From positions 1 through 64,000 of the forward strand of contig JALFLH010000034.1 in assembly GCA_022774865.1 (NCBI GenBank): 64,000 nt of DNA, written 5' to 3'. The first letter of the stretch is position 1. Every line of letters begins with the position of its first letter. The DNA comes from Clostridiales bacterium. GTDB taxonomy: Bacteria; Bacillota; Clostridia; Oscillospirales; Oscillospiraceae. The notes under the pieces were generated by a model. It worked only from the letters and a program-made list of their open reading frames with translations, ran no database searches and was not told the origin of the DNA. This document shows positions 1 through 64,000 of this stretch, piece by piece. A program made the translations under genes and the position numbers.

Positions 1-52
1 CCTCCAGAACGATCTTGGCCTTAAATTCCGGTGTGTATTTCCCTCGTGACAT
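1..52 (-). CDS. IS3-family transposase OrfA, N-terminal fragment
   Basis: The first 17 residues are visible (MSRGKYTPEFKAKIVLE). This is the standard opening of IS3-family OrfA proteins, whose N-terminus is a helix-turn-helix that binds the element ends. AAAGGAG sits nine bases before the ATG. The gene continues leftward outside the window. In full elements OrfA is joined to the OrfB integrase domain by programmed frameshifting; that part is not visible here. Confidence 0.8.
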   Translation of the reverse strand, partial: MSRGKYTPEFKAKIVLE

Positions 53-136
53 AGTATGAACTCCTTTCGTTTCCTTTGGTTTATCTTACCATGTTCACGA
101 TTCATTTGGAAGAGGTGGTCCATTTCTTGGGGACCA
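1..136 (-). mobile_element. IS3-family insertion sequence, left end (cut by window edge)
   Basis: Read on the minus strand, the DNA begins at 136 with TGGTCCCCAAGAAATGG, which resembles the terminal inverted repeats of IS3-family elements (TGG/TGT start, run of C, then AATGGAC). An OrfA start codon lies 84 nt inside, a normal distance for this family. The rest of the element lies outside the window, so the other inverted repeat and the target duplication cannot be seen. The boundary at 136 is inferred from the repeat-like sequence alone. Confidence 0.65.
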
Positions 137-442
137 TTATATAATGATTCCGATAATGGCATAGTACACAAAAATGATTGCTCCAACTGGTCTTTCATCC
201 ATTACCTGACCATGGTATTGAGATCCGTAGTAGATTGCATATGCTCCCAGGAGTGCTCCAGGAATACAGCCAAACCACAATTTCCTGAACAGGAGAAAAT
301 CGGAGATAAGAAATACGAGAAGGATGCCTGCACCGGCTAAATATTCCTGAGGATCGGTCGAAGGATTACCTAATGCAAGCAAAATGAATGCCAGAAATGC
401 CAGAACTAGTATGGAGGGAAGAAAATACAGAATTCTTTTCAT
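137..442 (-). CDS. Small membrane protein of unknown function
   Basis: Codes for 101 residues with three or four hydrophobic segments (about 5-25, 36-52, 56-72 and 87-101) and very few charged residues, so it is probably an integral membrane protein. I do not recognise the family. A good ribosome binding site (CCGGAGG) precedes the ATG. It follows the 177-residue gene with a 15-bp gap, so the two are probably co-transcribed. The TAA stop (139-137) directly abuts the inferred IS end at 136, so the native C-terminus may have been cut by the insertion; the last residues are still hydrophobic at the stop. Confidence 0.6.
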   Translation of the reverse strand: MKRILYFLPSILVLAFLAFILLALGNPSTDPQEYLAGAGILLVFLISDFLLFRKLWFGCIPGALLGAYAIYYGSQYHGQVMDERPVGAIIFVYYAIIGIII

Positions 443-457
443 GTCGATATCCTCCGG

Positions 458-991
458 TTACTTGCCGTCTTGCTCTGCATAGTAAGCTTCAAGCTCTTCG
501 TGCGCAGCTTTGATGCGTTCGATGAGTCCGTCTTCATAAATGTCCTCAAAGGGGAAGTGGTCAAAGTTAATGCGTTCGCCATTGGTTCGCAAGGTTAAGT
601 CAATCGCATAAAAAGGAATATTTGCACTATCAAATATCTCACGGATATCAAGCAGAATATTAGCTGCGTTTTCAAAGGACAATTCCTGGTTATCTATATA
701 TACGATCAAATGGCCAGCCTGTCTGCCTAATTCACGAACATCGTAGATCTTATCCAGAATTAGTTCATCCTGAACAAGAGCGTATTCGGGAATATCGGTT
801 ACATGGGGATCATCAAAAGCCTCCTGGGGGTAGATTTCCAGTGTACCATACTGAATTTCGGACTTATAAATGAAGGAAGGATTTTCAAAAATCTGATCTG
901 TCAGCTCACGATACTCCTGCTCTACACGGCGAGCGGTCACAAAGCCACCGGTTACAGAATCGTAGGTGTCGAAATAGACATTTCCTAACAT
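458..991 (-). CDS. Hypothetical protein, possibly 5'-truncated
   Basis: A 177-residue acidic soluble protein that I cannot assign to a family. It shows an alternating beta/alpha pattern and an acidic helical C-terminus, with no signal peptide or membrane segment from the ATG used here. No convincing ribosome binding site precedes this ATG, and the frame stays open for about 25 more codons upstream without an ATG or GTG, with plausible protein-like sequence (RYSITLEID just before the ATG). The gene may therefore have lost its real 5' end. It sits in a small two-gene unit with the membrane protein downstream. Confidence 0.5.
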   Translation of the reverse strand: MLGNVYFDTYDSVTGGFVTARRVEQEYRELTDQIFENPSFIYKSEIQYGTLEIYPQEAFDDPHVTDIPEYALVQDELILDKIYDVRELGRQAGHLIVYIDNQELSFENAANILLDIREIFDSANIPFYAIDLTLRTNGERINFDHFPFEDIYEDGLIERIKAAHEELEAYYAEQDGK

Positions 992-1126
992 ATCGATTTC
1001 CAGCGTAATGGAATATCTTCTTATGTTGTTGATGAGGATGTGAAGGCATATATCATGAGTGAGTTAACGATGGCCATTATGATGAAATATGATCCGACTA
1101 GAATTCCTAGAGAAAGAAGACATTGA
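989..1126 (+). pseudogene. Possible coding remnant
   Basis: On the plus strand a 45-codon open stretch ends at TGA 1124-1126 and reads like the C-terminus of a real protein (contains YVVDEDVKAYIMSEL and ends KYDPTRIPRERRH). It has no start codon with a ribosome binding site and lies divergently to the neighbouring gene. I cannot name the family. It could equally be chance coding. It fits the picture of a decayed, rearranged patch next to the IS element. Confidence 0.25.
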
Positions 1127-1215
1127 GAGAATAGTCTCCATGTCCGATCAAAGTGTGCACATAGTGATGCTCCCGCAATTCAGTGATTCCTATCTAATCA
1201 CCTGCAGAGAGCAAA

Positions 1216-1248
1216 GGACATCCGTGATCGCGTGGATCACGGATGTCC
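1216..1248. terminator. Perfect 14-bp hairpin, terminator-like
   Basis: GGACATCCGTGATC, a 5-nt loop, then its exact reverse complement. A short AAATTT follows on the plus strand and a weaker T run on the minus strand, so either direction of termination is possible. The stem is longer than a usual intrinsic terminator, so it could also be a protein-binding or mobile-element palindrome. Confidence 0.5.
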
Positions 1249-1274
1249 AAATTTAAGGCATATTTTTGCGGCAC

Positions 1275-1303
1275 TTGACAGTACCCACACTTCAAAATAT
1301 AAT
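1275..1303 (+). promoter_or_regulatory. Consensus sigma-A promoter upstream of mutS2
   Basis: TTGACA at 1275-1280, a 17-bp spacer, then TATAAT at 1298-1303: both hexamers are perfect consensus. Transcription would start near 1310, giving mutS2 a leader of about 195 nt that contains the tandem repeat at 1371-1394. No other gene starts in between. Confidence 0.75.
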
Positions 1304-1370
1304 CTATGTTGATGAAAGATTTCACTATTTTTTAAGGAAGAAATGTGCATTCGGCTCCCTCAATTCAATT

Positions 1371-1394
1371 TGGCGTAAATTGTGGCGTAAATTG
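1371..1394. repeat. Tandem 12-bp direct repeat (2 copies)
   Basis: TGGCGTAAATTG occurs twice back to back, with a degenerate third half copy before and after it (CAATT... and TGTTAATTG). It lies in the untranslated leader of mutS2. Similar GGCGTAAAT iterons occur near integrated elements in Firmicutes, so a recombinase or regulator site is possible, but this is only a guess. Confidence 0.6.
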
Positions 1395-1505
1395 TGTTAA
1401 TTGTCGTAATTACTAATCAGCAAGAATCAATTTTTAGTACCAGAAACCACAGAAATATCCCAGAAATAACCATTATTACAACACTTTTAGGAGTTGTGAA
1501 ATCAT

Positions 1506-3884
1506 ATGTCTGAATTATATGAAAAATCTCTGCTGAAGCTGGAACTGGACAAGGTTCTGATGATGCTGGCGGCTTGCGCGGGATCACAGGAGGGAAAGGC
1601 TGCCTGCCTGCGGCTGCGTCCCACTTCCGACCTGGACGATGTGCGGCTGCTGCTGGATCAGACTACCGCCGCGTCCGATCTTTGTACCCGCAAGGGAAAT
1701 CCCGGCTTCGCGGATATACAGGATGTCTCCGCCTCGCTGGAACGGGCGGATCGGGGCGGCACCCTGCAAACTGCGGAACTGCTGAAAATTGCGTCCGTAC
1801 TCCGCTGCGCCCGGAATATCAAGGGCTATGTGTCCGAGGATGATCCGGCCACCTGTCTGGACAGCCTGTTTCAGGCGCTGACGCCGAATAAGTATCTGGA
1901 GGATAAAATATTCGGTGCGATCCTGTCGGAAGAGGAGATTGCCGACAATGCTTCCCCCGCGCTGGCCGATATCCGGCGTCATATGCGCATTCAGGCAAGC
2001 AAAATCCGGGACGGCCTGCAGAAGATTATTTCCTCTCCGGCCTATTCCAAATTCCTGCGGGAGCCGATTATTACCATCCGGGACGGACGCTACGTGGTGC
2101 CGGTGAAATCCGAGTGCCGGAGCGAGGTACCGGGACTGGTGCATGATGTATCCGCCACCGGATCTACTTACTTTGTGGAGCCAATGTCCGCCGTCAATGC
2201 CAACAACGCCCTGCGGGAGCTGGAGCTGAAGGAAAAGAAGGAGATCGAGCGGATTCTGGCGGAGCTGTCCAGCGAGGCGGCAGCCTACCGGGAGGCCATT
2301 GATCTGGACTTTGCCATGCTGGTGCAGCTGGATGTGGTTTTCGCCAAGGCAAAACTGGCCTATCAGATGCGCGCCTGGGCGCCGGTTATGAACGATCAGG
2401 GCAGGGTGGAGCTGCGTAATGCCCGGCATCCGCTGATCGATCCCAAGCAGGTGGTGCCCATTTCGCTGCGGCTTGGAACGGATTTCGACACCATGATTAT
2501 CACCGGCCCCAACACCGGCGGCAAAACCGTCACCCTGAAAACCGTCGGTCTTCTGACGCTGATGGCCGAGTGCGGCCTGCATATTCCGGCGGGAGATGGC
2601 AGCCAGCTTTCCACTTTCGATGCGATTCTGGCCGATATCGGCGATGAGCAGTCCATTGCCCAGAGCCTGTCCACCTTCAGTAGCCATATGCGTACCATTG
2701 TGGACGTGGTGGCGGAATGCGACGACCGGACGTTGGTGCTGTTTGACGAGCTGGGTGCGGGCACCGATCCGGCCGAGGGCGCGGCATTGGCAACGGCAAT
2801 CATTGAATTTTGCCGGAAGATGGGCAGCCGGGTGGTGGCAACCACCCACTATGCCGAGCTCAAGCTGTATGCCATGCGCACAAAGGGCGTAATTAACGCT
2901 TCCTGCGAATTCGATGTGGAGACGCTGCGTCCCACCTACAAGCTGCTCATCGGGATTCCCGGCAAGTCAAACGCCTTTGCCATTTCCAGAAAGCTGGGGC
3001 TTTCCGAGGATATTCTCAAGGAAGCGGACGACCTGGTGGACAAGAGCGACAAGGATTTCGAGGATGTGCTCAATCAACTGGAACAGCAACGCCAGCAGAT
3101 GGAATCCGCCCGTCAGGAGGCTGAGCGGCTGAAGCAGGAAACCGCGAAAATCAAGCAGCAGAGTGAGGAATACAACGCCCAACTGCAAAAGGAGAAGGAG
3201 AAGGCGCTGGAATCCGCCCGTCGGGAAGCGCAAAAGATCATCGACGATGCCAGATTCACAGCCAATCAGGCTTCCGAGGAACTGAAAGCCCTGCGCAAGC
3301 AGCTGACAGACAGTGCCGACACGTCGAATCTCAACCAGCGTCAGGCGGAGGTGCGCCGCAGCCTGAACGAGATGGAAAGCAAGATCCGCGCCCAGCAGCC
3401 CAAACAGCAGCGGCCGGAACCGAAACGTCCCGTTATGGTGGGCGATACCGTGGAGCTTTTGAAGCTGGGAACCAAAGCCAGCGTGCTTGCCATCAATAAG
3501 GACGGCAGCTATCAGCTTCAGGCAGGCATTCTGAAAATGACCGCCAAGCCGGAAGAGGTTTATCTGTTGGAAAATGAGAATCCTTACAAGCAGAAAGCAC
3601 CCCGCCCCGCTCATTCCGGCCGGGAGATGAAGCTGGAGGCCATGCCCATGGAGGTCGATCTGCGGGGGATGGATACGGTGGAGGCCGTTTGCGTCCTTGA
3701 CCGGTATCTGGACGAGGCCATGCGCTCCAATCTCAGGCAGGTTCGCATCATCCACGGAAAGGGCACCGGCGCGCTTCGTACTGCCGTCCATCAGGAGCTG
3801 AAAAAGAATAAATATGTAAAAAAGTTCCGACTGGGCGTCTACGGCGAGGGCGAGGACGGCGTTACCATCGCGGAATTCGACTGA
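1506..3884 (+). CDS. mutS2: Endonuclease MutS2
   Basis: MutS2 is a MutS-family ATPase that acts on recombination intermediates and, in Bacillus, on collided ribosomes. The 792-residue length is normal. The core and clamp fill residues 1-320. The ATPase has Walker A GPNTGGKT at 334-341 and Walker B LVLFDELG with D414/E415. A long coiled coil spans about 515-640. A C-terminal Smr nuclease domain (about 715-792) shows DLRG and HGKGTG (750-755). The mismatch-recognition domain of MutS is absent, as expected. AGGAG lies 12 bases before the ATG. A consensus promoter about 200 bp upstream probably drives it. Confidence 0.97.
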   Translation: MSELYEKSLLKLELDKVLMMLAACAGSQEGKAACLRLRPTSDLDDVRLLLDQTTAASDLCTRKGNPGFADIQDVSASLERADRGGTLQTAELLKIASVLRCARNIKGYVSEDDPATCLDSLFQALTPNKYLEDKIFGAILSEEEIADNASPALADIRRHMRIQASKIRDGLQKIISSPAYSKFLREPIITIRDGRYVVPVKSECRSEVPGLVHDVSATGSTYFVEPMSAVNANNALRELELKEKKEIERILAELSSEAAAYREAIDLDFAMLVQLDVVFAKAKLAYQMRAWAPVMNDQGRVELRNARHPLIDPKQVVPISLRLGTDFDTMIITGPNTGGKTVTLKTVGLLTLMAECGLHIPAGDGSQLSTFDAILADIGDEQSIAQSLSTFSSHMRTIVDVVAECDDRTLVLFDELGAGTDPAEGAALATAIIEFCRKMGSRVVATTHYAELKLYAMRTKGVINASCEFDVETLRPTYKLLIGIPGKSNAFAISRKLGLSEDILKEADDLVDKSDKDFEDVLNQLEQQRQQMESARQEAERLKQETAKIKQQSEEYNAQLQKEKEKALESARREAQKIIDDARFTANQASEELKALRKQLTDSADTSNLNQRQAEVRRSLNEMESKIRAQQPKQQRPEPKRPVMVGDTVELLKLGTKASVLAINKDGSYQLQAGILKMTAKPEEVYLLENENPYKQKAPRPAHSGREMKLEAMPMEVDLRGMDTVEAVCVLDRYLDEAMRSNLRQVRIIHGKGTGALRTAVHQELKKNKYVKKFRLGVYGEGEDGVTIAEFD

Positions 3885-3970
3885 TTTTTAAATCATTCAT
3901 GGATATTCAGCCCTTGATTTTTCTGATTTGGAAGGAAGCCGTCTATTTTGTGAATTAATGCTAAAATTGA

Positions 3971-3999
3971 TTGACTTTTTCAGTGAATTTCGCTATCAT
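3971..3999 (+). promoter_or_regulatory. Sigma-A promoter for the HPr-like gene
   Basis: TTGACT at 3971-3976, 17-bp spacer, TATCAT at 3994-3999, about 50 bp before the HPr-like ATG. It follows the mutS2 stop codon by roughly 90 bp, so the gene is probably an independent unit. Confidence 0.6.
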
Positions 4000-4050
4000 A
4001 TAAATAGACCCGCTGAAGCGAGACCGATTCAGCGTAAAGGAGTGTAATTT

Positions 4051-4311
4051 ATGTTCAACAAGGAAGTCGTGGTTCGTTGTGAGTCCGGCCTGCATAATAA
4101 GCAAGCTACATATTTTGTGCAGAAGGCGAACGAGTTCGAGAGCAGCATTTGGTTGATATCCGGCAATCGGAAAATGAATGCAAAGAGCCTTCTGGGCATT
4201 ATGTCCCTGAGCATTGTAACCGGAGATACCGTTACACTGTCGGCACAGGGTTCTGACGCGGAGGCGGCAGTAAACGCTTTGGAAGCGCTTCTGCAGCGGG
4301 ATGTTTATTGA
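4051..4311 (+). CDS. HPr-family phosphocarrier protein (atypical)
   Basis: HPr carries phosphate from enzyme I to PTS permeases on a histidine and is regulated by HPr kinase on a serine. This 86-residue protein has the HPr size and fold pattern. It keeps His15 and Ser46 (context KMNAKSLLGIM), but the active-site loop reads GLHNKQA instead of GLHARPA, so the usual Arg17 and Pro18 are replaced by Lys and Gln. It stands alone, with its own promoter and terminator and no ptsI beside it. It may be a regulatory paralog (Crh-like idea, although Crh lacks His15) rather than the general sugar carrier. RBS AAAGGAG is clear. Confidence 0.85.
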   Translation: MFNKEVVVRCESGLHNKQATYFVQKANEFESSIWLISGNRKMNAKSLLGIMSLSIVTGDTVTLSAQGSDAEAAVNALEALLQRDVY

Positions 4312-4325
4312 TAATGAAGAAATGG

Positions 4326-4368
4326 CCGCCTCAATGCTGCGAAAAGCTCATTGAGGCGGTTCATTTTT
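4326..4368 (+). terminator. Rho-independent terminator after HPr-like gene
   Basis: CCGCCTCAATG (4326-4336) pairs with CATTGAGGCGG (4349-4359), followed by TTCATTTTT. It ends just before the uvrC ribosome binding site, so uvrC either has its own promoter or relies on read-through. Confidence 0.8.
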
Positions 4369-4378
4369 GGAGAACTGC

Positions 4379-6196
4379 ATGACCTTTGATGAACTGAAAG
4401 AAAAGGCGCTGAGCCTGCCTTACGCGCCCGGCGTGTATATCATGCGCAACCGTGACGACAAGGTGATCTATGTCGGCAAGGCCAAAAAACTGAAAAACCG
4501 GGTGAGCCAGTATTTTCAGAATACCGCCTCCCATACGCCCAAAACAAAGCTGATGGTCAGCCACATCGACCATTTCGACGTGATAGTAGCCGCGTCGGAG
4601 TTTGAGGCGCTGGTACTGGAATGCTCCCTGATTAAGCGCTACAGTCCCAAATACAACATTCTGCTCAAGGATGACAAAGGGTATCCTTATCTCCGGCTGG
4701 ATATGCGGGAGGTATACCCCAGAATCACTATGGTCAGCAAAATCGCGGATGACGGCGCGGGGTACTACGGCCCCTTTGGCAGCCGGGGCGTAACGCAGGA
4801 CGTCATGGAGGCCATTCGCCTGACGCTGAAGCTGCCCGGCTGTAAAAAGGAATTTCCCCGGGATATTGGGAAAGACCGTCCCTGCCTGAATTACCACATG
4901 AACCAGTGTGCCGGCTGGTGTCAGGCGGGGAAAAGCTCCGTTGAATACCGGGCGCTGGTTGAGCAGGCGCGGCAGCTTCTCATGGGGAATTACAAATCTG
5001 TCGCATCCAGTATCCGCGCGCAGATGCTGGACGCGTCGGAGCGTCTGGAATTTGAACTGGCGGCCAGCCTCCGTGACCGGCTGAATGCGGTGGAAGCGCT
5101 GGGGCAGAAGCAGCTGGTCACAGCCGGTACGCTGGCGGATACGGATGTGATCGGGTATGCCCAGACGGAGGCCAAGGCCTGCTTTGCCGTGCTCCATTTC
5201 AGCGGTGGGAACCTGCTGGACAAGGATTATGAAGTATTTCCTGTGCCGGACGAGAAAGAAGCGGCGGTTTCCAGCCTGATAAAGCAGTATTATCTCAGCC
5301 GTGGCCTTGCACCGGGACGGGTGCTGTTGCCTTTTGCCATTGAGGACAGCGACCTGTTTTCCCAGCTTTTGGAACAGCAGTACGGAAGAAAAACCCGGCT
5401 CAGGGTGCCCCAGCGGGGCGATAATGTCCATCTGGTGGAACTCGCGTGCAAAAACGCCTATGAAGAGGCGCTGCGCGTCACCTCCCGGGAGGAGAAAAAT
5501 CAGGGTACGCTGAATTTGTTGGGCAAGATGCTTGCCATGGAACCGCCCCGGCGGATTGAATCCTTTGATATTTCCAATATTTCCGGCACGGACATTGTGG
5601 CCAGTATGGTGGTGTTTGAGGACGGAAAACCCAAAAAGAAGGACTACAAGCGCTTCAAGATTGAAGCGCTGACCAATCAGGACGACTATGCCTCCATGGG
5701 GCAGGTGGTACGCCGCCGTTTTTCCCATTTTAAAGCGGGAGATGCCGGCTTCGAGCAGGCACCGGATCTTCTGCTCATTGACGGCGGCGCCGCTCATGCC
5801 AGGGTGGCGGTGGAGGCGCTGGAACAGCTCGGACTGACGATGCGGGTGTTCGGCATGGTTAAGGACGACCGCCATCGCACCCGCGCCCTGATTACCCCGG
5901 AGGGACAGGAGATTGCCATTGACTCCAACCAGTCCGTGTTTGCATTCATTGGAACCATTCAGGAGGAAACCCACCGCTTCGCCATCACATACCACCGCCA
6001 GCTTCGCAGCCGCCGGCTGCAGTATTCCGAGCTGGATTCCATCGCGGGTATTGGGCCGAAGCGTAAGCAGGCACTGCTGAAGAAATTCCAGTCGCTCACC
6101 GCGATTTCCCAGGCCGGGCTGCCAGAACTGGAGCGGATGCTTCCTAAAGATGCCGCGCTGGCCGTCTATCAACATTTTCACAAACAGGAGGATTAG
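4379..6196 (+). CDS. uvrC: Excinuclease ABC subunit C
   Basis: UvrC makes both incisions flanking a lesion in nucleotide excision repair, on a UvrB-DNA complex. The N-terminal GIY-YIG nuclease has GVY at 18-20 and YVG at 31-33. A cysteine group (CKKEF..., CLNYHMNQC, GWC) matches the iron-sulfur ligands. A UVR UvrB-binding segment follows. The RNase H-like nuclease (LLLIDGG, then THRFAITYHR) and terminal helix-hairpin-helix motifs (IAGIGPKRKQALL) complete it. The frame also allows a TTG at 4367, but GGAG seven bases before ATG 4379 decides the start. Length 605 residues is normal. Two bases separate it from rsmD. Confidence 0.97.
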   Translation: MTFDELKEKALSLPYAPGVYIMRNRDDKVIYVGKAKKLKNRVSQYFQNTASHTPKTKLMVSHIDHFDVIVAASEFEALVLECSLIKRYSPKYNILLKDDKGYPYLRLDMREVYPRITMVSKIADDGAGYYGPFGSRGVTQDVMEAIRLTLKLPGCKKEFPRDIGKDRPCLNYHMNQCAGWCQAGKSSVEYRALVEQARQLLMGNYKSVASSIRAQMLDASERLEFELAASLRDRLNAVEALGQKQLVTAGTLADTDVIGYAQTEAKACFAVLHFSGGNLLDKDYEVFPVPDEKEAAVSSLIKQYYLSRGLAPGRVLLPFAIEDSDLFSQLLEQQYGRKTRLRVPQRGDNVHLVELACKNAYEEALRVTSREEKNQGTLNLLGKMLAMEPPRRIESFDISNISGTDIVASMVVFEDGKPKKKDYKRFKIEALTNQDDYASMGQVVRRRFSHFKAGDAGFEQAPDLLLIDGGAAHARVAVEALEQLGLTMRVFGMVKDDRHRTRALITPEGQEIAIDSNQSVFAFIGTIQEETHRFAITYHRQLRSRRLQYSELDSIAGIGPKRKQALLKKFQSLTAISQAGLPELERMLPKDAALAVYQHFHKQED

Positions 6197-6198
6197 CA

Positions 6199-6753
6199 AT
6201 GCGCGTGATTACCGGAAAAGCCCGGGGAATTCAACTGAAAACACCGGACGGGATGCTGACCAGACCCACGGCTGACCGGGTCAAGGAGGCACTGTTCAGT
6301 ATCATTCAGTTTGAGATTCCCAATGCCGCCGTACTGGATTTGTTTGGCGGCACCGGCCAGCTTGGAATTGAAGCGCTGAGTCGGGGCGCGAAAAACGCGG
6401 TTTTTGTAGATGCCCGGGAGGATGCCTGTAACCTGATTCGGGAGAATCTGCGCAGAACAAAGCTGGAGTCCGGCGGCCGCGTGATCCGTGGCGATTATAT
6501 GGATTATCTCAGATGCTGCCATGAGCAGTTTGATATCATCTTTCTGGACCCGCCTTATGCAGAAGTTTTCCTGGAAAATGCATTGAAATATATTACGGAA
6601 ATTGACATTTTGCGTTCCGGTGGTATAATAGTAACGGAACGGCCTCTCGGAAAGGTACTTCCATGGGAATTTGCGGGCTTTACCCGTTCCCGGGATTATA
6701 AATACGGAAAGACGCTTCTTGCCATTTACCGCAGGCAGGGAGTGACGGAATAA
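6199..6753 (+). CDS. rsmD: 16S rRNA (guanine(966)-N(2))-methyltransferase RsmD
   Basis: RsmD methylates N2 of G966 in the small-subunit rRNA using S-adenosylmethionine. The 184-residue protein starts MRVITGKARG as the family does. It shows the SAM-binding LDLFGGTGQLGIEALSRGA (about 49-67) and the catalytic DPPY (FLDPPYAEVF). Its ATG follows the uvrC stop by two bases, with AGGAGG overlapping the uvrC end. The rsmD-coaD pairing just downstream is conserved in Firmicutes. Confidence 0.96.
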   Translation: MRVITGKARGIQLKTPDGMLTRPTADRVKEALFSIIQFEIPNAAVLDLFGGTGQLGIEALSRGAKNAVFVDAREDACNLIRENLRRTKLESGGRVIRGDYMDYLRCCHEQFDIIFLDPPYAEVFLENALKYITEIDILRSGGIIVTERPLGKVLPWEFAGFTRSRDYKYGKTLLAIYRRQGVTE

Positions 6754-6758
6754 CCTAT

Positions 6759-7256
6759 ATGAAAACAGCCATCTATCCGGGCAGCTTTGACCCGGTTACC
6801 AGCGGCCATCTGAATATCATTCGCCGTGCCGCCCACATTTTTGACAAGCTGATTGTTTGCGTGATGGTCAACGCCGGGAAGCAGCCCATGTTCTCACTGG
6901 ACGAGCGCGTGGAGCTGATCCGGCGGGTGACTTCCGATATTCCCAACGTGGAGGTGGACGGTTCCAGCGAACTGCTGGCAGAGTACGCCAAGCGAAAGGG
7001 AAGCTGCGTCATCGTCAAGGGACTGCGCGCCGGCTCCGACTTTGAAAAAGAATTCCAGATGGCGCTGATCAATCACAACATCAACCCGGATCTGGATACC
7101 ATGTTTCTGACGGCGGAACACCAGTATATGTACCTCAGCTCCAGCACCGTGAAGGAGCTGGGACGCTATGACGTCGATCTGTCCCAGTTTCTGCCGCAGG
7201 AAATTATCCCGGATTTTCAGGAAAGAATTAAGTTAATCTCGCAAGGAGGAAAATGA
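6759..7256 (+). CDS. coaD: Phosphopantetheine adenylyltransferase
   Basis: CoaD transfers AMP from ATP to 4'-phosphopantetheine, the fourth step of coenzyme A synthesis. The 165-residue protein has the nucleotidyltransferase opening MKTAIYPGSFDPVTSGH, with the T-x-G-H nucleotide motif at 14-17. The second ATP-binding region reads YLSSSTVKELGRYDVDLSQFLP. Five bases separate it from rsmD, and its stop overlaps the next gene (ATGA), so uvrC-rsmD-coaD and the coiled-coil gene form one operon. Confidence 0.97.
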   Translation: MKTAIYPGSFDPVTSGHLNIIRRAAHIFDKLIVCVMVNAGKQPMFSLDERVELIRRVTSDIPNVEVDGSSELLAEYAKRKGSCVIVKGLRAGSDFEKEFQMALINHNINPDLDTMFLTAEHQYMYLSSSTVKELGRYDVDLSQFLPQEIIPDFQERIKLISQGGK

Positions 7257-7762
7257 AAATGAGCGATCGCAATACGGAAGATATTATCGGTGCCCTGTAT
7301 GATATGGTGCAGGATGCCCGCTCCATGCCCTTGGCAGCGGATAAGTGCATTCTGGAGCGGGATAAGGTTCTGGATATGCTTGATGAGATCATTGCCCAGC
7401 TTCCCCATGAGCTGAAGCAATCCCGTACCATTGTGGAGTCCCGCAACGAGCTGATCAGCCAGGCGCGCCGGGAGGCGGAAGGCATTATCCGGCAGGCACA
7501 GGAACAGGCCAAACAGATGGTCACCAAGGAGGCTATCTATGTGGAAGCCAGGAAGCGCTCGGAAGAACTGGTGGGGCAGACACAGGCTCGGATTGAAGCG
7601 CTGAAAAAGGCCGGAAACGAATATATGGATGACGCGCTGCGCCGCACCGAAGAAGTGATTGCCCAGTCTCTGGAAAATGTACGCGATACCCGGGTGAAAT
7701 TCCGCGCCGTAACAGACGCACAGGAAAAGCGTAAAAACACACCGGCTGATCTGGACGTGTAA
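7253..7762 (+). CDS. Coiled-coil protein, F0F1 ATPase subunit b-like
   Basis: A 169-residue, highly charged helical protein without membrane segments. Residues about 35-150 predict a long coiled coil rich in Glu, Lys, Arg and Gln, giving weak resemblance to ATP synthase subunit b or DivIVA-like proteins; that resemblance is compositional. Genes of this kind follow coaD in many Clostridia but have no assigned role that I know of. The ATG at 7253 overlaps the coaD stop (ATGA); a second in-frame ATG at 7259 is also well placed after GGAGG. It ends the operon, before a terminator. Confidence 0.75.
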   Translation: MKMSDRNTEDIIGALYDMVQDARSMPLAADKCILERDKVLDMLDEIIAQLPHELKQSRTIVESRNELISQARREAEGIIRQAQEQAKQMVTKEAIYVEARKRSEELVGQTQARIEALKKAGNEYMDDALRRTEEVIAQSLENVRDTRVKFRAVTDAQEKRKNTPADLDV

Positions 7763-7773
7763 GCAGTATACGA

Positions 7774-7809
7774 AACAGCTCAGTCTTGCCATTGAGCTGT
7801 TTTATTTTG
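7774..7809 (+). terminator. Rho-independent terminator
   Basis: AACAGCTCA pairs with TGAGCTGTT across a 10-nt loop, followed by TTTATTTT. It closes the uvrC-rsmD-coaD operon before the phosphohexomutase gene. Confidence 0.85.
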
Positions 7810-7826
7810 GAACGGAGGAACAAGAC

Positions 7827-9524
7827 ATGAACTACATGGAGCGCTACGAATTCTGGTGCAACGCGGGACTTCCTGAGGATGTCCAAAATGAACTCGCTGC
7901 AATCCGGACGGATGAGGAAGAACTGAAGGGACGGTTTGGCGGGGATTTGCAGTTTGGTACAGCGGGTATGCGCGGCATCATGGGCGCCGGAAGCAACCGG
8001 CTGAACCGGTATACGGTACGTCGCGCCGCGCAGGGAATGGCGGCGTGGCTTTCCGGAACGGAGCTTCCGAAAATTGCCGCTATCGGTTACGATTCCCGGC
8101 ACAATTCCCGCTTGTTTGCCGAAGTCTGTGCCGTTGCATTTGCCGAAGCCGGCATCCGCACCTGGCTATATGATCGCCTGGCACCTACCCCCATGCTGTC
8201 TTTCGCTGTGCGGGAGCTGGGCTGTGGCTGCGGCATCGTCATTTCCGCGAGCCATAATGCAGGCGCTTACAACGGCGTCAAATGCTATGGCCCGGATGGC
8301 TGCCAGATGACAGACGAGCCTGCCGCCATCGTGACTGCCAAGATCGCTGATATCCCCTATTTTGTGCCCGAGTCCAAGTCCTTCCATGCGTTTATGGCTG
8401 AGGGGATGATTTCCTATATTGGGCAGGATGTGTGGGAAAAGTACTACCGGACTGTTCTGAACGAAGCAGTTGACCCGGAAATGCTCAAGTCCGCCGGCCT
8501 GAATATTGTGTACACCCCATTGTGCGGCACCGGTATGGAGCCTGTCCATGCGGTGTTGGGCAAACTGGGCGTTCACATCACCACCGTCGCCTGTCAGGCC
8601 AAGCCGGACGGCGATTTTAAGACCTGCGAGTACCCGAACCCCGAAACCGATGCCGCACTGAATGAGAGCTACAAGGTGGCAAAGACCGTTCCCTGCGACG
8701 TGATTCTGGGCACCGACCCGGATGCCGACCGGGTTGCCATTGCCGTTCCGGACGGAAAGGAAAGCTTTGTAAAGCTGTCCGGCAATGAACTTGGCTGCCT
8801 GCTGCTGGACTACATTCTGAAAGCCCGCACTGCCAGAAATGATATTCCGGAGGGCTCTATTGCGGTTCGCTCCATTGTATCCTCTCCGCTGGCCGACCGG
8901 ATTGCCAAGCATTACGGCGTGTCCATGAAAGCTGTGCTGACCGGATTCAAGTACATCGGCGGTGAAATTTTGGAGCTGGAGAAGAAGGGTGAACAGAATA
9001 AATTCATCTTTGGCTTCGAGGAAAGCTGCGGCTACCTGAAGGGAACCTATGCCCGGGATAAGGATGCCATTGTGGCCTCCATGCTGGTGTGCGAGCTGGC
9101 TGCGTCTCTGAAGAAGCAGGGGAAAAATATTCTGGACGCGCTGCAGGAAATGTACCGTACCTATGGGTATTATCTGGCTCATGTGCAAAGCATTGAGCTG
9201 ACTGGCGCAGATGCGATGGAGAAGGCCGCGAAAATGATGGCGGATCTTCGGGCGGACGTGCCCGCCTCCATCGGCGGCGCAGCCGTTACCGGTGTGAGGG
9301 ACTATAAGACCAGCGTGGCGAAGGATCTGACCACCGGTGAGGAAACCCACATCGAACTCCCCAAGTCCAATGTGTTGGAACTGCTGCTCGGAAGCAAGGG
9401 TTCCGTCATCGCCCGTCCCTCCGGTACGGAGCCGAAGGTCAAATTCTATTACACTGCCGTGGGTGAAACTAAGGAGGCTGCCAAAGCGCTCCTCGATGCC
9501 ATGGTGGCACAGATGTCCAAGTGA
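7827..9524 (+). CDS. Phosphoglucomutase/phosphomannomutase (phospho-sugar mutase)
   Basis: An alpha-D-phosphohexomutase that interconverts hexose 1- and 6-phosphates, linking glycolysis to cell-wall and polysaccharide precursors. The four family signatures are present: catalytic phosphoserine loop ISASHN, metal loop GTDPDADR, sugar-binding GFEESCGY, and phosphate-binding RPSGTEPK near the C-terminus. The length of 565 residues and the opening FGTAGMRGIMG match the PgcA type, which usually acts on glucose and sometimes mannose phosphates. It has its own terminators on both sides and a GGAGG-type RBS. Confidence 0.94.
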   Translation: MNYMERYEFWCNAGLPEDVQNELAAIRTDEEELKGRFGGDLQFGTAGMRGIMGAGSNRLNRYTVRRAAQGMAAWLSGTELPKIAAIGYDSRHNSRLFAEVCAVAFAEAGIRTWLYDRLAPTPMLSFAVRELGCGCGIVISASHNAGAYNGVKCYGPDGCQMTDEPAAIVTAKIADIPYFVPESKSFHAFMAEGMISYIGQDVWEKYYRTVLNEAVDPEMLKSAGLNIVYTPLCGTGMEPVHAVLGKLGVHITTVACQAKPDGDFKTCEYPNPETDAALNESYKVAKTVPCDVILGTDPDADRVAIAVPDGKESFVKLSGNELGCLLLDYILKARTARNDIPEGSIAVRSIVSSPLADRIAKHYGVSMKAVLTGFKYIGGEILELEKKGEQNKFIFGFEESCGYLKGTYARDKDAIVASMLVCELAASLKKQGKNILDALQEMYRTYGYYLAHVQSIELTGADAMEKAAKMMADLRADVPASIGGAAVTGVRDYKTSVAKDLTTGEETHIELPKSNVLELLLGSKGSVIARPSGTEPKVKFYYTAVGETKEAAKALLDAMVAQMSK

Positions 9525-9539
9525 AATGATTTCCCGTTT

Positions 9540-9576
9540 CCGGGGCAGGCCAATCGGTCTGCCCCGGTTCTTTTTT
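9540..9576 (+). terminator. Rho-independent terminator after phosphohexomutase
   Basis: CCGGGGCAGGCC pairs with GGTCTGCCCCGG (one G-U) across AATC, followed by TTCTTTTTT. Confidence 0.9.
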
Positions 9577-9617
9577 GCCTGGGCGGAGAATAGCCTGTAT
9601 CGAAAGGGGAGGGGAGC

Positions 9618-10037
9618 ATGACGGAAAATCAGAAGTTGACCGGCAATTCAATCCCGCTGGGTCTTGCGGTGGGCTGCATCACAGGTCTGGCAATCACGGT
9701 GGGCGGCTCTGCGATTTGTGCGGGCCTGATCGCAAAAGAAATCATACGGGAGGATGCGGAAAGCTATTGCGTGATCGCACTGATTCTGGTGTCCTCCATG
9801 CTGGGCGCGATGACGGCAGCGGCAAAAATTAAGCGAAAGCGAGTGTACGTCTGCGCTTTAACAGGAGCTGCGTACTATGGTATTTTACTCGCGACAACGG
9901 CTCGGTTCTTTGACGGGTCTTTTCGTGGCATGGGTGTGACTGCGCTTCTTGTTCTGGCAGGGTGCGGGTGCGCAGCGTTGGCAGGACTTAAAAAAGACCG
10001 TCCGGCTTATCAGAAGAAAAAGAGGCGGAGACGGTAA
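9618..10037 (+). CDS. TIGR04086-like small membrane protein
   Basis: A 139-residue protein with four hydrophobic segments (about 13-37, 50-67, 74-92 and 103-120) and a strongly basic tail of KKKRRRR type. The size, topology and glycine-rich first helix resemble the TIGR04086 membrane-protein family common in sporulating Firmicutes; I rate that as a resemblance, and its function is not known. RBS AGGGGAGGGGAGC precedes the ATG. It stands alone between a terminator and a 360-bp intergenic region. Confidence 0.6.
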   Translation: MTENQKLTGNSIPLGLAVGCITGLAITVGGSAICAGLIAKEIIREDAESYCVIALILVSSMLGAMTAAAKIKRKRVYVCALTGAAYYGILLATTARFFDGSFRGMGVTALLVLAGCGCAALAGLKKDRPAYQKKKRRRR

Positions 10038-10400
10038 GCGTGTGCAAAATGCACAAGAGGTAAGTGAAATTTACCCGCTGCACATAAAATGCAGGGAATC
10101 TTGCAAAATCAATATTTTGTGTGATAGGCAGTATGCCGTGTCTATATATTGATAAATCATCGAAAATGATAAAGCCTTTTTCTGATCCAGTTTCAAGGGT
10201 TGACATAACGGTGTTAACATAAAAATAGGCATAATTTACAAAAATCATTAATTATTCGAAAAACGCTTGAAATTAAATAGATTTTGGAGTATAGTATGGT
10301 TGCATTCAAAATAGGGATGAAGCACACCTGTTCCACATGATGCCTGCACCTGCCATACTCCAGATTCCTGATTTCGGAAATTTGTGGGAGGGTTGATTTT
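10038..10400. other. AT-rich intergenic region with one promoter
   Basis: About 360 bp with no convincing gene. A sigma-A-like promoter (TTGAAA 10267-10272, 17-bp spacer, TATAGT 10290-10295) points right and would give the next gene a leader of about 100 nt. GGAGTAT just before the -10 recurs inverted as ATACTCC near 10360, a weak dyad. I see no terminator for the preceding gene. Confidence 0.5.
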
Positions 10401-10922
10401 GTGGACAGGTTTTTACATCCCCATTTTTTGACAATTTCTCGCAAGCCATCTGTTCCTGTTCTTGCGTTTATCTGGATTCTAGGCCTGATATCAGGTTTAT
10501 TGTTTTCTTACCGCGCCGGCACTTCTTTCTTCTCCGCGATGCATACGGCGGATTTTCGCTGCGTGTCGATCATTGGCCTGCTCTCGGTATCCGTTTTACC
10601 TCTGCTGTTTTCCGCACTTGCGGTTTTTATTGGCCAGCCTTGGCTGCTTGTTCCGATTGCCTTTGTAAAAGCATTTTGTTTCTCGTTTCTGGCATTTGGA
10701 ATCACCGTGGCTTTTGGTGGCGCCGGATGGCTTATCCGGTGGCTTCTGATGTTCTGTGACTGCTGCTCGCTGCCTCTGCTCTGGTTGTATTGGCTGCGCA
10801 GCATTTCCCATTCCTCCAAACATAATCCCGGAGGAACGCTTTCCTGCTTTGCAGCGGCACTGGCAATCGGTTGTGTGGATTACTGTCTGATCTGCCCTAT
10901 TTTGGCGGATTTGAAATTTTAG
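10401..10922 (+). CDS. Integral membrane protein, possibly SpoIIM-like
   Basis: A 173-residue protein with four or five hydrophobic segments (about 17-37, 55-78, 82-105, 108-128 and 145-168). Start is GTG, set by GGGAGGG eight bases upstream; no suitable ATG exists. It lies 27 bp before xerD. In Bacillus spoIIM lies next to xerD (ripX), and the first helix (FIWILGLISGLLFS) resembles the start of SpoIIM proteins. SpoIIM is part of the DMP peptidoglycan hydrolysis complex of engulfment. The assignment rests on position and topology only, and the protein is shorter than Bacillus SpoIIM. Confidence 0.5.
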   Translation: MDRFLHPHFLTISRKPSVPVLAFIWILGLISGLLFSYRAGTSFFSAMHTADFRCVSIIGLLSVSVLPLLFSALAVFIGQPWLLVPIAFVKAFCFSFLAFGITVAFGGAGWLIRWLLMFCDCCSLPLLWLYWLRSISHSSKHNPGGTLSCFAAALAIGCVDYCLICPILADLKF

Positions 10923-10949
10923 CAGAAGGGTAACATGGTACGCTGACTC

Positions 10950-11837
10950 ATGCTGGACTTGATCAATGCCTACGAAAAATACCTTACAAAGGTAAAACAG
11001 GCATCGGCCAACACCGTTTCATCCTATCTCAGGGATGTTCGGCAGTTTTCCGACTGGTTGCGGGAAACGCAGAATTGCGACGTGGTGGATGCTTCCCAAG
11101 TGAATATCAGCGGCTATCTTTCCCATCTGCAGGAGGAGGGGCGCTCCGGCGCTACCGTTTCCCGCACGCTGGCAAGCCTCAAAAACTTCTATTCCTATGT
11201 GGTTTCGGCTGGATTTCTGGACAAGTCCCCTGTCCCGGCTGATGTCCATGTGGAGCGCGGGGAGAAAAAACTCCCGCAGATTTTGTCCGGCAGGGAAGTG
11301 GAGCTTCTGCTGGCGCAGCCCGTCTGTGTGGATGCCAAGGGCTTCCGGGACAAGGCCATGCTGGAGGTCATGTATGCAACCGGTATCCGTGTAACCGAGT
11401 TGATTGATCTGGATGTGGACGATGTGAATCTGGACCTTGGCATCATCAAGTGCCGCAGCGCCAAAAAAACCAGAGTGATTCCGCTCTATCCCGCCGCGCA
11501 GAAGGCGCTCAGCGTATATCTGCGGGACATACGCGGCTCCATGGTTGCGATTCCCACGGAGACAGCCCTGTTTGTCAATGTGGGTGGAATGCGGATGAGT
11601 CGGCAGGGATTCTGGAAGATTCTGAAGCACTATCAGTCCACTGCCCACATTGAGAAGGATATCACACCGCACACCCTGCGCCACAGTTTTGCGGTACATC
11701 TTCTTGAGAATGGAGCAGATCTGGGTTCTGTGCAGGAGCTGATGGGACACAGCGATATCTCATCCACCCAGATGTATGCCCATATGATCAACGGAAAAAT
11801 CAAATCCGTCTATGATAAGTGTCATCCAAAAGCATAA
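10950..11837 (+). CDS. xerD: Tyrosine recombinase XerD-type
   Basis: XerD resolves chromosome dimers at dif together with XerC. The 295-residue length is typical. The N-terminal SAM-like core-binding domain covers about 1-90. The catalytic domain shows Arg in TGIRVTE, HTLRHSF (His-x-x-Arg), GHSD and the nucleophile Tyr in TQMYAHM. ATG follows a weak RBS; AAGGGTAAC precedes it. It sits downstream of a membrane gene as spoIIM-xerD do in other Firmicutes. A second recombinase of the same family lies 3 kb away and may be its partner, so the XerC/XerD labels could be exchanged. Confidence 0.88.
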   Translation: MLDLINAYEKYLTKVKQASANTVSSYLRDVRQFSDWLRETQNCDVVDASQVNISGYLSHLQEEGRSGATVSRTLASLKNFYSYVVSAGFLDKSPVPADVHVERGEKKLPQILSGREVELLLAQPVCVDAKGFRDKAMLEVMYATGIRVTELIDLDVDDVNLDLGIIKCRSAKKTRVIPLYPAAQKALSVYLRDIRGSMVAIPTETALFVNVGGMRMSRQGFWKILKHYQSTAHIEKDITPHTLRHSFAVHLLENGADLGSVQELMGHSDISSTQMYAHMINGKIKSVYDKCHPKA

Positions 11838-11838
11838 A

Positions 11839-11875
11839 AGGTCTGTCAGGAGGTTTCTCCCGGCAGACCTTTTTA
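11839..11875 (+). terminator. Rho-independent terminator after xerD
   Basis: AGGTCTG pairs with CAGACCT around an inner AGGA/TCCC stem, followed by TTTTTA. Confidence 0.75.
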
Positions 11876-11881
11876 TGCGGA

Positions 11882-11918
11882 TAACAGAAAAGCCCGCCGC
11901 GCAGAAAACGCGGCGGGC
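11882..11918 (-). terminator. Rho-independent terminator for pfkA
   Basis: Perfect 10-bp stem GCCCGCCGCG / CGCGGCGGGC with loop CAGAAAA; on the minus strand it is followed by TTTTCTGTT. It terminates pfkA against the convergent xerD. Confidence 0.9.
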
Positions 11919-11939
11919 AATATGGACTGGAAAACAACG

Positions 11940-12911
11940 TTAAATGCCGGTCATGGCGGCCAGAACGTCTACTTCCATCTGCTGGATATTCTTCTTCATG
12001 GCAAGGCCTTCATCAATATCCACATCGGAGAAGCAACCGTCATGGGTGCAGACAATCCGGTTATTTTTTCCCTGCAGCAGCAGCTCAACAGCCAGATATC
12101 CCATCTTGGTTGCGTTCACGCGGTCGCGGCCGGTCGGGGAGCCGCCGCGCTGGATGTGTCCCAGAACGGTGACACGGGGATCCAGCTCGATGGTATCCTT
12201 GATCCGCTTTGCAATATCGGCTGCGGAACCGGCGCCTTCGGCCACAACAATCATGTAATGGGTGAAGCCGTTGAACCGGGCCTGACGGATTTTCTCAATC
12301 ACGTCGCGGTCAAAATCAATCGGCTCTTCGGGAACCAACACTGCCGTTGCGCCGACAGCCAGACCCACATACATGGCAAGATAGCCGGCGTTGCGACCCA
12401 TGACCTCTACCACGGAGCATCGCTCATGGGACTGCATGGTGTCGCGCAGCTTGTCGATGCACTCGATGGCGGTGTTGGCAGCGGTATCAAATCCGATGCA
12501 GTAGTTGGTGCAGCTGATATCGTTGTCGATGGTGCCCGGAATGCCAATCACGTTGATTCCGTACTTGCTCAGCGCGCGGGCACCGCGGAAAGTTCCGTCA
12601 CCGCCGATGGCAATGATACTGTCAAGGCCCAGGAATTTACAGGTCGAAACCGCTTTCCGCTGCCCCTTTTCGGTCATGAATTCCTCACTGCGAGCGGTGT
12701 AAAGAATTGTACCGCCCCGGTTGATGGTATGCGCCACACTTTTTTCATCCAGCCGGATAATATCGCCAGAGATCAGACCGTTCCAACCACGGCGGATACC
12801 ATAGCACTCGATACCATGATAGATAGCTGTTCTGACAACAGCACGTACACAGGCGTTCATACCGGGGGCGTCGCCGCCGCTGGTCAGAACGCCAATTCTT
12901 TTCACGCTCAT
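11940..12911 (-). CDS. pfkA: ATP-dependent 6-phosphofructokinase
   Basis: PfkA phosphorylates fructose 6-phosphate to fructose 1,6-bisphosphate, the committed step of glycolysis. The 323-residue length fits the bacterial allosteric enzyme. It shows GVLTSGGDAPGMNA at the N-terminus, IAIGGDGTFRGA (Gly-Gly-Asp-Gly-Thr typical of ATP users), and the catalytic GIPGTIDNDI. GGGAGG lies seven bases before ATG. No pyruvate kinase gene follows, unlike many Firmicutes; it is a single-gene unit with its own terminator. Confidence 0.97.
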   Translation of the reverse strand: MSVKRIGVLTSGGDAPGMNACVRAVVRTAIYHGIECYGIRRGWNGLISGDIIRLDEKSVAHTINRGGTILYTARSEEFMTEKGQRKAVSTCKFLGLDSIIAIGGDGTFRGARALSKYGINVIGIPGTIDNDISCTNYCIGFDTAANTAIECIDKLRDTMQSHERCSVVEVMGRNAGYLAMYVGLAVGATAVLVPEEPIDFDRDVIEKIRQARFNGFTHYMIVVAEGAGSAADIAKRIKDTIELDPRVTVLGHIQRGGSPTGRDRVNATKMGYLAVELLLQGKNNRIVCTHDGCFSDVDIDEGLAMKKNIQQMEVDVLAAMTGI

Positions 12912-13014
12912 AGGAAAGCCTCCCTGTTATGTTTTTATATTTCCATTTTAATGTCTTAAGGCAGAAAAGTAAAGAATGAATTTCATTTTTATGGTACAAT
13001 TTTCATATTTGTGC

Positions 13015-13045
13015 TTGACTGTAAACATGGTTTATAGTATATAAT
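13015..13045 (+). promoter_or_regulatory. MerR-type promoter with 19-bp spacer and operator dyad
   Basis: TTGACT (13015-13020) and TATAAT (13040-13045) are separated by 19 bp, the overlong spacer typical of MerR-activated promoters. Inside lies the dyad TAAAC-ATG-GTTTA (13022-13034), extending with one mismatch to ACTGTAAAC / GTTTATAGT. It is 24 bp upstream of the MerR-RDD gene itself, so autoregulation by DNA untwisting is the natural reading. An alternative 17-bp pairing would use TATATA at 13038. Confidence 0.7.
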
Positions 13046-13068
13046 GCGTACCGAAAGGGGGAAAGGCC

Positions 13069-14517
13069 ATGCTGATACGGGATTTGGAACAGAAAACAGG
13101 TCTCGACCGGGCTACCATTCGATACTATGAAAAAGAGGGATTTCTCAAGCCGGTACGCCAGGAAAACGGTTATCGAACCCATTCTGAGGATGATTTGGAA
13201 ACACTGCTGAAAATCAAGCTGCTGCGGCAGTTGGGTTTGTCCCTGGAGAAAATCCGGCAGGTTCAGCAGGGAAGAGAGGACTTTTCTGCGGCCCTTGGTG
13301 AACAGATAAGAATTCTGGAGGACCAAATTCAGGCAAAGAACCGCGCAAAGGATGTCTGCCGCCAGATGCGTGACGCAGGCGTGAGCTATGACAGGCTGAA
13401 CGCGGCCTACTATTTGGAACTGCTGAACAAGCCGGCGCAAACAGCACCGCCTGCAAGGCCGGAATTCCACGAACGGATTCAGCGGGAATACCATCCAATC
13501 CGGCGGTTTGCGGCGAGATTCATTGATTATGCCATACTGTCCTGTTGGGTTCGCTTTCTGCTGATCGTCGTTCTCCGGATTCGTCCCTTTGGAAGCTTCC
13601 TGTCGCTGGTTATCAGCTATGCCGTGTTCTTCCTGGTGGCAGCAGCCAACGCCCTTTGGCTGCATCTGTTTGGCTCAACGCCTGGAAAATGGGTCATGGG
13701 CCTGCGGGTAGAATCCTGCAACGGTGGAAACTTAAGTTATTTCGATGCGCTGCAGCGGGAACGGGATGTGCTGCGTTTCGGCCTGGGCTGGGGCATTCCG
13801 GTTTGGGAATTGTGGCGTTTATATCAAAGCTATAAACAATACCGCGATGAGCCCGATTTGAACTGGGACGAGGCGTGCGAGTACATTTACGAGGACTGGA
13901 GTGTCAAACAGAAGACAGCGCTGACAGGTTTTGTCTGTATCATTCTGGCCCTGTCATTTTCATTTGCACAGGATGTGACGAAGCCCAAATACCGGGGTAC
14001 GGATTTGACCATTGCGCAGTTCTCGGCAAACTACAATTTCTATCTGGATATGATGAGTAAAGACACTAGCTCCCAAAATCGCTTGAGGCCGGACGGCACC
14101 TTTGCGGATTCGCCCGGAACGGCGGTTATCTATGTATGCGCAGAACCCGAAAATAAGAATGCGTGTTTCCAGTATGAAACAGAGAATGGGTATATCCGAA
14201 CCATATCCTATGAAAACAGCTGGTCAAATATCTTTATGTTCAATCCAATGAACGGCAAATGTTCGCTGGCTGCGTTCAGTGTGCTGATGGCGCAGAACGG
14301 CTCCACATTGTCTGATTTGCGGGAATTTGAGGAAATCTGGGAGGAACAATGCCGGCTGCCAGAGGGAACGATTACATGGGAGAATATCGAAATTCGTTGG
14401 AAGATTCACGCGGTGAACTGCCAGAACCTGGATGGAGATTACAGGGCGATTGACGACACAGTGAAATCCAGTCTGCATTTGGAATTTGAAATGGTTATTA
14501 ATTCTTTCACTAAATGA
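13069..14517 (+). CDS. Membrane-anchored MerR-family regulator with RDD domain
   Basis: A 482-residue fusion. Residues 1-70 are a MerR winged HTH (IRDLEQKTGLDRATIRYYEKEGFL, continuous with a typical YRTHSEDDLE), followed by the MerR dimerisation helix to about 115. Residues about 145-260 form an RDD membrane domain with RFAARFIDYAIL, two helices, and STPGKWVMGLRV. A further membrane helix lies at 283-300, and residues 301-482 form a probably extracytoplasmic domain without a recognised family. This suggests a one-protein sensor that reads an envelope signal and acts directly on DNA. It is preceded by a MerR-type promoter, and GGGGGAAAGG lies before the ATG. The ligand and other targets are unknown. 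Confidence 0.85.
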   Translation: MLIRDLEQKTGLDRATIRYYEKEGFLKPVRQENGYRTHSEDDLETLLKIKLLRQLGLSLEKIRQVQQGREDFSAALGEQIRILEDQIQAKNRAKDVCRQMRDAGVSYDRLNAAYYLELLNKPAQTAPPARPEFHERIQREYHPIRRFAARFIDYAILSCWVRFLLIVVLRIRPFGSFLSLVISYAVFFLVAAANALWLHLFGSTPGKWVMGLRVESCNGGNLSYFDALQRERDVLRFGLGWGIPVWELWRLYQSYKQYRDEPDLNWDEACEYIYEDWSVKQKTALTGFVCIILALSFSFAQDVTKPKYRGTDLTIAQFSANYNFYLDMMSKDTSSQNRLRPDGTFADSPGTAVIYVCAEPENKNACFQYETENGYIRTISYENSWSNIFMFNPMNGKCSLAAFSVLMAQNGSTLSDLREFEEIWEEQCRLPEGTITWENIEIRWKIHAVNCQNLDGDYRAIDDTVKSSLHLEFEMVINSFTK

Positions 14518-14523
14518 TTGTAT

Positions 14524-14560
14524 GCGCCGCACCCGGCAAGCCATCGGGTGCGGCGCTGAT
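14524..14560 (+). terminator. GC-rich hairpin after the MerR-RDD gene
   Basis: Perfect 11-bp stem GCGCCGCACCC / GGGTGCGGCGC with an 11-nt loop, followed only by TGATAATTT. The T run is weak, so termination may be partial. Confidence 0.6.
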
Positions 14561-14689
14561 AATTTGAAAAGAGCAGAGTAGAGGGCCAAACGACACAAAA
14601 CCGATATTTTGTTGAAGCACAGACCCGGAGGCGCAGAATGGAACGAGGGTTCGCAGGATGCAGCACCGGGTATTAACAGACTATGTGCG

Positions 14690-14741
14690 AACGCAACAAA
14701 ATAAAAATTTTGTTGCGTTAGCAGCAGGGATATGCTATACT
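14690..14741 (+). promoter_or_regulatory. Promoter overlapped by a perfect 13-bp inverted repeat
   Basis: AACGCAACAAAAT (14690-14702), a 4-A loop, and its exact reverse complement (14707-14719). The right arm contains TTGCGT (14714-14719), which with TATACT (14736-14741, 16-bp spacer) makes the likely promoter of the recombinase gene that starts at 14776. The repeat therefore covers the -35 and looks like an operator. A related partial copy, ATATTTTGTTG, lies near 14602. Confidence 0.6.
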
Positions 14742-14775
14742 AGGATCACAGATTCTATATGCGGAGGTATTTCTC

Positions 14776-15777
14776 ATGCAGCGCTATTCCGATTGCCCCC
14801 AAATTCTCCGGGACTTTCTCACATACCATGAAACAATTAAAGGTCAGTCGCCCAAGACCATATCCGAATACTATCTGGATCTTCGGATGTTTTTGCGTTT
14901 TATCAAGTTGATGCGAAATGAAATGCCCATTGAGACCTGTCTGGATGACATTCCCATCAAAGATGTGGATCTGGAATTTATCCGCTCCATCACCACATCG
15001 GAAATATTCGACTTTCTTTCTTATCTCGCCAACGACCGTATGCCCAGCCCGGATTCACCGGAACACGGGATTGAGGCCGCCGCCCGGGCGCGGAAGCTGT
15101 CGGCCATCAAATCCTTTTATAAATATCTGACGGTCAGAACCAAACAGCTTCAGGAAAACCCCGTTGCGGATCTGGAATATCCAAAGCTGCGCAAAAGCCT
15201 GCCCAGATACCTGACCATGGAGCAATCCGCCGCATTGCTGAAATCCGTTTCCGGGCCAAATGAAAAGCGGGATTACGCGATATTGATGCTGTTTCTCAAT
15301 TGTGGGATTCGCCGCAGCGAGCTGGTCGGGCTGAATCTGACGGATGTCTATGAGGATCGGATTCGGGTTGTAGGCAAAGGCAACAAGGAACGTTTCGTCT
15401 ACTTTGGCTCCGCCTGCCGAAAAGCCATTGATGCCTATCTGATCGAACGCAACAAAAAAGTGCTGTCTGACAACCGGGCCCTCTTTGGCTCCCGGGACAA
15501 CAACCGTATCAGCGTCACGGCTGTCCATCGCCTGGTGAAAAAAGCGCTGATGCAGGCCGGGTTGGATTTCACCCAGTTTTCCGCACACAAGCTGCGCCAC
15601 ACGGCTGCTACCATGATGCTATCTGGCGGCGTGGATGTGAAAACCGTTCAGGAGGTTCTGGGCCACGAAAATCTGAATACCACGCAGATCTATACCCACA
15701 TTGAGAATACGGAACTGAAAATCGCCGCTGAGGCAAATCCCCTTTCCAAATTGGATTTTTCCGATAAAAATGAGTAA
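14776..15777 (+). CDS. xerC: Tyrosine recombinase, XerC-like
   Basis: A 333-residue member of the lambda-integrase/Xer family. The N-terminal DNA-binding domain (about 1-120) carries a longer insertion than XerD. The catalytic residues are all visible: Arg in CGIRRSELV, Lys in GKGNKER, HKLRHTAAT, GHEN, and nucleophile Tyr in TQIYTHI. Proteins of this length are the usual XerC annotation in Oscillospirales, so it is probably the XerD partner at dif; an orphan integrase is the alternative. GCGGAGG precedes ATG. An inverted repeat over the promoter suggests regulated expression, unusual for a housekeeping Xer gene. Confidence 0.82.
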   Translation: MQRYSDCPQILRDFLTYHETIKGQSPKTISEYYLDLRMFLRFIKLMRNEMPIETCLDDIPIKDVDLEFIRSITTSEIFDFLSYLANDRMPSPDSPEHGIEAAARARKLSAIKSFYKYLTVRTKQLQENPVADLEYPKLRKSLPRYLTMEQSAALLKSVSGPNEKRDYAILMLFLNCGIRRSELVGLNLTDVYEDRIRVVGKGNKERFVYFGSACRKAIDAYLIERNKKVLSDNRALFGSRDNNRISVTAVHRLVKKALMQAGLDFTQFSAHKLRHTAATMMLSGGVDVKTVQEVLGHENLNTTQIYTHIENTELKIAAEANPLSKLDFSDKNE

Positions 15778-15780
15778 TCA

Positions 15781-15822
15781 ATCCCGGAATCGGAGAAAAA
15801 CCTACCGGTTCCGGGATGTTTT
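15781..15822. terminator. Bidirectional terminator between xerC-like and radA
   Basis: ATCCCGGAATCGG pairs with CCGGTTCCGGGAT with one bulge, followed by GTTTTA on plus and by a T-rich TTGATT on minus. The minus-strand radA stop lies just at its right edge. Confidence 0.75.
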
Positions 15823-17185
15823 ATGCCAACACCACTTCAATTGCTTCCCGCAGGTTTCTGACCCGGTAGATGGTAAGTCCACACGGGATTTCCACCTTTT
15901 CCGTGCCGTTTCTGGGAATCACACATTTTTTGAAGCCCAGACGGGCTGCCTCTGACAGCCGTTGATTCATATTGGAAACGCTGCGAATTTCTCCCGTCAG
16001 CCCCACCTCCCCAATGGCTACCAGATCATCCGGAATTACCTGCTCCCGGTAGGAGGACGCCACAGCCAGCACCACCGGCAGATCGGCGCCCGGCTCATCC
16101 AGCCGCAGGCCGCCGATGACATTGATATAGGCGTCAAACAGACTCAACTTCATGTTGGCTCTTTTTTCCGCGACAGCCAGCATCAGAACCGCCCGGTTGA
16201 AGTCAAATCCATCGGCCGTCCGGCGGGGAACATTAAATGTGGTTTTTGTCACCAGCGCCTGCACTTCCGCCAGAACCGGACGGGTGCCCTCCATGACGCA
16301 GGCCACACAGGTGCCGGGTGCCCCCTCCGGGCGCCCTTCCAGCAGCATCTGGGATGGATTGGGAACCTGAAGCAGTCCCCTGTCCCCCATTTCAAATACG
16401 CCGATTTCATTGGTGGAGCCGAAACGGTTTTTGGCCGCCCGCAGCAGACGGTAGGACGTGTTGGGATCGCCCTCAAAATTCAGAACACAGTCCACCATAT
16501 GCTCCAGCACCTTTGGCCCGGCAATATTCCCATCCTTATTGATATGTCCGACCACAAAAACCGTGATACCCGCATTCTTTGACAGATGCATCAAAGTCAT
16601 CGTGCAATCCTTGACCTGTGAAACGCTTCCGGGCGTGGATTCGTTTTCCTCATTGTAGAGGGTCTGAATGGAGTCCACAATCAGAATATCCGGGCGGGTT
16701 TGCTCAACGGCTTCCACAATATCACTGAGTCTGGTTTCGGAGAGAATATACAGATTCTCCGGTGCAACCTCCAGACGCTGCGCCCGGAGTTTGATCTGAC
16801 GTTCGCTTTCCTCACCGGAAACATAGAGAACCTTCCGTTCCACGCAGAGCTGCGAACAGATCTGAAGCAGCAGCGTGGATTTGCCGATGCCCGGCGCACC
16901 GCCCACCAGAACGAGGGAGCCTTCCACTGCGCCGCCGCCCAGCACCCGATCCAGTTCCCACATACCGGTGGAAAACCGGATCTCCGTGCCGCAGTCCACT
17001 TCCCGCAGGCGCTGGGGCATTCTACCCGTGCTGCCTGGCGCCGGTTTTGGCCTGCCGGCCGGCACCGGCTTCTCCACGTGCTCTTCCATCGTGTTCCATG
17101 CGCCGCAGGCGGGGCATCTGCCCTGCCATTTGGGTGTTTCATTTCCACAGGCGGTGCAGTAGAATACAGTCTTTGCTTTTGCCAT
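15821..17185 (-). CDS. radA: DNA repair protein RadA
   Basis: RadA (Sms) is a RecA-like hexameric helicase that drives branch migration in homologous recombination and natural transformation. The N-terminal zinc ribbon has Cys10/13/24/27, Walker A GGAPGIGKST lies at 95-104, and the RadA-specific KNRFG motif follows (AAKNRFGSTNEIG). The C-terminal Lon-protease-like domain starts near 270. The length of 454 residues is normal. cwlD lies 24 bp upstream on the same strand, so the two are probably co-transcribed. Confidence 0.97.
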   Translation of the reverse strand: MAKAKTVFYCTACGNETPKWQGRCPACGAWNTMEEHVEKPVPAGRPKPAPGSTGRMPQRLREVDCGTEIRFSTGMWELDRVLGGGAVEGSLVLVGGAPGIGKSTLLLQICSQLCVERKVLYVSGEESERQIKLRAQRLEVAPENLYILSETRLSDIVEAVEQTRPDILIVDSIQTLYNEENESTPGSVSQVKDCTMTLMHLSKNAGITVFVVGHINKDGNIAGPKVLEHMVDCVLNFEGDPNTSYRLLRAAKNRFGSTNEIGVFEMGDRGLLQVPNPSQMLLEGRPEGAPGTCVACVMEGTRPVLAEVQALVTKTTFNVPRRTADGFDFNRAVLMLAVAEKRANMKLSLFDAYINVIGGLRLDEPGADLPVVLAVASSYREQVIPDDLVAIGEVGLTGEIRSVSNMNQRLSEAARLGFKKCVIPRNGTEKVEIPCGLTIYRVRNLREAIEVVLA

Positions 17186-17209
17186 GGTGCCGTTCCTTCT
17201 TTTTCTTTT

Positions 17210-17938
17210 TTATTCCATTATAGCAAGATCGTCCTGCCCGGTCAAGAACTCTGTCAGCGTGGACGCGATGACGCAGCACAATTTCTGCTGGTATTGCACT
17301 GACTGCAGCTTTGCTTCCTCCTCCCGGTTGGATAAAAACCCACATTCCACCAGAATTCCCAAACATTCAATGCGCTCCATCAGAAATACGCCGTTTGCCT
17401 TTTTACATTTTCGGTTGCTTCCGGGGTTGACCGTCCGGCAGAAAGCTGCCTGCATCTGTTCTGCCAGTGCTCTCCCCTCCCCTCTTCCATCGTAGAAAAC
17501 CTGCGCGCCGCTGTAGCGTCCGTCAGAAAACGTATTCTGATGGATGCTCACAAGCAATGCGCCGGGGGTGCTGTTTACAATGGACACACGCTGTTTCAGG
17601 TCGGATACTTTCTTTTCCGCGATGGTACTTCCATGGGTATAAACCGAGCTGTCGGTTGTGCGTATCATTTTTGTGCGGTATCCAAGCAGATGGAGAAGAT
17701 CATCCAGCCGCTGGGCGATTTCCAGATTGAAACCGCTCTCAAGCCGGCCGGTGCAGGAGGTAGCACCCCCATCCTCCCCGCCGTGCCCGGCGTCAATGAT
17801 GATGGTGTGCTTTCGATCTGCAGGCAGTTTTTCGGCAATAACGGTGATCGCCCTGTTTCCGAGCAGCGCAATTGCAACAAAGACTCCGATGATCATCAAA
17901 TATACCGCCGCCTCGGCGCAGATTTTCTTCATTTTCAC
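17210..17938 (-). CDS. cwlD: N-acetylmuramoyl-L-alanine amidase CwlD
   Basis: CwlD removes the stem peptide from muramic acid in forespore cortex, the first step to muramic delta-lactam needed for germination. One N-terminal signal anchor (about 8-30) precedes an Amidase_3 zinc domain with DAGHGGEDGGA, SIHQN and VECGFLSN, which supply the metal and catalytic residues. I chose the GTG at 17938 (then AAA ATG) because CGAGG sits eight bases upstream; GTGs further upstream overlap that RBS. It diverges from cotJ, so both belong to the mother-cell programme. A CATAGAAA box lies 20 bp upstream. Confidence 0.9.
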   Translation of the reverse strand: MKMKKICAEAAVYLMIIGVFVAIALLGNRAITVIAEKLPADRKHTIIIDAGHGGEDGGATSCTGRLESGFNLEIAQRLDDLLHLLGYRTKMIRTTDSSVYTHGSTIAEKKVSDLKQRVSIVNSTPGALLVSIHQNTFSDGRYSGAQVFYDGRGEGRALAEQMQAAFCRTVNPGSNRKCKKANGVFLMERIECLGILVECGFLSNREEEAKLQSVQYQQKLCCVIASTLTEFLTGQDDLAIME

Positions 17939-17956
17939 AGACACCACCTCGGTCTA

Positions 17957-18011
17957 TTTCTATGCATCGCCTTTCCATTCATGAACCAACCGGCAGAAAT
18001 CGGCATAGAAT
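17957..18011. promoter_or_regulatory. Divergent sigma-E-like -10 boxes (cwlD / cotJ)
   Basis: CATAGAAT at 18004-18011 (plus, towards cotJ) and CATAGAAA on minus at 17964-17957 (towards cwlD) both resemble the sigma-E -10 consensus CATACAAT. The -35 regions are not convincing. Mother-cell control is expected for both genes, so the boxes are plausible but unproven. Confidence 0.35.
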
Positions 18012-18058
18012 GACGCGGAACGATGGTTCCATTCTTTTTTGGATCGGAGGAATGCACA

Positions 18059-18505
18059 TTGGAACCGAAACAGGTTGAAAACAACGGCATGAATGGGCGT
18101 CTGCCGGCGATGGCGCCGCTGGCAAATCCTTATGTCCCATTCCAGTTGGAGAACCCTCCCAAGTACGAAGCCAGAAAAGGTCTGGTCAGAGGGACGCTGT
18201 ATCCCGGACTGGATCTTCCGTTTATGGGGATGATAAATCAGCATGAGCTGCCCGTCACCCACAAATCGGAACTGCAGGCACTGGGGTTTGCCATTCAGGA
18301 GCTTGCGCTCTATCTGGATACCCACCGGGATGACCGGGAAGCGCTGGAGCTGTACCGTCAGTACCAGAATCTATACCAGAAAGGAGCAGCGGAGTACGAG
18401 AAAATGCATGGCCCGCTGACTCACGGTGCGCCGGGTCAGGGAGAATGCTATGAATGGCTGAATGATCCCTGGCCGTGGGAATATGCGGCAAATAAGGAGG
18501 CGTAA
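18059..18505 (+). CDS. CotJA-CotJB fusion, spore coat protein
   Basis: CotJA and CotJB are small inner spore-coat proteins normally encoded by separate genes before cotJC. Here one 148-residue frame contains a CotJA-like part (about 15-65: YVPFQLENPPKYEARKGL then GTLYPGLDLPF) followed directly by a CotJB-like part (about 70-135: ELQALGFAIQELALYLDTHRD, ending EYEKMHGPLT). No internal start with an RBS separates them. The start is a TTG at 18059, chosen because CGGAGG lies eight bases before it and no in-frame ATG fits. It ends two bases before cotJC. A frameshift-free fusion is the direct reading. Confidence 0.8.
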   Translation: MEPKQVENNGMNGRLPAMAPLANPYVPFQLENPPKYEARKGLVRGTLYPGLDLPFMGMINQHELPVTHKSELQALGFAIQELALYLDTHRDDREALELYRQYQNLYQKGAAEYEKMHGPLTHGAPGQGECYEWLNDPWPWEYAANKEA

Positions 18506-18507
18506 TC

Positions 18508-19104
18508 ATGTTTATTTACAATAAAAAGCTGCAATACCCGGTGAAGATCGACAAACCGAACCCGAAACTCGCAAAGATTATCCTGACCCAGTACGGCGGG
18601 CCGGACGGCGAGCTTGGCGCCTCGCTGCGTTATCTCTCCCAGCGCTATTCGATGCCCTTTGATGATTTGAAGGGATTGCTTACCGACATCGGTACAGAAG
18701 AACTGGGGCACTTGGAGATGATTGGCGCGATTGTGCATCAGCTCACCAGGAATCTGACCGAGCAGGAGATGCGCGACCCTGCCTTTGCTCCATATTTTGT
18801 AGATCATACGGCCAGCGTGTATCCCGCTTCCGCGGCCGGAACTCCATGGAGCGCCACGACCATGCAGGTCAAAGGCGATCCCATGACGGATCTGGTGGAG
18901 GATATGGCAGCAGAACAGAAAGCGCGGACTACCTACGACAACATTCTTCGCATATCCGATGATCCGGACGTAAATGATGTCATTAAATTCCTGCGGGAAC
19001 GGGAGGTCGTTCACTTCCAACGGTTTGGCGAAGCAGTTCAGCTTTTACGCGAAAAGCTGAACGAGAAAAATGTATACTATATGAATCCGGCGGTGGATCT
19101 GTAA
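18508..19104 (+). CDS. cotJC: Spore coat protein CotJC, manganese catalase-like
   Basis: CotJC is a di-manganese catalase-family protein of the spore coat and is thought to remove peroxide. The 198-residue protein shows the four-helix ferritin-like ligand set: Glu in GELGASLRYLSQRYSMP, Glu and His in GTEELGHLEM, Glu in AAEQKARTTYD and Glu/His in REREVVHFQRFGE. AAGGAGG lies before ATG. It is encoded two bases after the CotJA-CotJB fusion, so all three functions come from one transcript. Confidence 0.95.
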   Translation: MFIYNKKLQYPVKIDKPNPKLAKIILTQYGGPDGELGASLRYLSQRYSMPFDDLKGLLTDIGTEELGHLEMIGAIVHQLTRNLTEQEMRDPAFAPYFVDHTASVYPASAAGTPWSATTMQVKGDPMTDLVEDMAAEQKARTTYDNILRISDDPDVNDVIKFLREREVVHFQRFGEAVQLLREKLNEKNVYYMNPAVDL

Positions 19105-19109
19105 ACGAG

Positions 19110-19135
19110 CAGGGTTCCGGGAAACCGGAACCCTG
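19110..19135 (+). terminator. Hairpin after cotJC
   Basis: Perfect 11-bp stem CAGGGTTCCGG / CCGGAACCCTG with a GAAA tetraloop. The T run after it is poor (ACGCTTTCC), so it is a terminator or an mRNA 3'-end stabiliser. Confidence 0.65.
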
Positions 19136-19157
19136 ACGCTTTCCATTTCTTCTCTGA

Positions 19158-19232
19158 TTACTCGCTTCTCAACGCCACTACCTTGCCATCGCCCGCGGGG
19201 TAGTCTTTATGTATTTTTATCAGTTCTAACAT
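19158..19232 (-). pseudogene. Truncated ABC transporter ATPase (N-terminus only)
   Basis: Twenty-four codons after a strong AAGGAG ribosome binding site encode MLELIKIHKDYPAGDGKVVA followed by LRSE and a stop. This is the opening of a MacB/LolD-type ABC ATPase, just where such proteins continue with the first beta strands toward Walker A. Everything downstream is missing, and the cotJC terminator region follows. It is either a remnant left by a deletion or a decayed gene. Translation start signals are intact, so a short peptide could still be made. Confidence 0.7.
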
Positions 19233-19260
19233 GATAGTACTCCTTGTTATCGGGTGATCG

Positions 19261-19291
19261 CGTGTAGAAACCTGATTCGAGGTTCTACACG
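19261..19291 (-). terminator. Hairpin at the flavin reductase 3' end
   Basis: CGTGTAGAAACCT pairs with AGGTTCTACACG (one bulged A) around GATTCG, overlapping the stop codon of the minus-strand flavin reductase gene. No long T run follows, so it may act weakly. Confidence 0.5.
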
Positions 19292-19821
19292 TTTATACCG
19301 TCATCAATCAGATAGGCATCCAGAATCTCCCCATAATAGGCAGTGTGTACGTCCTGTTCGCCTGTGTCATCCGCGGGGTAGTATCGATTCACGATATCCG
19401 ACGGGATGGCTTTCATATCCTGCTGCTGCCGGTACAAGACTCTGCATTCCAGCGTCAGCGGAAGCTGTTTGATACCGGGAACGGAAATCCGAACCGGTTC
19501 CTCCAGCTCCAGTCCGAGTGCTGCAACTTTGTCCACATCACGGCCGGACTTTGTACCGCAGAATCCAAGAATCCTTTTATCAACGGTGCCATAGGGAATA
19601 TTGACCGTGAATTCTCCGCTTTCATCCAGAAGCTGTTTCGTGTACCGGCTTTTCCGCACATAGGCAATAAAGACGGGCTTTCCCCATTCAATGCCAAGCG
19701 TACCCCAGCCGATGGTCATGGTGTTCACCTTGCCAGCCTGCTTTGTGGTCAGCAATACGCCGCTGGGGAGAGACTGACAAATTTGCTTCGCATAATCAAA
19801 TACCTGAATTTCTTTTTTCAT
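19285..19821 (-). CDS. Flavin reductase family protein
   Basis: A 178-residue FMN-binding split-barrel protein of the flavin reductase-like family, with SGVLLTTKQ, VNTMTIGWGTLGIEW, and KSRYTKQLLDESGEFTVNIP. Such clostridial proteins bind FMN and transfer hydride or electrons to small acceptors; the physiological substrate is not readable. Several in-frame starts exist; ATG 19821 (MKKEIQVFDYAKQI) has AAAGGA nine bases upstream and is preferred over ATG 19830. It is a monocistronic gene divergent from the M20 hydrolase. Confidence 0.85.
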   Translation of the reverse strand: MKKEIQVFDYAKQICQSLPSGVLLTTKQAGKVNTMTIGWGTLGIEWGKPVFIAYVRKSRYTKQLLDESGEFTVNIPYGTVDKRILGFCGTKSGRDVDKVAALGLELEEPVRISVPGIKQLPLTLECRVLYRQQQDMKAIPSDIVNRYYPADDTGEQDVHTAYYGEILDAYLIDDGINV

Positions 19822-19999
19822 GTTGGCCATTCCTTTCACTAGCATGACGCTATTGTAGCATACCGGCTGCCATGGATACAAGTCGAATTTGTGAACGAAT
19901 CGTTATGAATCTGTTGTCCCGGCTGAAAGAAAGCAGAAAGAACTTTATTTTTCCACAGACTGTGATATACTAAAAGAAAAAACAAAGGGGATATGCGCA

Positions 20000-21208
20000 A
20001 TGAATCAGACAATTCTGCAGGAAGCCAAGGCGATGCAGGAACAGATTTCATCCTACCGCCAGTGGCTTCATGCCCACGCGGAAACCGGGTTCGCTCTGTA
20101 CAAGACGAAAGCCTATGTCCGCACGGTTTTGGAGGGAATGGGTTACCAGGTTTCGGACTGCGGCAGAGCGGGACTGATTACCACCATCGGCGGAAAGAAG
20201 CCGGGCAAGGTATTCATGCTCCGGGCGGATATGGACGCGCTGCCGATCCACGAGGAAACGGGACTGCCCTATGCCTGCCCGGATGGGGCGATGCACGCCT
20301 GCGGCCACGATATGCACACAGCTATGCTGCTGGGCGCGGCGCAGTTGCTGAAAAATCATGAAAACGAGATGGAAGGCACGGTCAAACTGATGTTCCAGCC
20401 TGCGGAGGAAACCTTTGAAGGCTCCATGGATATGATCAGGAACGGCGTTCTGGACAATCCCAGACCCGACGCCGCCATGATGATTCACGTGGCTGTCAAT
20501 GTGCCCATGCCCGCCGGGACGGTCATGGTATCCGCGCCCGGTATCAGTGCGCCTGCGGCGGATTACTTTACCATCCGCGTCAAGGGCAAGGGCTGCCATG
20601 GCTCCGCTCCGCAGGACGGAATTGATCCGCTGACCGCGGCTGCGCATATTCTGATCGCGCTGCAGGAGATTCAGGCGCGGGAGCTGGGCATTCATGACGA
20701 AGCGGTCATGACCATCGGTACCATGCACGCCGGGGGCGCCTCCAACGTCATTCCCGATTCCGTCACCATGGGCGGCACCATCCGCACCTTTGACGATCAG
20801 GTGCGGGAAACCGTCAAACGCCGTTTGGTGGAAATTTCTCAGGGGATGGCGGCGGCCTTCCGGGCGGAGGCATCCGTCAGCTTCGACAGCGGCTGTCCCA
20901 CTTTATGTAACAACAAGGCGGTCTGTGAAAAAGCAGAAGTATATCTTCAGGAGCTGCTGGGATCGGGTGCCCTCTCGGTTGCGAAAATGAACCCCAACGG
21001 AAAGCCTTCAGCCGGTGGCTCGGAGGATTTTGCCTATATCAGCCATGAGATTCCCACCGTGATGGTGGCGCTGGCGGCAGGAGAGCCGAAAAAAGGCTGT
21101 GTCTATCCCCTGCATCATCCCAAGACCCTGCTGGACGAAAGCGCGCTCCCCTACGGCGCCGCTTCCCTCGCCTATATGGCTATGCGTTATTTGCAGGACG
21201 AAAAATAA
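20000..21208 (+). CDS. M20-family amidohydrolase (N-acyl amino acid / hippurate hydrolase type)
   Basis: A cytoplasmic zinc amidohydrolase of the M20D group that cleaves N-acyl amino acids or related amides. The 402-residue protein has RADMDALPI, HACGHDMHTAMLLG and QPAEE metal motifs, plus the CHGSAPQDGIDPL dimerisation-domain motif. SAGGSEDFAY near 340 gives the last zinc ligand region. The exact acyl substrate cannot be told from sequence. AAAGGGG precedes ATG, and a short hairpin at about 21270-21300 may terminate it. Confidence 0.92.
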   Translation: MNQTILQEAKAMQEQISSYRQWLHAHAETGFALYKTKAYVRTVLEGMGYQVSDCGRAGLITTIGGKKPGKVFMLRADMDALPIHEETGLPYACPDGAMHACGHDMHTAMLLGAAQLLKNHENEMEGTVKLMFQPAEETFEGSMDMIRNGVLDNPRPDAAMMIHVAVNVPMPAGTVMVSAPGISAPAADYFTIRVKGKGCHGSAPQDGIDPLTAAAHILIALQEIQARELGIHDEAVMTIGTMHAGGASNVIPDSVTMGGTIRTFDDQVRETVKRRLVEISQGMAAAFRAEASVSFDSGCPTLCNNKAVCEKAEVYLQELLGSGALSVAKMNPNGKPSAGGSEDFAYISHEIPTVMVALAAGEPKKGCVYPLHHPKTLLDESALPYGAASLAYMAMRYLQDEK

Positions 21209-21333
21209 AAGGATTGAAAGGAAATCTGTTTGAATCATAAAATGATATTGGAGATTGTGGACTGACCGGGAGGTTGGTCTTACAATCCAAGCCTCCCAAA
21301 GGTATTGAAAGATGACTTTTTGGAGGTTATCCC

Positions 21334-21741
21334 ATGAACCGGGAAAATAAGAGAAAACAATTTGAAAAAGGCTACTATCAAAACCATCCCTGTGAAGAGA
21401 GCTTTACCTGTAAAAACTGCGGTTGGCTGGTCACCCCGGACGGAGCGGGCAGCAGCCACCGGAACCACTGTCCCAACTGCCTGTGCAGCCTGCATCTGGA
21501 TTTGGAGCCGGGCGACCGGGCCTCAGATTGCGGCGGGCTGATGGAGCCGGTGGCGGTATGGGTGCGCGGCAGTGGAGAATGGGCACTCATCCACCGCTGC
21601 CGCCGCTGCGGCGCGTTCCGTTCCAACCGGGTGGCGGCGGACGACAATCCGGTCAAGCTCATTTCCATTGCCATGAAGCCCATCGGTAATCCCCCCTTCC
21701 CCGTGGAACGGATGGAAGAAATCATCCAAAAACTGAAATAG
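21334..21741 (+). CDS. RNHCP domain protein
   Basis: A 135-residue zinc-ribbon-like protein. It contains paired cysteines CKNCG, the diagnostic SSHRNHCPNCLCSLHLD segment (about 50-66), then CGG and CRRCGAFRSN. This matches the RNHCP domain family, whose role is unknown; the cysteine pattern suggests zinc and nucleic-acid binding. A strong GGAGG RBS precedes the ATG, and a perfect terminator follows. Confidence 0.85.
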   Translation: MNRENKRKQFEKGYYQNHPCEESFTCKNCGWLVTPDGAGSSHRNHCPNCLCSLHLDLEPGDRASDCGGLMEPVAVWVRGSGEWALIHRCRRCGAFRSNRVAADDNPVKLISIAMKPIGNPPFPVERMEEIIQKLK

Positions 21742-21751
21742 CCATGCAAAA

Positions 21752-21784
21752 GCCCCTGACCGAGAGGTCAGGGGCGAATTTTAT
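21752..21784. terminator. Bidirectional terminator
   Basis: Perfect 10-bp stem GCCCCTGACC / GGTCAGGGGC with a GAGA tetraloop and GAATTTTATTT on the plus side. It separates the RNHCP gene from the convergent DNA alkylation repair gene, and the minus side has TTTTGC. Confidence 0.85.
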
Positions 21785-22458
21785 TTCAGGCGGTATTTCT
21801 TCAAAAATTCCTTCTGTTCCGGGGTAATCCGGTAGCTTTCCACACATTTCTGGATGGTTTTGTTATGTATCCACGGTTCCAGACGATACTGGGTGATATA
21901 TGACAGGACTGCCGGATATTGCTTGGCCAGCGCGGTGGCAAAATACCACGCAACCATCATGCGGACATAGTAGTCATCATGCCGGACGGATGCCACCAGC
22001 GCCGGATATTCCGGGCTGAAATCCGTATCCAGATAGTAGGTCATGAGCATTTCGATGGCAAAGCGGATGGTATAAACCTGCCCCGAATCAAGCCAGCGGT
22101 GAATGTATGGCAGCATCTCAGCCCGGTGCCTGCTGAACACCCTGATTCTGAGCTGGTCGCAGGTAGCCCAATTGTCCACATAGGGCAGAAAGGCTTCCAC
22201 CGCACCAACCGTTTTTTCAAAATCCTTGCCATTGCCCAGCAGTAAACAATGCAACTGGTTCTCCTCAAAATACCGATGGGGAAGCTGCCCCAGAAAGGCC
22301 GCGTCCTCCCCGATTTCCTTTGCCAGCGCCCGCAGAGCCGGCGTTCGGACGCCGATGACCGTATCCGGCGCAAGATTGGGAATCAGCCGGATCGTGAAAT
22401 CCCGGTACGTGGTATCCTGCAATGAGAATAACCGCGCTTCCAATTGCGTCCGGTTCAT
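21781..22458 (-). CDS. DNA alkylation repair protein (AlkD/AlkC-like HEAT-repeat family)
   Basis: AlkD-family glycosylases are HEAT-like helical proteins that release alkylated purines without base flipping. This 225-residue all-helical protein has the characteristic GVRTPALRALAKEI, VDNWATCDQLR and DDYYVRMMVAWYFATAL segments. The conserved Trp/Asp of the AlkD pocket fall in the WATCD motif, as seen in clostridial members. Its start overlaps the ispA stop by four bases (ATGA), so it is the last gene of the ispA operon. Confidence 0.88.
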   Translation of the reverse strand: MNRTQLEARLFSLQDTTYRDFTIRLIPNLAPDTVIGVRTPALRALAKEIGEDAAFLGQLPHRYFEENQLHCLLLGNGKDFEKTVGAVEAFLPYVDNWATCDQLRIRVFSRHRAEMLPYIHRWLDSGQVYTIRFAIEMLMTYYLDTDFSPEYPALVASVRHDDYYVRMMVAWYFATALAKQYPAVLSYITQYRLEPWIHNKTIQKCVESYRITPEQKEFLKKYRLK

Positions 22459-23336
22459 ACTCTGCGTTCGGTCAGGCTTCTGGCCAGTTCGGTCAGATAA
22501 GCATGATCCCCGAACACAGCAAGCTGGTTAATGGCGGTTTCCGTATAGTTGCATACCAGTTCCTCGCATTTGTCCAGACCATAGAGCCGGACAAAGGTGT
22601 TCTTTGCCGCATCGGTGCCCACGCCCTTGCCCATTTCCTCCCGGGTTCCGATTACGTCCAGCATATCGTCCCGAATCTGAAACGCCAGTCCCAGCGCTCC
22701 GGCAAAGCCGCCGGCCGCCGCAATCTGCTCCTCGGAACCTCCGCCCGCGATGACACCCAGTACACAGGCCGCGTTGATCAGGGCGCTGGTCTTGCGGGTT
22801 TGAATGTCGAGCACCTCCTGCTCGGTGCAAACGCGCTGCTCTGCCTGAATATCCAACACCTGGCCGCCCACCATGCCCAGTGAACCGGCACATTCCGCCA
22901 GTACGCCGATGGCCAGCCCCATCTCGGAAGGCTCAGACAGTTCTGCGGAGGAAGCCACGGCAAAAGCGTCCGTCAACAATGCGTCTCCGGCCAGCACAGC
23001 CAGTCCCTCTCCATAAACCTTGTGGTTGGTAGGACGTCCCCGGCGGAAATCATCATTGTCCATGCAGGGCAGATCGTCGTGAATCAGACTGTAGGTGTGA
23101 ATCATTTCCACCGCGGCAGCAAAGGGCGCGGCTTTTTTCCAGTCCGTGCCACACATCCGGCAGAATTCAAAGGCAAAAATAGGGCGCAGCCGCTTGCCGC
23201 CGGCCAGAAGGCTGTAGCCCATGGCTTCGTAAAGCTGCTTCTGAGGCTGATCGGAAAAACGTCCAAGATACGCTTGCAGATAGGATTCGATAAAATCCCG
23301 GTATTCCCGGGCGCTGGCTTCAAACGGTTCCGTCAT
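22455..23336 (-). CDS. ispA: Farnesyl diphosphate synthase (polyprenyl synthetase)
   Basis: IspA condenses dimethylallyl and isopentenyl diphosphates to geranyl and farnesyl diphosphate, feeding uppS elsewhere in this window. The two aspartate-rich motifs are present (HDDLPCMDNDD and FQIRDDMLD), with GGKRLRP upstream. The short-chain pattern of a two-residue insert in the first DDxxxxD fits farnesyl synthase. ATG 23336 (MTEPFEA) lies inside the xseB 3' end and follows GGAGG; 293 residues. It overlaps xseB by 17 bp, as in many Firmicutes. Confidence 0.95.
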   Translation of the reverse strand: MTEPFEASAREYRDFIESYLQAYLGRFSDQPQKQLYEAMGYSLLAGGKRLRPIFAFEFCRMCGTDWKKAAPFAAAVEMIHTYSLIHDDLPCMDNDDFRRGRPTNHKVYGEGLAVLAGDALLTDAFAVASSAELSEPSEMGLAIGVLAECAGSLGMVGGQVLDIQAEQRVCTEQEVLDIQTRKTSALINAACVLGVIAGGGSEEQIAAAGGFAGALGLAFQIRDDMLDVIGTREEMGKGVGTDAAKNTFVRLYGLDKCEELVCNYTETAINQLAVFGDHAYLTELARSLTERRV

Positions 23337-23553
23337 CGTGGAAATCCTCCAGCACAGGGCTGCCATCGGCACCGGTCATGACTTTCTGAATCTGCAGCTG
23401 GGCATCGTCCAGTTGTTTGGTGCAGCTCCGAACCAGCTCGGTTCCCTCCCGGAACAGCTTCAGAGACTCCTCCAACGGGACATTTCCCTGCTCCAGACTG
23501 CGGACAATCTGTTCCAGACGCCCCATGGCGCTTTCAAAGGATTGACTATTCAT
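23320..23553 (-). CDS. xseB: Exodeoxyribonuclease VII small subunit
   Basis: The 77-residue helical small subunit of ExoVII, which binds several copies per XseA and degrades single-stranded DNA. It has the typical SFESAMGRLEQIVRSLEQGN and LEESLKLFREGTELV. It overlaps xseA by four bases and ispA by 17, so the three are translationally coupled. Confidence 0.95.
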   Translation of the reverse strand: MNSQSFESAMGRLEQIVRSLEQGNVPLEESLKLFREGTELVRSCTKQLDDAQLQIQKVMTGADGSPVLEDFHDDGTV

Positions 23554-24758
23554 TCGGCATTCTCCTTTTCCGTCACGGCGGCGGTCAGACTGCCGTCGGA
23601 CAAACTCACTTTGATCCGCTCTCCGGGTTCAATCTGGCGGACGGACTTCAAAACCATGCCATTCTCCCGGCGCACCAGCGCGTAGCCCCGGGTCAGAACT
23701 TTCAGGGGACTCATGGCGTCCAGCTTGGAGGTCAATTCAATAAACTGCCGGTTTTTCCGCTCCACTGTGCGGGTTTCAGCGGATACAAGCCGGTTTTGCA
23801 GCAATTCCAGACTTTTTCGCCGCTGTTCCAGATACCCGGTGGGGCTTTGCAGCGCAGGGCTTCCGGAAAGCACCTGCAAATGCTGCCGGGCAGCTTTCAC
23901 CTGCCGGGTCAGTGCCGTGGTCATGGCCATGCACATGGAATCCAGATTCTGCCGCAGGGCATCCTGATCGGGCACCGCCAGCTCCGCCGCGTTGGAGGGC
24001 GTGGCTGCCCGCAGGTCGGCCACATAGTCGGAAATCGTCACATCCGGCTCATGACCCACTGCGGAAATCACCGGAATCCGGGAATCATAAATGGCATGGG
24101 CCACCTGCTCGTCATTGAATGCCCACAGATCCTCAATGGAGCCGCCCCCCCGCCCCACAATGAGCAGGTCGGCAAGCTGATAATGGTTGGCATACCGGAT
24201 GGCAGCGGCGATTTCTCCCGGTGCCTCCGCACCCTGAACCCGGACAGGCAGCAGCAGTACCCGGGTCAGCGGATAACGCTTGCGGAGAATCCGCAGCATA
24301 TCGTGCACCGCCGCGCCGGCGGAACTGGTGACGATGCCGATGGTGCCCGGATATTTGGGCAAGGGTTTTTTATGCGCCGGATCAAACAAGCCCTGCGCGG
24401 ACAGCTTGGCCTTGAGCTGTTCAAACGCGGCATACAGATCTCCAATGCCGTCCATGGCCATGGAAGCGCAATAGAGTTGGTAGACACCGTCTCTTGGGTA
24501 GACGGAGATTTTACCCATGGCAATTACCTTCATGCCGTTTTCCGGTCGGAACCGCAGCCGGACGGCGCTGCTTTTAAACATGACGCATTTCAGCGCCGAG
24601 GCTTCATCCTTCAGCGTGAAATAGTGGTGGCCGGAAGGATACACCTTGTAATTGCTCAGTTCACCCCGTACGGCAATCCCGCTCAGCAGAGCGTCCCCGT
24701 CCAGCTTGCCCCGGATATATTCATTGAGTTGGGAAACGGATACCACATTCTGCGCCAT
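23550..24758 (-). CDS. xseA: Exodeoxyribonuclease VII large subunit
   Basis: The catalytic subunit of ExoVII. The 402-residue protein has an N-terminal OB fold (SVSQLNEYIRGKLD; GELSNYKVYPSGHHYFTLKD) and the catalytic core with GIVTSSAGAAVHDM, GRGGGSIEDLWAFND and GHEPDVTISDYVAD. A coiled-coil region binding XseB follows, and GYALVRRENG is near the end. Its stop and start overlap its neighbours (xseB and the TsaD-like gene by 1-4 bases). Confidence 0.96.
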   Translation of the reverse strand: MAQNVVSVSQLNEYIRGKLDGDALLSGIAVRGELSNYKVYPSGHHYFTLKDEASALKCVMFKSSAVRLRFRPENGMKVIAMGKISVYPRDGVYQLYCASMAMDGIGDLYAAFEQLKAKLSAQGLFDPAHKKPLPKYPGTIGIVTSSAGAAVHDMLRILRKRYPLTRVLLLPVRVQGAEAPGEIAAAIRYANHYQLADLLIVGRGGGSIEDLWAFNDEQVAHAIYDSRIPVISAVGHEPDVTISDYVADLRAATPSNAAELAVPDQDALRQNLDSMCMAMTTALTRQVKAARQHLQVLSGSPALQSPTGYLEQRRKSLELLQNRLVSAETRTVERKNRQFIELTSKLDAMSPLKVLTRGYALVRRENGMVLKSVRQIEPGERIKVSLSDGSLTAAVTEKENAE

Positions 24759-25684
24759 TACGATTCCTCCCCCAGGCGGTAAGTGAGAACAGCCACGCCC
24801 ATGGCGTTATCGGTGGAATACTGGGGCGGGCAAAAAATGGGATTCAGGGGTTGAAGCGCCTGCCGGAGCATGGAGTTGGACGCCACACCGCCGGAAAAAA
24901 CCACCCGGAGTCCAGGATAGGCGTTCAGCGCGTGCCGGGTGGCCTGAAACACCGCGCCTGCCACGCACCGCAGGGCATACGCTGCCGTTTCCGCAGGGAT
25001 TCCATGCCGGTCATGAAACTGCTGCACTTTATTCTGAACCCCGGACAGAGAAAACTCTGTGCCGGGACACTTGACACGGAAGGTCTCATTGTTTTCAGCC
25101 GTCCGGCTCAGGGCATCCAGATGCTTTCCCGACGGAAAGGAAAGATTCAGAAGCTGCCCCGTCCGGTCGATCAGCTGGCCGGCGGATATATCGTTGGTGC
25201 CGCCAATTCTGGTGCAGCGCACGTTCCTGCCCTCCGGCTCCACCAGCAGCAGCTCCGTGGTTCCGCCGGACAGGTGCCAGGCCAGGTGCGGCTGCTCCAT
25301 CAGCTCCAGATGTCCCGAACTCCATAGAGAGGCCGCCACGTGTCCCTGCTGATGGGATACCTCCATCAGCGGAACGCCCAGCGCATCGGACAGCAGCCTG
25401 GCATGGGAATACCCCACCAGAAAGCAGGGCATATAGCTTCCCTCCACAGCCCGGGGGCGGGTACTGACGCCCACGGCGGTGATTTCCCCCATCGGGGCAT
25501 GGGAAAACAGCCTGCCAGAAAGCTCCGGCAGGCTGTTGGTATGGGCAAATACAGCGTCGGACTGGCGAAGGCCAAGCTCTCCCTGCTTGACCGGAAGCAG
25601 CCGGGAGCAATTCTCACCCATTTCACCATCAAACCATGCGATGGATGTGGTGTAATTGCTGGTGTCAAACCCGATGACGCTCAT
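24758..25684 (-). CDS. TsaD/Kae1-family protein (peptidase M22-like paralog)
   Basis: A 308-residue ASKHA-fold protein of the TsaD/Kae1 family. It starts IGFDTSNYTTSIAW and has the metal-binding HQQGH in place of the TsaD HMEAH-type motif, then HLSGGTTELLLVE, GQLIDRTGQLL and the nucleotide motif VVFSGGVASNSMLR. It is shorter than TsaD (about 340 residues), and this xseA-nusB position is occupied in clostridia by the so-called M22 paralog. It may not be the tRNA threonylcarbamoyl transferase itself. It is coupled by overlapping ends to nusB and xseA. Confidence 0.8.
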   Translation of the reverse strand: MSVIGFDTSNYTTSIAWFDGEMGENCSRLLPVKQGELGLRQSDAVFAHTNSLPELSGRLFSHAPMGEITAVGVSTRPRAVEGSYMPCFLVGYSHARLLSDALGVPLMEVSHQQGHVAASLWSSGHLELMEQPHLAWHLSGGTTELLLVEPEGRNVRCTRIGGTNDISAGQLIDRTGQLLNLSFPSGKHLDALSRTAENNETFRVKCPGTEFSLSGVQNKVQQFHDRHGIPAETAAYALRCVAGAVFQATRHALNAYPGLRVVFSGGVASNSMLRQALQPLNPIFCPPQYSTDNAMGVAVLTYRLGEES

Positions 25685-26157
25685 TCAGAAGCCTCAGCTT
25701 TCACTGTTTCCGGTGTTTTCTTGTCCCGGGCAAAGGCACCCAGAATTCCGTTGACAAACGCGCCGGTGTCGTCACCGTCGTATTTTTTCGCAATGCGAAC
25801 CGCCTCGGAGATGGCCACACCGGTAGGCACATCGTCCAGATAAAGAATCTCATACATGGCAAGCTGCATAATGCTGCGGGCAAGCCGGGAGATCCGGCTG
25901 ATATCCCAGCCGATAGCGTATTTCTGAATCTGTTCATTCAGATCGTCCTCCCGGTTTGCCACACCGGACACCACCCGGTCGATATAGCTGAGCTGCGCCC
26001 GGCTTGGCCGTTCGGAATAGACTTCGTTTTCGCCGGAGAGCTTCTGATAGTAATCCCGGTTCAGGCGGGTTGCTACCACGGTCTCCGGTTCCTCACCGGT
26101 GAAATCTCTGCCATAGATCAAATGAATCGCCAGTTCTCTGGCATTGGCTCTGGTCAT
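25681..26157 (-). CDS. nusB: Transcription antitermination factor NusB
   Basis: NusB binds boxA RNA with NusE (S10) to allow processive rRNA transcription. The 158-residue helical protein starts TRANARELAIHLIYGRDF and has RLARSIMQLAMYEILYLDDVP with GVAISEAVRIAKKY, typical of the family. ATG 26157 is chosen because GGGAG precedes it closely; the frame extends further upstream into asp23. A basic/charged insert near residues 40-60 is longer than in E. coli NusB. It lies 10 bp after asp23. Confidence 0.94.
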   Translation of the reverse strand: MTRANARELAIHLIYGRDFTGEEPETVVATRLNRDYYQKLSGENEVYSERPSRAQLSYIDRVVSGVANREDDLNEQIQKYAIGWDISRISRLARSIMQLAMYEILYLDDVPTGVAISEAVRIAKKYDGDDTGAFVNGILGAFARDKKTPETVKAEASE

Positions 26158-26167
26158 TGCGGCTCCC

Positions 26168-26533
26168 TTACGGACGGGCGATGCCGCAGATGTTGACATT
26201 GACGACGTGTACCTTGACGCCGGTCATGGATTCCACCGCGCTGGTCACAGCGTTCTGCGCGCTTTTGGCCACGTCGATCACACTGCTGCCGTACTTCACC
26301 AGGACATTGCAGTCAATGGACAGTTCATTGTCCTCGCCGATGGTAATTTTCATGCCCTTGCCCCAGTTCTTCCCAATCAGATCGGCAATATCGGCACCGG
26401 GCTTGACGCTCAGGCCAGCCAGGCCGTCAACCTCGGAAAGCGCCTGGGCAACAATTGTGGAAACAACATCCTCAGAAATCATCACATTGCCGTTCTCCTG
26501 AACCTGGGTGATGTACTGTTTGTTTTCAGCCAT
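26168..26533 (-). CDS. Asp23/Gls24 family envelope stress protein
   Basis: Asp23/Gls24 proteins are small cytoplasmic proteins that gather at the membrane and are linked to envelope stress. The 121-residue protein has ENGNVMISEDVVSTIVAQAL, GLAGLSVKPGAD and the closing VKVHVVNVNICGI. ATG 26533 (MAENKQYI) has GGAGG eight bases upstream, so a longer in-frame start is unlikely. It heads the operon with nusB, the TsaD-like gene and xseAB-ispA. A short hairpin lies 20 bp upstream. Confidence 0.93.
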   Translation of the reverse strand: MAENKQYITQVQENGNVMISEDVVSTIVAQALSEVDGLAGLSVKPGADIADLIGKNWGKGMKITIGEDNELSIDCNVLVKYGSSVIDVAKSAQNAVTSAVESMTGVKVHVVNVNICGIARP

Positions 26534-26556
26534 AGGGGTTACCTCCATATTCACGT

Positions 26557-26573
26557 GTCACGCAGCGCGTGAC
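26557..26573 (-). promoter_or_regulatory. Small inverted repeat upstream of asp23
   Basis: GTCACGC-AGC-GCGTGAC lies about 25 bp before the asp23 start, next to an A/T tract. It could be an operator or an mRNA leader hairpin. I see no consensus promoter that decides between them. Confidence 0.4.
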
Positions 26574-26653
26574 ATATTTTTTCTTATTATACCACAGATT
26601 CAGGAAATGACAACTGTTTTCTGCGCAGTACCGGTATTTCAAATACAGAAAAG

Positions 26654-26679
26654 TGCCCCGAAGACGTTCCTCCGGGGCT
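26654..26679 (-). terminator. Terminator of the spoIIIA operon
   Basis: On the minus strand GCCCCGGAGGA pairs with TCTTCGGGGC (two G-U pairs), followed by ACTTTTCTG, just after the spoIIIAH stop. It separates the sporulation operon from asp23. Confidence 0.7.
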
Positions 26680-26690
26680 GCGTGAATTCC

Positions 26691-27245
26691 TTACTGTACT
26701 TCCACCACGCGGATATCATTCAGGGAATAGTCGGACTGGGACATGACAATATCCGCGATAACGGCAACATCTCCCTGCTGCAGCCCGCCCTCCGGCGCAG
26801 CCACGGCCACGGAAATTCCGTTGCTGCTCATGTACGCCACACAGTCGGCATAGCCCTTTGCGATAATCAGGCTTTCAATCTGTGCTTCGGTCAGTGCCGT
26901 CTGTACGATATCCTCCAGCTCTGCCGAGGACTCCCCTGCTTTGGTCTGGTCGGAGCCGGACATGGCTTCCTGCAGGAGACTGACCGCGCTGTCCCGGGCC
27001 TGTTGGCGGGACAGGCGAACCGCCGCAAAGTAATCCGATGCGGTATCCGTTGTGCTGCTTCCGGTCAGTACGGAGCTGCCGTCATTCAGCAGCAGGGTGT
27101 CATCGCTCATGACCTTTTCCGTGTCCAGGGTATCGGTCAGATCGGTCTGGGTCTGCCGCTCGGTGTAGAGCCAGTTCAGATAGATTCCGGTACAGACCGT
27201 TACCAGAACCGCTGCCGCAATCAGGTTTTTCTTCCAAGTTTTCAT
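26691..27245 (-). CDS. spoIIIAH: Stage III sporulation protein AH
   Basis: SpoIIIAH is the mother-cell half of the channel that joins SpoIIQ across the two forespore membranes. The 184-residue protein has one N-terminal membrane anchor (about 7-26), then a disordered acidic/Ser-Thr stretch and a C-terminal YscJ/FliF-like ring-building motif domain (about 80-184: DYFAAVRLSRQQARD, LIIAKGYADCVAYM). It is the last gene of the complete spoIIIA operon. Confidence 0.95.
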   Translation of the reverse strand: MKTWKKNLIAAAVLVTVCTGIYLNWLYTERQTQTDLTDTLDTEKVMSDDTLLLNDGSSVLTGSSTTDTASDYFAAVRLSRQQARDSAVSLLQEAMSGSDQTKAGESSAELEDIVQTALTEAQIESLIIAKGYADCVAYMSSNGISVAVAAPEGGLQQGDVAVIADIVMSQSDYSLNDIRVVEVQ

Positions 27246-27260
27246 AATGATACCTCCCGC

Positions 27261-27758
27261 TCATTTCATTTTCAAAACAGTGATTCGATTTGCGCTCAGT
27301 CCGGTGGCGTTTGCCACCGCTTCGACCACGGCCAGTTTCACGGCCGGAAGATTTCCACCCTGACAAACCACCACAGCGCCCAGATAAGCAGGCGGATTCA
27401 CGCTGCGAATCAGGCCGGATTCCTCCCGGGAGCCGTTGGAAATAATCACGGTTTGGGTGCGCCGACGGTCGGAGTTTTCGTAGCTTTCTCCGTCGGTCTG
27501 ATAGACCGTTTCTGCGCCGGATGCCTCCGTCAGCAGCACCTTCGCCCTGCCCACACCGTCGATCTGGGTCAGAATTTTTTCAAGTCTCTCCTCCATGCTT
27601 TCCGCGGCGGCTGTGGGTTCCGGAGCCGGAGCGCTCTGTTTGTTATTCGTGCGTCCGGGCAGCGCCATCAGAACCAGTCCTACCGCCAGCACCAACAGCA
27701 CATATCGGTATTTCTTCCAAAACAACTGAATCCCGGGTGGAATCATGATCCGATCCAT
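27261..27758 (-). CDS. spoIIIAG: Stage III sporulation protein AG
   Basis: SpoIIIAG forms the large ring of the SpoIIIA-SpoIIQ feeding channel in the outer forespore membrane. The 165-residue protein has one membrane helix (about 15-32) and a C-terminal ring-building domain with LTQIDGVGRAKVLLTEAS, a beta-rich insertion, and VAVVEAVANATGLSANRITVL-type ending. It is shorter than Bacillus SpoIIIAG (229 residues), mostly in the linker. The start overlaps spoIIIAF by 16 bp. Confidence 0.93.
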   Translation of the reverse strand: MDRIMIPPGIQLFWKKYRYVLLVLAVGLVLMALPGRTNNKQSAPAPEPTAAAESMEERLEKILTQIDGVGRAKVLLTEASGAETVYQTDGESYENSDRRRTQTVIISNGSREESGLIRSVNPPAYLGAVVVCQGGNLPAVKLAVVEAVANATGLSANRITVLKMK

Positions 27759-28225
27759 TGCTGATTCTCCTTTGAAATCCCAAGCTGCTCTTCGATCAAC
27801 TGCTGAAGCTGCATTTTTGCATAGGGGGAAATACGTCCTTCAATTGTGACACTTTCGGGAACCGGGATACCGTTTTGCTGTGCCAGTTCGATCTGCACGG
27901 TCAGATCAGCCCGGTACACGCTGGCTTTGTCCAAGATATATGCTTCCGCCTCGGATTTTATGATATCTCCCATGGCTTCCCGCGCCAGATTCTCCCCCTC
28001 CGCAGCGGCTTGGTCTCCGTCAGAAGTTAATCCGGCAGTGAAATCGGTCAGATTCGCTGGGTTCCAACCGGCAACCGGTCCCAGCACGGCAAAGAGCAGA
28101 AACAGCCCAGCCGCCATTTTGACCAGTGCGCCGGAGGTGGTATTTTTGTCCAGAAAGGAGGAGAGAATCCCGGCCAGAATGGCGGCCGCCGTTACCGTCA
28201 GAACATAGCTTCCCAGGCGCTCCAC
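27743..28225 (-). CDS. spoIIIAF: Stage III sporulation protein AF
   Basis: A mother-cell membrane protein of the SpoIIIA complex. The 160-residue protein has two N-terminal membrane helices (about 7-24 and 34-52) and a C-terminal soluble domain with VTIEGRISPYAKMQLQQL. GTG 28225 is the likely start: AAAGGAG lies seven bases upstream and the GTG overlaps the spoIIIAE TAG by one base (TAGTG). The frame could be extended upstream, but only into spoIIIAE. Confidence 0.9.
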   Translation of the reverse strand: MERLGSYVLTVTAAAILAGILSSFLDKNTTSGALVKMAAGLFLLFAVLGPVAGWNPANLTDFTAGLTSDGDQAAAEGENLAREAMGDIIKSEAEAYILDKASVYRADLTVQIELAQQNGIPVPESVTIEGRISPYAKMQLQQLIEEQLGISKENQQWIGS

Positions 28226-29265
28226 TATGCCGCTCCTTTCAGAAAACAGAAGATACTGACCAGCAGCATCAGACATACGGCGCCGGTCATCCCCAGCAGG
28301 ATCCCCATGGCGGAGGAGAAATCGCAGACCAGATCGGTCATCTGCTTGCTTCCGAATATTCCGCACGCGGATGCGGTCAGCTTCAGCAGCAGATAATGGA
28401 CCCCGATTTTGAGAAACGGACTGAGCCAGATTGCGGCAAGCGCGAAAAGGCCGTATAAACCCACCGCGTTTTTGACAGTTCCCGCGCTGACCAGAATTGC
28501 CTCCGACGCGTCGGAGAGAATGCCGCCCACCACTGGCACCGCGCCGGAGATGGTCAGCTTTGCCGCTTTCACGGCCGCCGCATCGGTGGTTCCGCTGACG
28601 ACCCCGGTAATCGCCAGATAGCCGGTAAATACATACAAGATGGTTTTCAGAATCCAGATCATGCAGCCCTTAACCATATCCCGCAGCCGTTTGAGCAGAT
28701 CCTCCCCCACCGCGCTGCCCGCCGCGGCAAGGGCTAGAAACAGATATACCATAGGAATCAGAATTTTGGAAATCAGACTGCTCATCACCGCGTCAAATGC
28801 AGCCGTTCCCGCGTAGAGCGCCGAGGACGTCGTAACGCCGCCCTGCGCGGCCAGCGCGGTAGTGAGCACGGGCAGAAGCAGTTTGCCGTATTCGCTGAGC
28901 TCCGTCACGGTCTGCGTCCCCAGATAAATCAACGAATGCGCCGATTGAAGCAGGATAGCCGCAATCGCCACCGTGCCCGCCAGGTTGGAGATGCGCTGAG
29001 CCGATCCCGAAAAGGACTGGATGACGGTCACGGTCACCATGGCCGCCGTGACGCCCAGGCAAACGCCGGATGCCTCCTTCAGATCCGGGCGGAAATGCGC
29101 CAGCGCGTCCTGCAGGATTTCCAGAAGTCCCTGGCCGAAGCTCTCCCGGTTGGAGGGCATTCTGGACTGAACAGATTCCGGCACTTCCGGCGCGGTGATA
29201 TCCAGCGCATGAACCGGGACGGCCAGAAGCACGGAAAAAAACACAACGAAAATGATTCTTTTCAT
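28225..29265 (-). CDS. spoIIIAE: Stage III sporulation protein AE
   Basis: SpoIIIAE is the polytopic membrane component of the feeding-tube secretion complex. The 346-residue protein has a signal-peptide-like N-terminus (IIFVVFFSVLLAVPVHA), then a soluble region, then about seven or eight membrane helices from residue 75 onward. ATG 29265 follows GGGGGAG; longer in-frame starts would run into spoIIIAD. It overlaps spoIIIAD by four bases and spoIIIAF by one. Confidence 0.95.
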   Translation of the reverse strand: MKRIIFVVFFSVLLAVPVHALDITAPEVPESVQSRMPSNRESFGQGLLEILQDALAHFRPDLKEASGVCLGVTAAMVTVTVIQSFSGSAQRISNLAGTVAIAAILLQSAHSLIYLGTQTVTELSEYGKLLLPVLTTALAAQGGVTTSSALYAGTAAFDAVMSSLISKILIPMVYLFLALAAAGSAVGEDLLKRLRDMVKGCMIWILKTILYVFTGYLAITGVVSGTTDAAAVKAAKLTISGAVPVVGGILSDASEAILVSAGTVKNAVGLYGLFALAAIWLSPFLKIGVHYLLLKLTASACGIFGSKQMTDLVCDFSSAMGILLGMTGAVCLMLLVSIFCFLKGAA

Positions 29266-29657
29266 AGCTCCCCCAAAATCTTCTGAATCAATTCCAGCAG
29301 TGCGGAAAACAGCGGCACAGTCAGCGCCAGAATCACGGTGCTGCCCAGAAGCTGAACGGTCTTTCCCAGTGAGGCGTTGCCTGCGTCCCTGCACACCAGC
29401 GCCGCAATCTCCGACAGAATACCGATTCCGACCACCTTCAGAAGCACTGTGACGGAATCCGCGTCCAGACCGCCCAGTTCCTCCAGTTCCCGGATAAATC
29501 GGATGACCGGCTCCAGATACTGCATGGCGGCCAGTGCCGCCATGCAGCTTGCAGCCATGGCCAGAAGCAGCGCCATATCTTTACTGTGACTGTTCAGCGC
29601 CAGAATCAGAATCACGCAGAGTATTACAAGTCCACAGGTTTGAAAAAATAGAGTCAT
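29262..29657 (-). CDS. spoIIIAD: Stage III sporulation protein AD
   Basis: A 131-residue membrane protein with four hydrophobic segments (about 5-22, 30-47, 66-85 and 103-125). It belongs to the SpoIIIAC/AD family, whose members resemble the export-apparatus subunits of flagellar secretion systems. The charged IRELEELGGLDADS region between helices 2 and 3 is typical. The gene abuts spoIIIAC and overlaps spoIIIAE by four bases. Confidence 0.95.
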   Translation of the reverse strand: MTLFFQTCGLVILCVILILALNSHSKDMALLLAMAASCMAALAAMQYLEPVIRFIRELEELGGLDADSVTVLLKVVGIGILSEIAALVCRDAGNASLGKTVQLLGSTVILALTVPLFSALLELIQKILGEL

Positions 29658-29851
29658 CAGAATTCAAACAGTGTTTTAACCAGGTCAAACAGTTCCGCAA
29701 TTTTTTGCGCCAGTATCATCAGAACCACCACAAGCCCGGCCAATGTGGTCATGGTAGCCTGCTCGTCCCGACCGGAACGGGCAAGCACCTGATTGAGAAT
29801 GGAAACAATGATTCCGATCGCGGCGATTTTGAAAATCAGATCAATATCCAT
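29657..29851 (-). CDS. spoIIIAC: Stage III sporulation protein AC
   Basis: A 64-residue protein with two membrane helices (about 4-22 and 33-55) separated by the polar loop LARSGRDEQATM. This is the normal length and layout of SpoIIIAC, the small export-apparatus-like subunit. Its stop shares a base with the spoIIIAD start. Confidence 0.95.
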   Translation of the reverse strand: MDIDLIFKIAAIGIIVSILNQVLARSGRDEQATMTTLAGLVVVLMILAQKIAELFDLVKTLFEF

Positions 29852-29853
29852 CG

Positions 29854-30366
29854 CTAAATAAAAAGAATCGTAAGGGCCGCACCGGCACAGAGTCCCAGCG
29901 TCTGATAGCTTCGGAGCCGTTCATCCCGGTGCAATCCAAGCTGCTTCAGTTCCTCTCTGCAATCGCTTCGAACCGATTCCAGTCCCTTGAGCTGGCCCTC
30001 CAGATCAAACCGTCCCAGAGACGCGCCCAGTCTGCGCATCGCTTTCCCGGTTCGCTCAGGCAGATCGCCGCAGGCTGACAGCGCCGCATTCATGCAGCTT
30101 TCCACATCCGGTAGAATCTGGCATTCCAGCTCCCGGGAAAGCAGACGCAGCGCCTGTCCCAGCGTACCGCCAACTTCCCCTCCCGCCTGGCGGCAAAGCT
30201 CCGGCAGCGGCGTCAGGCGGTACTGCAATTCGCACTCCATATAATCCAACGCCCGAATGAGTTGCCGCAGCGCATTTTCTTCCTTTTTGTGGGCAGCCAC
30301 CATGGAAAACCCGGTCACGCCGCAGCTTCCAATCACCAGCGCTGCACCGATCCATTTTTCAATCAT
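29854..30366 (-). CDS. spoIIIAB: Stage III sporulation protein AB
   Basis: SpoIIIAB is a bitopic protein that likely works with the SpoIIIAA ATPase; its fold resembles GspF/PilC-type inner-membrane proteins. The 170-residue protein begins with a membrane helix (about 4-23), then a helical domain with RALDYMECELQYRLTPLPEL, and ends with a second hydrophobic helix (152-170). ATG 30366 has GGATGGAG upstream and overlaps the spoIIIAA stop by four bases. Confidence 0.94.
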   Translation of the reverse strand: MIEKWIGAALVIGSCGVTGFSMVAAHKKEENALRQLIRALDYMECELQYRLTPLPELCRQAGGEVGGTLGQALRLLSRELECQILPDVESCMNAALSACGDLPERTGKAMRRLGASLGRFDLEGQLKGLESVRSDCREELKQLGLHRDERLRSYQTLGLCAGAALTILFI

Positions 30367-31187
30367 AGCTCCATCCTCTCCTCCCGCCAGGACTTGTCCC
30401 TGTGAAGCACCAGTACATGGGAAAATAACTGCGCTTTGACCAGCGGACGGTACACCGCCCGCCGATACAGATCCTGCAGTGACGCGGCATGCGCCGTGGC
30501 CAGCAGCCTCACGCCGCACCACCCGGCGCGCAGCAGCGCCTCACAGTCCGCTTCCGCCGTAATCTCATCCACGGCCAGACTGCTTGGCCCCATGCACCGC
30601 AGGGCGATCTCAATTCCATCCGCCTTGGCGCATCCGGTGAGCACGTCCATCCGTTTTGCGCTCTGCCGAAACTCCACCGGAAACAGTTCCTCCCGCTCGT
30701 CCACCACCGCAACGGTCTCCCGCTGGGAGATCGTGCGGACAATATCCCGCAGGAGCGTGGTTTTTCCGCTTCCCGGTGGGCCGATCAGCAGAATGGAACC
30801 GGACAGTCCGGCCGCATTTTCTCCGATTCCGGGGAAATCACGAGCCACCCGGATGCACAGGGACGTGATTTCCCGAAACCCCGTCATCACGCCCCGATTT
30901 ACCACCGTTTCTCCGCACAGTCCAATCCGGTGGCCGCCCGGCGCGGTCAGGTATCCGCTGGCCATGGTCTGTGACGCCCACGGCGAATATCGGGAGGCGG
31001 TATTCACACAGAACAGCAAATCCGCCCGGCTGACTGCCCGGCGCAGCCATTGACTTTCTTCCGGGAAAACCAGCTCAGGTGGACTGTCCAGACGAAGCCG
31101 CAGCTCCTGGAGCATATCACGGCGCTCAACTTCCGCTGCCAGCCACGGCGGCAGAATGGACAGCAGTTCCTTCCATGCACACTTCAT
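30363..31187 (-). CDS. spoIIIAA: Stage III sporulation protein AA (ATPase)
   Basis: SpoIIIAA is the cytoplasmic secretion-type ATPase thought to power the SpoIIIA-SpoIIQ channel. The 274-residue protein has Walker A LIGPPGSGKTTLLRDI, VVDEREEL, and the Walker B-like SLAVDEIT segment, with PGGHRIGLCG earlier. ATG 31187 is chosen since AGGAG lies eight bases away; ATG 31193 is too close to it. It is the first gene of the eight-gene spoIIIA operon, all in overlapping order AA-AB-AC-AD-AE-AF-AG-AH. CATAGTCT at 31213-31206 (minus) is a possible sigma-E -10. Confidence 0.96.
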   Translation of the reverse strand: MKCAWKELLSILPPWLAAEVERRDMLQELRLRLDSPPELVFPEESQWLRRAVSRADLLFCVNTASRYSPWASQTMASGYLTAPGGHRIGLCGETVVNRGVMTGFREITSLCIRVARDFPGIGENAAGLSGSILLIGPPGSGKTTLLRDIVRTISQRETVAVVDEREELFPVEFRQSAKRMDVLTGCAKADGIEIALRCMGPSSLAVDEITAEADCEALLRAGWCGVRLLATAHAASLQDLYRRAVYRPLVKAQLFSHVLVLHRDKSWREERMEL

Positions 31188-31239
31188 TTGCATCACTCCT
31201 GCAACAGACTATGCACCCGGGGAGAAACTCATAACCAAG

Positions 31240-31275
31240 GCGGAAAAAATTGGGCAGTCCCAATCGGGACTGCCC
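31240..31275 (-). terminator. Terminator after the ECF S component gene
   Basis: Perfect 10-bp stem GGGCAGTCCC / GGGACTGCCC with loop AATC; on the minus strand it is followed by AATTTTTTCC. On the plus side it is followed by AGATTTTT, so it could work both ways. Confidence 0.9.
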
Positions 31276-31307
31276 AGATTTTTCGATATGTACGAGGGTT
31301 TGCGCGC

Positions 31308-31907
31308 TTATTTCATGATTCTCTTTTTCACGACCGTCACAATTCGGTAGATCGCGGGGGAAAGAATGATGTTCACACAGAATTCCACCAGAAAGTTGAT
31401 ACCGGCGCATCCAATCACCAGAAACACCACCAGATCATCCGCACCGAAAGAAGCCAGATTGGCTTGCAGGGTATCCGAAATCAGGGTCAGACTGCCCAGA
31501 ATGAACAGTCCGGTGTTCAGGATCGGCGCGGTGGCCGCAGCTGCGACGGATGCCCAGAAAGAACTGAACTTCGAAAGCAACCTGTACACCATACCCGCGC
31601 CCCAGCCGGCGGCAGTACCTTTGCCCAGACAAATGATAGCTGTGAAGATGGGATGGGCACTGAACAGCAAAAATGTAAATTTATCCGTGCCGATGATTCC
31701 GTAGATCAGAACCACCAGGCCAAAGACAAAGCCGAGAAACGCGCCCGCACCCGGCCCCAGAATGATGGCTCCGATGACGATCGGCACCAGAACAACGCTG
31801 AACGAAGTTGTTCCGACAACGATGCTTCCGAGAAAACATTGCAGGACGAGAACGATTGCCAGCAGAATTGCCAGCTGCACCATGCGTGAGATCTTTTGGT
31901 TTTTCAT
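31308..31907 (-). CDS. ECF transporter S component
   Basis: Substrate-capture membrane subunit of an energy-coupling factor vitamin transporter, which would share the EcfAAT module encoded elsewhere. The 199-residue protein has six hydrophobic segments, the characteristic basic N-terminus (MKNQKISRMVQLAILLAIVL) and a helix-1 AILLAIVLVL packing pattern. The sequence resembles the PanT/HmpT-like group, but the substrate (pantothenate or pyrimidine-type) cannot be decided. ATG 31907 follows AAGGAGG. It is a single gene between spoIIIA and ftsK. Confidence 0.88.
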   Translation of the reverse strand: MKNQKISRMVQLAILLAIVLVLQCFLGSIVVGTTSFSVVLVPIVIGAIILGPGAGAFLGFVFGLVVLIYGIIGTDKFTFLLFSAHPIFTAIICLGKGTAAGWGAGMVYRLLSKFSSFWASVAAAATAPILNTGLFILGSLTLISDTLQANLASFGADDLVVFLVIGCAGINFLVEFCVNIILSPAIYRIVTVVKKRIMK

Positions 31908-31987
31908 AAAAATCCTCCTTGCTGTCCCTCCGCCTTTGCGGATGGGATGCAAATATATTTATCTAAACCGGATTCTTCCGGGATAGA

Positions 31988-34759
31988 TCAATCGATTTCC
32001 TCCGGGACGCCGTCGTCAAACGGAATATCATCGAAGTCCATCTGGGCATTGCCGCCCTTCATGGCTTCCCACTGTTCCTTGGTGATTTTGATGGCGCGGG
32101 GTTTGGAGCCCTGGAAGGGGCCGACAATGCCTTTTTCCTCCATTTCATCCACAATCCGGGCAGCGCGGGCGTAGCCCAGCTTGAGCCGGCGTTGGAGCAT
32201 GGAAACGGAAGCCTGCCCGGTTTCCAGAATCACATCCACGGCTGCGGGCAGCATCTCGTCCCCCTCCAGCTCGTCTCCATTGGGTTCGGGATCGGCGGCT
32301 GCGGCAGCCTTTTTTCCGGCCTGCAATGCTTTTTTGTCGATTTCCTCCATGACCGTCTGGTCATAGTCAGCCACGTAATGCTCCTTGACATAGTTTGCGA
32401 CCGCGACAACCTCCCCGTCGGTGACGAAGCAGCCCTGCACACGCAGCGGCTTGCCGCAGCCGATGGGGGCAAACAGCATATCGCCCTTGCCAACCAGCTT
32501 CTCCGCACCCTGAGTATCCAGAATGATGCGGGATTCCATCGCGGATGCCACGGAAAACGCGATCCGCGAAGGAATATTGGCTTTCATCAGACCGGTGATT
32601 ACATCCGCGGAGGGTCGCTGGGTGGCAATCACCAAATGGATACCTGCGGCGCGTCCCATCTGGGCAATGCGGCAGATGGAATCCTCTACTTCCTTGGCAG
32701 CGACCATCATCAGGTCAGCCAGCTCATCGATAATGACGATCAACTGGGGCAGCTTCACGCCCTCCTCCTCTGCCATGACGATGGAATTGTAGGATTCCAG
32801 ATCCCGAACACCGGCGTCGGACATGGTCTTGTAACGGCGCATCATTTCTGTGACGGCCCATTGCAGGGAGCCTGCCGCCTTTTTCGGGTCTGTAACCACG
32901 GGAATCATCAGATGGGGAATGCCATTGTAGTTGGCCAGTTCCACCATTTTGGGATCCACCATAATCAGCTTTACATCCTCAGGACTGGCTTTGTAGAGCA
33001 GGCTGATGATGATAGAGTTCATGCACACAGATTTACCGGAACCGGTGGTGCCGGCAATCAGCATATGGGGCATTCTGGCGATATTACCGATGATGCAGTT
33101 TCCGCCGATGTCCTTGCCCACGGCGAAGGAGGACTTGGATTTCGATTTTTCAAACTCGGGCGAGCCAAGCACCTCCCGCAGGGAAACCATGGTCACCGTG
33201 CGGTTGGGAACCTCAATGCCCACCACGGAGATCTTGCCGGTGACCGGCGCGATTCGCACACTGGGTGCGCCCAGACTCAGCGCCAGATCGTCCGCCACCG
33301 TGGTCAGCTTGTTCAGCCGGACACCCTTGTCCAGTTCCACCTCATAACGGGTGACGCTGGGGCCGCGGACGACGTTGATGATGTGGGCGTCGATTTTAAA
33401 GCTGGCAAGCGTCTCGTTCAAACGTTTGGAATTCTCCCGCATCTCCGCCGTTCCATCCGCCGCGTTCCGGGCGGGCTGATTCAGAAGATCTATGGGCGGG
33501 AAGCAGTACACCGGTTTGGGTTCTGCCTGCGCGGCGGCAATCTCCTGTGCCACCTGCACGGCGGATGCTGCCGTATCCTTTGCGGTGACCTTATCCCTTA
33601 CAGGCGGAACCGGTTTTTCCACGACTGGGCCGTCCGGAATGGGAGCCTCCCGAACAAGCGGCGGCATATCCACCGGAATGGGCGGATTCTTCTCCGGCTC
33701 CGCCTGTTTCACCGGCTTCGGCTCTGCGGCCTGAATGACCGCCTTCTCAGCTTCAGGCTCAGACGGTTTCTTTTGCGCGGGCGTAAGAATCTGTTCCGGT
33801 TCGCCATCCGCCACATGATTGGCGGCGGCTGCCACCGGATCGGTGATTTCACCGCCGATCTGGCTCAAAATATCATCGCGGGTCCTGTCGTCGGCTTTGG
33901 GAATGGGCGGAGCGCCTTTCTTGCCGGGCTTCGGATGCGCCAGCGCATCGATCAGCGTGATTTCATCTTCCTTGCGCTGCTGCTCAAGCCGCTGCTCTTC
34001 CTGCTGCAGGCGGCGCTGGCGGTTGCGTTCGATCTGCCGGTTCGCAATGTGATTCACCACCATGGCGGCGGGTTCGGGACGCTCCTCAAAATCCTCGTCC
34101 TCAAAGTCATCCCTTGGGCGGTTCCGGATTGCCCGAACCATACTGGGCACCGTAATCATCATCGAAGCAAGCAGCGTCAGCGCGGCGGCGGTAATGAATA
34201 CCACGTAGGACAAGAAGCCGCCGCAGGCCCAGCGCACGCCCATGGCGAGCAGTCCGCAGAGAAGTCCGCCGGTGATTCCGGTTTTTCCGCCGGACAGCAG
34301 ATCGGTAAGAATGGAAGCGCCGCCCGTGAACGTCCGATTATTGACAATCAGGTGATAAATGGAACCAGCCAGCAGCACGAATACGAGCAGGCAGATACTG
34401 CGCATCCGCACCGGCTGCTTTCCGCTGAACACAAGAATCATGAACAGATACAGCAGGCAGGGAATGGAAATGTAAAATCCCGCTTTCCCGATGAGACTGC
34501 AGACCACGTCCCGCACCAGAACCAGCAGTTTCCCCTCCGATTTCATGCCGGCCGCAAGAAACACAATAAACAAAACAAGGCAGACAACACCCAGCGTAAT
34601 CCGAACCGGCAGATGGGAATCTGCCTGAATGTCCGCTTTCGGGGGTGTCTGATTTTTCTTTTCTCCGGAAGAAGCGGTTTTTTTCGTCCCACCGCCGGAT
34701 TTCTTCTTCACATCCGTCACAGCCTTCTGAGCTCGGGAAGCAGATTTCTTTTCCGCCAT
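31988..34759 (-). CDS. ftsK: DNA translocase FtsK/SpoIIIE
   Basis: An ATP-driven dsDNA pump that clears DNA from the division septum; in sporulation the SpoIIIE role moves the chromosome into the forespore. The 923-residue protein has a basic N-terminus, four membrane helices (about 50-195), a Pro/Glu-rich linker (about 240-430), and the RecA-like motor with Walker A GTTGSGKSVCMNS near 570 and IVIIDELADLM. A C-terminal gamma winged helix (about 855-915: ARIVDEMEEKGIVGPF) recognises KOPS/SRS sites. RBS GGAGG precedes ATG. Confidence 0.96.
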   Translation of the reverse strand: MAEKKSASRAQKAVTDVKKKSGGGTKKTASSGEKKNQTPPKADIQADSHLPVRITLGVVCLVLFIVFLAAGMKSEGKLLVLVRDVVCSLIGKAGFYISIPCLLYLFMILVFSGKQPVRMRSICLLVFVLLAGSIYHLIVNNRTFTGGASILTDLLSGGKTGITGGLLCGLLAMGVRWACGGFLSYVVFITAAALTLLASMMITVPSMVRAIRNRPRDDFEDEDFEERPEPAAMVVNHIANRQIERNRQRRLQQEEQRLEQQRKEDEITLIDALAHPKPGKKGAPPIPKADDRTRDDILSQIGGEITDPVAAAANHVADGEPEQILTPAQKKPSEPEAEKAVIQAAEPKPVKQAEPEKNPPIPVDMPPLVREAPIPDGPVVEKPVPPVRDKVTAKDTAASAVQVAQEIAAAQAEPKPVYCFPPIDLLNQPARNAADGTAEMRENSKRLNETLASFKIDAHIINVVRGPSVTRYEVELDKGVRLNKLTTVADDLALSLGAPSVRIAPVTGKISVVGIEVPNRTVTMVSLREVLGSPEFEKSKSKSSFAVGKDIGGNCIIGNIARMPHMLIAGTTGSGKSVCMNSIIISLLYKASPEDVKLIMVDPKMVELANYNGIPHLMIPVVTDPKKAAGSLQWAVTEMMRRYKTMSDAGVRDLESYNSIVMAEEEGVKLPQLIVIIDELADLMMVAAKEVEDSICRIAQMGRAAGIHLVIATQRPSADVITGLMKANIPSRIAFSVASAMESRIILDTQGAEKLVGKGDMLFAPIGCGKPLRVQGCFVTDGEVVAVANYVKEHYVADYDQTVMEEIDKKALQAGKKAAAAADPEPNGDELEGDEMLPAAVDVILETGQASVSMLQRRLKLGYARAARIVDEMEEKGIVGPFQGSKPRAIKITKEQWEAMKGGNAQMDFDDIPFDDGVPEEID

Positions 34760-34770
34760 GATTTACCTCC

Positions 34771-35610
34771 TCACGCAGCAGAAAGATACAGAATGAATGA
34801 AAGCAGGGCAAGCCCCAGACTGTAGTAGGCAAACACGCCGAAGCCGATGTTCACAGCCATGGTGCGCATCACCCGGATTCCGGCAAATGCACCGGCAAAA
34901 GCGGCGGCTGCGGCCAGAAGGCAGCACAGGATTGCACCGAATCCGGCGGCGCCGATTCCAGCGGTAACAAGGGATACCACGTCAAACACGATCAAAATTG
35001 CAGTCACAGCCATCTGCGCCATCAGGGACAGATTCACAATGTAGCTCCGTTCCGCACCGAAAATGCTCCCGGCAGAGGTTATCGTGCCGACGGATGAAAT
35101 TCCCGGAAAAACGGACATTCCGCCGCACAGGCCCATAAGTACACCCTCCAGCCGGGAAAGGGATCTGGCATCCTTGTTGCCGGAGGGAAGGAGATTGGGA
35201 AGATACAGGATAATGCCGTTCAGAACCAGAAACAGCGCTATCCAGTTCAGGCTGAGATTCATGGCAGATGTTTTCGGATACAGGAAAAATGCCAGCGCAA
35301 GCGGAATCAGCATGGTGGCCAGCAGGCGGAAATCCAGCAGCGTCCGCACATCCACAGGACGCTTCCTGCGGCGCTTGGGCACCCGCGCCAGCCGCCGCTG
35401 ACGGATCATCCGCCGAATCTGACTCCGGCAGCTATAGTACAGGGAAGCCAGAACGGCCAGATGGATCATCAGACGCATCAGGGGAGATTCCCCATCCGCG
35501 CCGAAAACCGTTAATAGAATCGCTTTATGCGCCTGTGCAGAGACAGGCAGAATATCAGCCAAACCGGAAAGCAGGCCAAAAAGCAGGCTTTGAAGCCAGT
35601 TCAGATTCAC
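34771..35610 (-). CDS. Divergent UppP/BacA-like membrane protein
   Basis: UppP dephosphorylates undecaprenyl diphosphate to recycle the cell-wall lipid carrier. This 279-residue protein has about seven membrane helices and keeps the two signature regions in altered form: GLLSGLADILPVSAQAHKAIL (family norm has Glu and SSSGH) and FPGISSVGTITSAG (family norm PGxSRSG). The missing Arg and Ser suggest altered or lost catalysis. GTG 35610 is supported by GGAGG seven bases upstream. It is 11 bp before ftsK on the same strand and probably co-transcribed. Confidence 0.75.
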   Translation of the reverse strand: MNLNWLQSLLFGLLSGLADILPVSAQAHKAILLTVFGADGESPLMRLMIHLAVLASLYYSCRSQIRRMIRQRRLARVPKRRRKRPVDVRTLLDFRLLATMLIPLALAFFLYPKTSAMNLSLNWIALFLVLNGIILYLPNLLPSGNKDARSLSRLEGVLMGLCGGMSVFPGISSVGTITSAGSIFGAERSYIVNLSLMAQMAVTAILIVFDVVSLVTAGIGAAGFGAILCCLLAAAAAFAGAFAGIRVMRTMAVNIGFGVFAYYSLGLALLSFILYLSAA

Positions 35611-35685
35611 GCCAATCCCTCCACTCAAATTTTTACAGCTTACTATACCATATTTTTGAGTGAATTTCCAGTCCCTTTTCAAAAA

Positions 35686-36393
35686 TTAAGAGTTGGGGTT
35701 CCCGCTTTTTGACGCTTTGCTCTTGTCAATCATCCGGTGCAGCGCGGAGAGGGCGTCGTTCAGCCCGCCCAACCGGTCAATCAGGCCGGAGGCCACTGCT
35801 TCTTTTCCGTAGAGAATGGTGCCTACATCCGTTGCCATCTCTCCTGTCGCCATCATAAAATGTTCGAATTCAGATTTGGATATCTTCGAATTATTGGCCA
35901 CAAATTCCACAATCTGCTCCTGAATCCGCTGAAAATAGCGGAAGGTCTGGGGCGCGCCCACCACAAGTCCAGTCATCCGCACGGGATGGACGGTCATGCT
36001 GGCTGTTGGCGTAATAAATGACTTTTTGGTGCACACCGCCAGCGGAATTCCAATGGAATGACCACCGCCCAGAACCAGTGATACCGTGGGTTTTTTCATA
36101 CCTGCAATCATTTCGGCAATGGCAAGACCTGCCTCAATATCGCCGCCCACCGTGTTCAGAAGCAGCAGCAGCCCGTCAATCTCATCGCTTTCCTCGATGC
36201 CGGCCAGAAGGGGCAGCACGTGTTCATATTTGGTAGTTTTGCAGGTCTCAGGCAGAACCTGATGCCCTTCCACCTGACCAATGATGGTCAGCGTATAGAT
36301 TTTGCCGGATTCGCTTTTGGTCAGGTCGGAGCCAAGCTCCACAATCTGTTCCCGTTCCTGTTCCTTCATGTCGGGGTTGTGCGAAGCGTTCAT
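35686..36393 (-). CDS. tepA: TepA/ClpP-family peptidase
   Basis: A ClpP/crotonase-superfamily serine peptidase. The 235-residue protein has the VGGDIEAGLAIAEMIAGM segment and GGGHSIGIPLAV with the putative catalytic Ser, and HPVRMTGLVVG, matching the translocation-enhancing protein TepA group (YmfB). In Bacillus this gene sits beside spoIIIE, as here beside ftsK, which supports the call. GGAGG precedes ATG 36393. The cellular substrate is unknown; TepA was linked to processing of signal peptides. Confidence 0.85.
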   Translation of the reverse strand: MNASHNPDMKEQEREQIVELGSDLTKSESGKIYTLTIIGQVEGHQVLPETCKTTKYEHVLPLLAGIEESDEIDGLLLLLNTVGGDIEAGLAIAEMIAGMKKPTVSLVLGGGHSIGIPLAVCTKKSFITPTASMTVHPVRMTGLVVGAPQTFRYFQRIQEQIVEFVANNSKISKSEFEHFMMATGEMATDVGTILYGKEAVASGLIDRLGGLNDALSALHRMIDKSKASKSGNPNS

Positions 36394-36446
36394 TGGATTA
36401 CCTCCTTTTTTCTTAGGATATCCAATTCCAAGACGATAATTCCCTC

Positions 36447-36475
36447 TTGCGCGGATAGGGAAAGTGGCGTATAAT
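36447..36475 (+). promoter_or_regulatory. Promoter for ybaK
   Basis: TTGCGC (36447-36452), 17-bp spacer, TATAAT (36470-36475). Transcription would start near 36482, only about 11 nt before ATG 36493 and right at an in-frame GTG (36484). No ribosome binding site fits in so short a leader. Confidence 0.65.
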
Positions 36476-36492
36476 AAGATACGGTGATTAAT

Positions 36493-36966
36493 ATGGCAAC
36501 AAAGACAAACGCGGTTCGTCTGGTGGAGCAGGCAGGGATTCCCTGCCGGGAGGAATTCTACGAATTTGACGAACATGACCTGAACGGAAACCACGCCGCC
36601 GAAGCGCTGGGGAAACCCGCCGAGGAAGTGTTCAAAACGCTGGTGGCGCGGGGTGAACGAACGGGAATTAATGTATTCTGCATTCCGGTCTGCTGCGAGC
36701 TGGATCTGAAAAAGGCAGCCAAAGCGGCCGGAGACAAGAATATGGAGCTGATACCCGTCAAGGAACTGCTTAGTCTCACCGGATATGTCCGGGGCGGCTG
36801 CAGCCCGGTGGGCATGAAGAAGAAATACCCCACCTTCTTTGACGAGACCTGCCAGCTCTATGATGAAATCGCCGTCTCCGCCGGAGCCAGAGGGCACCAG
36901 ATGCTGGTGCCGCCGGAAGCTCTGGCACGGCTGGTGGATGCCAAACTGGTTGACATTATTCAATAA
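36493..36966 (+). CDS. ybaK: Cys-tRNA(Pro)/Cys-tRNA(Cys) deacylase, YbaK/EbsC family
   Basis: A trans-editing enzyme that hydrolyses mischarged Cys-tRNA(Pro). The 157-residue protein has YEFDEHDLNGNHAAEALGKP, VFKTLVARG, and the family core CELDLKKAAKAAG with GGCSPVGMKKKYPTFFDE. The ATG is taken at 36493, with GTG 36484 as the alternative. No Shine-Dalgarno sequence precedes either, and the promoter is so close that the mRNA would be nearly leaderless. Confidence 0.9.
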   Translation: MATKTNAVRLVEQAGIPCREEFYEFDEHDLNGNHAAEALGKPAEEVFKTLVARGERTGINVFCIPVCCELDLKKAAKAAGDKNMELIPVKELLSLTGYVRGGCSPVGMKKKYPTFFDETCQLYDEIAVSAGARGHQMLVPPEALARLVDAKLVDIIQ

Positions 36967-36984
36967 ACAGAAAGGAATACTTCT

Positions 36985-37233
36985 ATGCAGTACACTTACA
37001 AAACCATGGGAACCTGTTCGCAGATGATCAGCTTTGAAATCGAGGATGGCAAGGTTCACAACGTCCAGTTCTTCGGCGGCTGCAACGGTAATCTGAAGGG
37101 CATCGGCTCTCTCGTGGAGGGCATGAACGTGGACGATGTGATTGCCAGGGTTGGAGGCATCACCTGCGGCATGAAAAAGACCTCCTGCCCCGATCAGCTC
37201 GCGCAGGCTCTCAAGCAGGCGAAAAACGCCTGA
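36985..37233 (+). CDS. TIGR03905 family TSCPD domain protein
   Basis: An 82-residue protein with three conserved cysteine positions and the terminal TSCPDQLAQAL motif, diagnostic of the TSCPD domain also found at the end of some ribonucleotide reductases. GGCNGNLKGIG fits the TIGR03905 family. Its function is not established; nucleic-acid or metal binding is suspected. AGAAAGGAA precedes ATG, 18 bp after ybaK, so the two share a transcript. Confidence 0.92.
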   Translation: MQYTYKTMGTCSQMISFEIEDGKVHNVQFFGGCNGNLKGIGSLVEGMNVDDVIARVGGITCGMKKTSCPDQLAQALKQAKNA

Positions 37234-37254
37234 TCTTATATTTTTCTCAGGAAA

Positions 37255-37290
37255 TACCGCCTGCCGGAAATCCGGCAGGCGGTATGTTAT
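37255..37290. terminator. Bidirectional terminator
   Basis: Perfect 14-bp stem TACCGCCTGCCGGA / TCCGGCAGGCGGTA with a 2-base loop. It separates the TSCPD gene from the convergent Na/Pi symporter gene. On minus it is followed by TTTCCTGAG. Confidence 0.8.
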
Positions 37291-37298
37291 AGATTCGG

Positions 37299-39098
37299 TT
37301 ATTTCAGTTCTTTCAGCGGAGCGATAAACTGGTCACGGCGGCGGTTCTTCTCCATGCGGTAGTGTTCATCGTTGCCCTCATGAATTTCCCGTAGATAATC
37401 ATAGTGGTTCTGCAGGATCGCTTCATTATTTCTCGCCATCATCATAACAGCAATGGAAGAGCATTGATCGGATGCACGTTCCAGATAGGTCAGCGACTCC
37501 ATAAATACCAGACCGGAGCTGACTGAGCAGGAGCCGTTCTTCAAGCGCTTGGTGTGGCGATCCTTCAGGATCATGACCATATCATCGATGACCTCCTCCA
37601 GAGGCTCGATGGACTTGGCAGCTTCATTGTTGCCGCTGGTAAACGCGTCTACCGTAATATTGAGGATCTCTTTCACAGCAGAACCGATGATCTGAAGCTC
37701 TTTTTTCGCCGTATCGGAGAATACGCCGTTCTCCTCCTGCAGCCGCTGGGCAAGCTCCACCAGATTGGTGGCATAGTCGCCGATTCGTTCGAAATTGGGC
37801 ACGGTCTGCATCAGCATATCTAGCTGACGGTCATCCATTTCGGTTTCCACGGCCTTGCTCAAGCCGATCAGGAACCGGTCAGCCTCGTCCGCGAACTGAT
37901 CCAGACAGTCTTCGTCCGCGTCGATTTCCGGGAACTGGGCAGGGTCCAGCTTATCCACCAGTTGGCTCAGGCCGCGGACAAAATTATCTCTTGCCACTGC
38001 GCCCATGGCAGCCACCGCCTTTGTGGCTTCAGCCACGGCAACGGCGGGAGAGATATACAGCTTATCATCCAGCGTATGCATTTCGGGGTGACGCTGCTGT
38101 TCAGGCTTGTCATCCCGGACAATGGCCATGGAAAGCTTCACAAGCTGATTGGTAAATGGCAGCAGCGCAATGGCGGTCAGCAGATTGAACACCGTCTGGA
38201 AATTGGCGATTCCACCGCTGTCCACCGGGCTGCTCCAGAAAGACGCGCCGAAAACCATTTTCGATTGCAGCAGGGTCATCACCAGCATGAACAGGATGGT
38301 ACCGATGGTGTTAAACGCAATGTGCACAACGCCTGTCCGCTTGGCATCCTTGGAGGTACCGATGGAGCAGACCATGGCAGTTGTGACGCAGGTGCCCAGA
38401 TTGATGCCCATAATCACGGGGTAAACCATGGAAAACGTCATGGCGCCGGATACGGACAGCGCCTGCAGCATACCCACCATCGCCGAGGAACTCTGCACAA
38501 TCACAGTCAGAATCAGGCCGGCCGCAATACCCAGCACCGGGTTATTGAGCTGCATGAGAACATTGCGGAATGCTTCCGTCTGTGAAAGCGGCTCCACAGC
38601 GCTGGTCATCAGATCCAGACCCACAAACAGAATACCAAATCCAATGAAAATATCCCCGATGGTTTTTGCGGATTTGGTCTTGATAAACATCAGAAGAATG
38701 ATGCCGACCACAAGCGCCACAGGCGCCAGTGTATCCGTATTAAACAACATCAGAATCCAGTTATCCCCGGCTTCAATCGAAGAAAGGCGGATAATCTGCG
38801 CGGTAACCGTGGTTCCGATATTTGCGCCCAGCACAATGGAAACCGCCTGCTTCAGATTCAGAACGCCGGCTCCGATCAGAGCAACCGTCAGAACAATGGT
38901 CGCAGTGGAGCTTTGGATCACCGCGGTAACCAGCGTGCCCGTGAGCACACCGACGAGTACATTTCCGGTCACCTTTTCAAGAATGCGTTTCAACGCTGCG
39001 CCGGAACTGTTTTTCAGGCCGTCACCCATGACCTCAATACCATAGAGGAACATGGCCAGACCGCCGAGCAGTTTGATGATGGCATGAAAGATCTCCAT
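37299..39098 (-). CDS. Na/Pi cotransporter family protein with PhoU-like tail
   Basis: A NptA/YjbB-type sodium-phosphate symporter. The 599-residue protein has eight or more membrane helices and the two inverted QSST/QSSS signatures (VIQSSTATIV; IVQSSSAMVG) that bind substrate. From about residue 350 comes a soluble PhoU-like helical domain (MQTVPNFERIGDYATNLVEL) that probably senses or gates phosphate. ATG 39098 is preferred to ATG 39104 on spacing to AGGAG. It is a single gene. Confidence 0.93.
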   Translation of the reverse strand: MEIFHAIIKLLGGLAMFLYGIEVMGDGLKNSSGAALKRILEKVTGNVLVGVLTGTLVTAVIQSSTATIVLTVALIGAGVLNLKQAVSIVLGANIGTTVTAQIIRLSSIEAGDNWILMLFNTDTLAPVALVVGIILLMFIKTKSAKTIGDIFIGFGILFVGLDLMTSAVEPLSQTEAFRNVLMQLNNPVLGIAAGLILTVIVQSSSAMVGMLQALSVSGAMTFSMVYPVIMGINLGTCVTTAMVCSIGTSKDAKRTGVVHIAFNTIGTILFMLVMTLLQSKMVFGASFWSSPVDSGGIANFQTVFNLLTAIALLPFTNQLVKLSMAIVRDDKPEQQRHPEMHTLDDKLYISPAVAVAEATKAVAAMGAVARDNFVRGLSQLVDKLDPAQFPEIDADEDCLDQFADEADRFLIGLSKAVETEMDDRQLDMLMQTVPNFERIGDYATNLVELAQRLQEENGVFSDTAKKELQIIGSAVKEILNITVDAFTSGNNEAAKSIEPLEEVIDDMVMILKDRHTKRLKNGSCSVSSGLVFMESLTYLERASDQCSSIAVMMMARNNEAILQNHYDYLREIHEGNDEHYRMEKNRRRDQFIAPLKELK

Positions 39099-39235
39099 AA
39101 TCATACTCCTGTCTATTCTTTGCAGTGCAGGCTCTGAAAGCCGTATGATTTTATTATATTGAAGTTCTCTGAAAAAGTACAGGCTAAATTGAGACTTTTT
39201 AAAGAACAGATCAATTTTTTGTAAAGTTCAACAAA

Positions 39236-39673
39236 TTATCTGCCCGTAGAGCCGAAGCCTCCTTGCCCTCTGACCGTATCATCCAGCTCCTCCACCGCTT
39301 CAAACCCGACCTGCAAAACCGGTGTAATCACAAGCTGAGCAATTCGCTGGCCATTTTCAACGGTCTGCGCATCCCTGCCATGATTGAACAGAACCACGGT
39401 GACCGGGCCGCGGTAGTCGCTGTCGATCACGCCGACCTTATTGGCAGGTGCAAGCCCCATTTTACAGGCAAGTCCGCTGCGGGCATACACCAGACCCGCA
39501 TAGCCCTTCGGAATTTCCAGTGCCAAACCAGTGGGAATCCAGGCAGTCTGACCGGGCTGAATGGTCAGGCTCCCATCCAGGCAGGCATAGAGATCAGCGC
39601 CTGCCGCCTCTGCCGACCCATAGGTTGGCAGCTTGGCGCCGGGATGGAGTTTCTTTACGGCTATGGAATTCAT
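39236..39673 (-). CDS. dut: Deoxyuridine 5'-triphosphate nucleotidohydrolase
   Basis: dUTPase removes dUTP and supplies dUMP for thymidylate synthesis. The 145-residue trimeric-type enzyme shows all five motifs: EAAGADLYAC, ARSGLACK, GVIDSDYRGPV, RIAQLVI and the C-terminal phosphate lid RGQGGFGSTGR. It overlaps nrdG by four bases, so nucleotide supply functions are coupled. Confidence 0.97.
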   Translation of the reverse strand: MNSIAVKKLHPGAKLPTYGSAEAAGADLYACLDGSLTIQPGQTAWIPTGLALEIPKGYAGLVYARSGLACKMGLAPANKVGVIDSDYRGPVTVVLFNHGRDAQTVENGQRIAQLVITPVLQVGFEAVEELDDTVRGQGGFGSTGR

Positions 39674-40218
39674 TTCCGCATCCCCTTTCCTTCACTCTGC
39701 CAGTCCTTCCACAACACAACTTCTCCGCTGGCAAGAGACGCCGGTACGTCAATCAGGCGCTGGTTTTCAGATCCCCGGAACCGAAGCGCAAGATTTTTCC
39801 GACTTTCCATAAATGGGCCGTCAACCAGAACATCCAGATAGCTGAGGTACTCCTTCGTAATTTCCCACGGCCCGAGACGGCCCGAGAGGATATCCTGAAA
39901 CAGATAGCCGGAGAATGCCCAGATGCTCTTGTTGGGATAGGTGGATTTCACCTGACGCAGCAGCTCCACAATGGCGGGCTGATTCTGCGGCTCAAACGGT
40001 TCGCCGCCCAGCAGCGTCAGCCCCCGGATATAATCGGGTTTCAGAAGTCCCAGAATCGTGTCAATGGTCTGCTGGGTAAAGGGCTCTCCGTAGCCGAAAT
40101 CCCACGCCACCTCATTGAAACAGCCCTTGCAGTGGTGGGTGCAGCCGGATACGAACAGGCTCACCCGCACGCCCGGTCCATTGGCGATATCGCAGTTTTT
40201 GATGGTTGCATAATTCAT
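39670..40218 (-). CDS. nrdG: Anaerobic ribonucleoside-triphosphate reductase activating protein
   Basis: A radical SAM enzyme that installs the glycyl radical on NrdD. The 182-residue protein has the cluster motif SGCTHHCKGCFN (CxxxCxxC), followed by LLGGEPFEPQNQ. ATG 40218 (MNYATIKN) is preferred, as AAAGGAG is nine bases away. No nrdD gene lies next to it in this window, so the reductase itself must be elsewhere. It is transcribed with dut from a TTGCCA/TATAAT promoter just upstream. Confidence 0.95.
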   Translation of the reverse strand: MNYATIKNCDIANGPGVRVSLFVSGCTHHCKGCFNEVAWDFGYGEPFTQQTIDTILGLLKPDYIRGLTLLGGEPFEPQNQPAIVELLRQVKSTYPNKSIWAFSGYLFQDILSGRLGPWEITKEYLSYLDVLVDGPFMESRKNLALRFRGSENQRLIDVPASLASGEVVLWKDWQSEGKGMRK

Positions 40219-40257
40219 GAACATAATCTCCTTTGGGGGCTATCAAATGCAAGCCCT

Positions 40258-40285
40258 ATTATACCAGAAAATTTCAAAATGGCAA
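40258..40285 (-). promoter_or_regulatory. Promoter of nrdG-dut
   Basis: On the minus strand TTGCCA (40285-40280), 16-bp spacer, TATAAT (40263-40258), about 40 bp before the nrdG start. Confidence 0.65.
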
Positions 40286-40331
40286 TGCGGCAGAATTTAC
40301 AAATCGGCAATCTTTCCCCTGCCCCCTCCCC

Positions 40332-40360
40332 TTGTCAAGACCGGATAAAACGAGTATAAT
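40332..40360 (+). promoter_or_regulatory. Promoter of the TIGR04255 gene
   Basis: TTGTCA (40332-40337), 17-bp spacer, TATAAT (40355-40360). It diverges from the nrdG promoter about 50 bp away. Confidence 0.7.
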
Positions 40361-40385
40361 AGAGGAAATATATAGAGGAAATATA
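40360..40385. repeat. Tandem 13-bp duplication in the leader
   Basis: TAGAGGAAATATA is present twice in a row, starting in the last base of the -10 box. It duplicates the transcript start region and an AGAGGA sequence, and lies 18 bp before the next start codon. Confidence 0.7.
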
Positions 40386-40402
40386 TGGAATGAGGGATTG
40401 CA

Positions 40403-41188
40403 ATGTTTTCCCATGAAAGCCGCTGCATTTACGAAAACAATCAGCTTGGAGAAGTGATCTGCCAGCTTCGGTTCCCTGAAATACTCGCCATCGGCGCCAA
40501 TCTGCCGGTAGATTTTCAGGAAGCCATCCGGGGCGTTTTTCCCCAATACGCCGCCAAAAAGGAAATACCCGCGCCCAGAATCACCGGAATGCCGGGTAAT
40601 CTCACGGTGGAAAAGCAGGAGCCGGTAACCAATTACCAATTTGTTTCGGCCGATGGGGTCTGGCGGGTTAATCTGACCAGCCGCTTTATCTCCCTGTCCT
40701 GCGCCCGGTATACCCGCTGGGAGGAATTTGCCGACAAGCTGGATCAGCCGCTGGCTGCGTTCATCAAAATCTATAAGCCCGCCTATTTTGAACGGGTGGG
40801 TTTGCGCTATCTGAATTTTATCTCTCGCAAAGCGCTGGAGCTTGAAAAAACGCCCTTTCGCGACCTGATTCAGCCCGCCTATCTCGGCCTGCTGCAGGAT
40901 GAAGAAATCGTGGAAGCCAATTCCAGCCGCTGCAGCGTGGATGCCGAAATCGGCATCCGGGGCGGCTGCCGGGTCAAGCTCCATGCGGGGCCGGGTCTCG
41001 TCAAGCGGAGCAATCAGTCCGACCCGGAGGTTAAATTCATCTTCGACCAGGATCTGTTCATGCCCGGCAATGTAGCGGTCAATCTATCCGCCGGCGCGCT
41101 GCAAACGCTCCACAGTCAGGCGGATTCCATTTTCCGCGGCGCCATCACGCCCCTGCTTCACAGCGCCATGGTACCGCAGGAACCATAA
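40403..41188 (+). CDS. TIGR04255 family protein
   Basis: A 261-residue soluble protein of the TIGR04255 family, recognised by the early LGEVICQLRFPE, VNLTSRFISLSC, and ERVGLRYLNFIS. Members occur in scattered bacteria, and their role is unknown; some lie near toxin or stress loci. Here it has its own consensus promoter and is followed by the zinc peptidase gene 18 bp later, probably on one transcript. GAGGG precedes ATG. Confidence 0.8.
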   Translation: MFSHESRCIYENNQLGEVICQLRFPEILAIGANLPVDFQEAIRGVFPQYAAKKEIPAPRITGMPGNLTVEKQEPVTNYQFVSADGVWRVNLTSRFISLSCARYTRWEEFADKLDQPLAAFIKIYKPAYFERVGLRYLNFISRKALELEKTPFRDLIQPAYLGLLQDEEIVEANSSRCSVDAEIGIRGGCRVKLHAGPGLVKRSNQSDPEVKFIFDQDLFMPGNVAVNLSAGALQTLHSQADSIFRGAITPLLHSAMVPQEP

Positions 41189-41206
41189 TACAAGGAGGAA
41201 CACGTT

Positions 41207-41932
41207 ATGCCGTTTTACTTCTATGGGTTTGACTGGACGTATGTCGTCCTGGTTCTGCCCTGCCTGATTCTGTCTCTATGGGCCAGTGCCCGTGTCAATT
41301 CCACATTTCAGAAATATTCCTCGGCCTATTCCATTCGCCGCATTACCGGCGCGCAGGCCGCTCAGCGTGTTCTGGCAGCCAACGGAGTTGGCGGCGTGCG
41401 GATTGAACGGGTCAGCGGTAATCTGACCGATCATTTTGATCCCCGCACCAACGTCATCCGTCTGTCTGACGGCGTGTACAACTCCACATCCGTGGCCGCC
41501 ATTGGTGTGGCCTGCCACGAAGCGGGACACGCGGTGCAGTATGCCTACGGCTACTTCCCCATCAAGCTCCGGGCCGCCATCATTCCGCTGACCAATTTTG
41601 GCAGCAAGCTGGCCATGCCGCTGATTCTGCTGGGTCTGCTTTTCTCCGCGTTCGGGAATTTTTCCTATACGCTGGTGTATGTGGGGATTGCCTGCTTCGG
41701 GCTGAGTCTGGTGTTCCAGCTGGTAACGCTGCCTGTGGAATTTAACGCCAGCCGCCGGGCTATGGAAGCCATTGCGTCCGGCAATCTGCTGACCGAGGAT
41801 GAGCAGCGAGGCGCGCGGAAAACCCTCTCCGCCGCCGCCATGACCTACGTGGCCGCCACGGCCACGGCGCTTGCCCAGTTGCTGCGGCTGCTGTTGATTT
41901 TCGGAAGGCGAAGCGGTCGCAGAGACGACTGA
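41207..41932 (+). CDS. Membrane-bound neutral zinc metallopeptidase, YugP type
   Basis: A 241-residue membrane protease of the Zn_peptidase_2 family. It has an N-terminal helix, the VACHEAGHAVQYAYG zinc motif (HExxH, about residues 105-109), and two helices in AAIIPLTNFGSKLAMPLIL and GLLFSAF regions, ending with a basic tail. FNASRRAM supplies the third ligand region. The substrate is not known. AAGGAGG precedes ATG. It ends before a terminator that also carries the next promoter. Confidence 0.92.
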   Translation: MPFYFYGFDWTYVVLVLPCLILSLWASARVNSTFQKYSSAYSIRRITGAQAAQRVLAANGVGGVRIERVSGNLTDHFDPRTNVIRLSDGVYNSTSVAAIGVACHEAGHAVQYAYGYFPIKLRAAIIPLTNFGSKLAMPLILLGLLFSAFGNFSYTLVYVGIACFGLSLVFQLVTLPVEFNASRRAMEAIASGNLLTEDEQRGARKTLSAAAMTYVAATATALAQLLRLLLIFGRRSGRRDD

Positions 41933-42001
41933 TCCGGCTGCGAATCTACGGTTTTTACAAAAATCAGGCAACGCTTTTGCATATTTTTCACAGTGAATCT
42001 C

Positions 42002-42034
42002 CCGCCCCGGTATTGACAACCGGGGCGGTTTTCG
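42002..42034 (+). terminator. Terminator after the zinc peptidase gene
   Basis: CCGCCCCGG pairs with CCGGGGCGG around TATTGACAA, followed by TTTTCG. The loop and right arm also form part of the next promoter. Confidence 0.8.
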
Positions 42035-42041
42035 TTATAAT
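42013..42041 (+). promoter_or_regulatory. Perfect consensus promoter nested in a terminator
   Basis: TTGACA (42013-42018), 17-bp spacer, TATAAT (42036-42041): both boxes perfect. The -35 is in the terminator loop and the spacer contains the right arm of its stem. It drives the AbrB, methionine gamma-lyase-like and EamA genes. Confidence 0.75.
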
Positions 42042-42092
42042 CTTTCCGGTATGAAAAGTGTGAAAAATATGATTTTTAAAAGGGGGGCTTTG

Positions 42093-42341
42093 ATGGCAGG
42101 CGGAAAGCATATTCTCGGACACAGCCGGCAGCGGGTTTTTGGCACCGCAAAGGTGGGCGACCGGGGTCAGATCGTCATTCCAAAAGAAGCCCGTGATTAT
42201 TACGGCATCAGTCCGGGAGACACGCTCCTGCTTTTGGGAGACGAGGAAACGGGTCTGATTGTGACCCGGCCGGAGGTATTGAACAATCTGGCAAGCCAGA
42301 TTCTAAGCAACGTGAAAAAAGAGGATGAACACAATGGATGA
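42093..42341 (+). CDS. AbrB/MazE/SpoVT-family DNA-binding protein
   Basis: A small swapped-hairpin AbrB-type regulator of 82 residues. It has KVGDRGQIVIPKEARDYYGISPGDTLLLLGD (the last positions continue normally), the hallmark of the family; the segment after it resembles the short C-terminal helix of transition-state regulators. ATG 42093 is used because of the GGGGGG run upstream; an in-frame ATG 42051 would lie almost at the transcription start. It overlaps the downstream PLP-enzyme gene by eight bases, so it may control its own operon. Confidence 0.85.
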   Translation: MAGGKHILGHSRQRVFGTAKVGDRGQIVIPKEARDYYGISPGDTLLLLGDEETGLIVTRPEVLNNLASQILSNVKKEDEHNG

Positions 42342-43617
42342 ACTACTGGAACTCTATAACGGTATGGGCATCTCCCCCGCCGTTTACGCCTACGGCGAAG
42401 CGGCCCTTGCCCGTCTGAAAGAGCGCTTTGAAGCCATCGATCAGGTGGCCGAATACAATCAGGCCAAGGTAATCGCCGCCATGCAGAAAAACCGGGTTTC
42501 CGCCGCCTGCTTCGCGGCCACCACCGGTTACGGCTATGACGACCTTGGACGGGACAATCTGGAACGGGTCTACGCTGATGTATTTCACACGGAAGCGGCG
42601 CTTGTGCGACCCCAGATTACCTGCGGCACCCACGCCCTGACGGTGGCGCTCAGCGCCAATCTGCTGCCCGGTGATGAGCTGCTCTCCCCGGTTGGAATGC
42701 CTTACGATACCCTGCAGGAGGTCATCGGAATCCGGGAAAGCCCCTGTTCCCTGGCTGAGTACGGCGTAAGCTACCGCCAGGTGGATCTGCTGCCCGACGG
42801 TATCTTTGACTACGAGGAAATCCGTAAGGCGATCAATCCCAAAACCAAAATGATCACCATTCAGCGTTCCAAGGGCTACGCCACCCGGCCCACCTTCTCC
42901 GTCAAACAGATTGGCGAGCTGATTGCTTTCTGCAAATCCATCAAACCAGACCTGATCGCTATGGTGGACAACTGCTACGGCGAGTTTGTGGAGACCATCG
43001 AGCCTTCCGACGTGGGCGCGGACATGACCGTGGGCAGTCTGATTAAGAATCCCGGCGGCGGTCTGGCTCCCATCGGCGGCTATATCTGCGGCACAAAGAA
43101 ATGCGTGGATCGCTGCGCTTTCCGGCTCTCCGCACCCGGATTGGGCCAGGAGGTGGGCGCCAATCTGGGTCTGATGCCCAGCCTTTATCAGGGCTTTTTC
43201 CTTTCGCCCACGGTAGTCGCCGGGGCGGAAAAGGGTGCCATCTTTGCCGCCAATCTCTATGAGCCCCTGGGTTTCCGCTGCGTCCCCAACGCCACGGAAC
43301 CCCGTCACGACATTATTCAGGCCGTGGAGCTTGGCAGCGAGGAAGGTATGATCGCGTTCTGCAAGGGCATTCAGGCGGCAGCCCCGGTGGACTCCTACGC
43401 AACCCCCATGCCCTGGGATATGCCCGGCTACAACGACAAGGTGATCATGGCCGCTGGCGCGTTTGTGCAGGGCAGTTCCATTGAGCTTTCAGCCGATGGC
43501 CCCATCCGCCCGCCCTACGCGGTGTATTTTCAGGGCGGACTGACCTGGTGCCATGCCAAGCTGGGCATTCTGATGAGCCTGCAGAAAATGGTTGACGCCG
43601 GGCTTGTGAATCTGTAA
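42334..43617 (+). CDS. Methionine gamma-lyase family protein (aluminium resistance protein family)
   Basis: A PLP enzyme of the Met_gamma_lyase family (formerly aluminium-resistance protein), related to cystathionine gamma-synthase-type enzymes. The 427-residue protein shows ITCGTHALTVALSANLLPGDE, MVDNCYGEFVE and the PLP lysine region GSLIKNPGGGLAPIGGY. It likely acts on a sulfur amino acid, but that is only a family inference. ATG 42334 follows GAGG by nine bases. It lies between AbrB and an EamA exporter in one operon. Confidence 0.9.
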   Translation: MDELLELYNGMGISPAVYAYGEAALARLKERFEAIDQVAEYNQAKVIAAMQKNRVSAACFAATTGYGYDDLGRDNLERVYADVFHTEAALVRPQITCGTHALTVALSANLLPGDELLSPVGMPYDTLQEVIGIRESPCSLAEYGVSYRQVDLLPDGIFDYEEIRKAINPKTKMITIQRSKGYATRPTFSVKQIGELIAFCKSIKPDLIAMVDNCYGEFVETIEPSDVGADMTVGSLIKNPGGGLAPIGGYICGTKKCVDRCAFRLSAPGLGQEVGANLGLMPSLYQGFFLSPTVVAGAEKGAIFAANLYEPLGFRCVPNATEPRHDIIQAVELGSEEGMIAFCKGIQAAAPVDSYATPMPWDMPGYNDKVIMAAGAFVQGSSIELSADGPIRPPYAVYFQGGLTWCHAKLGILMSLQKMVDAGLVNL

Positions 43618-43641
43618 ACAAAGAAAAGAGAGGTAAGAAAA

Positions 43642-44550
43642 ATGACTTGGTTTTGGTTTTCGATTGTCGCGCTGCTGTGCTGGTCCGGTTCCGATTTTTT
43701 CTCAAAGATCGGCTGCCGGGACGGAAGGGATAAGTACAGCCAGTTCAAAATGGTCATGGCCGTGGGCGCGGTCATGGGCATTCACGCCCTGTACGAGATC
43801 TTTGTCGGCGGCGTGGAGATTTCCTGGCAGGTAATCTGGACGTATCTGCCCGTTTCCCTGCTGTACATCGGTTCCATGACGCTGGGTTATGTGGGTCTGC
43901 GTTACATTGAGCTTTCCATCTCCTCCCCTATCTGCAACGCCTCCGGCGCGCTGGTGGCCATCATCGCCATCATCACCGGCACGGCAGGCCCCATGGCGCC
44001 GGCTCAGTATCTGGCAATTGCCCTGGCCTGCGCCGGTGTCATTGGTCTGGGCTTTGTGGAGGCCAATGAGGACGAAGCCCTCCGGGCCGCCCGGCAGGAG
44101 GCTTCCAACTACAAATACGCCAAATCCTGGCTGGCGCTGGCGCTGCCCATCGCCTACTGCATGCTGGACGCCGCCGGAACCTTTGCTGACGATCTGGTGC
44201 TGGAAACCCTGAACGAGGATTCCGCCAATGTAGCCTACGAGCTGACCTTCCTGGTGGCCGGTGTGGTGAGCTTTCTTTACACCTGTGTATTCAAGAAGCA
44301 GAAGCTGGTTCCCAAGATGGAGGCGCCCAAATACATCGGCGCCATCTTCGAAACCATTGGCCAGGTGGCCTATATCTACGCCCTGGCCAGCGGCGAGTCC
44401 GCACTGGCCGCCCCCATCATCGCTTCCTACTGCATGGTCTCCGTCCTCTGGAGCCGGATTTTCCTGAAGGAAAAACTGAGCTGGAAGCACTACGCCTGCA
44501 TCGCTGTGACCTTCGCGGGCATTCTGATTATGGGCATCTATGATATGTAA
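43642..44550 (+). CDS. EamA/DMT-family transporter
   Basis: A 302-residue drug/metabolite transporter-family protein with about ten membrane helices in two EamA halves (residues 1-140 and 160-300). The second half contains VLWSRIFLKEKLSW near the end, typical of the EamA repeat. Substrate unknown; the adjacent PLP enzyme suggests export or uptake of an amino acid or sulfur compound. GAGAGG precedes ATG, 24 bp after the upstream stop. Confidence 0.88.
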   Translation: MTWFWFSIVALLCWSGSDFFSKIGCRDGRDKYSQFKMVMAVGAVMGIHALYEIFVGGVEISWQVIWTYLPVSLLYIGSMTLGYVGLRYIELSISSPICNASGALVAIIAIITGTAGPMAPAQYLAIALACAGVIGLGFVEANEDEALRAARQEASNYKYAKSWLALALPIAYCMLDAAGTFADDLVLETLNEDSANVAYELTFLVAGVVSFLYTCVFKKQKLVPKMEAPKYIGAIFETIGQVAYIYALASGESALAAPIIASYCMVSVLWSRIFLKEKLSWKHYACIAVTFAGILIMGIYDM

Positions 44551-44570
44551 TCCTAGCCTGCCAATTCGTA

Positions 44571-44606
44571 AACGCCGGAGAGTTGAAAAACTTTCCGGCG
44601 TTTTGA
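44571..44606 (+). terminator. Rho-independent terminator after EamA gene
   Basis: AACGCCGGA (44571-44579) pairs with TCCGGCGTT (44594-44602), followed by TTGATT, closing the AbrB operon. Confidence 0.8.
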
Positions 44607-44679
44607 TTGCAGGCAGTAGAAATTTTCGCAAACAGATGATATACTGTTCTCTACATAACAGGATAGGAGAGATTATTTA

Positions 44680-45585
44680 ATGGATCTGGAAGCAGCGAAA
44701 AAATTCATCTATACCAACGCAAGGCCCTTGGATTTGGCCAGGTGGCAGTATATATTTGAAAATGGAAGCCAGGAAAGTGTTTTGCGCTTTTTATCCGCGT
44801 ATCAAAATGAAGACGGCGGATTTGGACACGGCCTGGAACCGGACTGCCTCAATCCCAATTCCGCTCCCCTGCAAACCTGGGTTGCAACGCAAATCATCAA
44901 AGAGGTGGATCTTGCGGACGCAAGCCATCCAATGATTCAGGGAATTCTTCGCTATCTGGAATCCACGCCTGAATTTGACGGCCATACATGGGCCAACCCG
45001 ATTCCATCCAATAACGATTATCCGCACGCGCCATGGTGGAGCTACGAGTCTCCGGTACAGACAACCTATAACCCAACCGCGTCTTTAACCGGGTTTATCT
45101 TGAGATTCGCGGAAAAAGGCACAAAAATATATACAACCGCAATCCAATTGGCAAAAGAAGCGTACGCATACTTTCAGCGCGGCTTTCCTCTGGATTCAAT
45201 GCATACCGTATCCTGTTTTGTGGATTTGTACGATTATCTATGTGAATGTGACAAGCCCGGTTTCATTGATCTGACAGAGTTCAGACAACTGCTTTCCATG
45301 CAAATGAAACAGATTCTGACATACGATACTTCCATATGGTCTACGGAATATGTATGTAAGCCTTCTCTTTACATCACTTCCAAAAGCAGTGCATTCTATC
45401 CTGATCATTGCGCGCTGTGCGCATTTGAAAGAGATTTTATCTCAGAAACGCAAAATGCGGATGGCACATGGAACATTACCTGGGATTGGGGCTGTGACAG
45501 CGAGCAATGGGCTGTCAGCAAAAACTGGTGGAAGTCTGACCTGATTATCAAAAATATCAGGTTTTATCAGCAGATGCAGGATTGA
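44680..45585 (+). CDS. Prenyltransferase-like alpha/alpha-toroid protein of unknown function
   Basis: A 301-residue soluble protein. The motif QNEDGGFGHGLEPD (about residue 45) and a second NADGTWN late in the protein resemble the QW/GGFG repeats of squalene-cyclase and prenyltransferase beta toroids. Catalytic aspartate motifs of terpene cyclases are not evident. It is visibly more AT-rich than its neighbours, which suggests recent transfer. GGATAGGAGAG precedes ATG. It stands alone and its 3' end overlaps the convergent GIY-YIG gene by 29 bp. Confidence 0.7.
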   Translation: MDLEAAKKFIYTNARPLDLARWQYIFENGSQESVLRFLSAYQNEDGGFGHGLEPDCLNPNSAPLQTWVATQIIKEVDLADASHPMIQGILRYLESTPEFDGHTWANPIPSNNDYPHAPWWSYESPVQTTYNPTASLTGFILRFAEKGTKIYTTAIQLAKEAYAYFQRGFPLDSMHTVSCFVDLYDYLCECDKPGFIDLTEFRQLLSMQMKQILTYDTSIWSTEYVCKPSLYITSKSSAFYPDHCALCAFERDFISETQNADGTWNITWDWGCDSEQWAVSKNWWKSDLIIKNIRFYQQMQD

Positions 45586-45829
45586 GGGAGATCAGTTCCA
45601 GCTTCTGCAGCCTGGTGAGTTTTTTTACGGCGATTTCCCGTTTCAGCGCGTCCGAATACGTCCCGCACCTCTCCTGATAGCGCAGGCAAAGCGGCCCCCG
45701 GCCGCGGGTATACTTGGCTCCTTTTCCCTGACAGTGCGCAAGGAAACGGCGCTGTACATCATCGGTAATGCCGGTATAGAGGGTTCCATCCCCGCATTCC
45801 AGAATATAGAGATACCAGATTTTCACCAT
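45557..45829 (-). CDS. GIY-YIG domain endonuclease-like protein
   Basis: A 90-residue single-domain GIY-YIG protein (URI/SLX1-like, YhbQ group): WYLYILECGDGTLYTGIT gives both GIY-like and YIG-like strands, followed by RRFLAHCQGKGAKYTRGRGP with the catalytic Arg, and the conserved REIAVKKLTRLQK helix. Proteins like this are common; their role (DNA repair or none known) is unsettled. ATG 45829 fits best. A long hairpin lies just upstream, after the ECF-like gene. Confidence 0.9.
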   Translation of the reverse strand: MVKIWYLYILECGDGTLYTGITDDVQRRFLAHCQGKGAKYTRGRGPLCLRYQERCGTYSDALKREIAVKKLTRLQKLELISLNPASADKT

Positions 45830-45842
45830 TTTCTCACCAGAA

Positions 45843-45867
45843 ACGGGCCGGGACATTCCCGGCCCGT
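45843..45867 (-). terminator. Hairpin between ECF-like and GIY-YIG genes
   Basis: Perfect 10-bp stem ACGGGCCGGG / CCCGGCCCGT with loop ACATT; on the minus strand followed by TTTCTGG, a short T run. It likely ends the pncB operon. Confidence 0.7.
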
Positions 45868-45870
45868 CCA

Positions 45871-46365
45871 TTATTTTCGGATGTGAATGCGGCTGAGAAT
45901 TCTGTCCAGCAGAAAGAACACCACATTTCCCAGCGCCAGCATAACAGCCGTCATCACCATTCCCAGCTCCTGATATTCGGCAGCCACCTGCGCCATGCCG
46001 AACAGATGAATCAGCACCCAGTACATCAACCCAATCGCGCCGTTGAACAGCAGCAGCTTCAGCACCAGTCCCAGTTTCCATGTATCCAGTTTGGGCTTAA
46101 CCAGCGGATAGAAGCCGAGAAAAGCAAATACCGCCGCGGCCTCCTTATCCGGCCCCATCAGCAGCGACAGAATTGCCACCGCGCCATACCACGCCCAGCC
46201 CAGGCGGCTGCCGCAGATCTGCGCAACAAACTGCAAGATCAGCATACACAGCATGGGGCAAACAAAGGTCGCCACCGGAATCAGTCCACCCAGGCACATA
46301 ATCACCAGAGCCAGCGCAGCCATCATTCCGCCAAGTGCGACGGATTTTGCCTGAATCCGTTTCAT
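45871..46365 (-). CDS. Small membrane protein, ECF S-component-like
   Basis: A 164-residue protein with five hydrophobic segments and a basic N-terminus (MKRIQAKSVALGGMMAALAL) that resembles the opening of ECF S components. It begins inside the pncB stop (ATGA overlap), so both are translated together. Because pncB salvages niacin, a niacin transporter role is a reasonable inference, but the protein is shorter than most S components, and no substrate motif is recognised. Confidence 0.6.
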   Translation of the reverse strand: MKRIQAKSVALGGMMAALALVIMCLGGLIPVATFVCPMLCMLILQFVAQICGSRLGWAWYGAVAILSLLMGPDKEAAAVFAFLGFYPLVKPKLDTWKLGLVLKLLLFNGAIGLMYWVLIHLFGMAQVAAEYQELGMVMTAVMLALGNVVFFLLDRILSRIHIRK

Positions 46366-47816
46366 GAATTACTGTTTTCCTTCAGGAGATTATACTTAAT
46401 ATCCCACAGCTTCTGGCTCAGATCCACATAGTAGGTCTGGGGGTTGTCAAACCGCTTCACCTCGTCCCACAGGGTGTCCACCTGCTCCTGACAGTAGGCT
46501 CGAATTTCTTCCAGCGTGGGGCACTGGTAGACCAGTTCGCCATGCCGGAAGATGGGAACCAGCATTTCTTTCGCGGTGAAATTGTAGACCGTTTTTCGCT
46601 TCCAGGTTGCATCCGGATCAAAGATTTCCAGATCATGGGAATCATCCACCGTTTCGTCGTGGACGCACAGATAGTCCGCAATGGCTTTACCGGTGTCATT
46701 GCCGAAGAAACGGTACAATTTCTTGAAATGGGGTGTGGTGATCTTGCCTACATTCTCCGAAATCTTGATCTTGGGCACCACGGTGCCATCGGCATCCTCC
46801 ACTGCCACCAGTTTGTAGACGCCGCCGAAAACAGGCTCGCTCTTGGCTGTAATCAGCCGCTCACCCACACCAAACATATCAATCTGGGCGCCCTGACGGA
46901 GAATATCCCGGATGATATACTCGTCCAGGGAGTTGGATACGGAGATCTTGCACTCCGTCCAGCCTGCTTCGTCCAGCATCTGACGCGCTTTCTGGGTCAG
47001 ATAGGCCAGATCGCCGGAATCCAGACGGATGCCGCATTTGGTAATACCCAGAGGCTTCAGCACCTCATTGAACGCACGGATGGCGTTGGGCACACCGGAT
47101 TTCAGGGTATTATAGGTGTCCACCAGCAGGACGGCATTATTGGGGTACATTTCGCAATAGGCTTTGAACGCGTCCAGCTCCGTGTCAAACATCTGTACCC
47201 AGGCGTGCGCCATGGTGCCGCCGGCATAGACACCAAACAGTTGATCAGAGATGGTGCAGGCGGTTCCGTTGCAGCCGCCGATGTAGGCGGCCCGGGCGCC
47301 CAGAATAGCGGCATCGGCGCCCTGTGCCCGGCGGGAGCCAAACTCCAGCACGGTACGTCCCTCAGCGGCACGTACCACCCGGTTGGCCTTGGTGGCGATT
47401 AGACTCTGGTGGTTGATGCACAGCAGCAGGAAAGTCTCCACAAGCTGTGCCTCAATGGCAGGGGCACGGACAGTGATAATCGGTTCACGGGGAAAAACAG
47501 GCGTTCCTTCCGGCACAGCCCAGATATCACCCGAAAACTTGAAGTTTGCCAGATAATTCAGAAACCCCTCGCTGAACATATTCCGGGAGCGGAGATATTC
47601 AATATCCTCAGGATCAAAATGCAGCTCCTGCACATACTGAATGATTTGCTCCAGACCGGCCGCAATGGCAAAGCCGCCGCCGTCGGGGCACTGACGGAAG
47701 AATACGTCAAAATAGGTAATCCGGTCTTGATAGCCATTCTCGAAATAACCCTGTCCCATGGTCAGTTCGTAGAAGTCGCAGAGCATGGTCATATTGAGTT
47801 TGTCATATACTTTCAT
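46362..47816 (-). CDS. pncB: Nicotinate phosphoribosyltransferase
   Basis: PncB converts nicotinate and PRPP to nicotinate mononucleotide in NAD salvage. The 484-residue protein begins MKVYDKLNMTMLCDFYELTMGQ, and shows the conserved EFGSRRAQGADAAILGARAAYIGGCNGT and the phosphate loop KCGIRLDSGDLAYL with GVGERLI. ATG 47816 has GAGAGGT upstream; longer starts lie in the divergent promoter region. It is transcribed from a TTGCTA/TATAAT promoter, divergent from the thioesterase gene. Confidence 0.95.
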   Translation of the reverse strand: MKVYDKLNMTMLCDFYELTMGQGYFENGYQDRITYFDVFFRQCPDGGGFAIAAGLEQIIQYVQELHFDPEDIEYLRSRNMFSEGFLNYLANFKFSGDIWAVPEGTPVFPREPIITVRAPAIEAQLVETFLLLCINHQSLIATKANRVVRAAEGRTVLEFGSRRAQGADAAILGARAAYIGGCNGTACTISDQLFGVYAGGTMAHAWVQMFDTELDAFKAYCEMYPNNAVLLVDTYNTLKSGVPNAIRAFNEVLKPLGITKCGIRLDSGDLAYLTQKARQMLDEAGWTECKISVSNSLDEYIIRDILRQGAQIDMFGVGERLITAKSEPVFGGVYKLVAVEDADGTVVPKIKISENVGKITTPHFKKLYRFFGNDTGKAIADYLCVHDETVDDSHDLEIFDPDATWKRKTVYNFTAKEMLVPIFRHGELVYQCPTLEEIRAYCQEQVDTLWDEVKRFDNPQTYYVDLSQKLWDIKYNLLKENSNS

Positions 47817-47846
47817 TGGTGCACCTCTCGATGATTTAGTGACCCT

Positions 47847-47875
47847 ATTATAATTCCCCCGGTTCAAAATAGCAA
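47847..47875 (-). promoter_or_regulatory. pncB promoter
   Basis: On minus: TTGCTA (47875-47870), 17-bp spacer, TATAAT (47852-47847), about 30 bp before the start codon. Confidence 0.7.
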
Positions 47876-47885
47876 CCCTTTTTCG

Positions 47886-47914
47886 TTGACATTGGTCTGA
47901 ATTTGGGGTATATT
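47886..47914 (+). promoter_or_regulatory. Promoter of the thioesterase gene
   Basis: TTGACA (47886-47891), 17-bp spacer, TATATT (47909-47914). Back-to-back with the pncB promoter; the two -35 boxes are only ten bases apart. Confidence 0.7.
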
Positions 47915-47937
47915 GGATTTGAAAGGAAGTGATTTCA

Positions 47938-48324
47938 ATGGAGATTGCCATTGGAATGAAGGGAGCGGCATCCACGCTGGTGGAGCGGGAGGATACCGCG
48001 ATGGAGGTCGGCTCCGGTTCCCTGCTGGTCTATGCCACTCCGTGCATGACCGCGCTGATGGAGGGTGCCGCCTGCGATGCCATTGAGGGCGCGCTGGAAG
48101 CGGGTACAACCACGGTTGGTACCGAGCTGAACATCCAGCACCTGTCCGCTACGCCGGTGGGCTTGGAAGTCCGCGCGGAAGCTGAGGTCGCCGCCGTGGA
48201 CGGAAAAGTGATCACTTTCCATGTCCGCGCCTTTGACGAGGCGGGGGAAATCGGCCGGGGCACTCACAAACGGGTGGTTGTTTCCAGCCAGCGTTTTCTG
48301 GACAAGGCTTACAGTAAGCTGTAA
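47938..48324 (+). CDS. Fluoroacetyl-CoA thioesterase (FlK)-like hot-dog protein
   Basis: A 128-residue hot-dog thioesterase of the FlK-like family. YATPCMTALMEGAACDAIE carries the Thr and Glu, and ELNIQHLSATPVG the His, of the FlK catalytic triad. Family members in Clostridia probably hydrolyse small acyl-CoAs; fluoroacetate is unlikely as a natural substrate. AAAGGAAGT precedes ATG 47938. It is followed 23 bp later by a short unknown gene on the same transcript. Confidence 0.9.
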   Translation: MEIAIGMKGAASTLVEREDTAMEVGSGSLLVYATPCMTALMEGAACDAIEGALEAGTTTVGTELNIQHLSATPVGLEVRAEAEVAAVDGKVITFHVRAFDEAGEIGRGTHKRVVVSSQRFLDKAYSKL

Positions 48325-48347
48325 CCGGATTTTTGGGAGGGATAATG

Positions 48348-48665
48348 ATGGAAGATTACCGCGCCATGATTCGAAACACCTTTGAGTTTGGCTCCGTCCG
48401 GGATGCCGAAGCGCTTTTTGAGGCCTGTATTCAAAACGCGTTTCCCACCTTCCATTTCCGGCGGCTGGAGCTGATCCGCTTCACCCGGGAGGATCAATAT
48501 CTGGAGGGACGAAGCTGGAACCATGTTTTTGAGATCAAAAGATCCGATCTGAAAGGCAGTCCCGTATGGGAGGTTCACTGCCGCCGGGTCACCATGGGTA
48601 AGACCCCGGATAAGCATGTGTATCTCGACTACTATTCCCTTGGCTTTGTGGGATATATGGAATAA
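48348..48665 (+). CDS. Conserved hypothetical protein
   Basis: A 105-residue soluble protein with no domain I can name. It is rich in aromatic and charged residues and seems to be a compact alpha/beta domain (TREDQYLEGRSWNHVFEI). ATG 48348 is preferred over 48345, six bases after GGGAGGG. It is the second gene after the FlK-like thioesterase and ends at a perfect terminator. Confidence 0.6.
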   Translation: MEDYRAMIRNTFEFGSVRDAEALFEACIQNAFPTFHFRRLELIRFTREDQYLEGRSWNHVFEIKRSDLKGSPVWEVHCRRVTMGKTPDKHVYLDYYSLGFVGYME

Positions 48666-48669
48666 ATAT

Positions 48670-48710
48670 CAGAGCGCCGGCTTCTGATGAAGCCGGCGCT
48701 CTGTTCCATG
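48670..48710 (+). terminator. Rho-independent terminator
   Basis: Perfect 14-bp stem CAGAGCGCCGGCTT / AAGCCGGCGCTCTG with a 6-base loop and TTCC tail. The T run is short, but the stem is very strong. Confidence 0.75.
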
Positions 48711-48715
48711 AAATG

Positions 48716-48744
48716 ACGGCATGACCTTTTTGGGGTCATGCCGT
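48716..48744 (-). terminator. Terminator of the uridine phosphorylase gene
   Basis: ACGGCATGACC pairs with GGTCATGCCGT around a short T-rich loop, ten bases beyond the stop of the minus-strand gene. Confidence 0.75.
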
Positions 48745-48753
48745 TTGATGTTG

Positions 48754-49524
48754 TTACTTTTTCGCCAGATCGGCGGCAATCAGCTTCTTCATGGCTTCAA
48801 TGCCCACCTTGATGGCTCCGGAGGTGTCCTCAGTCATAGGCATGAACAGCCCCGCCTTTTCCCGTTCCTGATTCCAGATCACATGGAAGCAGCTTCCACA
48901 GCGCACGTGCAGGGCGGCAGCTACCACGAACAGGGCCGCGGACTCCATTTCGCTGGCCTTAACGCCAAGACGCTTATAGGACTCCCATTTGTTCAGCAGC
49001 TCATAGTAGACCGGGGATTTCTCCGGGCTGTGCTGGCCATAGAAAGAATCCTTGCACTGGACGACGCCGGTATGGATGGAGTAGCCCAGCTCCTCTCCCG
49101 CCTGCTTCAGCGCCAGCGTTACATCGAAATCCGGAACCGCGGGATATTCAATGGGCGCGTATTCCAGAGAGGTATGTTCGTAACGAACCGCGCCGGTGGC
49201 CACGATCACATCACCCGGCTTCACGTCCAGATCAATGCCGCCGCAGGTGCCAACCCGAATGAAGGTATCCGCGCCAATGTTGTGCAGTTCCTCCATGGCG
49301 ATGGACGCGGAGGGGCCGCCGATGCCGGTGGAGCAGACGGACACCTTTTCTCCCAGCAGCGTGCCGGTCCAGATGTTGTATTCCCGGTTCATGCCGATAT
49401 GGACGGGATTATCAAAATGCCGGGCTATGGCCTCGCAGCGGCCCGGATCTCCGGGCAGCAGTACATAACGACCCACGTCGCCTTCGGTGCAATGGATATG
49501 GAATTGTTTTTCTGTTGCCTGCAT
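48754..49524 (-). CDS. udp: Uridine phosphorylase (nucleoside phosphorylase I family)
   Basis: Reversibly cleaves uridine with phosphate to uracil and ribose 1-phosphate. The 256-residue protein has [31 protein letters not shown] and IRVGTCGGI, and the sugar-binding [11 protein letters not shown] motif with Glu-Met-Glu-Ser. The spacing favours uridine over purine phosphorylases, but a mixed specificity cannot be ruled out. ATG 49524 is preferred to GTG 49533 by RBS position. Confidence 0.9.
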
Positions 49525-49598
49525 GGTAATCACCTTTCGTTAAACTGGATAAAAACAGTATAACATATACCCTTCTATTTTGCAAGAAATGTTCATCA

Positions 49599-52500
49599 TC
49601 AGAAAAAACTGACCTGACTGGTATCCGGCAGGCTGCCGAAGGCGCCCGCGTCCTTGAGCATCTGAATATGGGTTTTGGAGACCTTGGGGCAGGCAGCAGC
49701 CACTTCTTCGATGGAAAGAAACTGTTTTCCTTTCCGCCCCTCCATCAGATCCCATGCCGCACTCTCGCCCAGGCCGGAGATCGCCACAAAGGGTGGAAGC
49801 AGTTTACCGTCTTTGATCAGGAATTTGGTGGCGTGGCTTTCGTAGATGTCAATGGGCGCGAACTCGAATCCCCGCAGATAGAACTCGTACACAACCTCAA
49901 GCGTGGTCAGCAGATCCTCGTCCTTGGCCGTGGCATCCTCGTTGTTGTCAATGGCCTCGATATTGGCCATGACCGACGCAATGCCCCCGGTCATCAGCAC
50001 GGCGTCAAAGCCGCCCTTCTGGCTGCGGCGGTAGAAATAGGCCGCATAAAACGGAAGCGGATGGTGCACCTTGAACCAGGCGATGCGGAATGCCATCATA
50101 ACATATGCCACCGCGTGCGCCTTCGGGAAAAGGTACTTGATCTTCTTGCAGGAGCCAATGTACCATTCCGGCACGCCCGCCGCCTTCATCTCCTCCTCCG
50201 CTCCTTCCGGCAGTCCCCTGCCCTTTCGGACGGATTCCATGATCTTGAAGGAACGCTTTTCCGGCATTCCGCAGGAAATCAGGTAGAGCATGATATCATC
50301 GCGGCAACCGATGGTGGAGTCAACCGTTGCGGTTTTGGAGGTAATCAGATCCTTGGCGTTTCCCAGCCACACGTCCGTACCATGGGAAAAGCCGGAAAGC
50401 CGTACCAGCGTATCAAACCGGGTTGGCATGGTATCCATCAGCATACCACGGGTAAACCGGGTGTTGAACTCCGGGATGGCCACCGCCCCGGTGGGGCCGA
50501 GAATTTTGTCGTTTTCATAGCCCAGCACCTTGGAGGATGTGAAGATGGACATGGTATCCTTGTCGTCCAGCGGGATGGTCTTGGCGTCAACCCCGGTCAT
50601 ATCCTCCATCATGCGGATCATGGTGGGGTCATCGTGCCCCAGCATATCCAGCTTCAGCAGATTTTCCTCCATGGAATGGTATTCAAAGTGGGTGGTAATC
50701 TGGTCGGAATTCGGATCGTCCGCCGGATGCTGCACCGGGCAGAAATCCCAGATTTCGTTTTCCTGAGGGATGACCACCAGACCGCCGGGGTGCTGACCCG
50801 TGGTACGGCGTACACCCACGCAGCCGGAGGCAAGCCGGGCTTCCTCCGCCTTGGAGGCGGTTCTCCCCCGTTCCTGCAGATATTTTTTCACATAACCGAA
50901 GGCTGTTTTCTCAGCCACGGTACCAATGGTACCGGCGCGGAACACGTGGGAAGAGCCAAACATGGAGATACAGTATTTATGTGCCTCGGCCTGATACTCG
51001 CCGGAGAAATTCAGGTCGATATCCGGCACCTTGTCGCCGCCGAAGCCCAGAAAGGTTTCAAAGGGGATGTTGAACCCATCCTTCTCCATTTTGGTGCCGC
51101 ACTTGGGGCAAACCGCATCGGGAAGATCCGCGCCGCAGTTATAGCCGGGCGGAACATTCAGCTCGGTATATTTACAGGCAGGATTCGGACAGCGGTAGTG
51201 GGGCTGGAAGGAATTGACCTCCGTAATACCCGACATATAGGCCACAATGGAGGAGCCAACCGAACCACGGGAGCCGACCAGATAATTGTGCTCCAGACTG
51301 TTCTGCACCAGTTTCTGGGCAGACATATAGATCACGTCATAGTGACAGGAAATGATGTCGTGCAGCTCCGTTTCCACGCGCTGGCGGAATACCTCCGGCG
51401 GATTGTCCCCATAGAGGCGGTGGAATTTCCCATAGACCAGGCTCTTCAGATCCTCAACGGAATTCTCAATTTTGGGAGCGAACAGATTGTGAGGCACCGG
51501 GCGGAGCGTCTCGCACATATCCGCGATTTTATTGGGATTCTCCACCACGATCTCGTATGCTTTTTCTTGCCCCAGATAGCTGAATTCCTTCAGCATTTCA
51601 TCGGTGGTACGGAAATACAGCGGCATCTTCTTGTCCGCGTCGTCGAAGCCCTTGGTGGCCAGCAGAATGTGGCGGAACACCTCATCCTCCGGGTTCAGGA
51701 AGTGGACATCGCCGGTGGCAACCACCATCTTTCCCAGTTCCTCACCCAGACGGACGATCTTCCGGTTGTATTCCCGCAGGTCCTCATCGGTCTGCGCCTC
51801 GTATTTATCGGAATCCAGCATAAAGCGGTTGTTGTCCAGCGGCTGAATTTCCAGAAAATCGTAGAAGGAAGCCAGTCGCTTCAGTTCGTCCTCGCTTTTG
51901 TGATCCAGAATGGCCTGAAACAGTTCGCCCGCCTCACAGGCGGAGCCGATAATCAGTCCTTCCCGCAGCGCCATCAGCTCGGATTTGGGTATCCGGGGCA
52001 CACGCTTGAAATATTTCAGATTGGAGTCGGAAATCAGGTGATACAGATTTCGCAATCCTACCTGATTTTTTGCAAACAGGATAATATGCCGCGCATGGCG
52101 GTCGGCAATTCTACCCTTGGAACGCAGGGTGATCATGGCGGGATTGATTGCCTGCAGGGTATGGATATCGTATTCTTCTTCCAGCTTCTGCATGAGGCGG
52201 GTCATAATCAGGCCGCACATGACAGCATCGTCCGCAGCCCGGTGATGATTGAATTCGGGCAGGCTCAGGGCATTCGCCACAATATCCAGCTTGAATTTAT
52301 TGAGCTGGGGCAGCAGATTCTGGGAGAGAATCAGCGTATCCGCGGCTGTATAGTGGTAGGGATATCCAAGCCGGAGGCAGGCTTCCCGGATAAAGCCGGT
52401 GTCGAAGTCGGAATTGTGCGCCACCAGAACGCGCCCACCCACAAATTTCAGAAACTCTGGAAGCACTTCTTCCAAGCTGGGTGCGCCCGCAAGCATCTCG

Positions 52501-53912
52501 TCCGTGATGCCGGTCAAATCTACAATTTTCTTATCCAGCTTCCGCTGAGGATCCACAAAGGTCTGGAACCGGTCGATCTCCTGTCCGTTTTTCAGAATGA
52601 CCGCACCGATTTCGATGATTCTGTCATTTTTGGAGGACAGACCGGTGGTTTCCAGATCAAATGCCACAAATTCCTCGTCAAAAGATATATCCTGCTGCCC
52701 ATGCACCACAATGCGGTCGTCCACATCGTTGACATAATAGCCCTCGCAGCCATAAAGAATTTTGATGGTTTCGTCCGTTCCGGCAACCTTGGGCGGTTTT
52801 TTCCCCTCAACGGTATGCAGCGCATCTGTAAACGACTGGCAGCAGCCGTGATCCGTAATGGCGATGGCCTTGTGGCCCCATGCCGCCGCCTGCTTGATGG
52901 CAGCGGTTGTGTCCGTCAGCGCGTCCATATTGGACATGATGGTGTGCAGGTGCAGCTCCACCCGCTTCATGCCTTCCGCGGTATCCTTCCGTTTTGGCAT
53001 GGAACCGGGCATCATGGCGTAGGGCTTGAGCACCATCTCATTGTCGTAGCGGTTCAGCTCCAGCCGCCCCTGCACTTTCAGTACCGAACCGACCTGTACA
53101 TTCTCCAGAATCGGCTTGGCCTCCCCCGCCTCCAGAAACCGATTGATATGAATGGAATTGGTATTGTCGGTCATGTCAAAGCCGATAACCCATGCGTTGC
53201 GTTTTTTCAGTTCCTTATGCTCCACATTGAAAACCCGTCCCTCCACAATCACAGCGCCCATGTCCAGATTCAGCTCCGACATGGGAACCGGGATGCCGCG
53301 GAAGGGTTTTCCGTAGAATGTATCGGATTGGGGGTCGGGCTTCTTTTCCTCCGGCTTTGCGGGGATAGCCGGAATGGAGTCCATCAGCTTTGTGCGCATG
53401 GATTCCATGGCATCAAACAGCGCCTGCCCCTCCAGCGTCTGTCCAGCCTCAATACGGATGGTCACCGGAGCGGCAAACCGTTCCCGAAGCTGATTCTGCA
53501 CCTCGGGAATCAGCTTTTCCAGTTCCTTTTTCCCGTTTGCCCGGAGCTTCACCGTCAGATTTGTCCCCTCCCACTCCCACGTGGCGCCTGCAAGGGAACC
53601 GCGGGTCATGGAATTACGGGTAACAAACAAATCCCGCAGCTCCTCCGGTTCCAGTTTTGTCAGCTCAGACGCGGGATGGGTTGCTGTCACTTCCATGTGG
53701 GAAAGGCCATAGAGCTGCCCGATTTCCCGTTCCGCCTGTTCCAGTAAGCGTCTGGGGATATATTGCTCCGAATGCACGGCAACATGGACACGGCGGGATG
53801 CTGGGTCGATGTCAGCAGCTACGATAGCCGCCTGAGAAAGAGCTGACAGCAGCTCCTCAGGCGGCTCATAATCCGGAAACATGGAAGTCAAATAAACCGT
53901 ATCTTGCTTCAT
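49599..53912 (-). CDS. polC: DNA polymerase III alpha subunit, Gram-positive type PolC
   Basis: The replicative polymerase of low-GC Gram-positives. The 1437-residue protein has an N-terminal domain, an OB fold (about 225-310), a PHP domain beginning ELHLHTIMSNMDA near 318, an inserted DEDDh proofreading exonuclease (FVAFDLETTGLSS near 417), a zinc finger CPNPACKYTEL...CPKCG near 907, and palm residues PDIDLNFSGEYQ near 960. ATG 53912 follows CGAGG. It is last in the pyrH-frr-uppS-cdsA-dxr-rseP-ispG series and probably shares that transcript. Confidence 0.97.
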   Translation of the reverse strand: MKQDTVYLTSMFPDYEPPEELLSALSQAAIVAADIDPASRRVHVAVHSEQYIPRRLLEQAEREIGQLYGLSHMEVTATHPASELTKLEPEELRDLFVTRNSMTRGSLAGATWEWEGTNLTVKLRANGKKELEKLIPEVQNQLRERFAAPVTIRIEAGQTLEGQALFDAMESMRTKLMDSIPAIPAKPEEKKPDPQSDTFYGKPFRGIPVPMSELNLDMGAVIVEGRVFNVEHKELKKRNAWVIGFDMTDNTNSIHINRFLEAGEAKPILENVQVGSVLKVQGRLELNRYDNEMVLKPYAMMPGSMPKRKDTAEGMKRVELHLHTIMSNMDALTDTTAAIKQAAAWGHKAIAITDHGCCQSFTDALHTVEGKKPPKVAGTDETIKILYGCEGYYVNDVDDRIVVHGQQDISFDEEFVAFDLETTGLSSKNDRIIEIGAVILKNGQEIDRFQTFVDPQRKLDKKIVDLTGITDEMLAGAPSLEEVLPEFLKFVGGRVLVAHNSDFDTGFIREACLRLGYPYHYTAADTLILSQNLLPQLNKFKLDIVANALSLPEFNHHRAADDAVMCGLIMTRLMQKLEEEYDIHTLQAINPAMITLRSKGRIADRHARHIILFAKNQVGLRNLYHLISDSNLKYFKRVPRIPKSELMALREGLIIGSACEAGELFQAILDHKSEDELKRLASFYDFLEIQPLDNNRFMLDSDKYEAQTDEDLREYNRKIVRLGEELGKMVVATGDVHFLNPEDEVFRHILLATKGFDDADKKMPLYFRTTDEMLKEFSYLGQEKAYEIVVENPNKIADMCETLRPVPHNLFAPKIENSVEDLKSLVYGKFHRLYGDNPPEVFRQRVETELHDIISCHYDVIYMSAQKLVQNSLEHNYLVGSRGSVGSSIVAYMSGITEVNSFQPHYRCPNPACKYTELNVPPGYNCGADLPDAVCPKCGTKMEKDGFNIPFETFLGFGGDKVPDIDLNFSGEYQAEAHKYCISMFGSSHVFRAGTIGTVAEKTAFGYVKKYLQERGRTASKAEEARLASGCVGVRRTTGQHPGGLVVIPQENEIWDFCPVQHPADDPNSDQITTHFEYHSMEENLLKLDMLGHDDPTMIRMMEDMTGVDAKTIPLDDKDTMSIFTSSKVLGYENDKILGPTGAVAIPEFNTRFTRGMLMDTMPTRFDTLVRLSGFSHGTDVWLGNAKDLITSKTATVDSTIGCRDDIMLYLISCGMPEKRSFKIMESVRKGRGLPEGAEEEMKAAGVPEWYIGSCKKIKYLFPKAHAVAYVMMAFRIAWFKVHHPLPFYAAYFYRRSQKGGFDAVLMTGGIASVMANIEAIDNNEDATAKDEDLLTTLEVVYEFYLRGFEFAPIDIYESHATKFLIKDGKLLPPFVAISGLGESAAWDLMEGRKGKQFLSIEEVAAACPKVSKTHIQMLKDAGAFGSLPDTSQVSFF

Positions 53913-53949
53913 AAGTACCTCGTGTGGCAGAAAACCTGAACCGGACAGA

Positions 53950-54987
53950 TCACATGGCTTCAATCCGTTTCAGCAGTGCGGGCAACAGTTCATCATAGGG
54001 CAGCTTTTCCACCGGCTCCCCTTTTACAAAGATCATGCCCCAGCCATCGCCGCCGGCAACGCCGATATCAGCTTCCCGGGCTTCCCCGGGGCCATTGACC
54101 ACGCAGCCCATAACCGCAACGGTGATGGGCTTTTTGCAGTCCTTCAGCGCCTCATCCACCCGATTTACCAAACCGATCAGGTCGATTCGGGTGCGCCCGC
54201 AGGTGGGACAGGATACAATATTCACACCCTCCCGGCGTAGTCCGGCCGCTTTCAGGATATCCTTGGCGGCATAGACCTCCTCCACGGGATCATCCGTCAG
54301 ACTGACCCGGATGGTATCTCCGATTCCGTCCAGCAGCAGCGCTCCGATGCCCATTGCCGACTTAATCAACCCCTGCCGCACAGGGCCTGTTTCGGTGACA
54401 CCGATGTGAATTGGATAGTCGCACCGGGCACGGAACAGCCGGGCTGCCTGAACCATGGTGGGAACCGCGGAGGACTTCATAGATACGCAGGTTTCATAAA
54501 AACCAAATTTTTCCAACAGCTCCAGATGGGAGAACGCACTTTCCACCAGCGCTTCCGCCGTGGGATGGCCGTATTTTTCCAATAGCTTTTTGTCCAGGCT
54601 TCCGCCGTTTACGCCAATGCGGATGGGGATACCCTTGTCTTTACACACATCCACAACAGCCTTGACCCGATCCTCCCCGCCGATGTTGCCGGGATTGATG
54701 CGGATTTTGGAAGCGCCGCCCTCCGCCGCCGCGATGGCCAGTTGATAATCAAAATGAATATCGGCTACCAGCGGAAGCGGGCTTTCCTTGCAGATTTGGG
54801 CAAAGGCCCGTGCCGCCTCCAGATTGGGAACCGCCAGACGAACAATCTGACAGCCCGCCGCCTGAAGCTGGCCGATCTGACGCAGGCACCCCGGAATATC
54901 CGTGGTCTTTGTATTGAGCATGGACTGAATCACCACAGGCGCGCCGCCGCCAATGGGCACACTGCCAACGTGAATTTGTCTGGTCAT
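53950..54987 (-). CDS. ispG: (E)-4-hydroxy-3-methylbut-2-enyl-diphosphate synthase
   Basis: IspG carries out the sixth MEP-pathway step, MEcPP to HMBPP, with a [4Fe-4S] cluster. The 345-residue protein starts MTRQIHVGSVPIGG and shows IRINPGNIGG, IGVNGGSLD, and the cluster cysteines SCPTCGRTR and MGCVVNGPGEA. ATG 54987 follows GAGG; the GTG at 54996 would overlap that site. The stop of rseP lies within its leader. Confidence 0.96.
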   Translation of the reverse strand: MTRQIHVGSVPIGGGAPVVIQSMLNTKTTDIPGCLRQIGQLQAAGCQIVRLAVPNLEAARAFAQICKESPLPLVADIHFDYQLAIAAAEGGASKIRINPGNIGGEDRVKAVVDVCKDKGIPIRIGVNGGSLDKKLLEKYGHPTAEALVESAFSHLELLEKFGFYETCVSMKSSAVPTMVQAARLFRARCDYPIHIGVTETGPVRQGLIKSAMGIGALLLDGIGDTIRVSLTDDPVEEVYAAKDILKAAGLRREGVNIVSCPTCGRTRIDLIGLVNRVDEALKDCKKPITVAVMGCVVNGPGEAREADIGVAGGDGWGMIFVKGEPVEKLPYDELLPALLKRIEAM

Positions 54988-54992
54988 GGATG

Positions 54993-56054
54993 TCACCTCT
55001 TGAATATGACAAAAATATCCTTGAACATAATCACCACCATCAGGCCAAGCAGCAAAATCATGCCCGCCGCATGGAGATAGCCCTCATATTTGGGATTGAT
55101 TTTCTTTTTGGTCACAGCTTCCACCGCCGTGGTAATCAGCAGACAAACAATCCGTCCACCGTCCAGCGCCGGAATGGGCAGCAGATTCATCACTGCCAGA
55201 TTGATGGCAATAAAACCGCCGAAATAGAGCATATTCATCAGCGCCTCAAAGCCGGACGCGGATTCCTTTGCGACATGATTCATCTGATCCACGATCATCA
55301 CCGGGCCGCCCATATCCTTCAGCCCGACCTGTCCGCGCAGAAGCATCTGCAGGCTCATGCGAACCAGACGCACGGTATCCAGAGACGAATTCCACGCACA
55401 GCGAAGTTTGACGCCCGGTGTAGCCGCCACAACAGAAAAATTGAAGCCATAGCGCAGGCTGGTAGAGCCGTCCGAATTTGGAAATTCTGCTTTCTCCATC
55501 CGAAACGCGTCCAGGCGCACCTTTTCGCCGTTTCGCTCCACCACCAAATCGTGGACATCTCCTCCGTTCAGGGACAGAATCGTGGAAAAATCCGATGCGA
55601 CATAGATTTTTTCCCCGTCCACCTCCAAAATCCGGTCGCCTATCTGCAGTCCATCCGCCGCCTGCAGAACGCAGCCATTGTCAAAGGAACTGATTACCGG
55701 CATGACAATCTGCTTGGACGGTGCGAACACGATGACCATCAGCAAAAAACCAGCCAGAAAATTCATGGCTGCGCCGGCAGCGAGAATGATCAGACGCTTC
55801 CACCAGGCTGCTTTCTGGAAGGAACGGGGATTGTCGGTATCCTCATCCTCCCCCTCCATGGCGCAGTAGCCGCCGATGGGAATACAGCGGATCGAATACA
55901 GCGTCTGGCCAATCTGCTTTTTCCAGATAGCCGGCCCCATGAACAGGGAAAATTCATTGACCTGCACACCGGAAAGCTTGGCTGCTGAGAAATGCCCCAG
56001 CTCGTGGATGAAAATGAGAAAGCTGAACAGCAAAATTGCAAAAACAATGCTCAT
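54993..56054 (-). CDS. rseP: Site-2 metalloprotease RseP
   Basis: A zinc intramembrane protease that cleaves regulators such as anti-sigma factors and remnant signal peptides. The 353-residue protein has HELGHFSAAKLSGV (HExxH) in its first membrane helix, a PDZ domain (about 115-190), and LLPIPALDGGRI with the LDG metal motif near 310. Four membrane helices are visible. It lies 15 bp after dxr. Confidence 0.96.
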   Translation of the reverse strand: MSIVFAILLFSFLIFIHELGHFSAAKLSGVQVNEFSLFMGPAIWKKQIGQTLYSIRCIPIGGYCAMEGEDEDTDNPRSFQKAAWWKRLIILAAGAAMNFLAGFLLMVIVFAPSKQIVMPVISSFDNGCVLQAADGLQIGDRILEVDGEKIYVASDFSTILSLNGGDVHDLVVERNGEKVRLDAFRMEKAEFPNSDGSTSLRYGFNFSVVAATPGVKLRCAWNSSLDTVRLVRMSLQMLLRGQVGLKDMGGPVMIVDQMNHVAKESASGFEALMNMLYFGGFIAINLAVMNLLPIPALDGGRIVCLLITTAVEAVTKKKINPKYEGYLHAAGMILLLGLMVVIMFKDIFVIFKR

Positions 56055-56069
56055 TTAATTAACCTCAAC

Positions 56070-57218
56070 TCATGATATGCCCCTGATAACGCTCTGCCGC
56101 GCCAGTTGATCCGATGTGAGAATCTGCTCCAGTGAGGGATTGGCAATAAAAGGAACCTCCTCCACCGCCCGCGCAACCAGACGGTAGATATCATAGAAGC
56201 CGATTTCGTCCGCGAGAAACTTGGCCACGGCCACCTCATTGGCGCCATTCATAATCGGGCAGGCATTGCCGCCCGCTCCGGCGCACTCACGTGCCAGACG
56301 CAGGCAGGGAAACGCGTCCAGATCCGGTGCGGCAAAGGTCAGCGGCGGACAGGTCAGCAAATCCAGTCCCTCCACCGGGCTTTGTGCCCGTTCCGGATAG
56401 GTCAGGGCAAGCTGGATCGGCAGACGCATATCCGGCGTTCCCATCTGCGCCATCACGGCGCCGTCGGAGAATTCCACCAAGCTGTGCACAATACTCTGGC
56501 GATGAATCACAACATCCACCTTTTCAAGCGGCATATCATACAGCCGCATGGCCTCAATGACCTCCAGCCCTTTATTCATCAGGGTGGCGCAGTCCACAGT
56601 GATTTTCGCCCCCATTTTCCAGTTGGGATGGCGCAGAGCATCGGCTTTCGTCACATTCTTCAGTTCTTCCCGGCTCATGCCGAAAAAGGGACCCCCGGAG
56701 CAGGTGAGAATCAGCCGTTTCACTTCCGCCCGACAACGGCAGCCCATCAGGCACTGATAGATGGCGGAATGTTCGGAGTCCACCGGGACGATTTCGGCGC
56801 CATAACGTTTCGCCTCCGCCATCACCAGCTCACCGGCGCAAACCAACGTTTCCTTGTTGGCAAGACCGATCCGCTTTTTTGCCCGGATGGCCGCAAGCGT
56901 GGGCTTCAGGCCAACCATACCTACCACGGCTGTGATAACACAGTCTGCCTCCGGCATGGTCGCGGCCTCCAGCAAGCCTTCCTCACCCCACACAACCCGG
57001 GTAGGCAGGTCGGAAATGCGGGAATGTAGCTGCTCTGCGGCTTTCTGATTACCCATCACCGCCAAAATGGGACGGAACTGACGGCATTGCTCCTCCATCC
57101 GTTCCACATTGGTGTCCGCGGTCAACGCCGCTACCCGGATGGGCAGCCGGCTGATCACATCCAGACTCTGACGCCCAATTGAACCAGTAGAACCCAGAAT
57201 ACTGACACAGGATACCAT
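56070..57218 (-). CDS. dxr: 1-deoxy-D-xylulose-5-phosphate reductoisomerase
   Basis: Dxr commits DXP to the MEP isoprenoid pathway. The 382-residue protein has the NADPH motif SILGSTGSIGRQSLDV, LANKETLVCAG, VPVDSEHSAIYQCL, and the C-terminal MNGANEVAVAKFL. ATG 57218 overlaps the cdsA stop region and has AAGG close by; longer starts begin inside cdsA. It supplies the same pathway as ispG three genes later. Confidence 0.97.
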   Translation of the reverse strand: MVSCVSILGSTGSIGRQSLDVISRLPIRVAALTADTNVERMEEQCRQFRPILAVMGNQKAAEQLHSRISDLPTRVVWGEEGLLEAATMPEADCVITAVVGMVGLKPTLAAIRAKKRIGLANKETLVCAGELVMAEAKRYGAEIVPVDSEHSAIYQCLMGCRCRAEVKRLILTCSGGPFFGMSREELKNVTKADALRHPNWKMGAKITVDCATLMNKGLEVIEAMRLYDMPLEKVDVVIHRQSIVHSLVEFSDGAVMAQMGTPDMRLPIQLALTYPERAQSPVEGLDLLTCPPLTFAAPDLDAFPCLRLARECAGAGGNACPIMNGANEVAVAKFLADEIGFYDIYRLVARAVEEVPFIANPSLEQILTSDQLARQSVIRGIS

Positions 57219-57222
57219 CGCC

Positions 57223-58038
57223 TTACCCCACAATCACCGGGATCAGGGTAAGAAAAACCTCCATCAGCGGGCCGACCATCGTCATGGAATCAAAGCGATC
57301 CAGAATTCCGCCGTGGCCGGGGATAATGGTGCCATAGTCCTTGATACCGGTCTGACGCTTGACAACCGAGAAGCACAGATCGCCAAAGGTGCCCGCAATG
57401 GAACCGATCAGACCGTAAAGAATGGCATACAGGTAGTTTACCCGGAATTTGAACCCGAACTGCATAATCAGCGTATAGAGAATCATGCACACAATGGCGC
57501 TCAGCATTCCGCCCGCCACGCCTTCAATGGTTTTGTGGGGGCTGATGACCGGCGCCAGCTTATGCTTCCCCAACGCCCGCCCCACGAAATACGCACCGGC
57601 ATCGGAGGCGAAAGCCACAATAAACGGAATCAGGATCACATAGCGGCCGATTTTCAAGGTCTGGATTCTGACCAGGCTGCTCAGCAGCATGGGAATCAGC
57701 AAGCCGGCGACAAAGCACATACAGATCTTGTCGAATGTGATCTTCACATGATCGTACATCAGTTCGCCGAACAGAACCGCCATAAATACCAGAACGCCCA
57801 GTACGGCGTAGGCGTGCATCGCGCCGAAAAAGCTCCACATGGAGACCGCAAAGGCCATCACAGCGGCGTAAACAACAAGGCGCACGTGCTGTACCAGCCC
57901 GGTGCGGTACAAAAGCTCATAGGCGGCAACGGACAGCATAGCACCCCAAACCAGCGCCAGCACAATTTTAGGCGCTGCCAGCAGAATCAGAAGCAGCACC
58001 GGAATCAGAACCGCCGCTGTAATCACACGTGTTTTCAT
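57223..58038 (-). CDS. cdsA: Phosphatidate cytidylyltransferase
   Basis: CdsA makes CDP-diacylglycerol from phosphatidate and CTP, the precursor of phospholipids. The 271-residue protein has about eight membrane helices and the signature SDAGAYFVGRALGKHKLAPVI followed by SPHKTIEG, and near the end VKRQTGIKDYG...PGHGGILDRFDS. It lies six bases after uppS and overlaps the dxr leader. Confidence 0.97.
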   Translation of the reverse strand: MKTRVITAAVLIPVLLLILLAAPKIVLALVWGAMLSVAAYELLYRTGLVQHVRLVVYAAVMAFAVSMWSFFGAMHAYAVLGVLVFMAVLFGELMYDHVKITFDKICMCFVAGLLIPMLLSSLVRIQTLKIGRYVILIPFIVAFASDAGAYFVGRALGKHKLAPVISPHKTIEGVAGGMLSAIVCMILYTLIMQFGFKFRVNYLYAILYGLIGSIAGTFGDLCFSVVKRQTGIKDYGTIIPGHGGILDRFDSMTMVGPLMEVFLTLIPVIVG

Positions 58039-58044
58039 TTTTCT

Positions 58045-58773
58045 CTATGTCCCTCCAAACCGACGGTTGCGCCGGTGGTATTCTTCGATGGCTGCGTCCA
58101 GATCCCGCTCCGTAAAGTCGGGCCACAGTACATTCATAAATACATATTCCGAATAAGCGGACTGCCACAGCAGAAAATTGCTAGTCCGCTGTTCCCCGGA
58201 CGGCCGGATGATCAGCTCCGGGTCTGGCACGCCCGCAGAATACAGATACCCGGACAGCATCTGCTCGGTCAGTTCTTCGGGACAGCGCTTTCCGTCCGCC
58301 ACATCCTGCGCGAACGCCCGTGCCGCGCGGACGATTTCATCCCTTCCGCCGTAATTCAGGCAGAAATTCACCTGTACCTCGTGATACTGTGACGACCGCT
58401 CCTCCGCATCCCGGCATAGCTTCTGCAGCGCCGGACTGAGCTTGCTCAGATCACCGAAAAAGCGGAATGTAACCGCGTTCTTCTCCATGTCCCGCAGCGC
58501 CTCATTCAGATATCTGGCCAACAGCGTCATAATGCCGGATACTTCTTCCTGACTTCGTTTCCAGTTTTCCGTGGAAAACGCATATACCGTCAGGTATTTT
58601 ACCCCCAGTGTACGGCAGTAATTCGCAATCCGGCGAAACGCCTCGGCACCGGCAGCATGGCCGGCGGTACGGGGTTTTCCGCGCAGCTTTGCCCAGCGTC
58701 CATTTCCGTCCATGATAATGGCAATGTGCTGCGGCGGCGGGAGCGTCTTTCCGCTTAAATCGTTTTGCACCAT
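58045..58773 (-). CDS. uppS: Undecaprenyl diphosphate synthase
   Basis: Adds eight isopentenyl units to farnesyl diphosphate to make the C55 lipid carrier of cell-wall synthesis. The 242-residue protein has HIAIIMDGNGRWAK (catalytic Asp-Gly-Asn-Gly), YAFSTENWKR, and the terminal RPSGEQRTSNFLLWQSAYSE. A GC-rich hairpin lies between frr and this gene. Confidence 0.97.
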   Translation of the reverse strand: MVQNDLSGKTLPPPQHIAIIMDGNGRWAKLRGKPRTAGHAAGAEAFRRIANYCRTLGVKYLTVYAFSTENWKRSQEEVSGIMTLLARYLNEALRDMEKNAVTFRFFGDLSKLSPALQKLCRDAEERSSQYHEVQVNFCLNYGGRDEIVRAARAFAQDVADGKRCPEELTEQMLSGYLYSAGVPDPELIIRPSGEQRTSNFLLWQSAYSEYVFMNVLWPDFTERDLDAAIEEYHRRNRRFGGT

Positions 58774-58804
58774 AAATATCCTCTATTGTACATCACATGG
58801 ATTG

Positions 58805-58823
58805 GGGGGCGCTTTGCGCCCCC
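58805..58823 (-). terminator. GC hairpin between frr and uppS
   Basis: GGGGGCGC-TTT-GCGCCCCC, a perfect 8-bp stem. No T run follows on the minus strand, so it is more likely an mRNA processing or partial terminator structure inside the operon. Confidence 0.5.
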
Positions 58824-58835
58824 ATTTCCGGCCAG

Positions 58836-59390
58836 TTAAATAGCCATCAATTCCTTTTCCTTCGCTGCCAGCGCATTGTCCACCTTTTTGATGTACTGAT
58901 CCAGCAGATCCTGCAGATCCTTCTCGGCCTTTTTCTGGTCGTCCTCGGTGATCTCGGAATTCTTTTTCAGCTTCTTCACATAGTCCATGCCGTCCCGGCG
59001 GATGTTGCGCATGGCGACCTTGGATTCCTCGGCGTATTTCTTGACCTGCTTGATCAGATCCTTACGCCGTTCCTCCGTAAGCTGGGGAAACACCAGACGG
59101 ATGACCCGGCCGTCGTTCTGGGGATTGATGCCCAGATCGGAGCACTGGATTGCCTTCTGAATGTCCTTGAGCAGTTTGGTGTCCCAGGGCTGAATCACCA
59201 GCGTGCGGGCATCTGGAGAAGAAATGGTGGCAACACCGTTCAGTGGAGTCTCACTGCCATAGTATTCCACCGTGATCCGATCCAGAACCTTGGCATTGGC
59301 GCGGCCGGCGCGGACGGCGCCAAAATTCTCCGCCAGAACGTCCAGGGTCTTGTCCATTCTTCTGCTGTATTCCTTGAAATCAACGGCCAT
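58836..59390 (-). CDS. frr: Ribosome-recycling factor
   Basis: RRF splits the post-termination ribosome with EF-G. The 184-residue protein shows the three-helix bundle pattern with RAGRANAKVLDRITVEYYG, LNGVATISSPDART, and RKDLIKQVKKYAEESKVAMRNIRRDG. It follows pyrH by 14 bp with an AAGGAGG RBS. Confidence 0.97.
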   Translation of the reverse strand: MAVDFKEYSRRMDKTLDVLAENFGAVRAGRANAKVLDRITVEYYGSETPLNGVATISSPDARTLVIQPWDTKLLKDIQKAIQCSDLGINPQNDGRVIRLVFPQLTEERRKDLIKQVKKYAEESKVAMRNIRRDGMDYVKKLKKNSEITEDDQKKAEKDLQDLLDQYIKKVDNALAAKEKELMAI

Positions 59391-59404
59391 TCTAGTTGTC
59401 CTCC

Positions 59405-60127
59405 TTAAAATTCGTTTTTGACGGTGGTGCCGATCTGCTCGCCGCGAACCACACGCACAATACTGTTTTCCTCGTCCAATCCAAAGCAGACCATGGTCAT
59501 GTCGTTGTCCATCGCAAGGGCCATCGCCGTGATGTCGGTGGCTTTCAGGTTTTTGGCCAGTGCTTCACCGTAGGTCAGATTGGTATATTTCACCGCAGTG
59601 GGATCCTTTGCAGGATCGGCGGAGTAAATCGCGTCCACATTTTTTGCCATCAAAATGGCATCCGCTTCAATCTCCACGCCCCGCAGCACCGCGCCGGTGT
59701 CAGTGGAGAAATAGGGATTGCCGGTGCCCGCCGCGAAGAGCACAACCTTTCCCTCGTTCAGATAGCGCTCGGCGGTGTCCCGGGTGTAATACTCGGCGAA
59801 CTTGTTCATTTCCACCGCGCTGAGCACTCTGGCCTGAACACCATGCTGTTCCAGCGCATCAGCCACCGCGATGGCGTTCATCACGGTGCCAAGCATTCCC
59901 ATCGCGTCCGCGTGGGAGCGCTGCATCCGATCCGCGCCATCCTTGACGCCCCGCCAGAAATTGCCCGCGCCGATGACCAGACCGATCTGCACACCCATCC
60001 GGGTGCATTCCTGAATGGAGTCACACAGATGGTTGATAATGTCAAAATCCAGCCCGCGGCGCTTTTCGCCCGCCAGGGCCTCTCCACTGACCTTCAGCAG
60101 AATACGCCTGTACTTGACCTGACTCAA
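59405..60127 (-). CDS. pyrH: UMP kinase
   Basis: Phosphorylates UMP to UDP, a step in pyrimidine nucleotide supply. The 240-residue hexameric-type kinase has RILLKVSGEALAG, VIGAGNFWRG, AAGTGNPYFSTDT and DGVYSADP-like DAIYSADPAKDP. The start is most likely TTG at 60127, since AAGGAG lies nine bases upstream and no ATG is available. It heads the eight-gene cluster. Confidence 0.96.
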   Translation of the reverse strand: MSQVKYRRILLKVSGEALAGEKRRGLDFDIINHLCDSIQECTRMGVQIGLVIGAGNFWRGVKDGADRMQRSHADAMGMLGTVMNAIAVADALEQHGVQARVLSAVEMNKFAEYYTRDTAERYLNEGKVVLFAAGTGNPYFSTDTGAVLRGVEIEADAILMAKNVDAIYSADPAKDPTAVKYTNLTYGEALAKNLKATDITAMALAMDNDMTMVCFGLDEENSIVRVVRGEQIGTTVKNEF

Positions 60128-60160
60128 GTGTCCTCACTCCTTGTTCGTTTATCATACCCT

Positions 60161-60189
60161 ATTTTATAATAAGTCAGGCAAATTGACAA
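60161..60189 (-). promoter_or_regulatory. Promoter of the pyrH cluster
   Basis: On minus: TTGTCA (60189-60184), 17-bp spacer, TAAAAT (60166-60161), about 35 bp before the pyrH start. Confidence 0.6.
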
Positions 60190-60293
60190 CACCATTTTTA
60201 ACTGTTTTCGTAAAATTCACAAAGTTTTGCCATTCTGTACAAAATTCACACAGCTATCAAGACCAGAGAAAATGGATTTAGGCGGGATTATGG

Positions 60294-60322
60294 TTGCAAA
60301 TCCAATTTCTTTGGGGTATAAT
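60294..60322 (+). promoter_or_regulatory. glnS promoter
   Basis: TTGCAA (60294-60299), 17-bp spacer, TATAAT (60317-60322), about 38 bp before the glnS ATG. The leader is too short for a T-box. Confidence 0.7.
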
Positions 60323-60359
60323 GTTCAGCATGGAATCACATTTGAGAGAGGTGTACAAT

Positions 60360-62039
60360 ATGGCTGAATCCACCGAAAGCAAAAATTTCATTCAGGCATT
60401 TATTGAAGAAGATATCGCTCCGGGCGGACAGTTTGAGGGAAAAACCGTCCATACCCGGTTCCCTCCGGAACCCAACGGTTATCTGCATATCGGCCACTGT
60501 AAGGCGCTGACCATCGACTTCGGCACCGCTGAAAAATTCGGCGGTATCTGCAATCTGCGCATGGACGACACCAACCCGACCAAGGAGGACGTGGAGTTCG
60601 TCGATGCCATTAAAGAGGACATCCACTGGCTGGGCTTCGACTGGGGCGACCGGTTCTTCTACGGCTCCGACTATTTTGAGCAGGACTATCAATATGCCGT
60701 GGAACTGATCAAAAAGGGGCTGGCTTACGTGTGCGAGCTGACCCCCGAGCAGTTCAAGGAATACCGGGGCGACCTGAATACCCCCGCCGTCTCTCCCTAC
60801 CGGGATCGCCCCATCGAGGAGAATCTCGATCTGTTCGCCCGGATGCGTGCAGGTGAGTTCCCCGACAACGCCATGACCCTGCGCGCCAAGATCGACCTGG
60901 CCTCCGGCAACTTCAATATGCGCGATCCGGTTATCTACCGCATCCGCCATATGCACCACCACCGGCAGGGTGACAAGTGGTGCATCTACCCCATGTACGA
61001 CTTTGCCCACCCCATTCAGGACGCGCTGGAGGGCATCACCCACAGCCTGTGCTCGCTGGAATTCGAAAACCACCGTCCGTTGTACAACTGGGTTGTAGAC
61101 AATGTGTCCGTTCCCAACAAACCCCGTCAGATCGAGTTTGCCCGCCTTGGCATTGACCACACGGTGCTGAGCAAGCGCAAGCTCCGGGCGCTGATCGAGG
61201 GCGGCTACGTCTCCGGGTGGGACGATCCCCGGATGCCCACTCTCTGCGGCCTGCGCCGCCGGGGCTATACCCCCAAGTCCATCCGCAATTTCTGTGAGCG
61301 GGTTGGTGTGGCCAAATCCCCTAATACCATTGACTACGGCTTCCTGGAGCACTGCCTGCGGGAGGATCTGAATGAAACCGCTACCCGGGTGATGGCTGTT
61401 GTCAAGCCTGTGAAACTGACCATCACCAACTATCCCGAGGGTGTGACCGAGACCTTCGGGATTGAGAACAATCCCGTAGACGAGAACGCCGGAACCCGTC
61501 CCGTCACCTTCTCCCGGAACCTGTGGATTGAGGCCGACGATTTTCTGGAAACCCCCGTCCCCAAGTACAAGCGCCTGATGCCCAACGGTCCTGAGTGCCG
61601 CCTGAAGGGCGCGTACCTGATTACCTGCACCGGCTGCGTGAAGGATGAAAACGGCAATGTCATCGAGGTGCTGGCCACCTACGATCCTGCATCCAAGGGC
61701 GGCAACCCCGCCGACGGCCGTAAGGTCAAGGGTGCTACCATCCACTGGGTGGACGCGGGCAACTGCGTGGACGCGGAGGTTCGCCAGTACAGCAACCTGT
61801 TCGATGATCCCGATCCCGACGCCGCAGGCAAGGATTTTCTGGCCTGCTTGAATCCAGACTCCCTGGAAGTGCTCACCGGCTGCAAGCTGGAAGCCAGCCT
61901 GAAAGATGCCAAAGCCCCCGCTTCGTATCAGTTCATGCGCATCGGCTATTTCTGCCCCGACTCCAAGGACTCTTCCCCCGATCATCTGGTCTTTAACCGC
62001 TCCGTCAGTTTGAAGGACAGCTATAAACCAGGAAAGTAA
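60360..62039 (+). CDS. glnS: Glutamine--tRNA ligase
   Basis: A class I aminoacyl-tRNA synthetase that charges tRNA(Gln). The 559-residue protein has PPEPNGYLHIGHCKA (HIGH at 43-46), the KMSKS variant VLSKRKL at 269-275, and a C-terminal anticodon-binding beta-barrel pair from about 340. GlnRS is present in some Clostridia, although most Firmicutes use GatCAB. ATG 60360 (MAESTES) follows AGAGAGG; an upstream in-frame ATG would lie inside the promoter. Confidence 0.96.
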   Translation: MAESTESKNFIQAFIEEDIAPGGQFEGKTVHTRFPPEPNGYLHIGHCKALTIDFGTAEKFGGICNLRMDDTNPTKEDVEFVDAIKEDIHWLGFDWGDRFFYGSDYFEQDYQYAVELIKKGLAYVCELTPEQFKEYRGDLNTPAVSPYRDRPIEENLDLFARMRAGEFPDNAMTLRAKIDLASGNFNMRDPVIYRIRHMHHHRQGDKWCIYPMYDFAHPIQDALEGITHSLCSLEFENHRPLYNWVVDNVSVPNKPRQIEFARLGIDHTVLSKRKLRALIEGGYVSGWDDPRMPTLCGLRRRGYTPKSIRNFCERVGVAKSPNTIDYGFLEHCLREDLNETATRVMAVVKPVKLTITNYPEGVTETFGIENNPVDENAGTRPVTFSRNLWIEADDFLETPVPKYKRLMPNGPECRLKGAYLITCTGCVKDENGNVIEVLATYDPASKGGNPADGRKVKGATIHWVDAGNCVDAEVRQYSNLFDDPDPDAAGKDFLACLNPDSLEVLTGCKLEASLKDAKAPASYQFMRIGYFCPDSKDSSPDHLVFNRSVSLKDSYKPGK

Positions 62040-62045
62040 ATGAAC

Positions 62046-62079
62046 AGCGGCTGTGCGAAATGGCGCAGCCGCTTTTTAT
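62046..62079 (+). terminator. Rho-independent terminator after glnS
   Basis: AGCGGCTGTGCG pairs with CGCAGCCGCT (two-base bulge) around a short loop, followed by TTTTTATT. Confidence 0.85.
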
Positions 62080-62103
62080 TGTACAATTTCAAGATTCACG
62101 ATA

Positions 62104-62244
62104 TCACCAGCAGCCGCCCTTCTCGTTTGGATCGCCTTTGTCCCGAACAGCAATGAAATTCACAGGCGGTAACGTCACAATCTGAGGCTTAGTCTGAGGC
62201 AGAAGGAATTCCTTGTACGCTTTCGTGAAATCGAACTCCATCAT
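62104..62244 (-). pseudogene. Truncated GyrI-like domain protein (N-terminus only)
   Basis: Forty-six codons from ATG 62244 (or 62241) encode MEFDFTKAYKEFLLPQTKPQ, then VNFIAVRDKGDPNEKGGCW and stop. This matches the opening of GyrI-like small-molecule-binding proteins (normally about 200 residues), but the frame stops where the family continues. The RBS GGGGAA is intact and it follows the PNPOx gene by eight bases on the same strand. It seems a deletion or frameshift remnant; a truncated peptide could be made. Confidence 0.7.
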
Positions 62245-62252
62245 TCGTTCCC

Positions 62253-62672
62253 CTAGAACTCGATATCGTATCTTGTTCCATTGGAGAACAGCACGCCATC
62301 CGTCAGCCGGATTTTCAGCAGACAGGTATTGGGGTCCGCCTCGTTGGTATGTCCATTGTCATACCATGCTTCGAATGCGGTACGAAGTTTCTCCATAATC
62401 GCCTGGTTTTCCTCCCGCAGAACATGACCCAGGTTTTCGCCAATTCCATGGGCCGTGAACCACTCGCCGCAGATCGCCACAGTCGGATTCTTTGCGATTT
62501 GCTGCATTTTCGATGAAAGCGCATAGGTCACCACATAAAATGCGCCGTCAATATACACCGCATCCACCGTGCGAACAGAGGGAATGCCATGATCCACCGT
62601 CGCAAGCGCAATCAGAGAATCCTTGCCAAAACGTTCCATCATCATTGCGTCTGTGCGTTCATTTTTCTTCAT
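62253..62672 (-). CDS. Pyridoxamine 5'-phosphate oxidase family protein
   Basis: A 139-residue FMN-binding split-barrel protein with SLIALATVDHGIPSVRTVDAVYIDGAFYV, the beginning typical of the family, and KMQQIAKNPTVAICG. These small proteins are mostly of unknown substrate in Clostridia. It is upstream of the GyrI-like remnant in the same orientation, an arrangement also seen where the pair is intact. No close ribosome binding site is stronger than GGAGAAGGAAAAATG-type. Confidence 0.85.
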   Translation of the reverse strand: MKKNERTDAMMMERFGKDSLIALATVDHGIPSVRTVDAVYIDGAFYVVTYALSSKMQQIAKNPTVAICGEWFTAHGIGENLGHVLREENQAIMEKLRTAFEAWYDNGHTNEADPNTCLLKIRLTDGVLFSNGTRYDIEF

Positions 62673-62794
62673 ACATTTTTCCTTCTTCTCCGGTTTCTAA
62701 AGCAAAGGGTTCTATCCGCCCTTTCCAGATCCGATCCGCTCCGAATCAAAATCCCTTCTTCAATGTAAGGGGTTCACGGAAAGACAAACTGCAT

Positions 62795-63154
62795 TTATTT
62801 GGTTTTCAAACGGCTCTCCCACTCGCTTTCCTTGAAGCCCACAAGCATGAACTCATCACCGACGACAAGCGGGCGTTTCACCAGCATCCCATTGGTAGAA
62901 AGCAAGCGCAGCATATCTTCTTCTCTCATTCCGGGCAGCTTGTTTTTCAGATCCATTGACTGATAGAGTGTGCCGCTGGTATTGAAAAATTTTTTGAGTG
63001 GAAGCCCGCTGGCCTGATGCCACGCAGCCAGTTCTTCAAATTTGGGGTTGTCCGTTTTGATGTCTCTGCGTTCATACGGAATCCGGTTTTCATCCAGCCA
63101 TCTTTGGGCTTTCTGACAAGTGGTACAGCGGGGGTAACAAATAAACGTAATCAT
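62795..63154 (-). CDS. Arsenate reductase/Spx-family protein
   Basis: A 119-residue thioredoxin-fold protein of the ArsC/Spx superfamily. It starts ITFICYPRCTTCQKAQRWL with a Cys-x-x-Cys (Spx- and YffB-like rather than true ArsC, which has Cys-x5-Arg) and has RDIKTDNP and NGMLVKRPLVVG with the Arg near the cis-Pro. It could be a redox regulator or reductase. RBS AGGAGCG lies upstream. Confidence 0.85.
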   Translation of the reverse strand: MITFICYPRCTTCQKAQRWLDENRIPYERRDIKTDNPKFEELAAWHQASGLPLKKFFNTSGTLYQSMDLKNKLPGMREEDMLRLLSTNGMLVKRPLVVGDEFMLVGFKESEWESRLKTK

Positions 63155-63217
63155 TTCATATCGCTCCTAACAACCTCTGTGTAAAGGCAGACAATCCCTC
63201 TTTGATCGGAAAATTGA

Positions 63218-63763
63218 TCACAACTGCTGATATGCCGCCCGTGGTCCGCCAATGTATTTGGGACGGGTGCGTGCACACAAGACGATGGCTTCTCCAATCT
63301 GTTTCAGGCTGGTACGCACAGGAACTGCCACCCTGCGCAGATGCATCCCGATCAGCGTGCCGCCAATGTCAATGCCGGCATCTGCCGCGATGGTTTCCAC
63401 CGCCACAGGAGTGGAGAAAGCATTCCATGCGGTAACCGCAAATGCACCGCCTGCGTGCAGTTGCGGCACAACATTGACGATCTCGTAGCCCCGCTTTTCC
63501 GCTGCGGCCTGTTCCAGAATAAGCGCACGGTTCAGATGTTCGCAGCACTGAACCGCCAGATCAATACCGCACTCCTGCAAAATGGGATAGATGCCGCGGA
63601 AAGCGGCCTCCGCTGCATCCACAGAGGAACCTTTTCCAATTTGTTTCCCCACCATTTCACTGGAGGAGTATCCAATTACCAGAAGCGAACCGGGCTTCAG
63701 ATTTGCCTGTTCCAGAAGTTCCGTCACAACCGTGCTGGCTTGGGTTGTAATATCTTCGAACAT
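63218..63763 (-). CDS. UPF0340 / TIGR01440 family protein
   Basis: A 181-residue soluble protein of the YwlG family: VIGYSSSEMVGKQIGKGSS, VQCCEHLNRALI, IDIGGTLIGMHLRRVAVPVR, and the C-terminal GGPRAAY. The function is unknown although structures exist. GGAAGGG precedes ATG 63763, and a promoter with TTTACA and TATTAT lies upstream. It is a single gene. Confidence 0.93.
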   Translation of the reverse strand: MFEDITTQASTVVTELLEQANLKPGSLLVIGYSSSEMVGKQIGKGSSVDAAEAAFRGIYPILQECGIDLAVQCCEHLNRALILEQAAAEKRGYEIVNVVPQLHAGGAFAVTAWNAFSTPVAVETIAADAGIDIGGTLIGMHLRRVAVPVRTSLKQIGEAIVLCARTRPKYIGGPRAAYQQL

Positions 63764-63795
63764 ACGCTATCACCCTTCCTGAATTTCTTTCTTTT

Positions 63796-63823
63796 ATAAT
63801 ACTCGATTCCAAGCCGATGTAAA
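63796..63823 (-). promoter_or_regulatory. Probable promoter of the UPF0340 gene
   Basis: On minus: TTTACA (63823-63818), 16-bp spacer, TATTAT (63801-63796), about 33 bp before the start codon. Confidence 0.5.
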
Positions 63824-63840
63824 GCTATATTTTTCTAAAG

Positions 63841-64000
63841 ATGGAATACTCAAGCAAAGGTAGGATGGGATTCATTCACAATTCACTGCCTGAAATGATA
63901 CGAAAACACCCGGAAAGAGCCAAATACCCTTTGGTAGAAACCATTTGGTGTCCCCCCGGAAAACCAGGAAAATATTGGGCTTCAACCCGACAAGCAAATC
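63841..64000 (+). other. Window end; short open frame of doubtful meaning
   Basis: From ATG 63841 the plus strand is open to the window edge (53 codons), with no ribosome binding site and a low-complexity, Pro/Lys-rich translation. The minus strand is also open here for about 40 codons. I cannot support a gene in either direction; nothing else is visible in this 237-bp tail except the promoter just described. Confidence 0.2.

Follow-up and report, generated by a model that had tools for sequence, protein, structure and literature searches.

We found that one gene of a Clostridiales bacterium joins a MerR DNA-binding domain to an RDD membrane domain and a predicted outer domain, that its promoter carries a MerR-type operator which, judged from sequence, is conserved among relatives, and that this operator appears to be placed almost exclusively in front of genes for the same fusion. 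The window, i.e. the whole stretch of 64,000 nucleotides that was analysed, comprises positions 1 to 64,000 of the forward strand of contig JALFLH010000034.1 (GCA_022774865.1). The explanation that we prefer, and regard as probably correct, is a membrane-embedded one-component MerR switch, mainly autoregulatory, in which the outer domain and/or the RDD part reads an envelope signal. The features of the locus are given below.

13015-13020, + strand: -35 element TTGACT (sequence; each letter of TTGAC is present in 57-58 of 58 aligned promoters)
13020-13036, + strand: operator dyad, core TAAAC-ATG-GTTTA at 13022-13034, centre 13028 (pairing analysis)
13021-13039, + strand: 19-bp spacer between -35 and -10 (sequence)
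13040-13045, + strand: -10 element TATAAT (sequence, promoter alignment)
13053-13061, + strand: likely ribosome-binding site GAAAGGGGG, 7 bases upstream of the ATG (from sequence)
13069-14517, + strand: merR-RDD fusion gene, ATG start, 482 aa (open reading frame list, Pfam, homologs)
13069-13269, + strand: MerR winged-HTH domain, residues 1-67 (MerR_1 profile; VIA-align hits SoxR, CadR, CueR, TipAL)
13282-13428, + strand: dimerisation helix and next helix, residues 72-120 (model, alignments)
13357-13359, + strand: codon of the near-invariant Cys97, in the dimer helix (alignments)
13495-13572, + strand: RDD transmembrane helix 1, residues 143-168 (Pfam, hydropathy, model)
13594-13671, + strand: RDD transmembrane helix 2, residues 176-201 (Pfam, hydropathy, model)
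13738-13848, + strand: RDD short helices 224-238 and 244-260, flanking conserved G238/G240/P244 (model, alignment)
13903-13977, + strand: transmembrane helix 3, residues 279-303 (hydropathy, model)
13978-14514, + strand: predicted outer alpha+beta domain, residues 304-482 (separate model)
14518-14562, + strand: strong hairpin directly 3' of the stop codon with a weak T-run (-30.4 kcal/mol for 14518-14577)

The Pfam profiles MerR_1 and RDD (PF06271) match residues 2-67 (E 2.1e-17) and 143-295 (E 6.2e-13) of the fusion protein, both above the gathering score. Hydropathy maxima are located at 151-169, 174-192 and 283-301, and an AlphaFold2 model of the full fusion (pLDDT 93.2, pTM 0.72) has helices at 143-168, 176-201 and 279-303, followed by an alpha+beta domain up to 477. 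The domain borders proposed in the first-pass annotation (MerR 1-115, RDD 145-260, a helix at 283-300 and an outer part of about 180 residues) are close to these. The N-terminus has both the winged HTH and the dimer helix of the MerR family, and by prediction the same chain combines a DNA-binding domain with one or more membrane helices, as in transmembrane regulators. No TipAS-type drug-binding domain was found, Pfam at E<=0.1 giving only MerR_1, MerR, RDD and a sub-threshold MerR-DNA-bind. Alignment A1 had 117 rows (the short P0033, P0040 and P0105 of the 120 homologs were excluded) and alignment A2 consisted of the window's fragment and 106 homologs; Cys97 is kept in all 117 rows of the close alignment and in 56/60 of the wide set. 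When residues 303-482 were modelled separately (pLDDT 94.7, pTM 0.89), comparison of the model with the PDB gave no convincing match. The predicted topology would place the N-terminus inside and the outer domain outside; a fourth membrane crossing would fit in the RDD part, in which case the C-terminal domain would be inside. The helices 224-238 and 244-260 are possibly a re-entrant hairpin.

The promoter was compared across 60 loci, namely the window's own and 59 relatives that are 29-46% identical in the tblastn segment (genomes G353 and G331 are represented by two loci each, and L049-L051 are short forms). Of the relatives, 25 came from the search of the order, 8 from that of the genus, 25 from that of the family and one from a further search. 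For every locus a likely start codon was assigned and up to 110 bp upstream were extracted. Using one simple rule, the best spacing between -35 and -10 is 19 bp in 56 of the 60 loci; the exceptions are L048 with 17 bp, L051 with a not convincing 21 bp, and L025 and L076, which have no candidate. The promoter alignment reads roughly CTTGACTGTnAAsCnGCTTTAyannTTATAaT, with information that is high within the operator and at one C preceding TTGAC and mostly low outside until the ribosome-binding region. About the centre at 13028, 6 of 8 positions are paired in the window, and over 54 distinct operators this centre gives a mean of 5.3/8 complementary pairs, compared to at most 2.9 for the other centres tried. 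A mechanical rule (TTGAC, 19 bp, a -10 with at least 4/6 consensus letters and a dyad with at least 5/8 pairs) selected 41 of the 60 upstream regions, the window's included, and 2 of 12,000 dinucleotide shuffles made from these regions. Covariation within the dyad, estimated by shuffling the 3' letters, was weak (p 0.005 for pair 9/17, 0.02 for pair 7/19 and at least 0.055 for the remaining six), so the dyad claim is based on the centre and the conservation and not on covariation. No operator was found within 110 bp upstream in L025, L051 and L076; sites with two mismatches are present farther upstream for G135 (L025) and G636 (L076), and L051 is located after another MerR-RDD copy.

A dyad within a 19-20-bp promoter spacer, the mark of a MerR-family operator, is what most of these upstream regions contain. 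The first-pass annotation had read the window's promoter as MerR-type, with a 19-bp spacer and TAAAC-ATG-GTTTA at its centre, and had named absence of the dyad from orthologs, or use of a 17-bp pairing, as outcomes that would speak against it. Relatives keep the dyad, and the 17-bp pairing, which in the window would use a -10 of TATATA (4/6 consensus), is not kept in orthologs as far as the comparison goes; we reject it as the promoter since 17 bp is preferred in one locus only.

The literature offers a mechanism for such a promoter. MerR proteins are described as acting on 19-20-bp spacers by shortening and untwisting them (review PMC9909328), the mer promoter has a 19-bp spacer (PMC11049809), and MerR-controlled heavy-metal systems have a palindrome inside a 19-20-bp spacer (PMC1526738). 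In the switch that we propose, a helix at about residues 72-102 would mediate dimerisation of the MerR domain, and the dimer would occupy the dyad within the 19-bp spacer of the gene's own promoter. On a signal received through the RDD membrane part and/or the outer domain, it would bend and untwist the spacer and turn the promoter on. The main target, and in most genomes the sole recognisable one, would be the fusion gene itself, so that the circuit would adjust how much of the membrane protein is made. Both the direction in which the promoter is regulated and the nature of the signal are what we infer; that it is an envelope signal, as had been suggested earlier for this gene, would fit the predicted topology, the greater variability of the C-terminal domain compared with the HTH, its absence from some short forms, and a few extra operator sites that precede membrane or secreted genes.

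In order to assess placement, sites were counted genome-wide as pattern matches by number of mismatches, with the reversed pattern as control; as placement was judged by pattern, targets with weaker sites could be missed. At up to one mismatch, 46 of 50 gene-carrying genomes have a site, one each, and the control has none. At up to two mismatches, 80 gene-carrying genomes have 83 sites in 78 genomes, versus 4 control matches. Of the 83 sites, 79 precede a MerR-RDD gene on the same strand by no more than 500 bp, and 77 of them by no more than 150 bp. Conversely, 79 of the 83 MerR-RDD genes in these genomes have a site within 500 bp, and none was found that close upstream of one G353 copy and the genes of G795, G641 and G825. 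Promoters from 47 of the 80 genomes had gone into the search pattern; among the 33 that played no part in it, 30 have a site next to the gene, the exceptions being G641, G795 and G825. We also sampled 101 genomes of the genus. Six of them, the window's G000 together with G484, G421, G409, G448 and G403, have a protein match at E<=1e-40, and all seven sites with zero or one mismatch are within these six, with none in the 95 others; among the 95, G418, G436 and G437 have relatives that match less strongly (E 1e-33 to 1e-39) and whose sites have 2-3 mismatches. In the window's genome the single site at up to three mismatches is the fusion gene's own promoter. Self-regulation, which had been no more than conjectured for this gene, is more than plausible because hardly any sites occur away from the gene's own promoter and the presence of the site follows that of the gene; comparison of sequences argues well for it. 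Since nothing else carries a recognisable operator in most genomes, either the protein itself would be most of the output or further targets would have weaker sites.

The first of these options can be read as effector first, i.e. the membrane and outer part does the job, for example by cation/proton exchange or by binding and neutralising a compound that acts on the envelope, while the MerR domain serves as an inbuilt thermostat for its level. In that case the gene would be its own regulon, the protein being the output, in the manner of the TipA family. Such a reading partly coincides with the autoregulatory switch, the difference being the purpose of the protein, and we would put it somewhat short of an even chance. 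The near-restriction of the operator to the own promoter agrees with it. So does a hairpin with a T-run, present soon 3' of the gene at 34 of the 59 loci that have sufficient flanking sequence, although this count comes from a loose rule with no shuffle control and 4 of the 34 are CIRCE-like repeats and not terminators. The RDD core is conserved across the 60 loci (R146 and R150 in 59; D153, K207 and R230 in all 60). One locus, L147:1389-2547, the only MerR-RDD relative in G1103, has kept the RDD part, the outer domain and an operator with two mismatches while most of the HTH is missing; this is a single genome, and the loss may be a real deletion or an assembly error. As for activity, TipA proteins are described as minimal autoregulated drug-resistance systems (PMC7762955), and transport is possible for the membrane part because one RDD protein, from Halobacillus, is reported to be an Na+(Li+,K+)/H+ antiporter (PMC5996927). 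However, the residues reported to be essential in the Halobacillus protein could not be placed with certainty in the fusion (position 267 is D/E in 57/60 loci and 271 is acidic in only 25/60).

The second option is a pleiotropic regulator for which its own promoter would be no more than the best-matching site and whose larger regulon would be reached via weaker operators. Some sites point that way, and 'self only' is not absolute because G403, G535 and G421 have extra sites elsewhere. Contig 10 of G403, a genome which also has a MerR-RDD gene, carries at L136:3161-4630 a perfect operator, 33 bp upstream of the probable ATG start of an NfeD gene that is followed by an SPFH/Band 7 gene; the pair is a candidate for a second, membrane-related target. 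In G535:C29 a site with no mismatch precedes a 335-aa protein with a signal-peptide-like start (L133), predicted to be secreted. The other three off-gene sites of the gene-carrying genomes precede an apparent shortened or shifted extra MerR-RDD copy (G641, L134), lie at a contig end with letters identical to that genome's other site (G797:C9), or have two mismatches and may be chance (G782:C17). The genus adds six sites with two mismatches: two precede MerR-RDD genes (G437 and the second copy in G421), one a protein with one membrane segment (G421, L137) and one (G445, L139) a MerR protein other than the fusion, with three membrane segments, whereas that of G268 is near another MerR-like hit on the opposite strand and that of G420 is unexplained. 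Against a wider regulon stand the lack of a second site at up to three mismatches in the window's genome and the 73 genus matches at that level, against about 100 with the reversed pattern (control columns added up by hand), which leave a large regulon at relaxed mismatch unsupported. We consider the pleiotropic reading unlikely.

It is highly improbable that a different MerR protein reads the operator in trans while the fusion protein does not bind. The operators of related MerR proteins are generally alike, which speaks for it, but the site tracks the gene (6/6 versus 0/95 genus genomes) and the assembly of G000, 96% complete, has one MerR_1 hit, which is the fusion protein itself; a second MerR protein acting in trans in the window's genome is rejected on this account. 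A chance palindrome within an ordinary sigma-70 promoter, for which the window's 17-bp alternative -10 might be quoted, is almost certainly wrong, given that dyad and 19-bp spacing are conserved and that the mechanical rule fits 41/60 regions versus 2 of 12,000 shuffles.

The family comprises 390 proteins at E<=1e-3, the window's own included, out of 7995 candidates scored, and MerR and RDD labels are on all of the 120 homologs listed of the 390. The distribution of the fusion is patchy: it is present in 24/394 genomes of the order at E<=1e-40 and, at E<=1e-30, in 68/400 at family rank and 5/291 of the class, the window's own being counted each time. Four class members lie outside the order; the operator is preserved with 1-2 mismatches in three of them and absent from L146. 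Most sampled genomes of the genus have no strong match, and many of them are incomplete. In L044-L048 (84-89% identity) pfkA adjoins the gene in opposite orientation, and because pfkA is kept beside the gene the position of the locus appears to be old within the genus. Mean identity to the window's protein over 116 close relatives decreases from the HTH (69%) to the RDD part (49%), the outer domain (36%) and the third membrane helix (23%), and the short forms L049-L051, of 286-296 aa, end past the third membrane helix. A different operator core, TGTACACCGGGTACA, occurs in the short form L049 and the second G421 copy (L143), which suggests joint divergence of regulator and operator. Within the genus, membrane segments are also predicted for other MerR proteins (L052-L056, L059, L060, L062, L139), some of which have MerR-type promoters; the L139 protein, which corresponds to the L052 gene and is the one checked for RDD, has no RDD by Pfam.

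Several features were observed next to the genes. The hairpin at 14518-14562 is a candidate terminator that the terminator rules we applied did not call. In L026, L075, L078 and L087, inverted repeats TTAGCACTC...GAGTGCTAA are located about 48-59 bases past the MerR-RDD stop codon; these resemble the CIRCE element, and a heat-shock operon may be downstream of the gene there. On contig 16 of G403 (L141:5029-6058) the MerR-RDD gene is followed by two small co-directional genes with hydrophobic starts and no Pfam match, which may belong to its operon. In the window, two tyrosine recombinase (phage integrase family) genes, at 10950-11837 and 14776-15777, flank pfkA and the MerR-RDD gene, and at 18023-18505 CotJA and CotJB spore-coat domains are fused in one 160-aa open frame.

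A more far-reaching version of our explanation would regard the gene and its promoter together as a complete envelope-response system, in which a transcription factor is joined to its membrane effector and has its own gene as regulon, a membrane counterpart of the TipA logic that is kept in several families of the order and, outside it, in the class. The outer domain would then act as a new kind of sensor or binder at the envelope, with Cys97 as a possible second, cytoplasmic input. We offer this version tentatively, as one that may well claim too much. For transmembrane regulators in general, how a protein held in the membrane reaches and works its promoter is an open question. MerR proteins would be a clean test of membrane-held regulation because they act by bending the spacer DNA, and a family that combines a single protein with a single operator and, as a rule, a single recognisable target makes the question of promoter access directly testable. 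The conserved operator is also a ready assay for the signal of the outer domain and for the role of RDD domains.

The pairing of MerR and RDD is already visible in precomputed Pfam labels, and in a literature search on MerR with RDD or a membrane MerR protein no title or abstract start describes one. Transmembrane regulators are a recognised and large class for which a survey reports over a hundred DNA-binding domains (PMC10269533); we found no mention of MerR in its main text, and its supplementary domain tables may count MerR cases. The fusion resembles ToxR, CadC and BcrR, as presented in that survey, in having a DNA-binding domain and a membrane part in one protein, but its HTH is of MerR type and would be expected to act via spacer distortion. 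With RDD proteins, as described in PMC5996927, it shares conserved Arg/Asp residues and membrane helices and differs in being joined to a DNA-binding and an outer domain, transport being reported there for one RDD member. With CueR, CadR, MerR and SoxR, as reviewed in PMC9909328, it shares the N-terminal winged HTH, the dimer helix and an operator dyad in a 19-bp spacer. These regulators have a small cytoplasmic C-terminal ligand site and usually serve separate effector genes, whereas the fusion has a membrane part and an outer domain in that place and would serve mostly its own gene. The closest working analogue is the TipA class (TipAL, SkgA), in which, as in the fusion by our reading, a MerR protein is described as controlling its own promoter in a minimal autoregulated system; the account in PMC7762955 gives TipA a TipAS drug-binding domain and describes no membrane part, whereas the fusion has a predicted membrane part and no TipAS domain found by Pfam.
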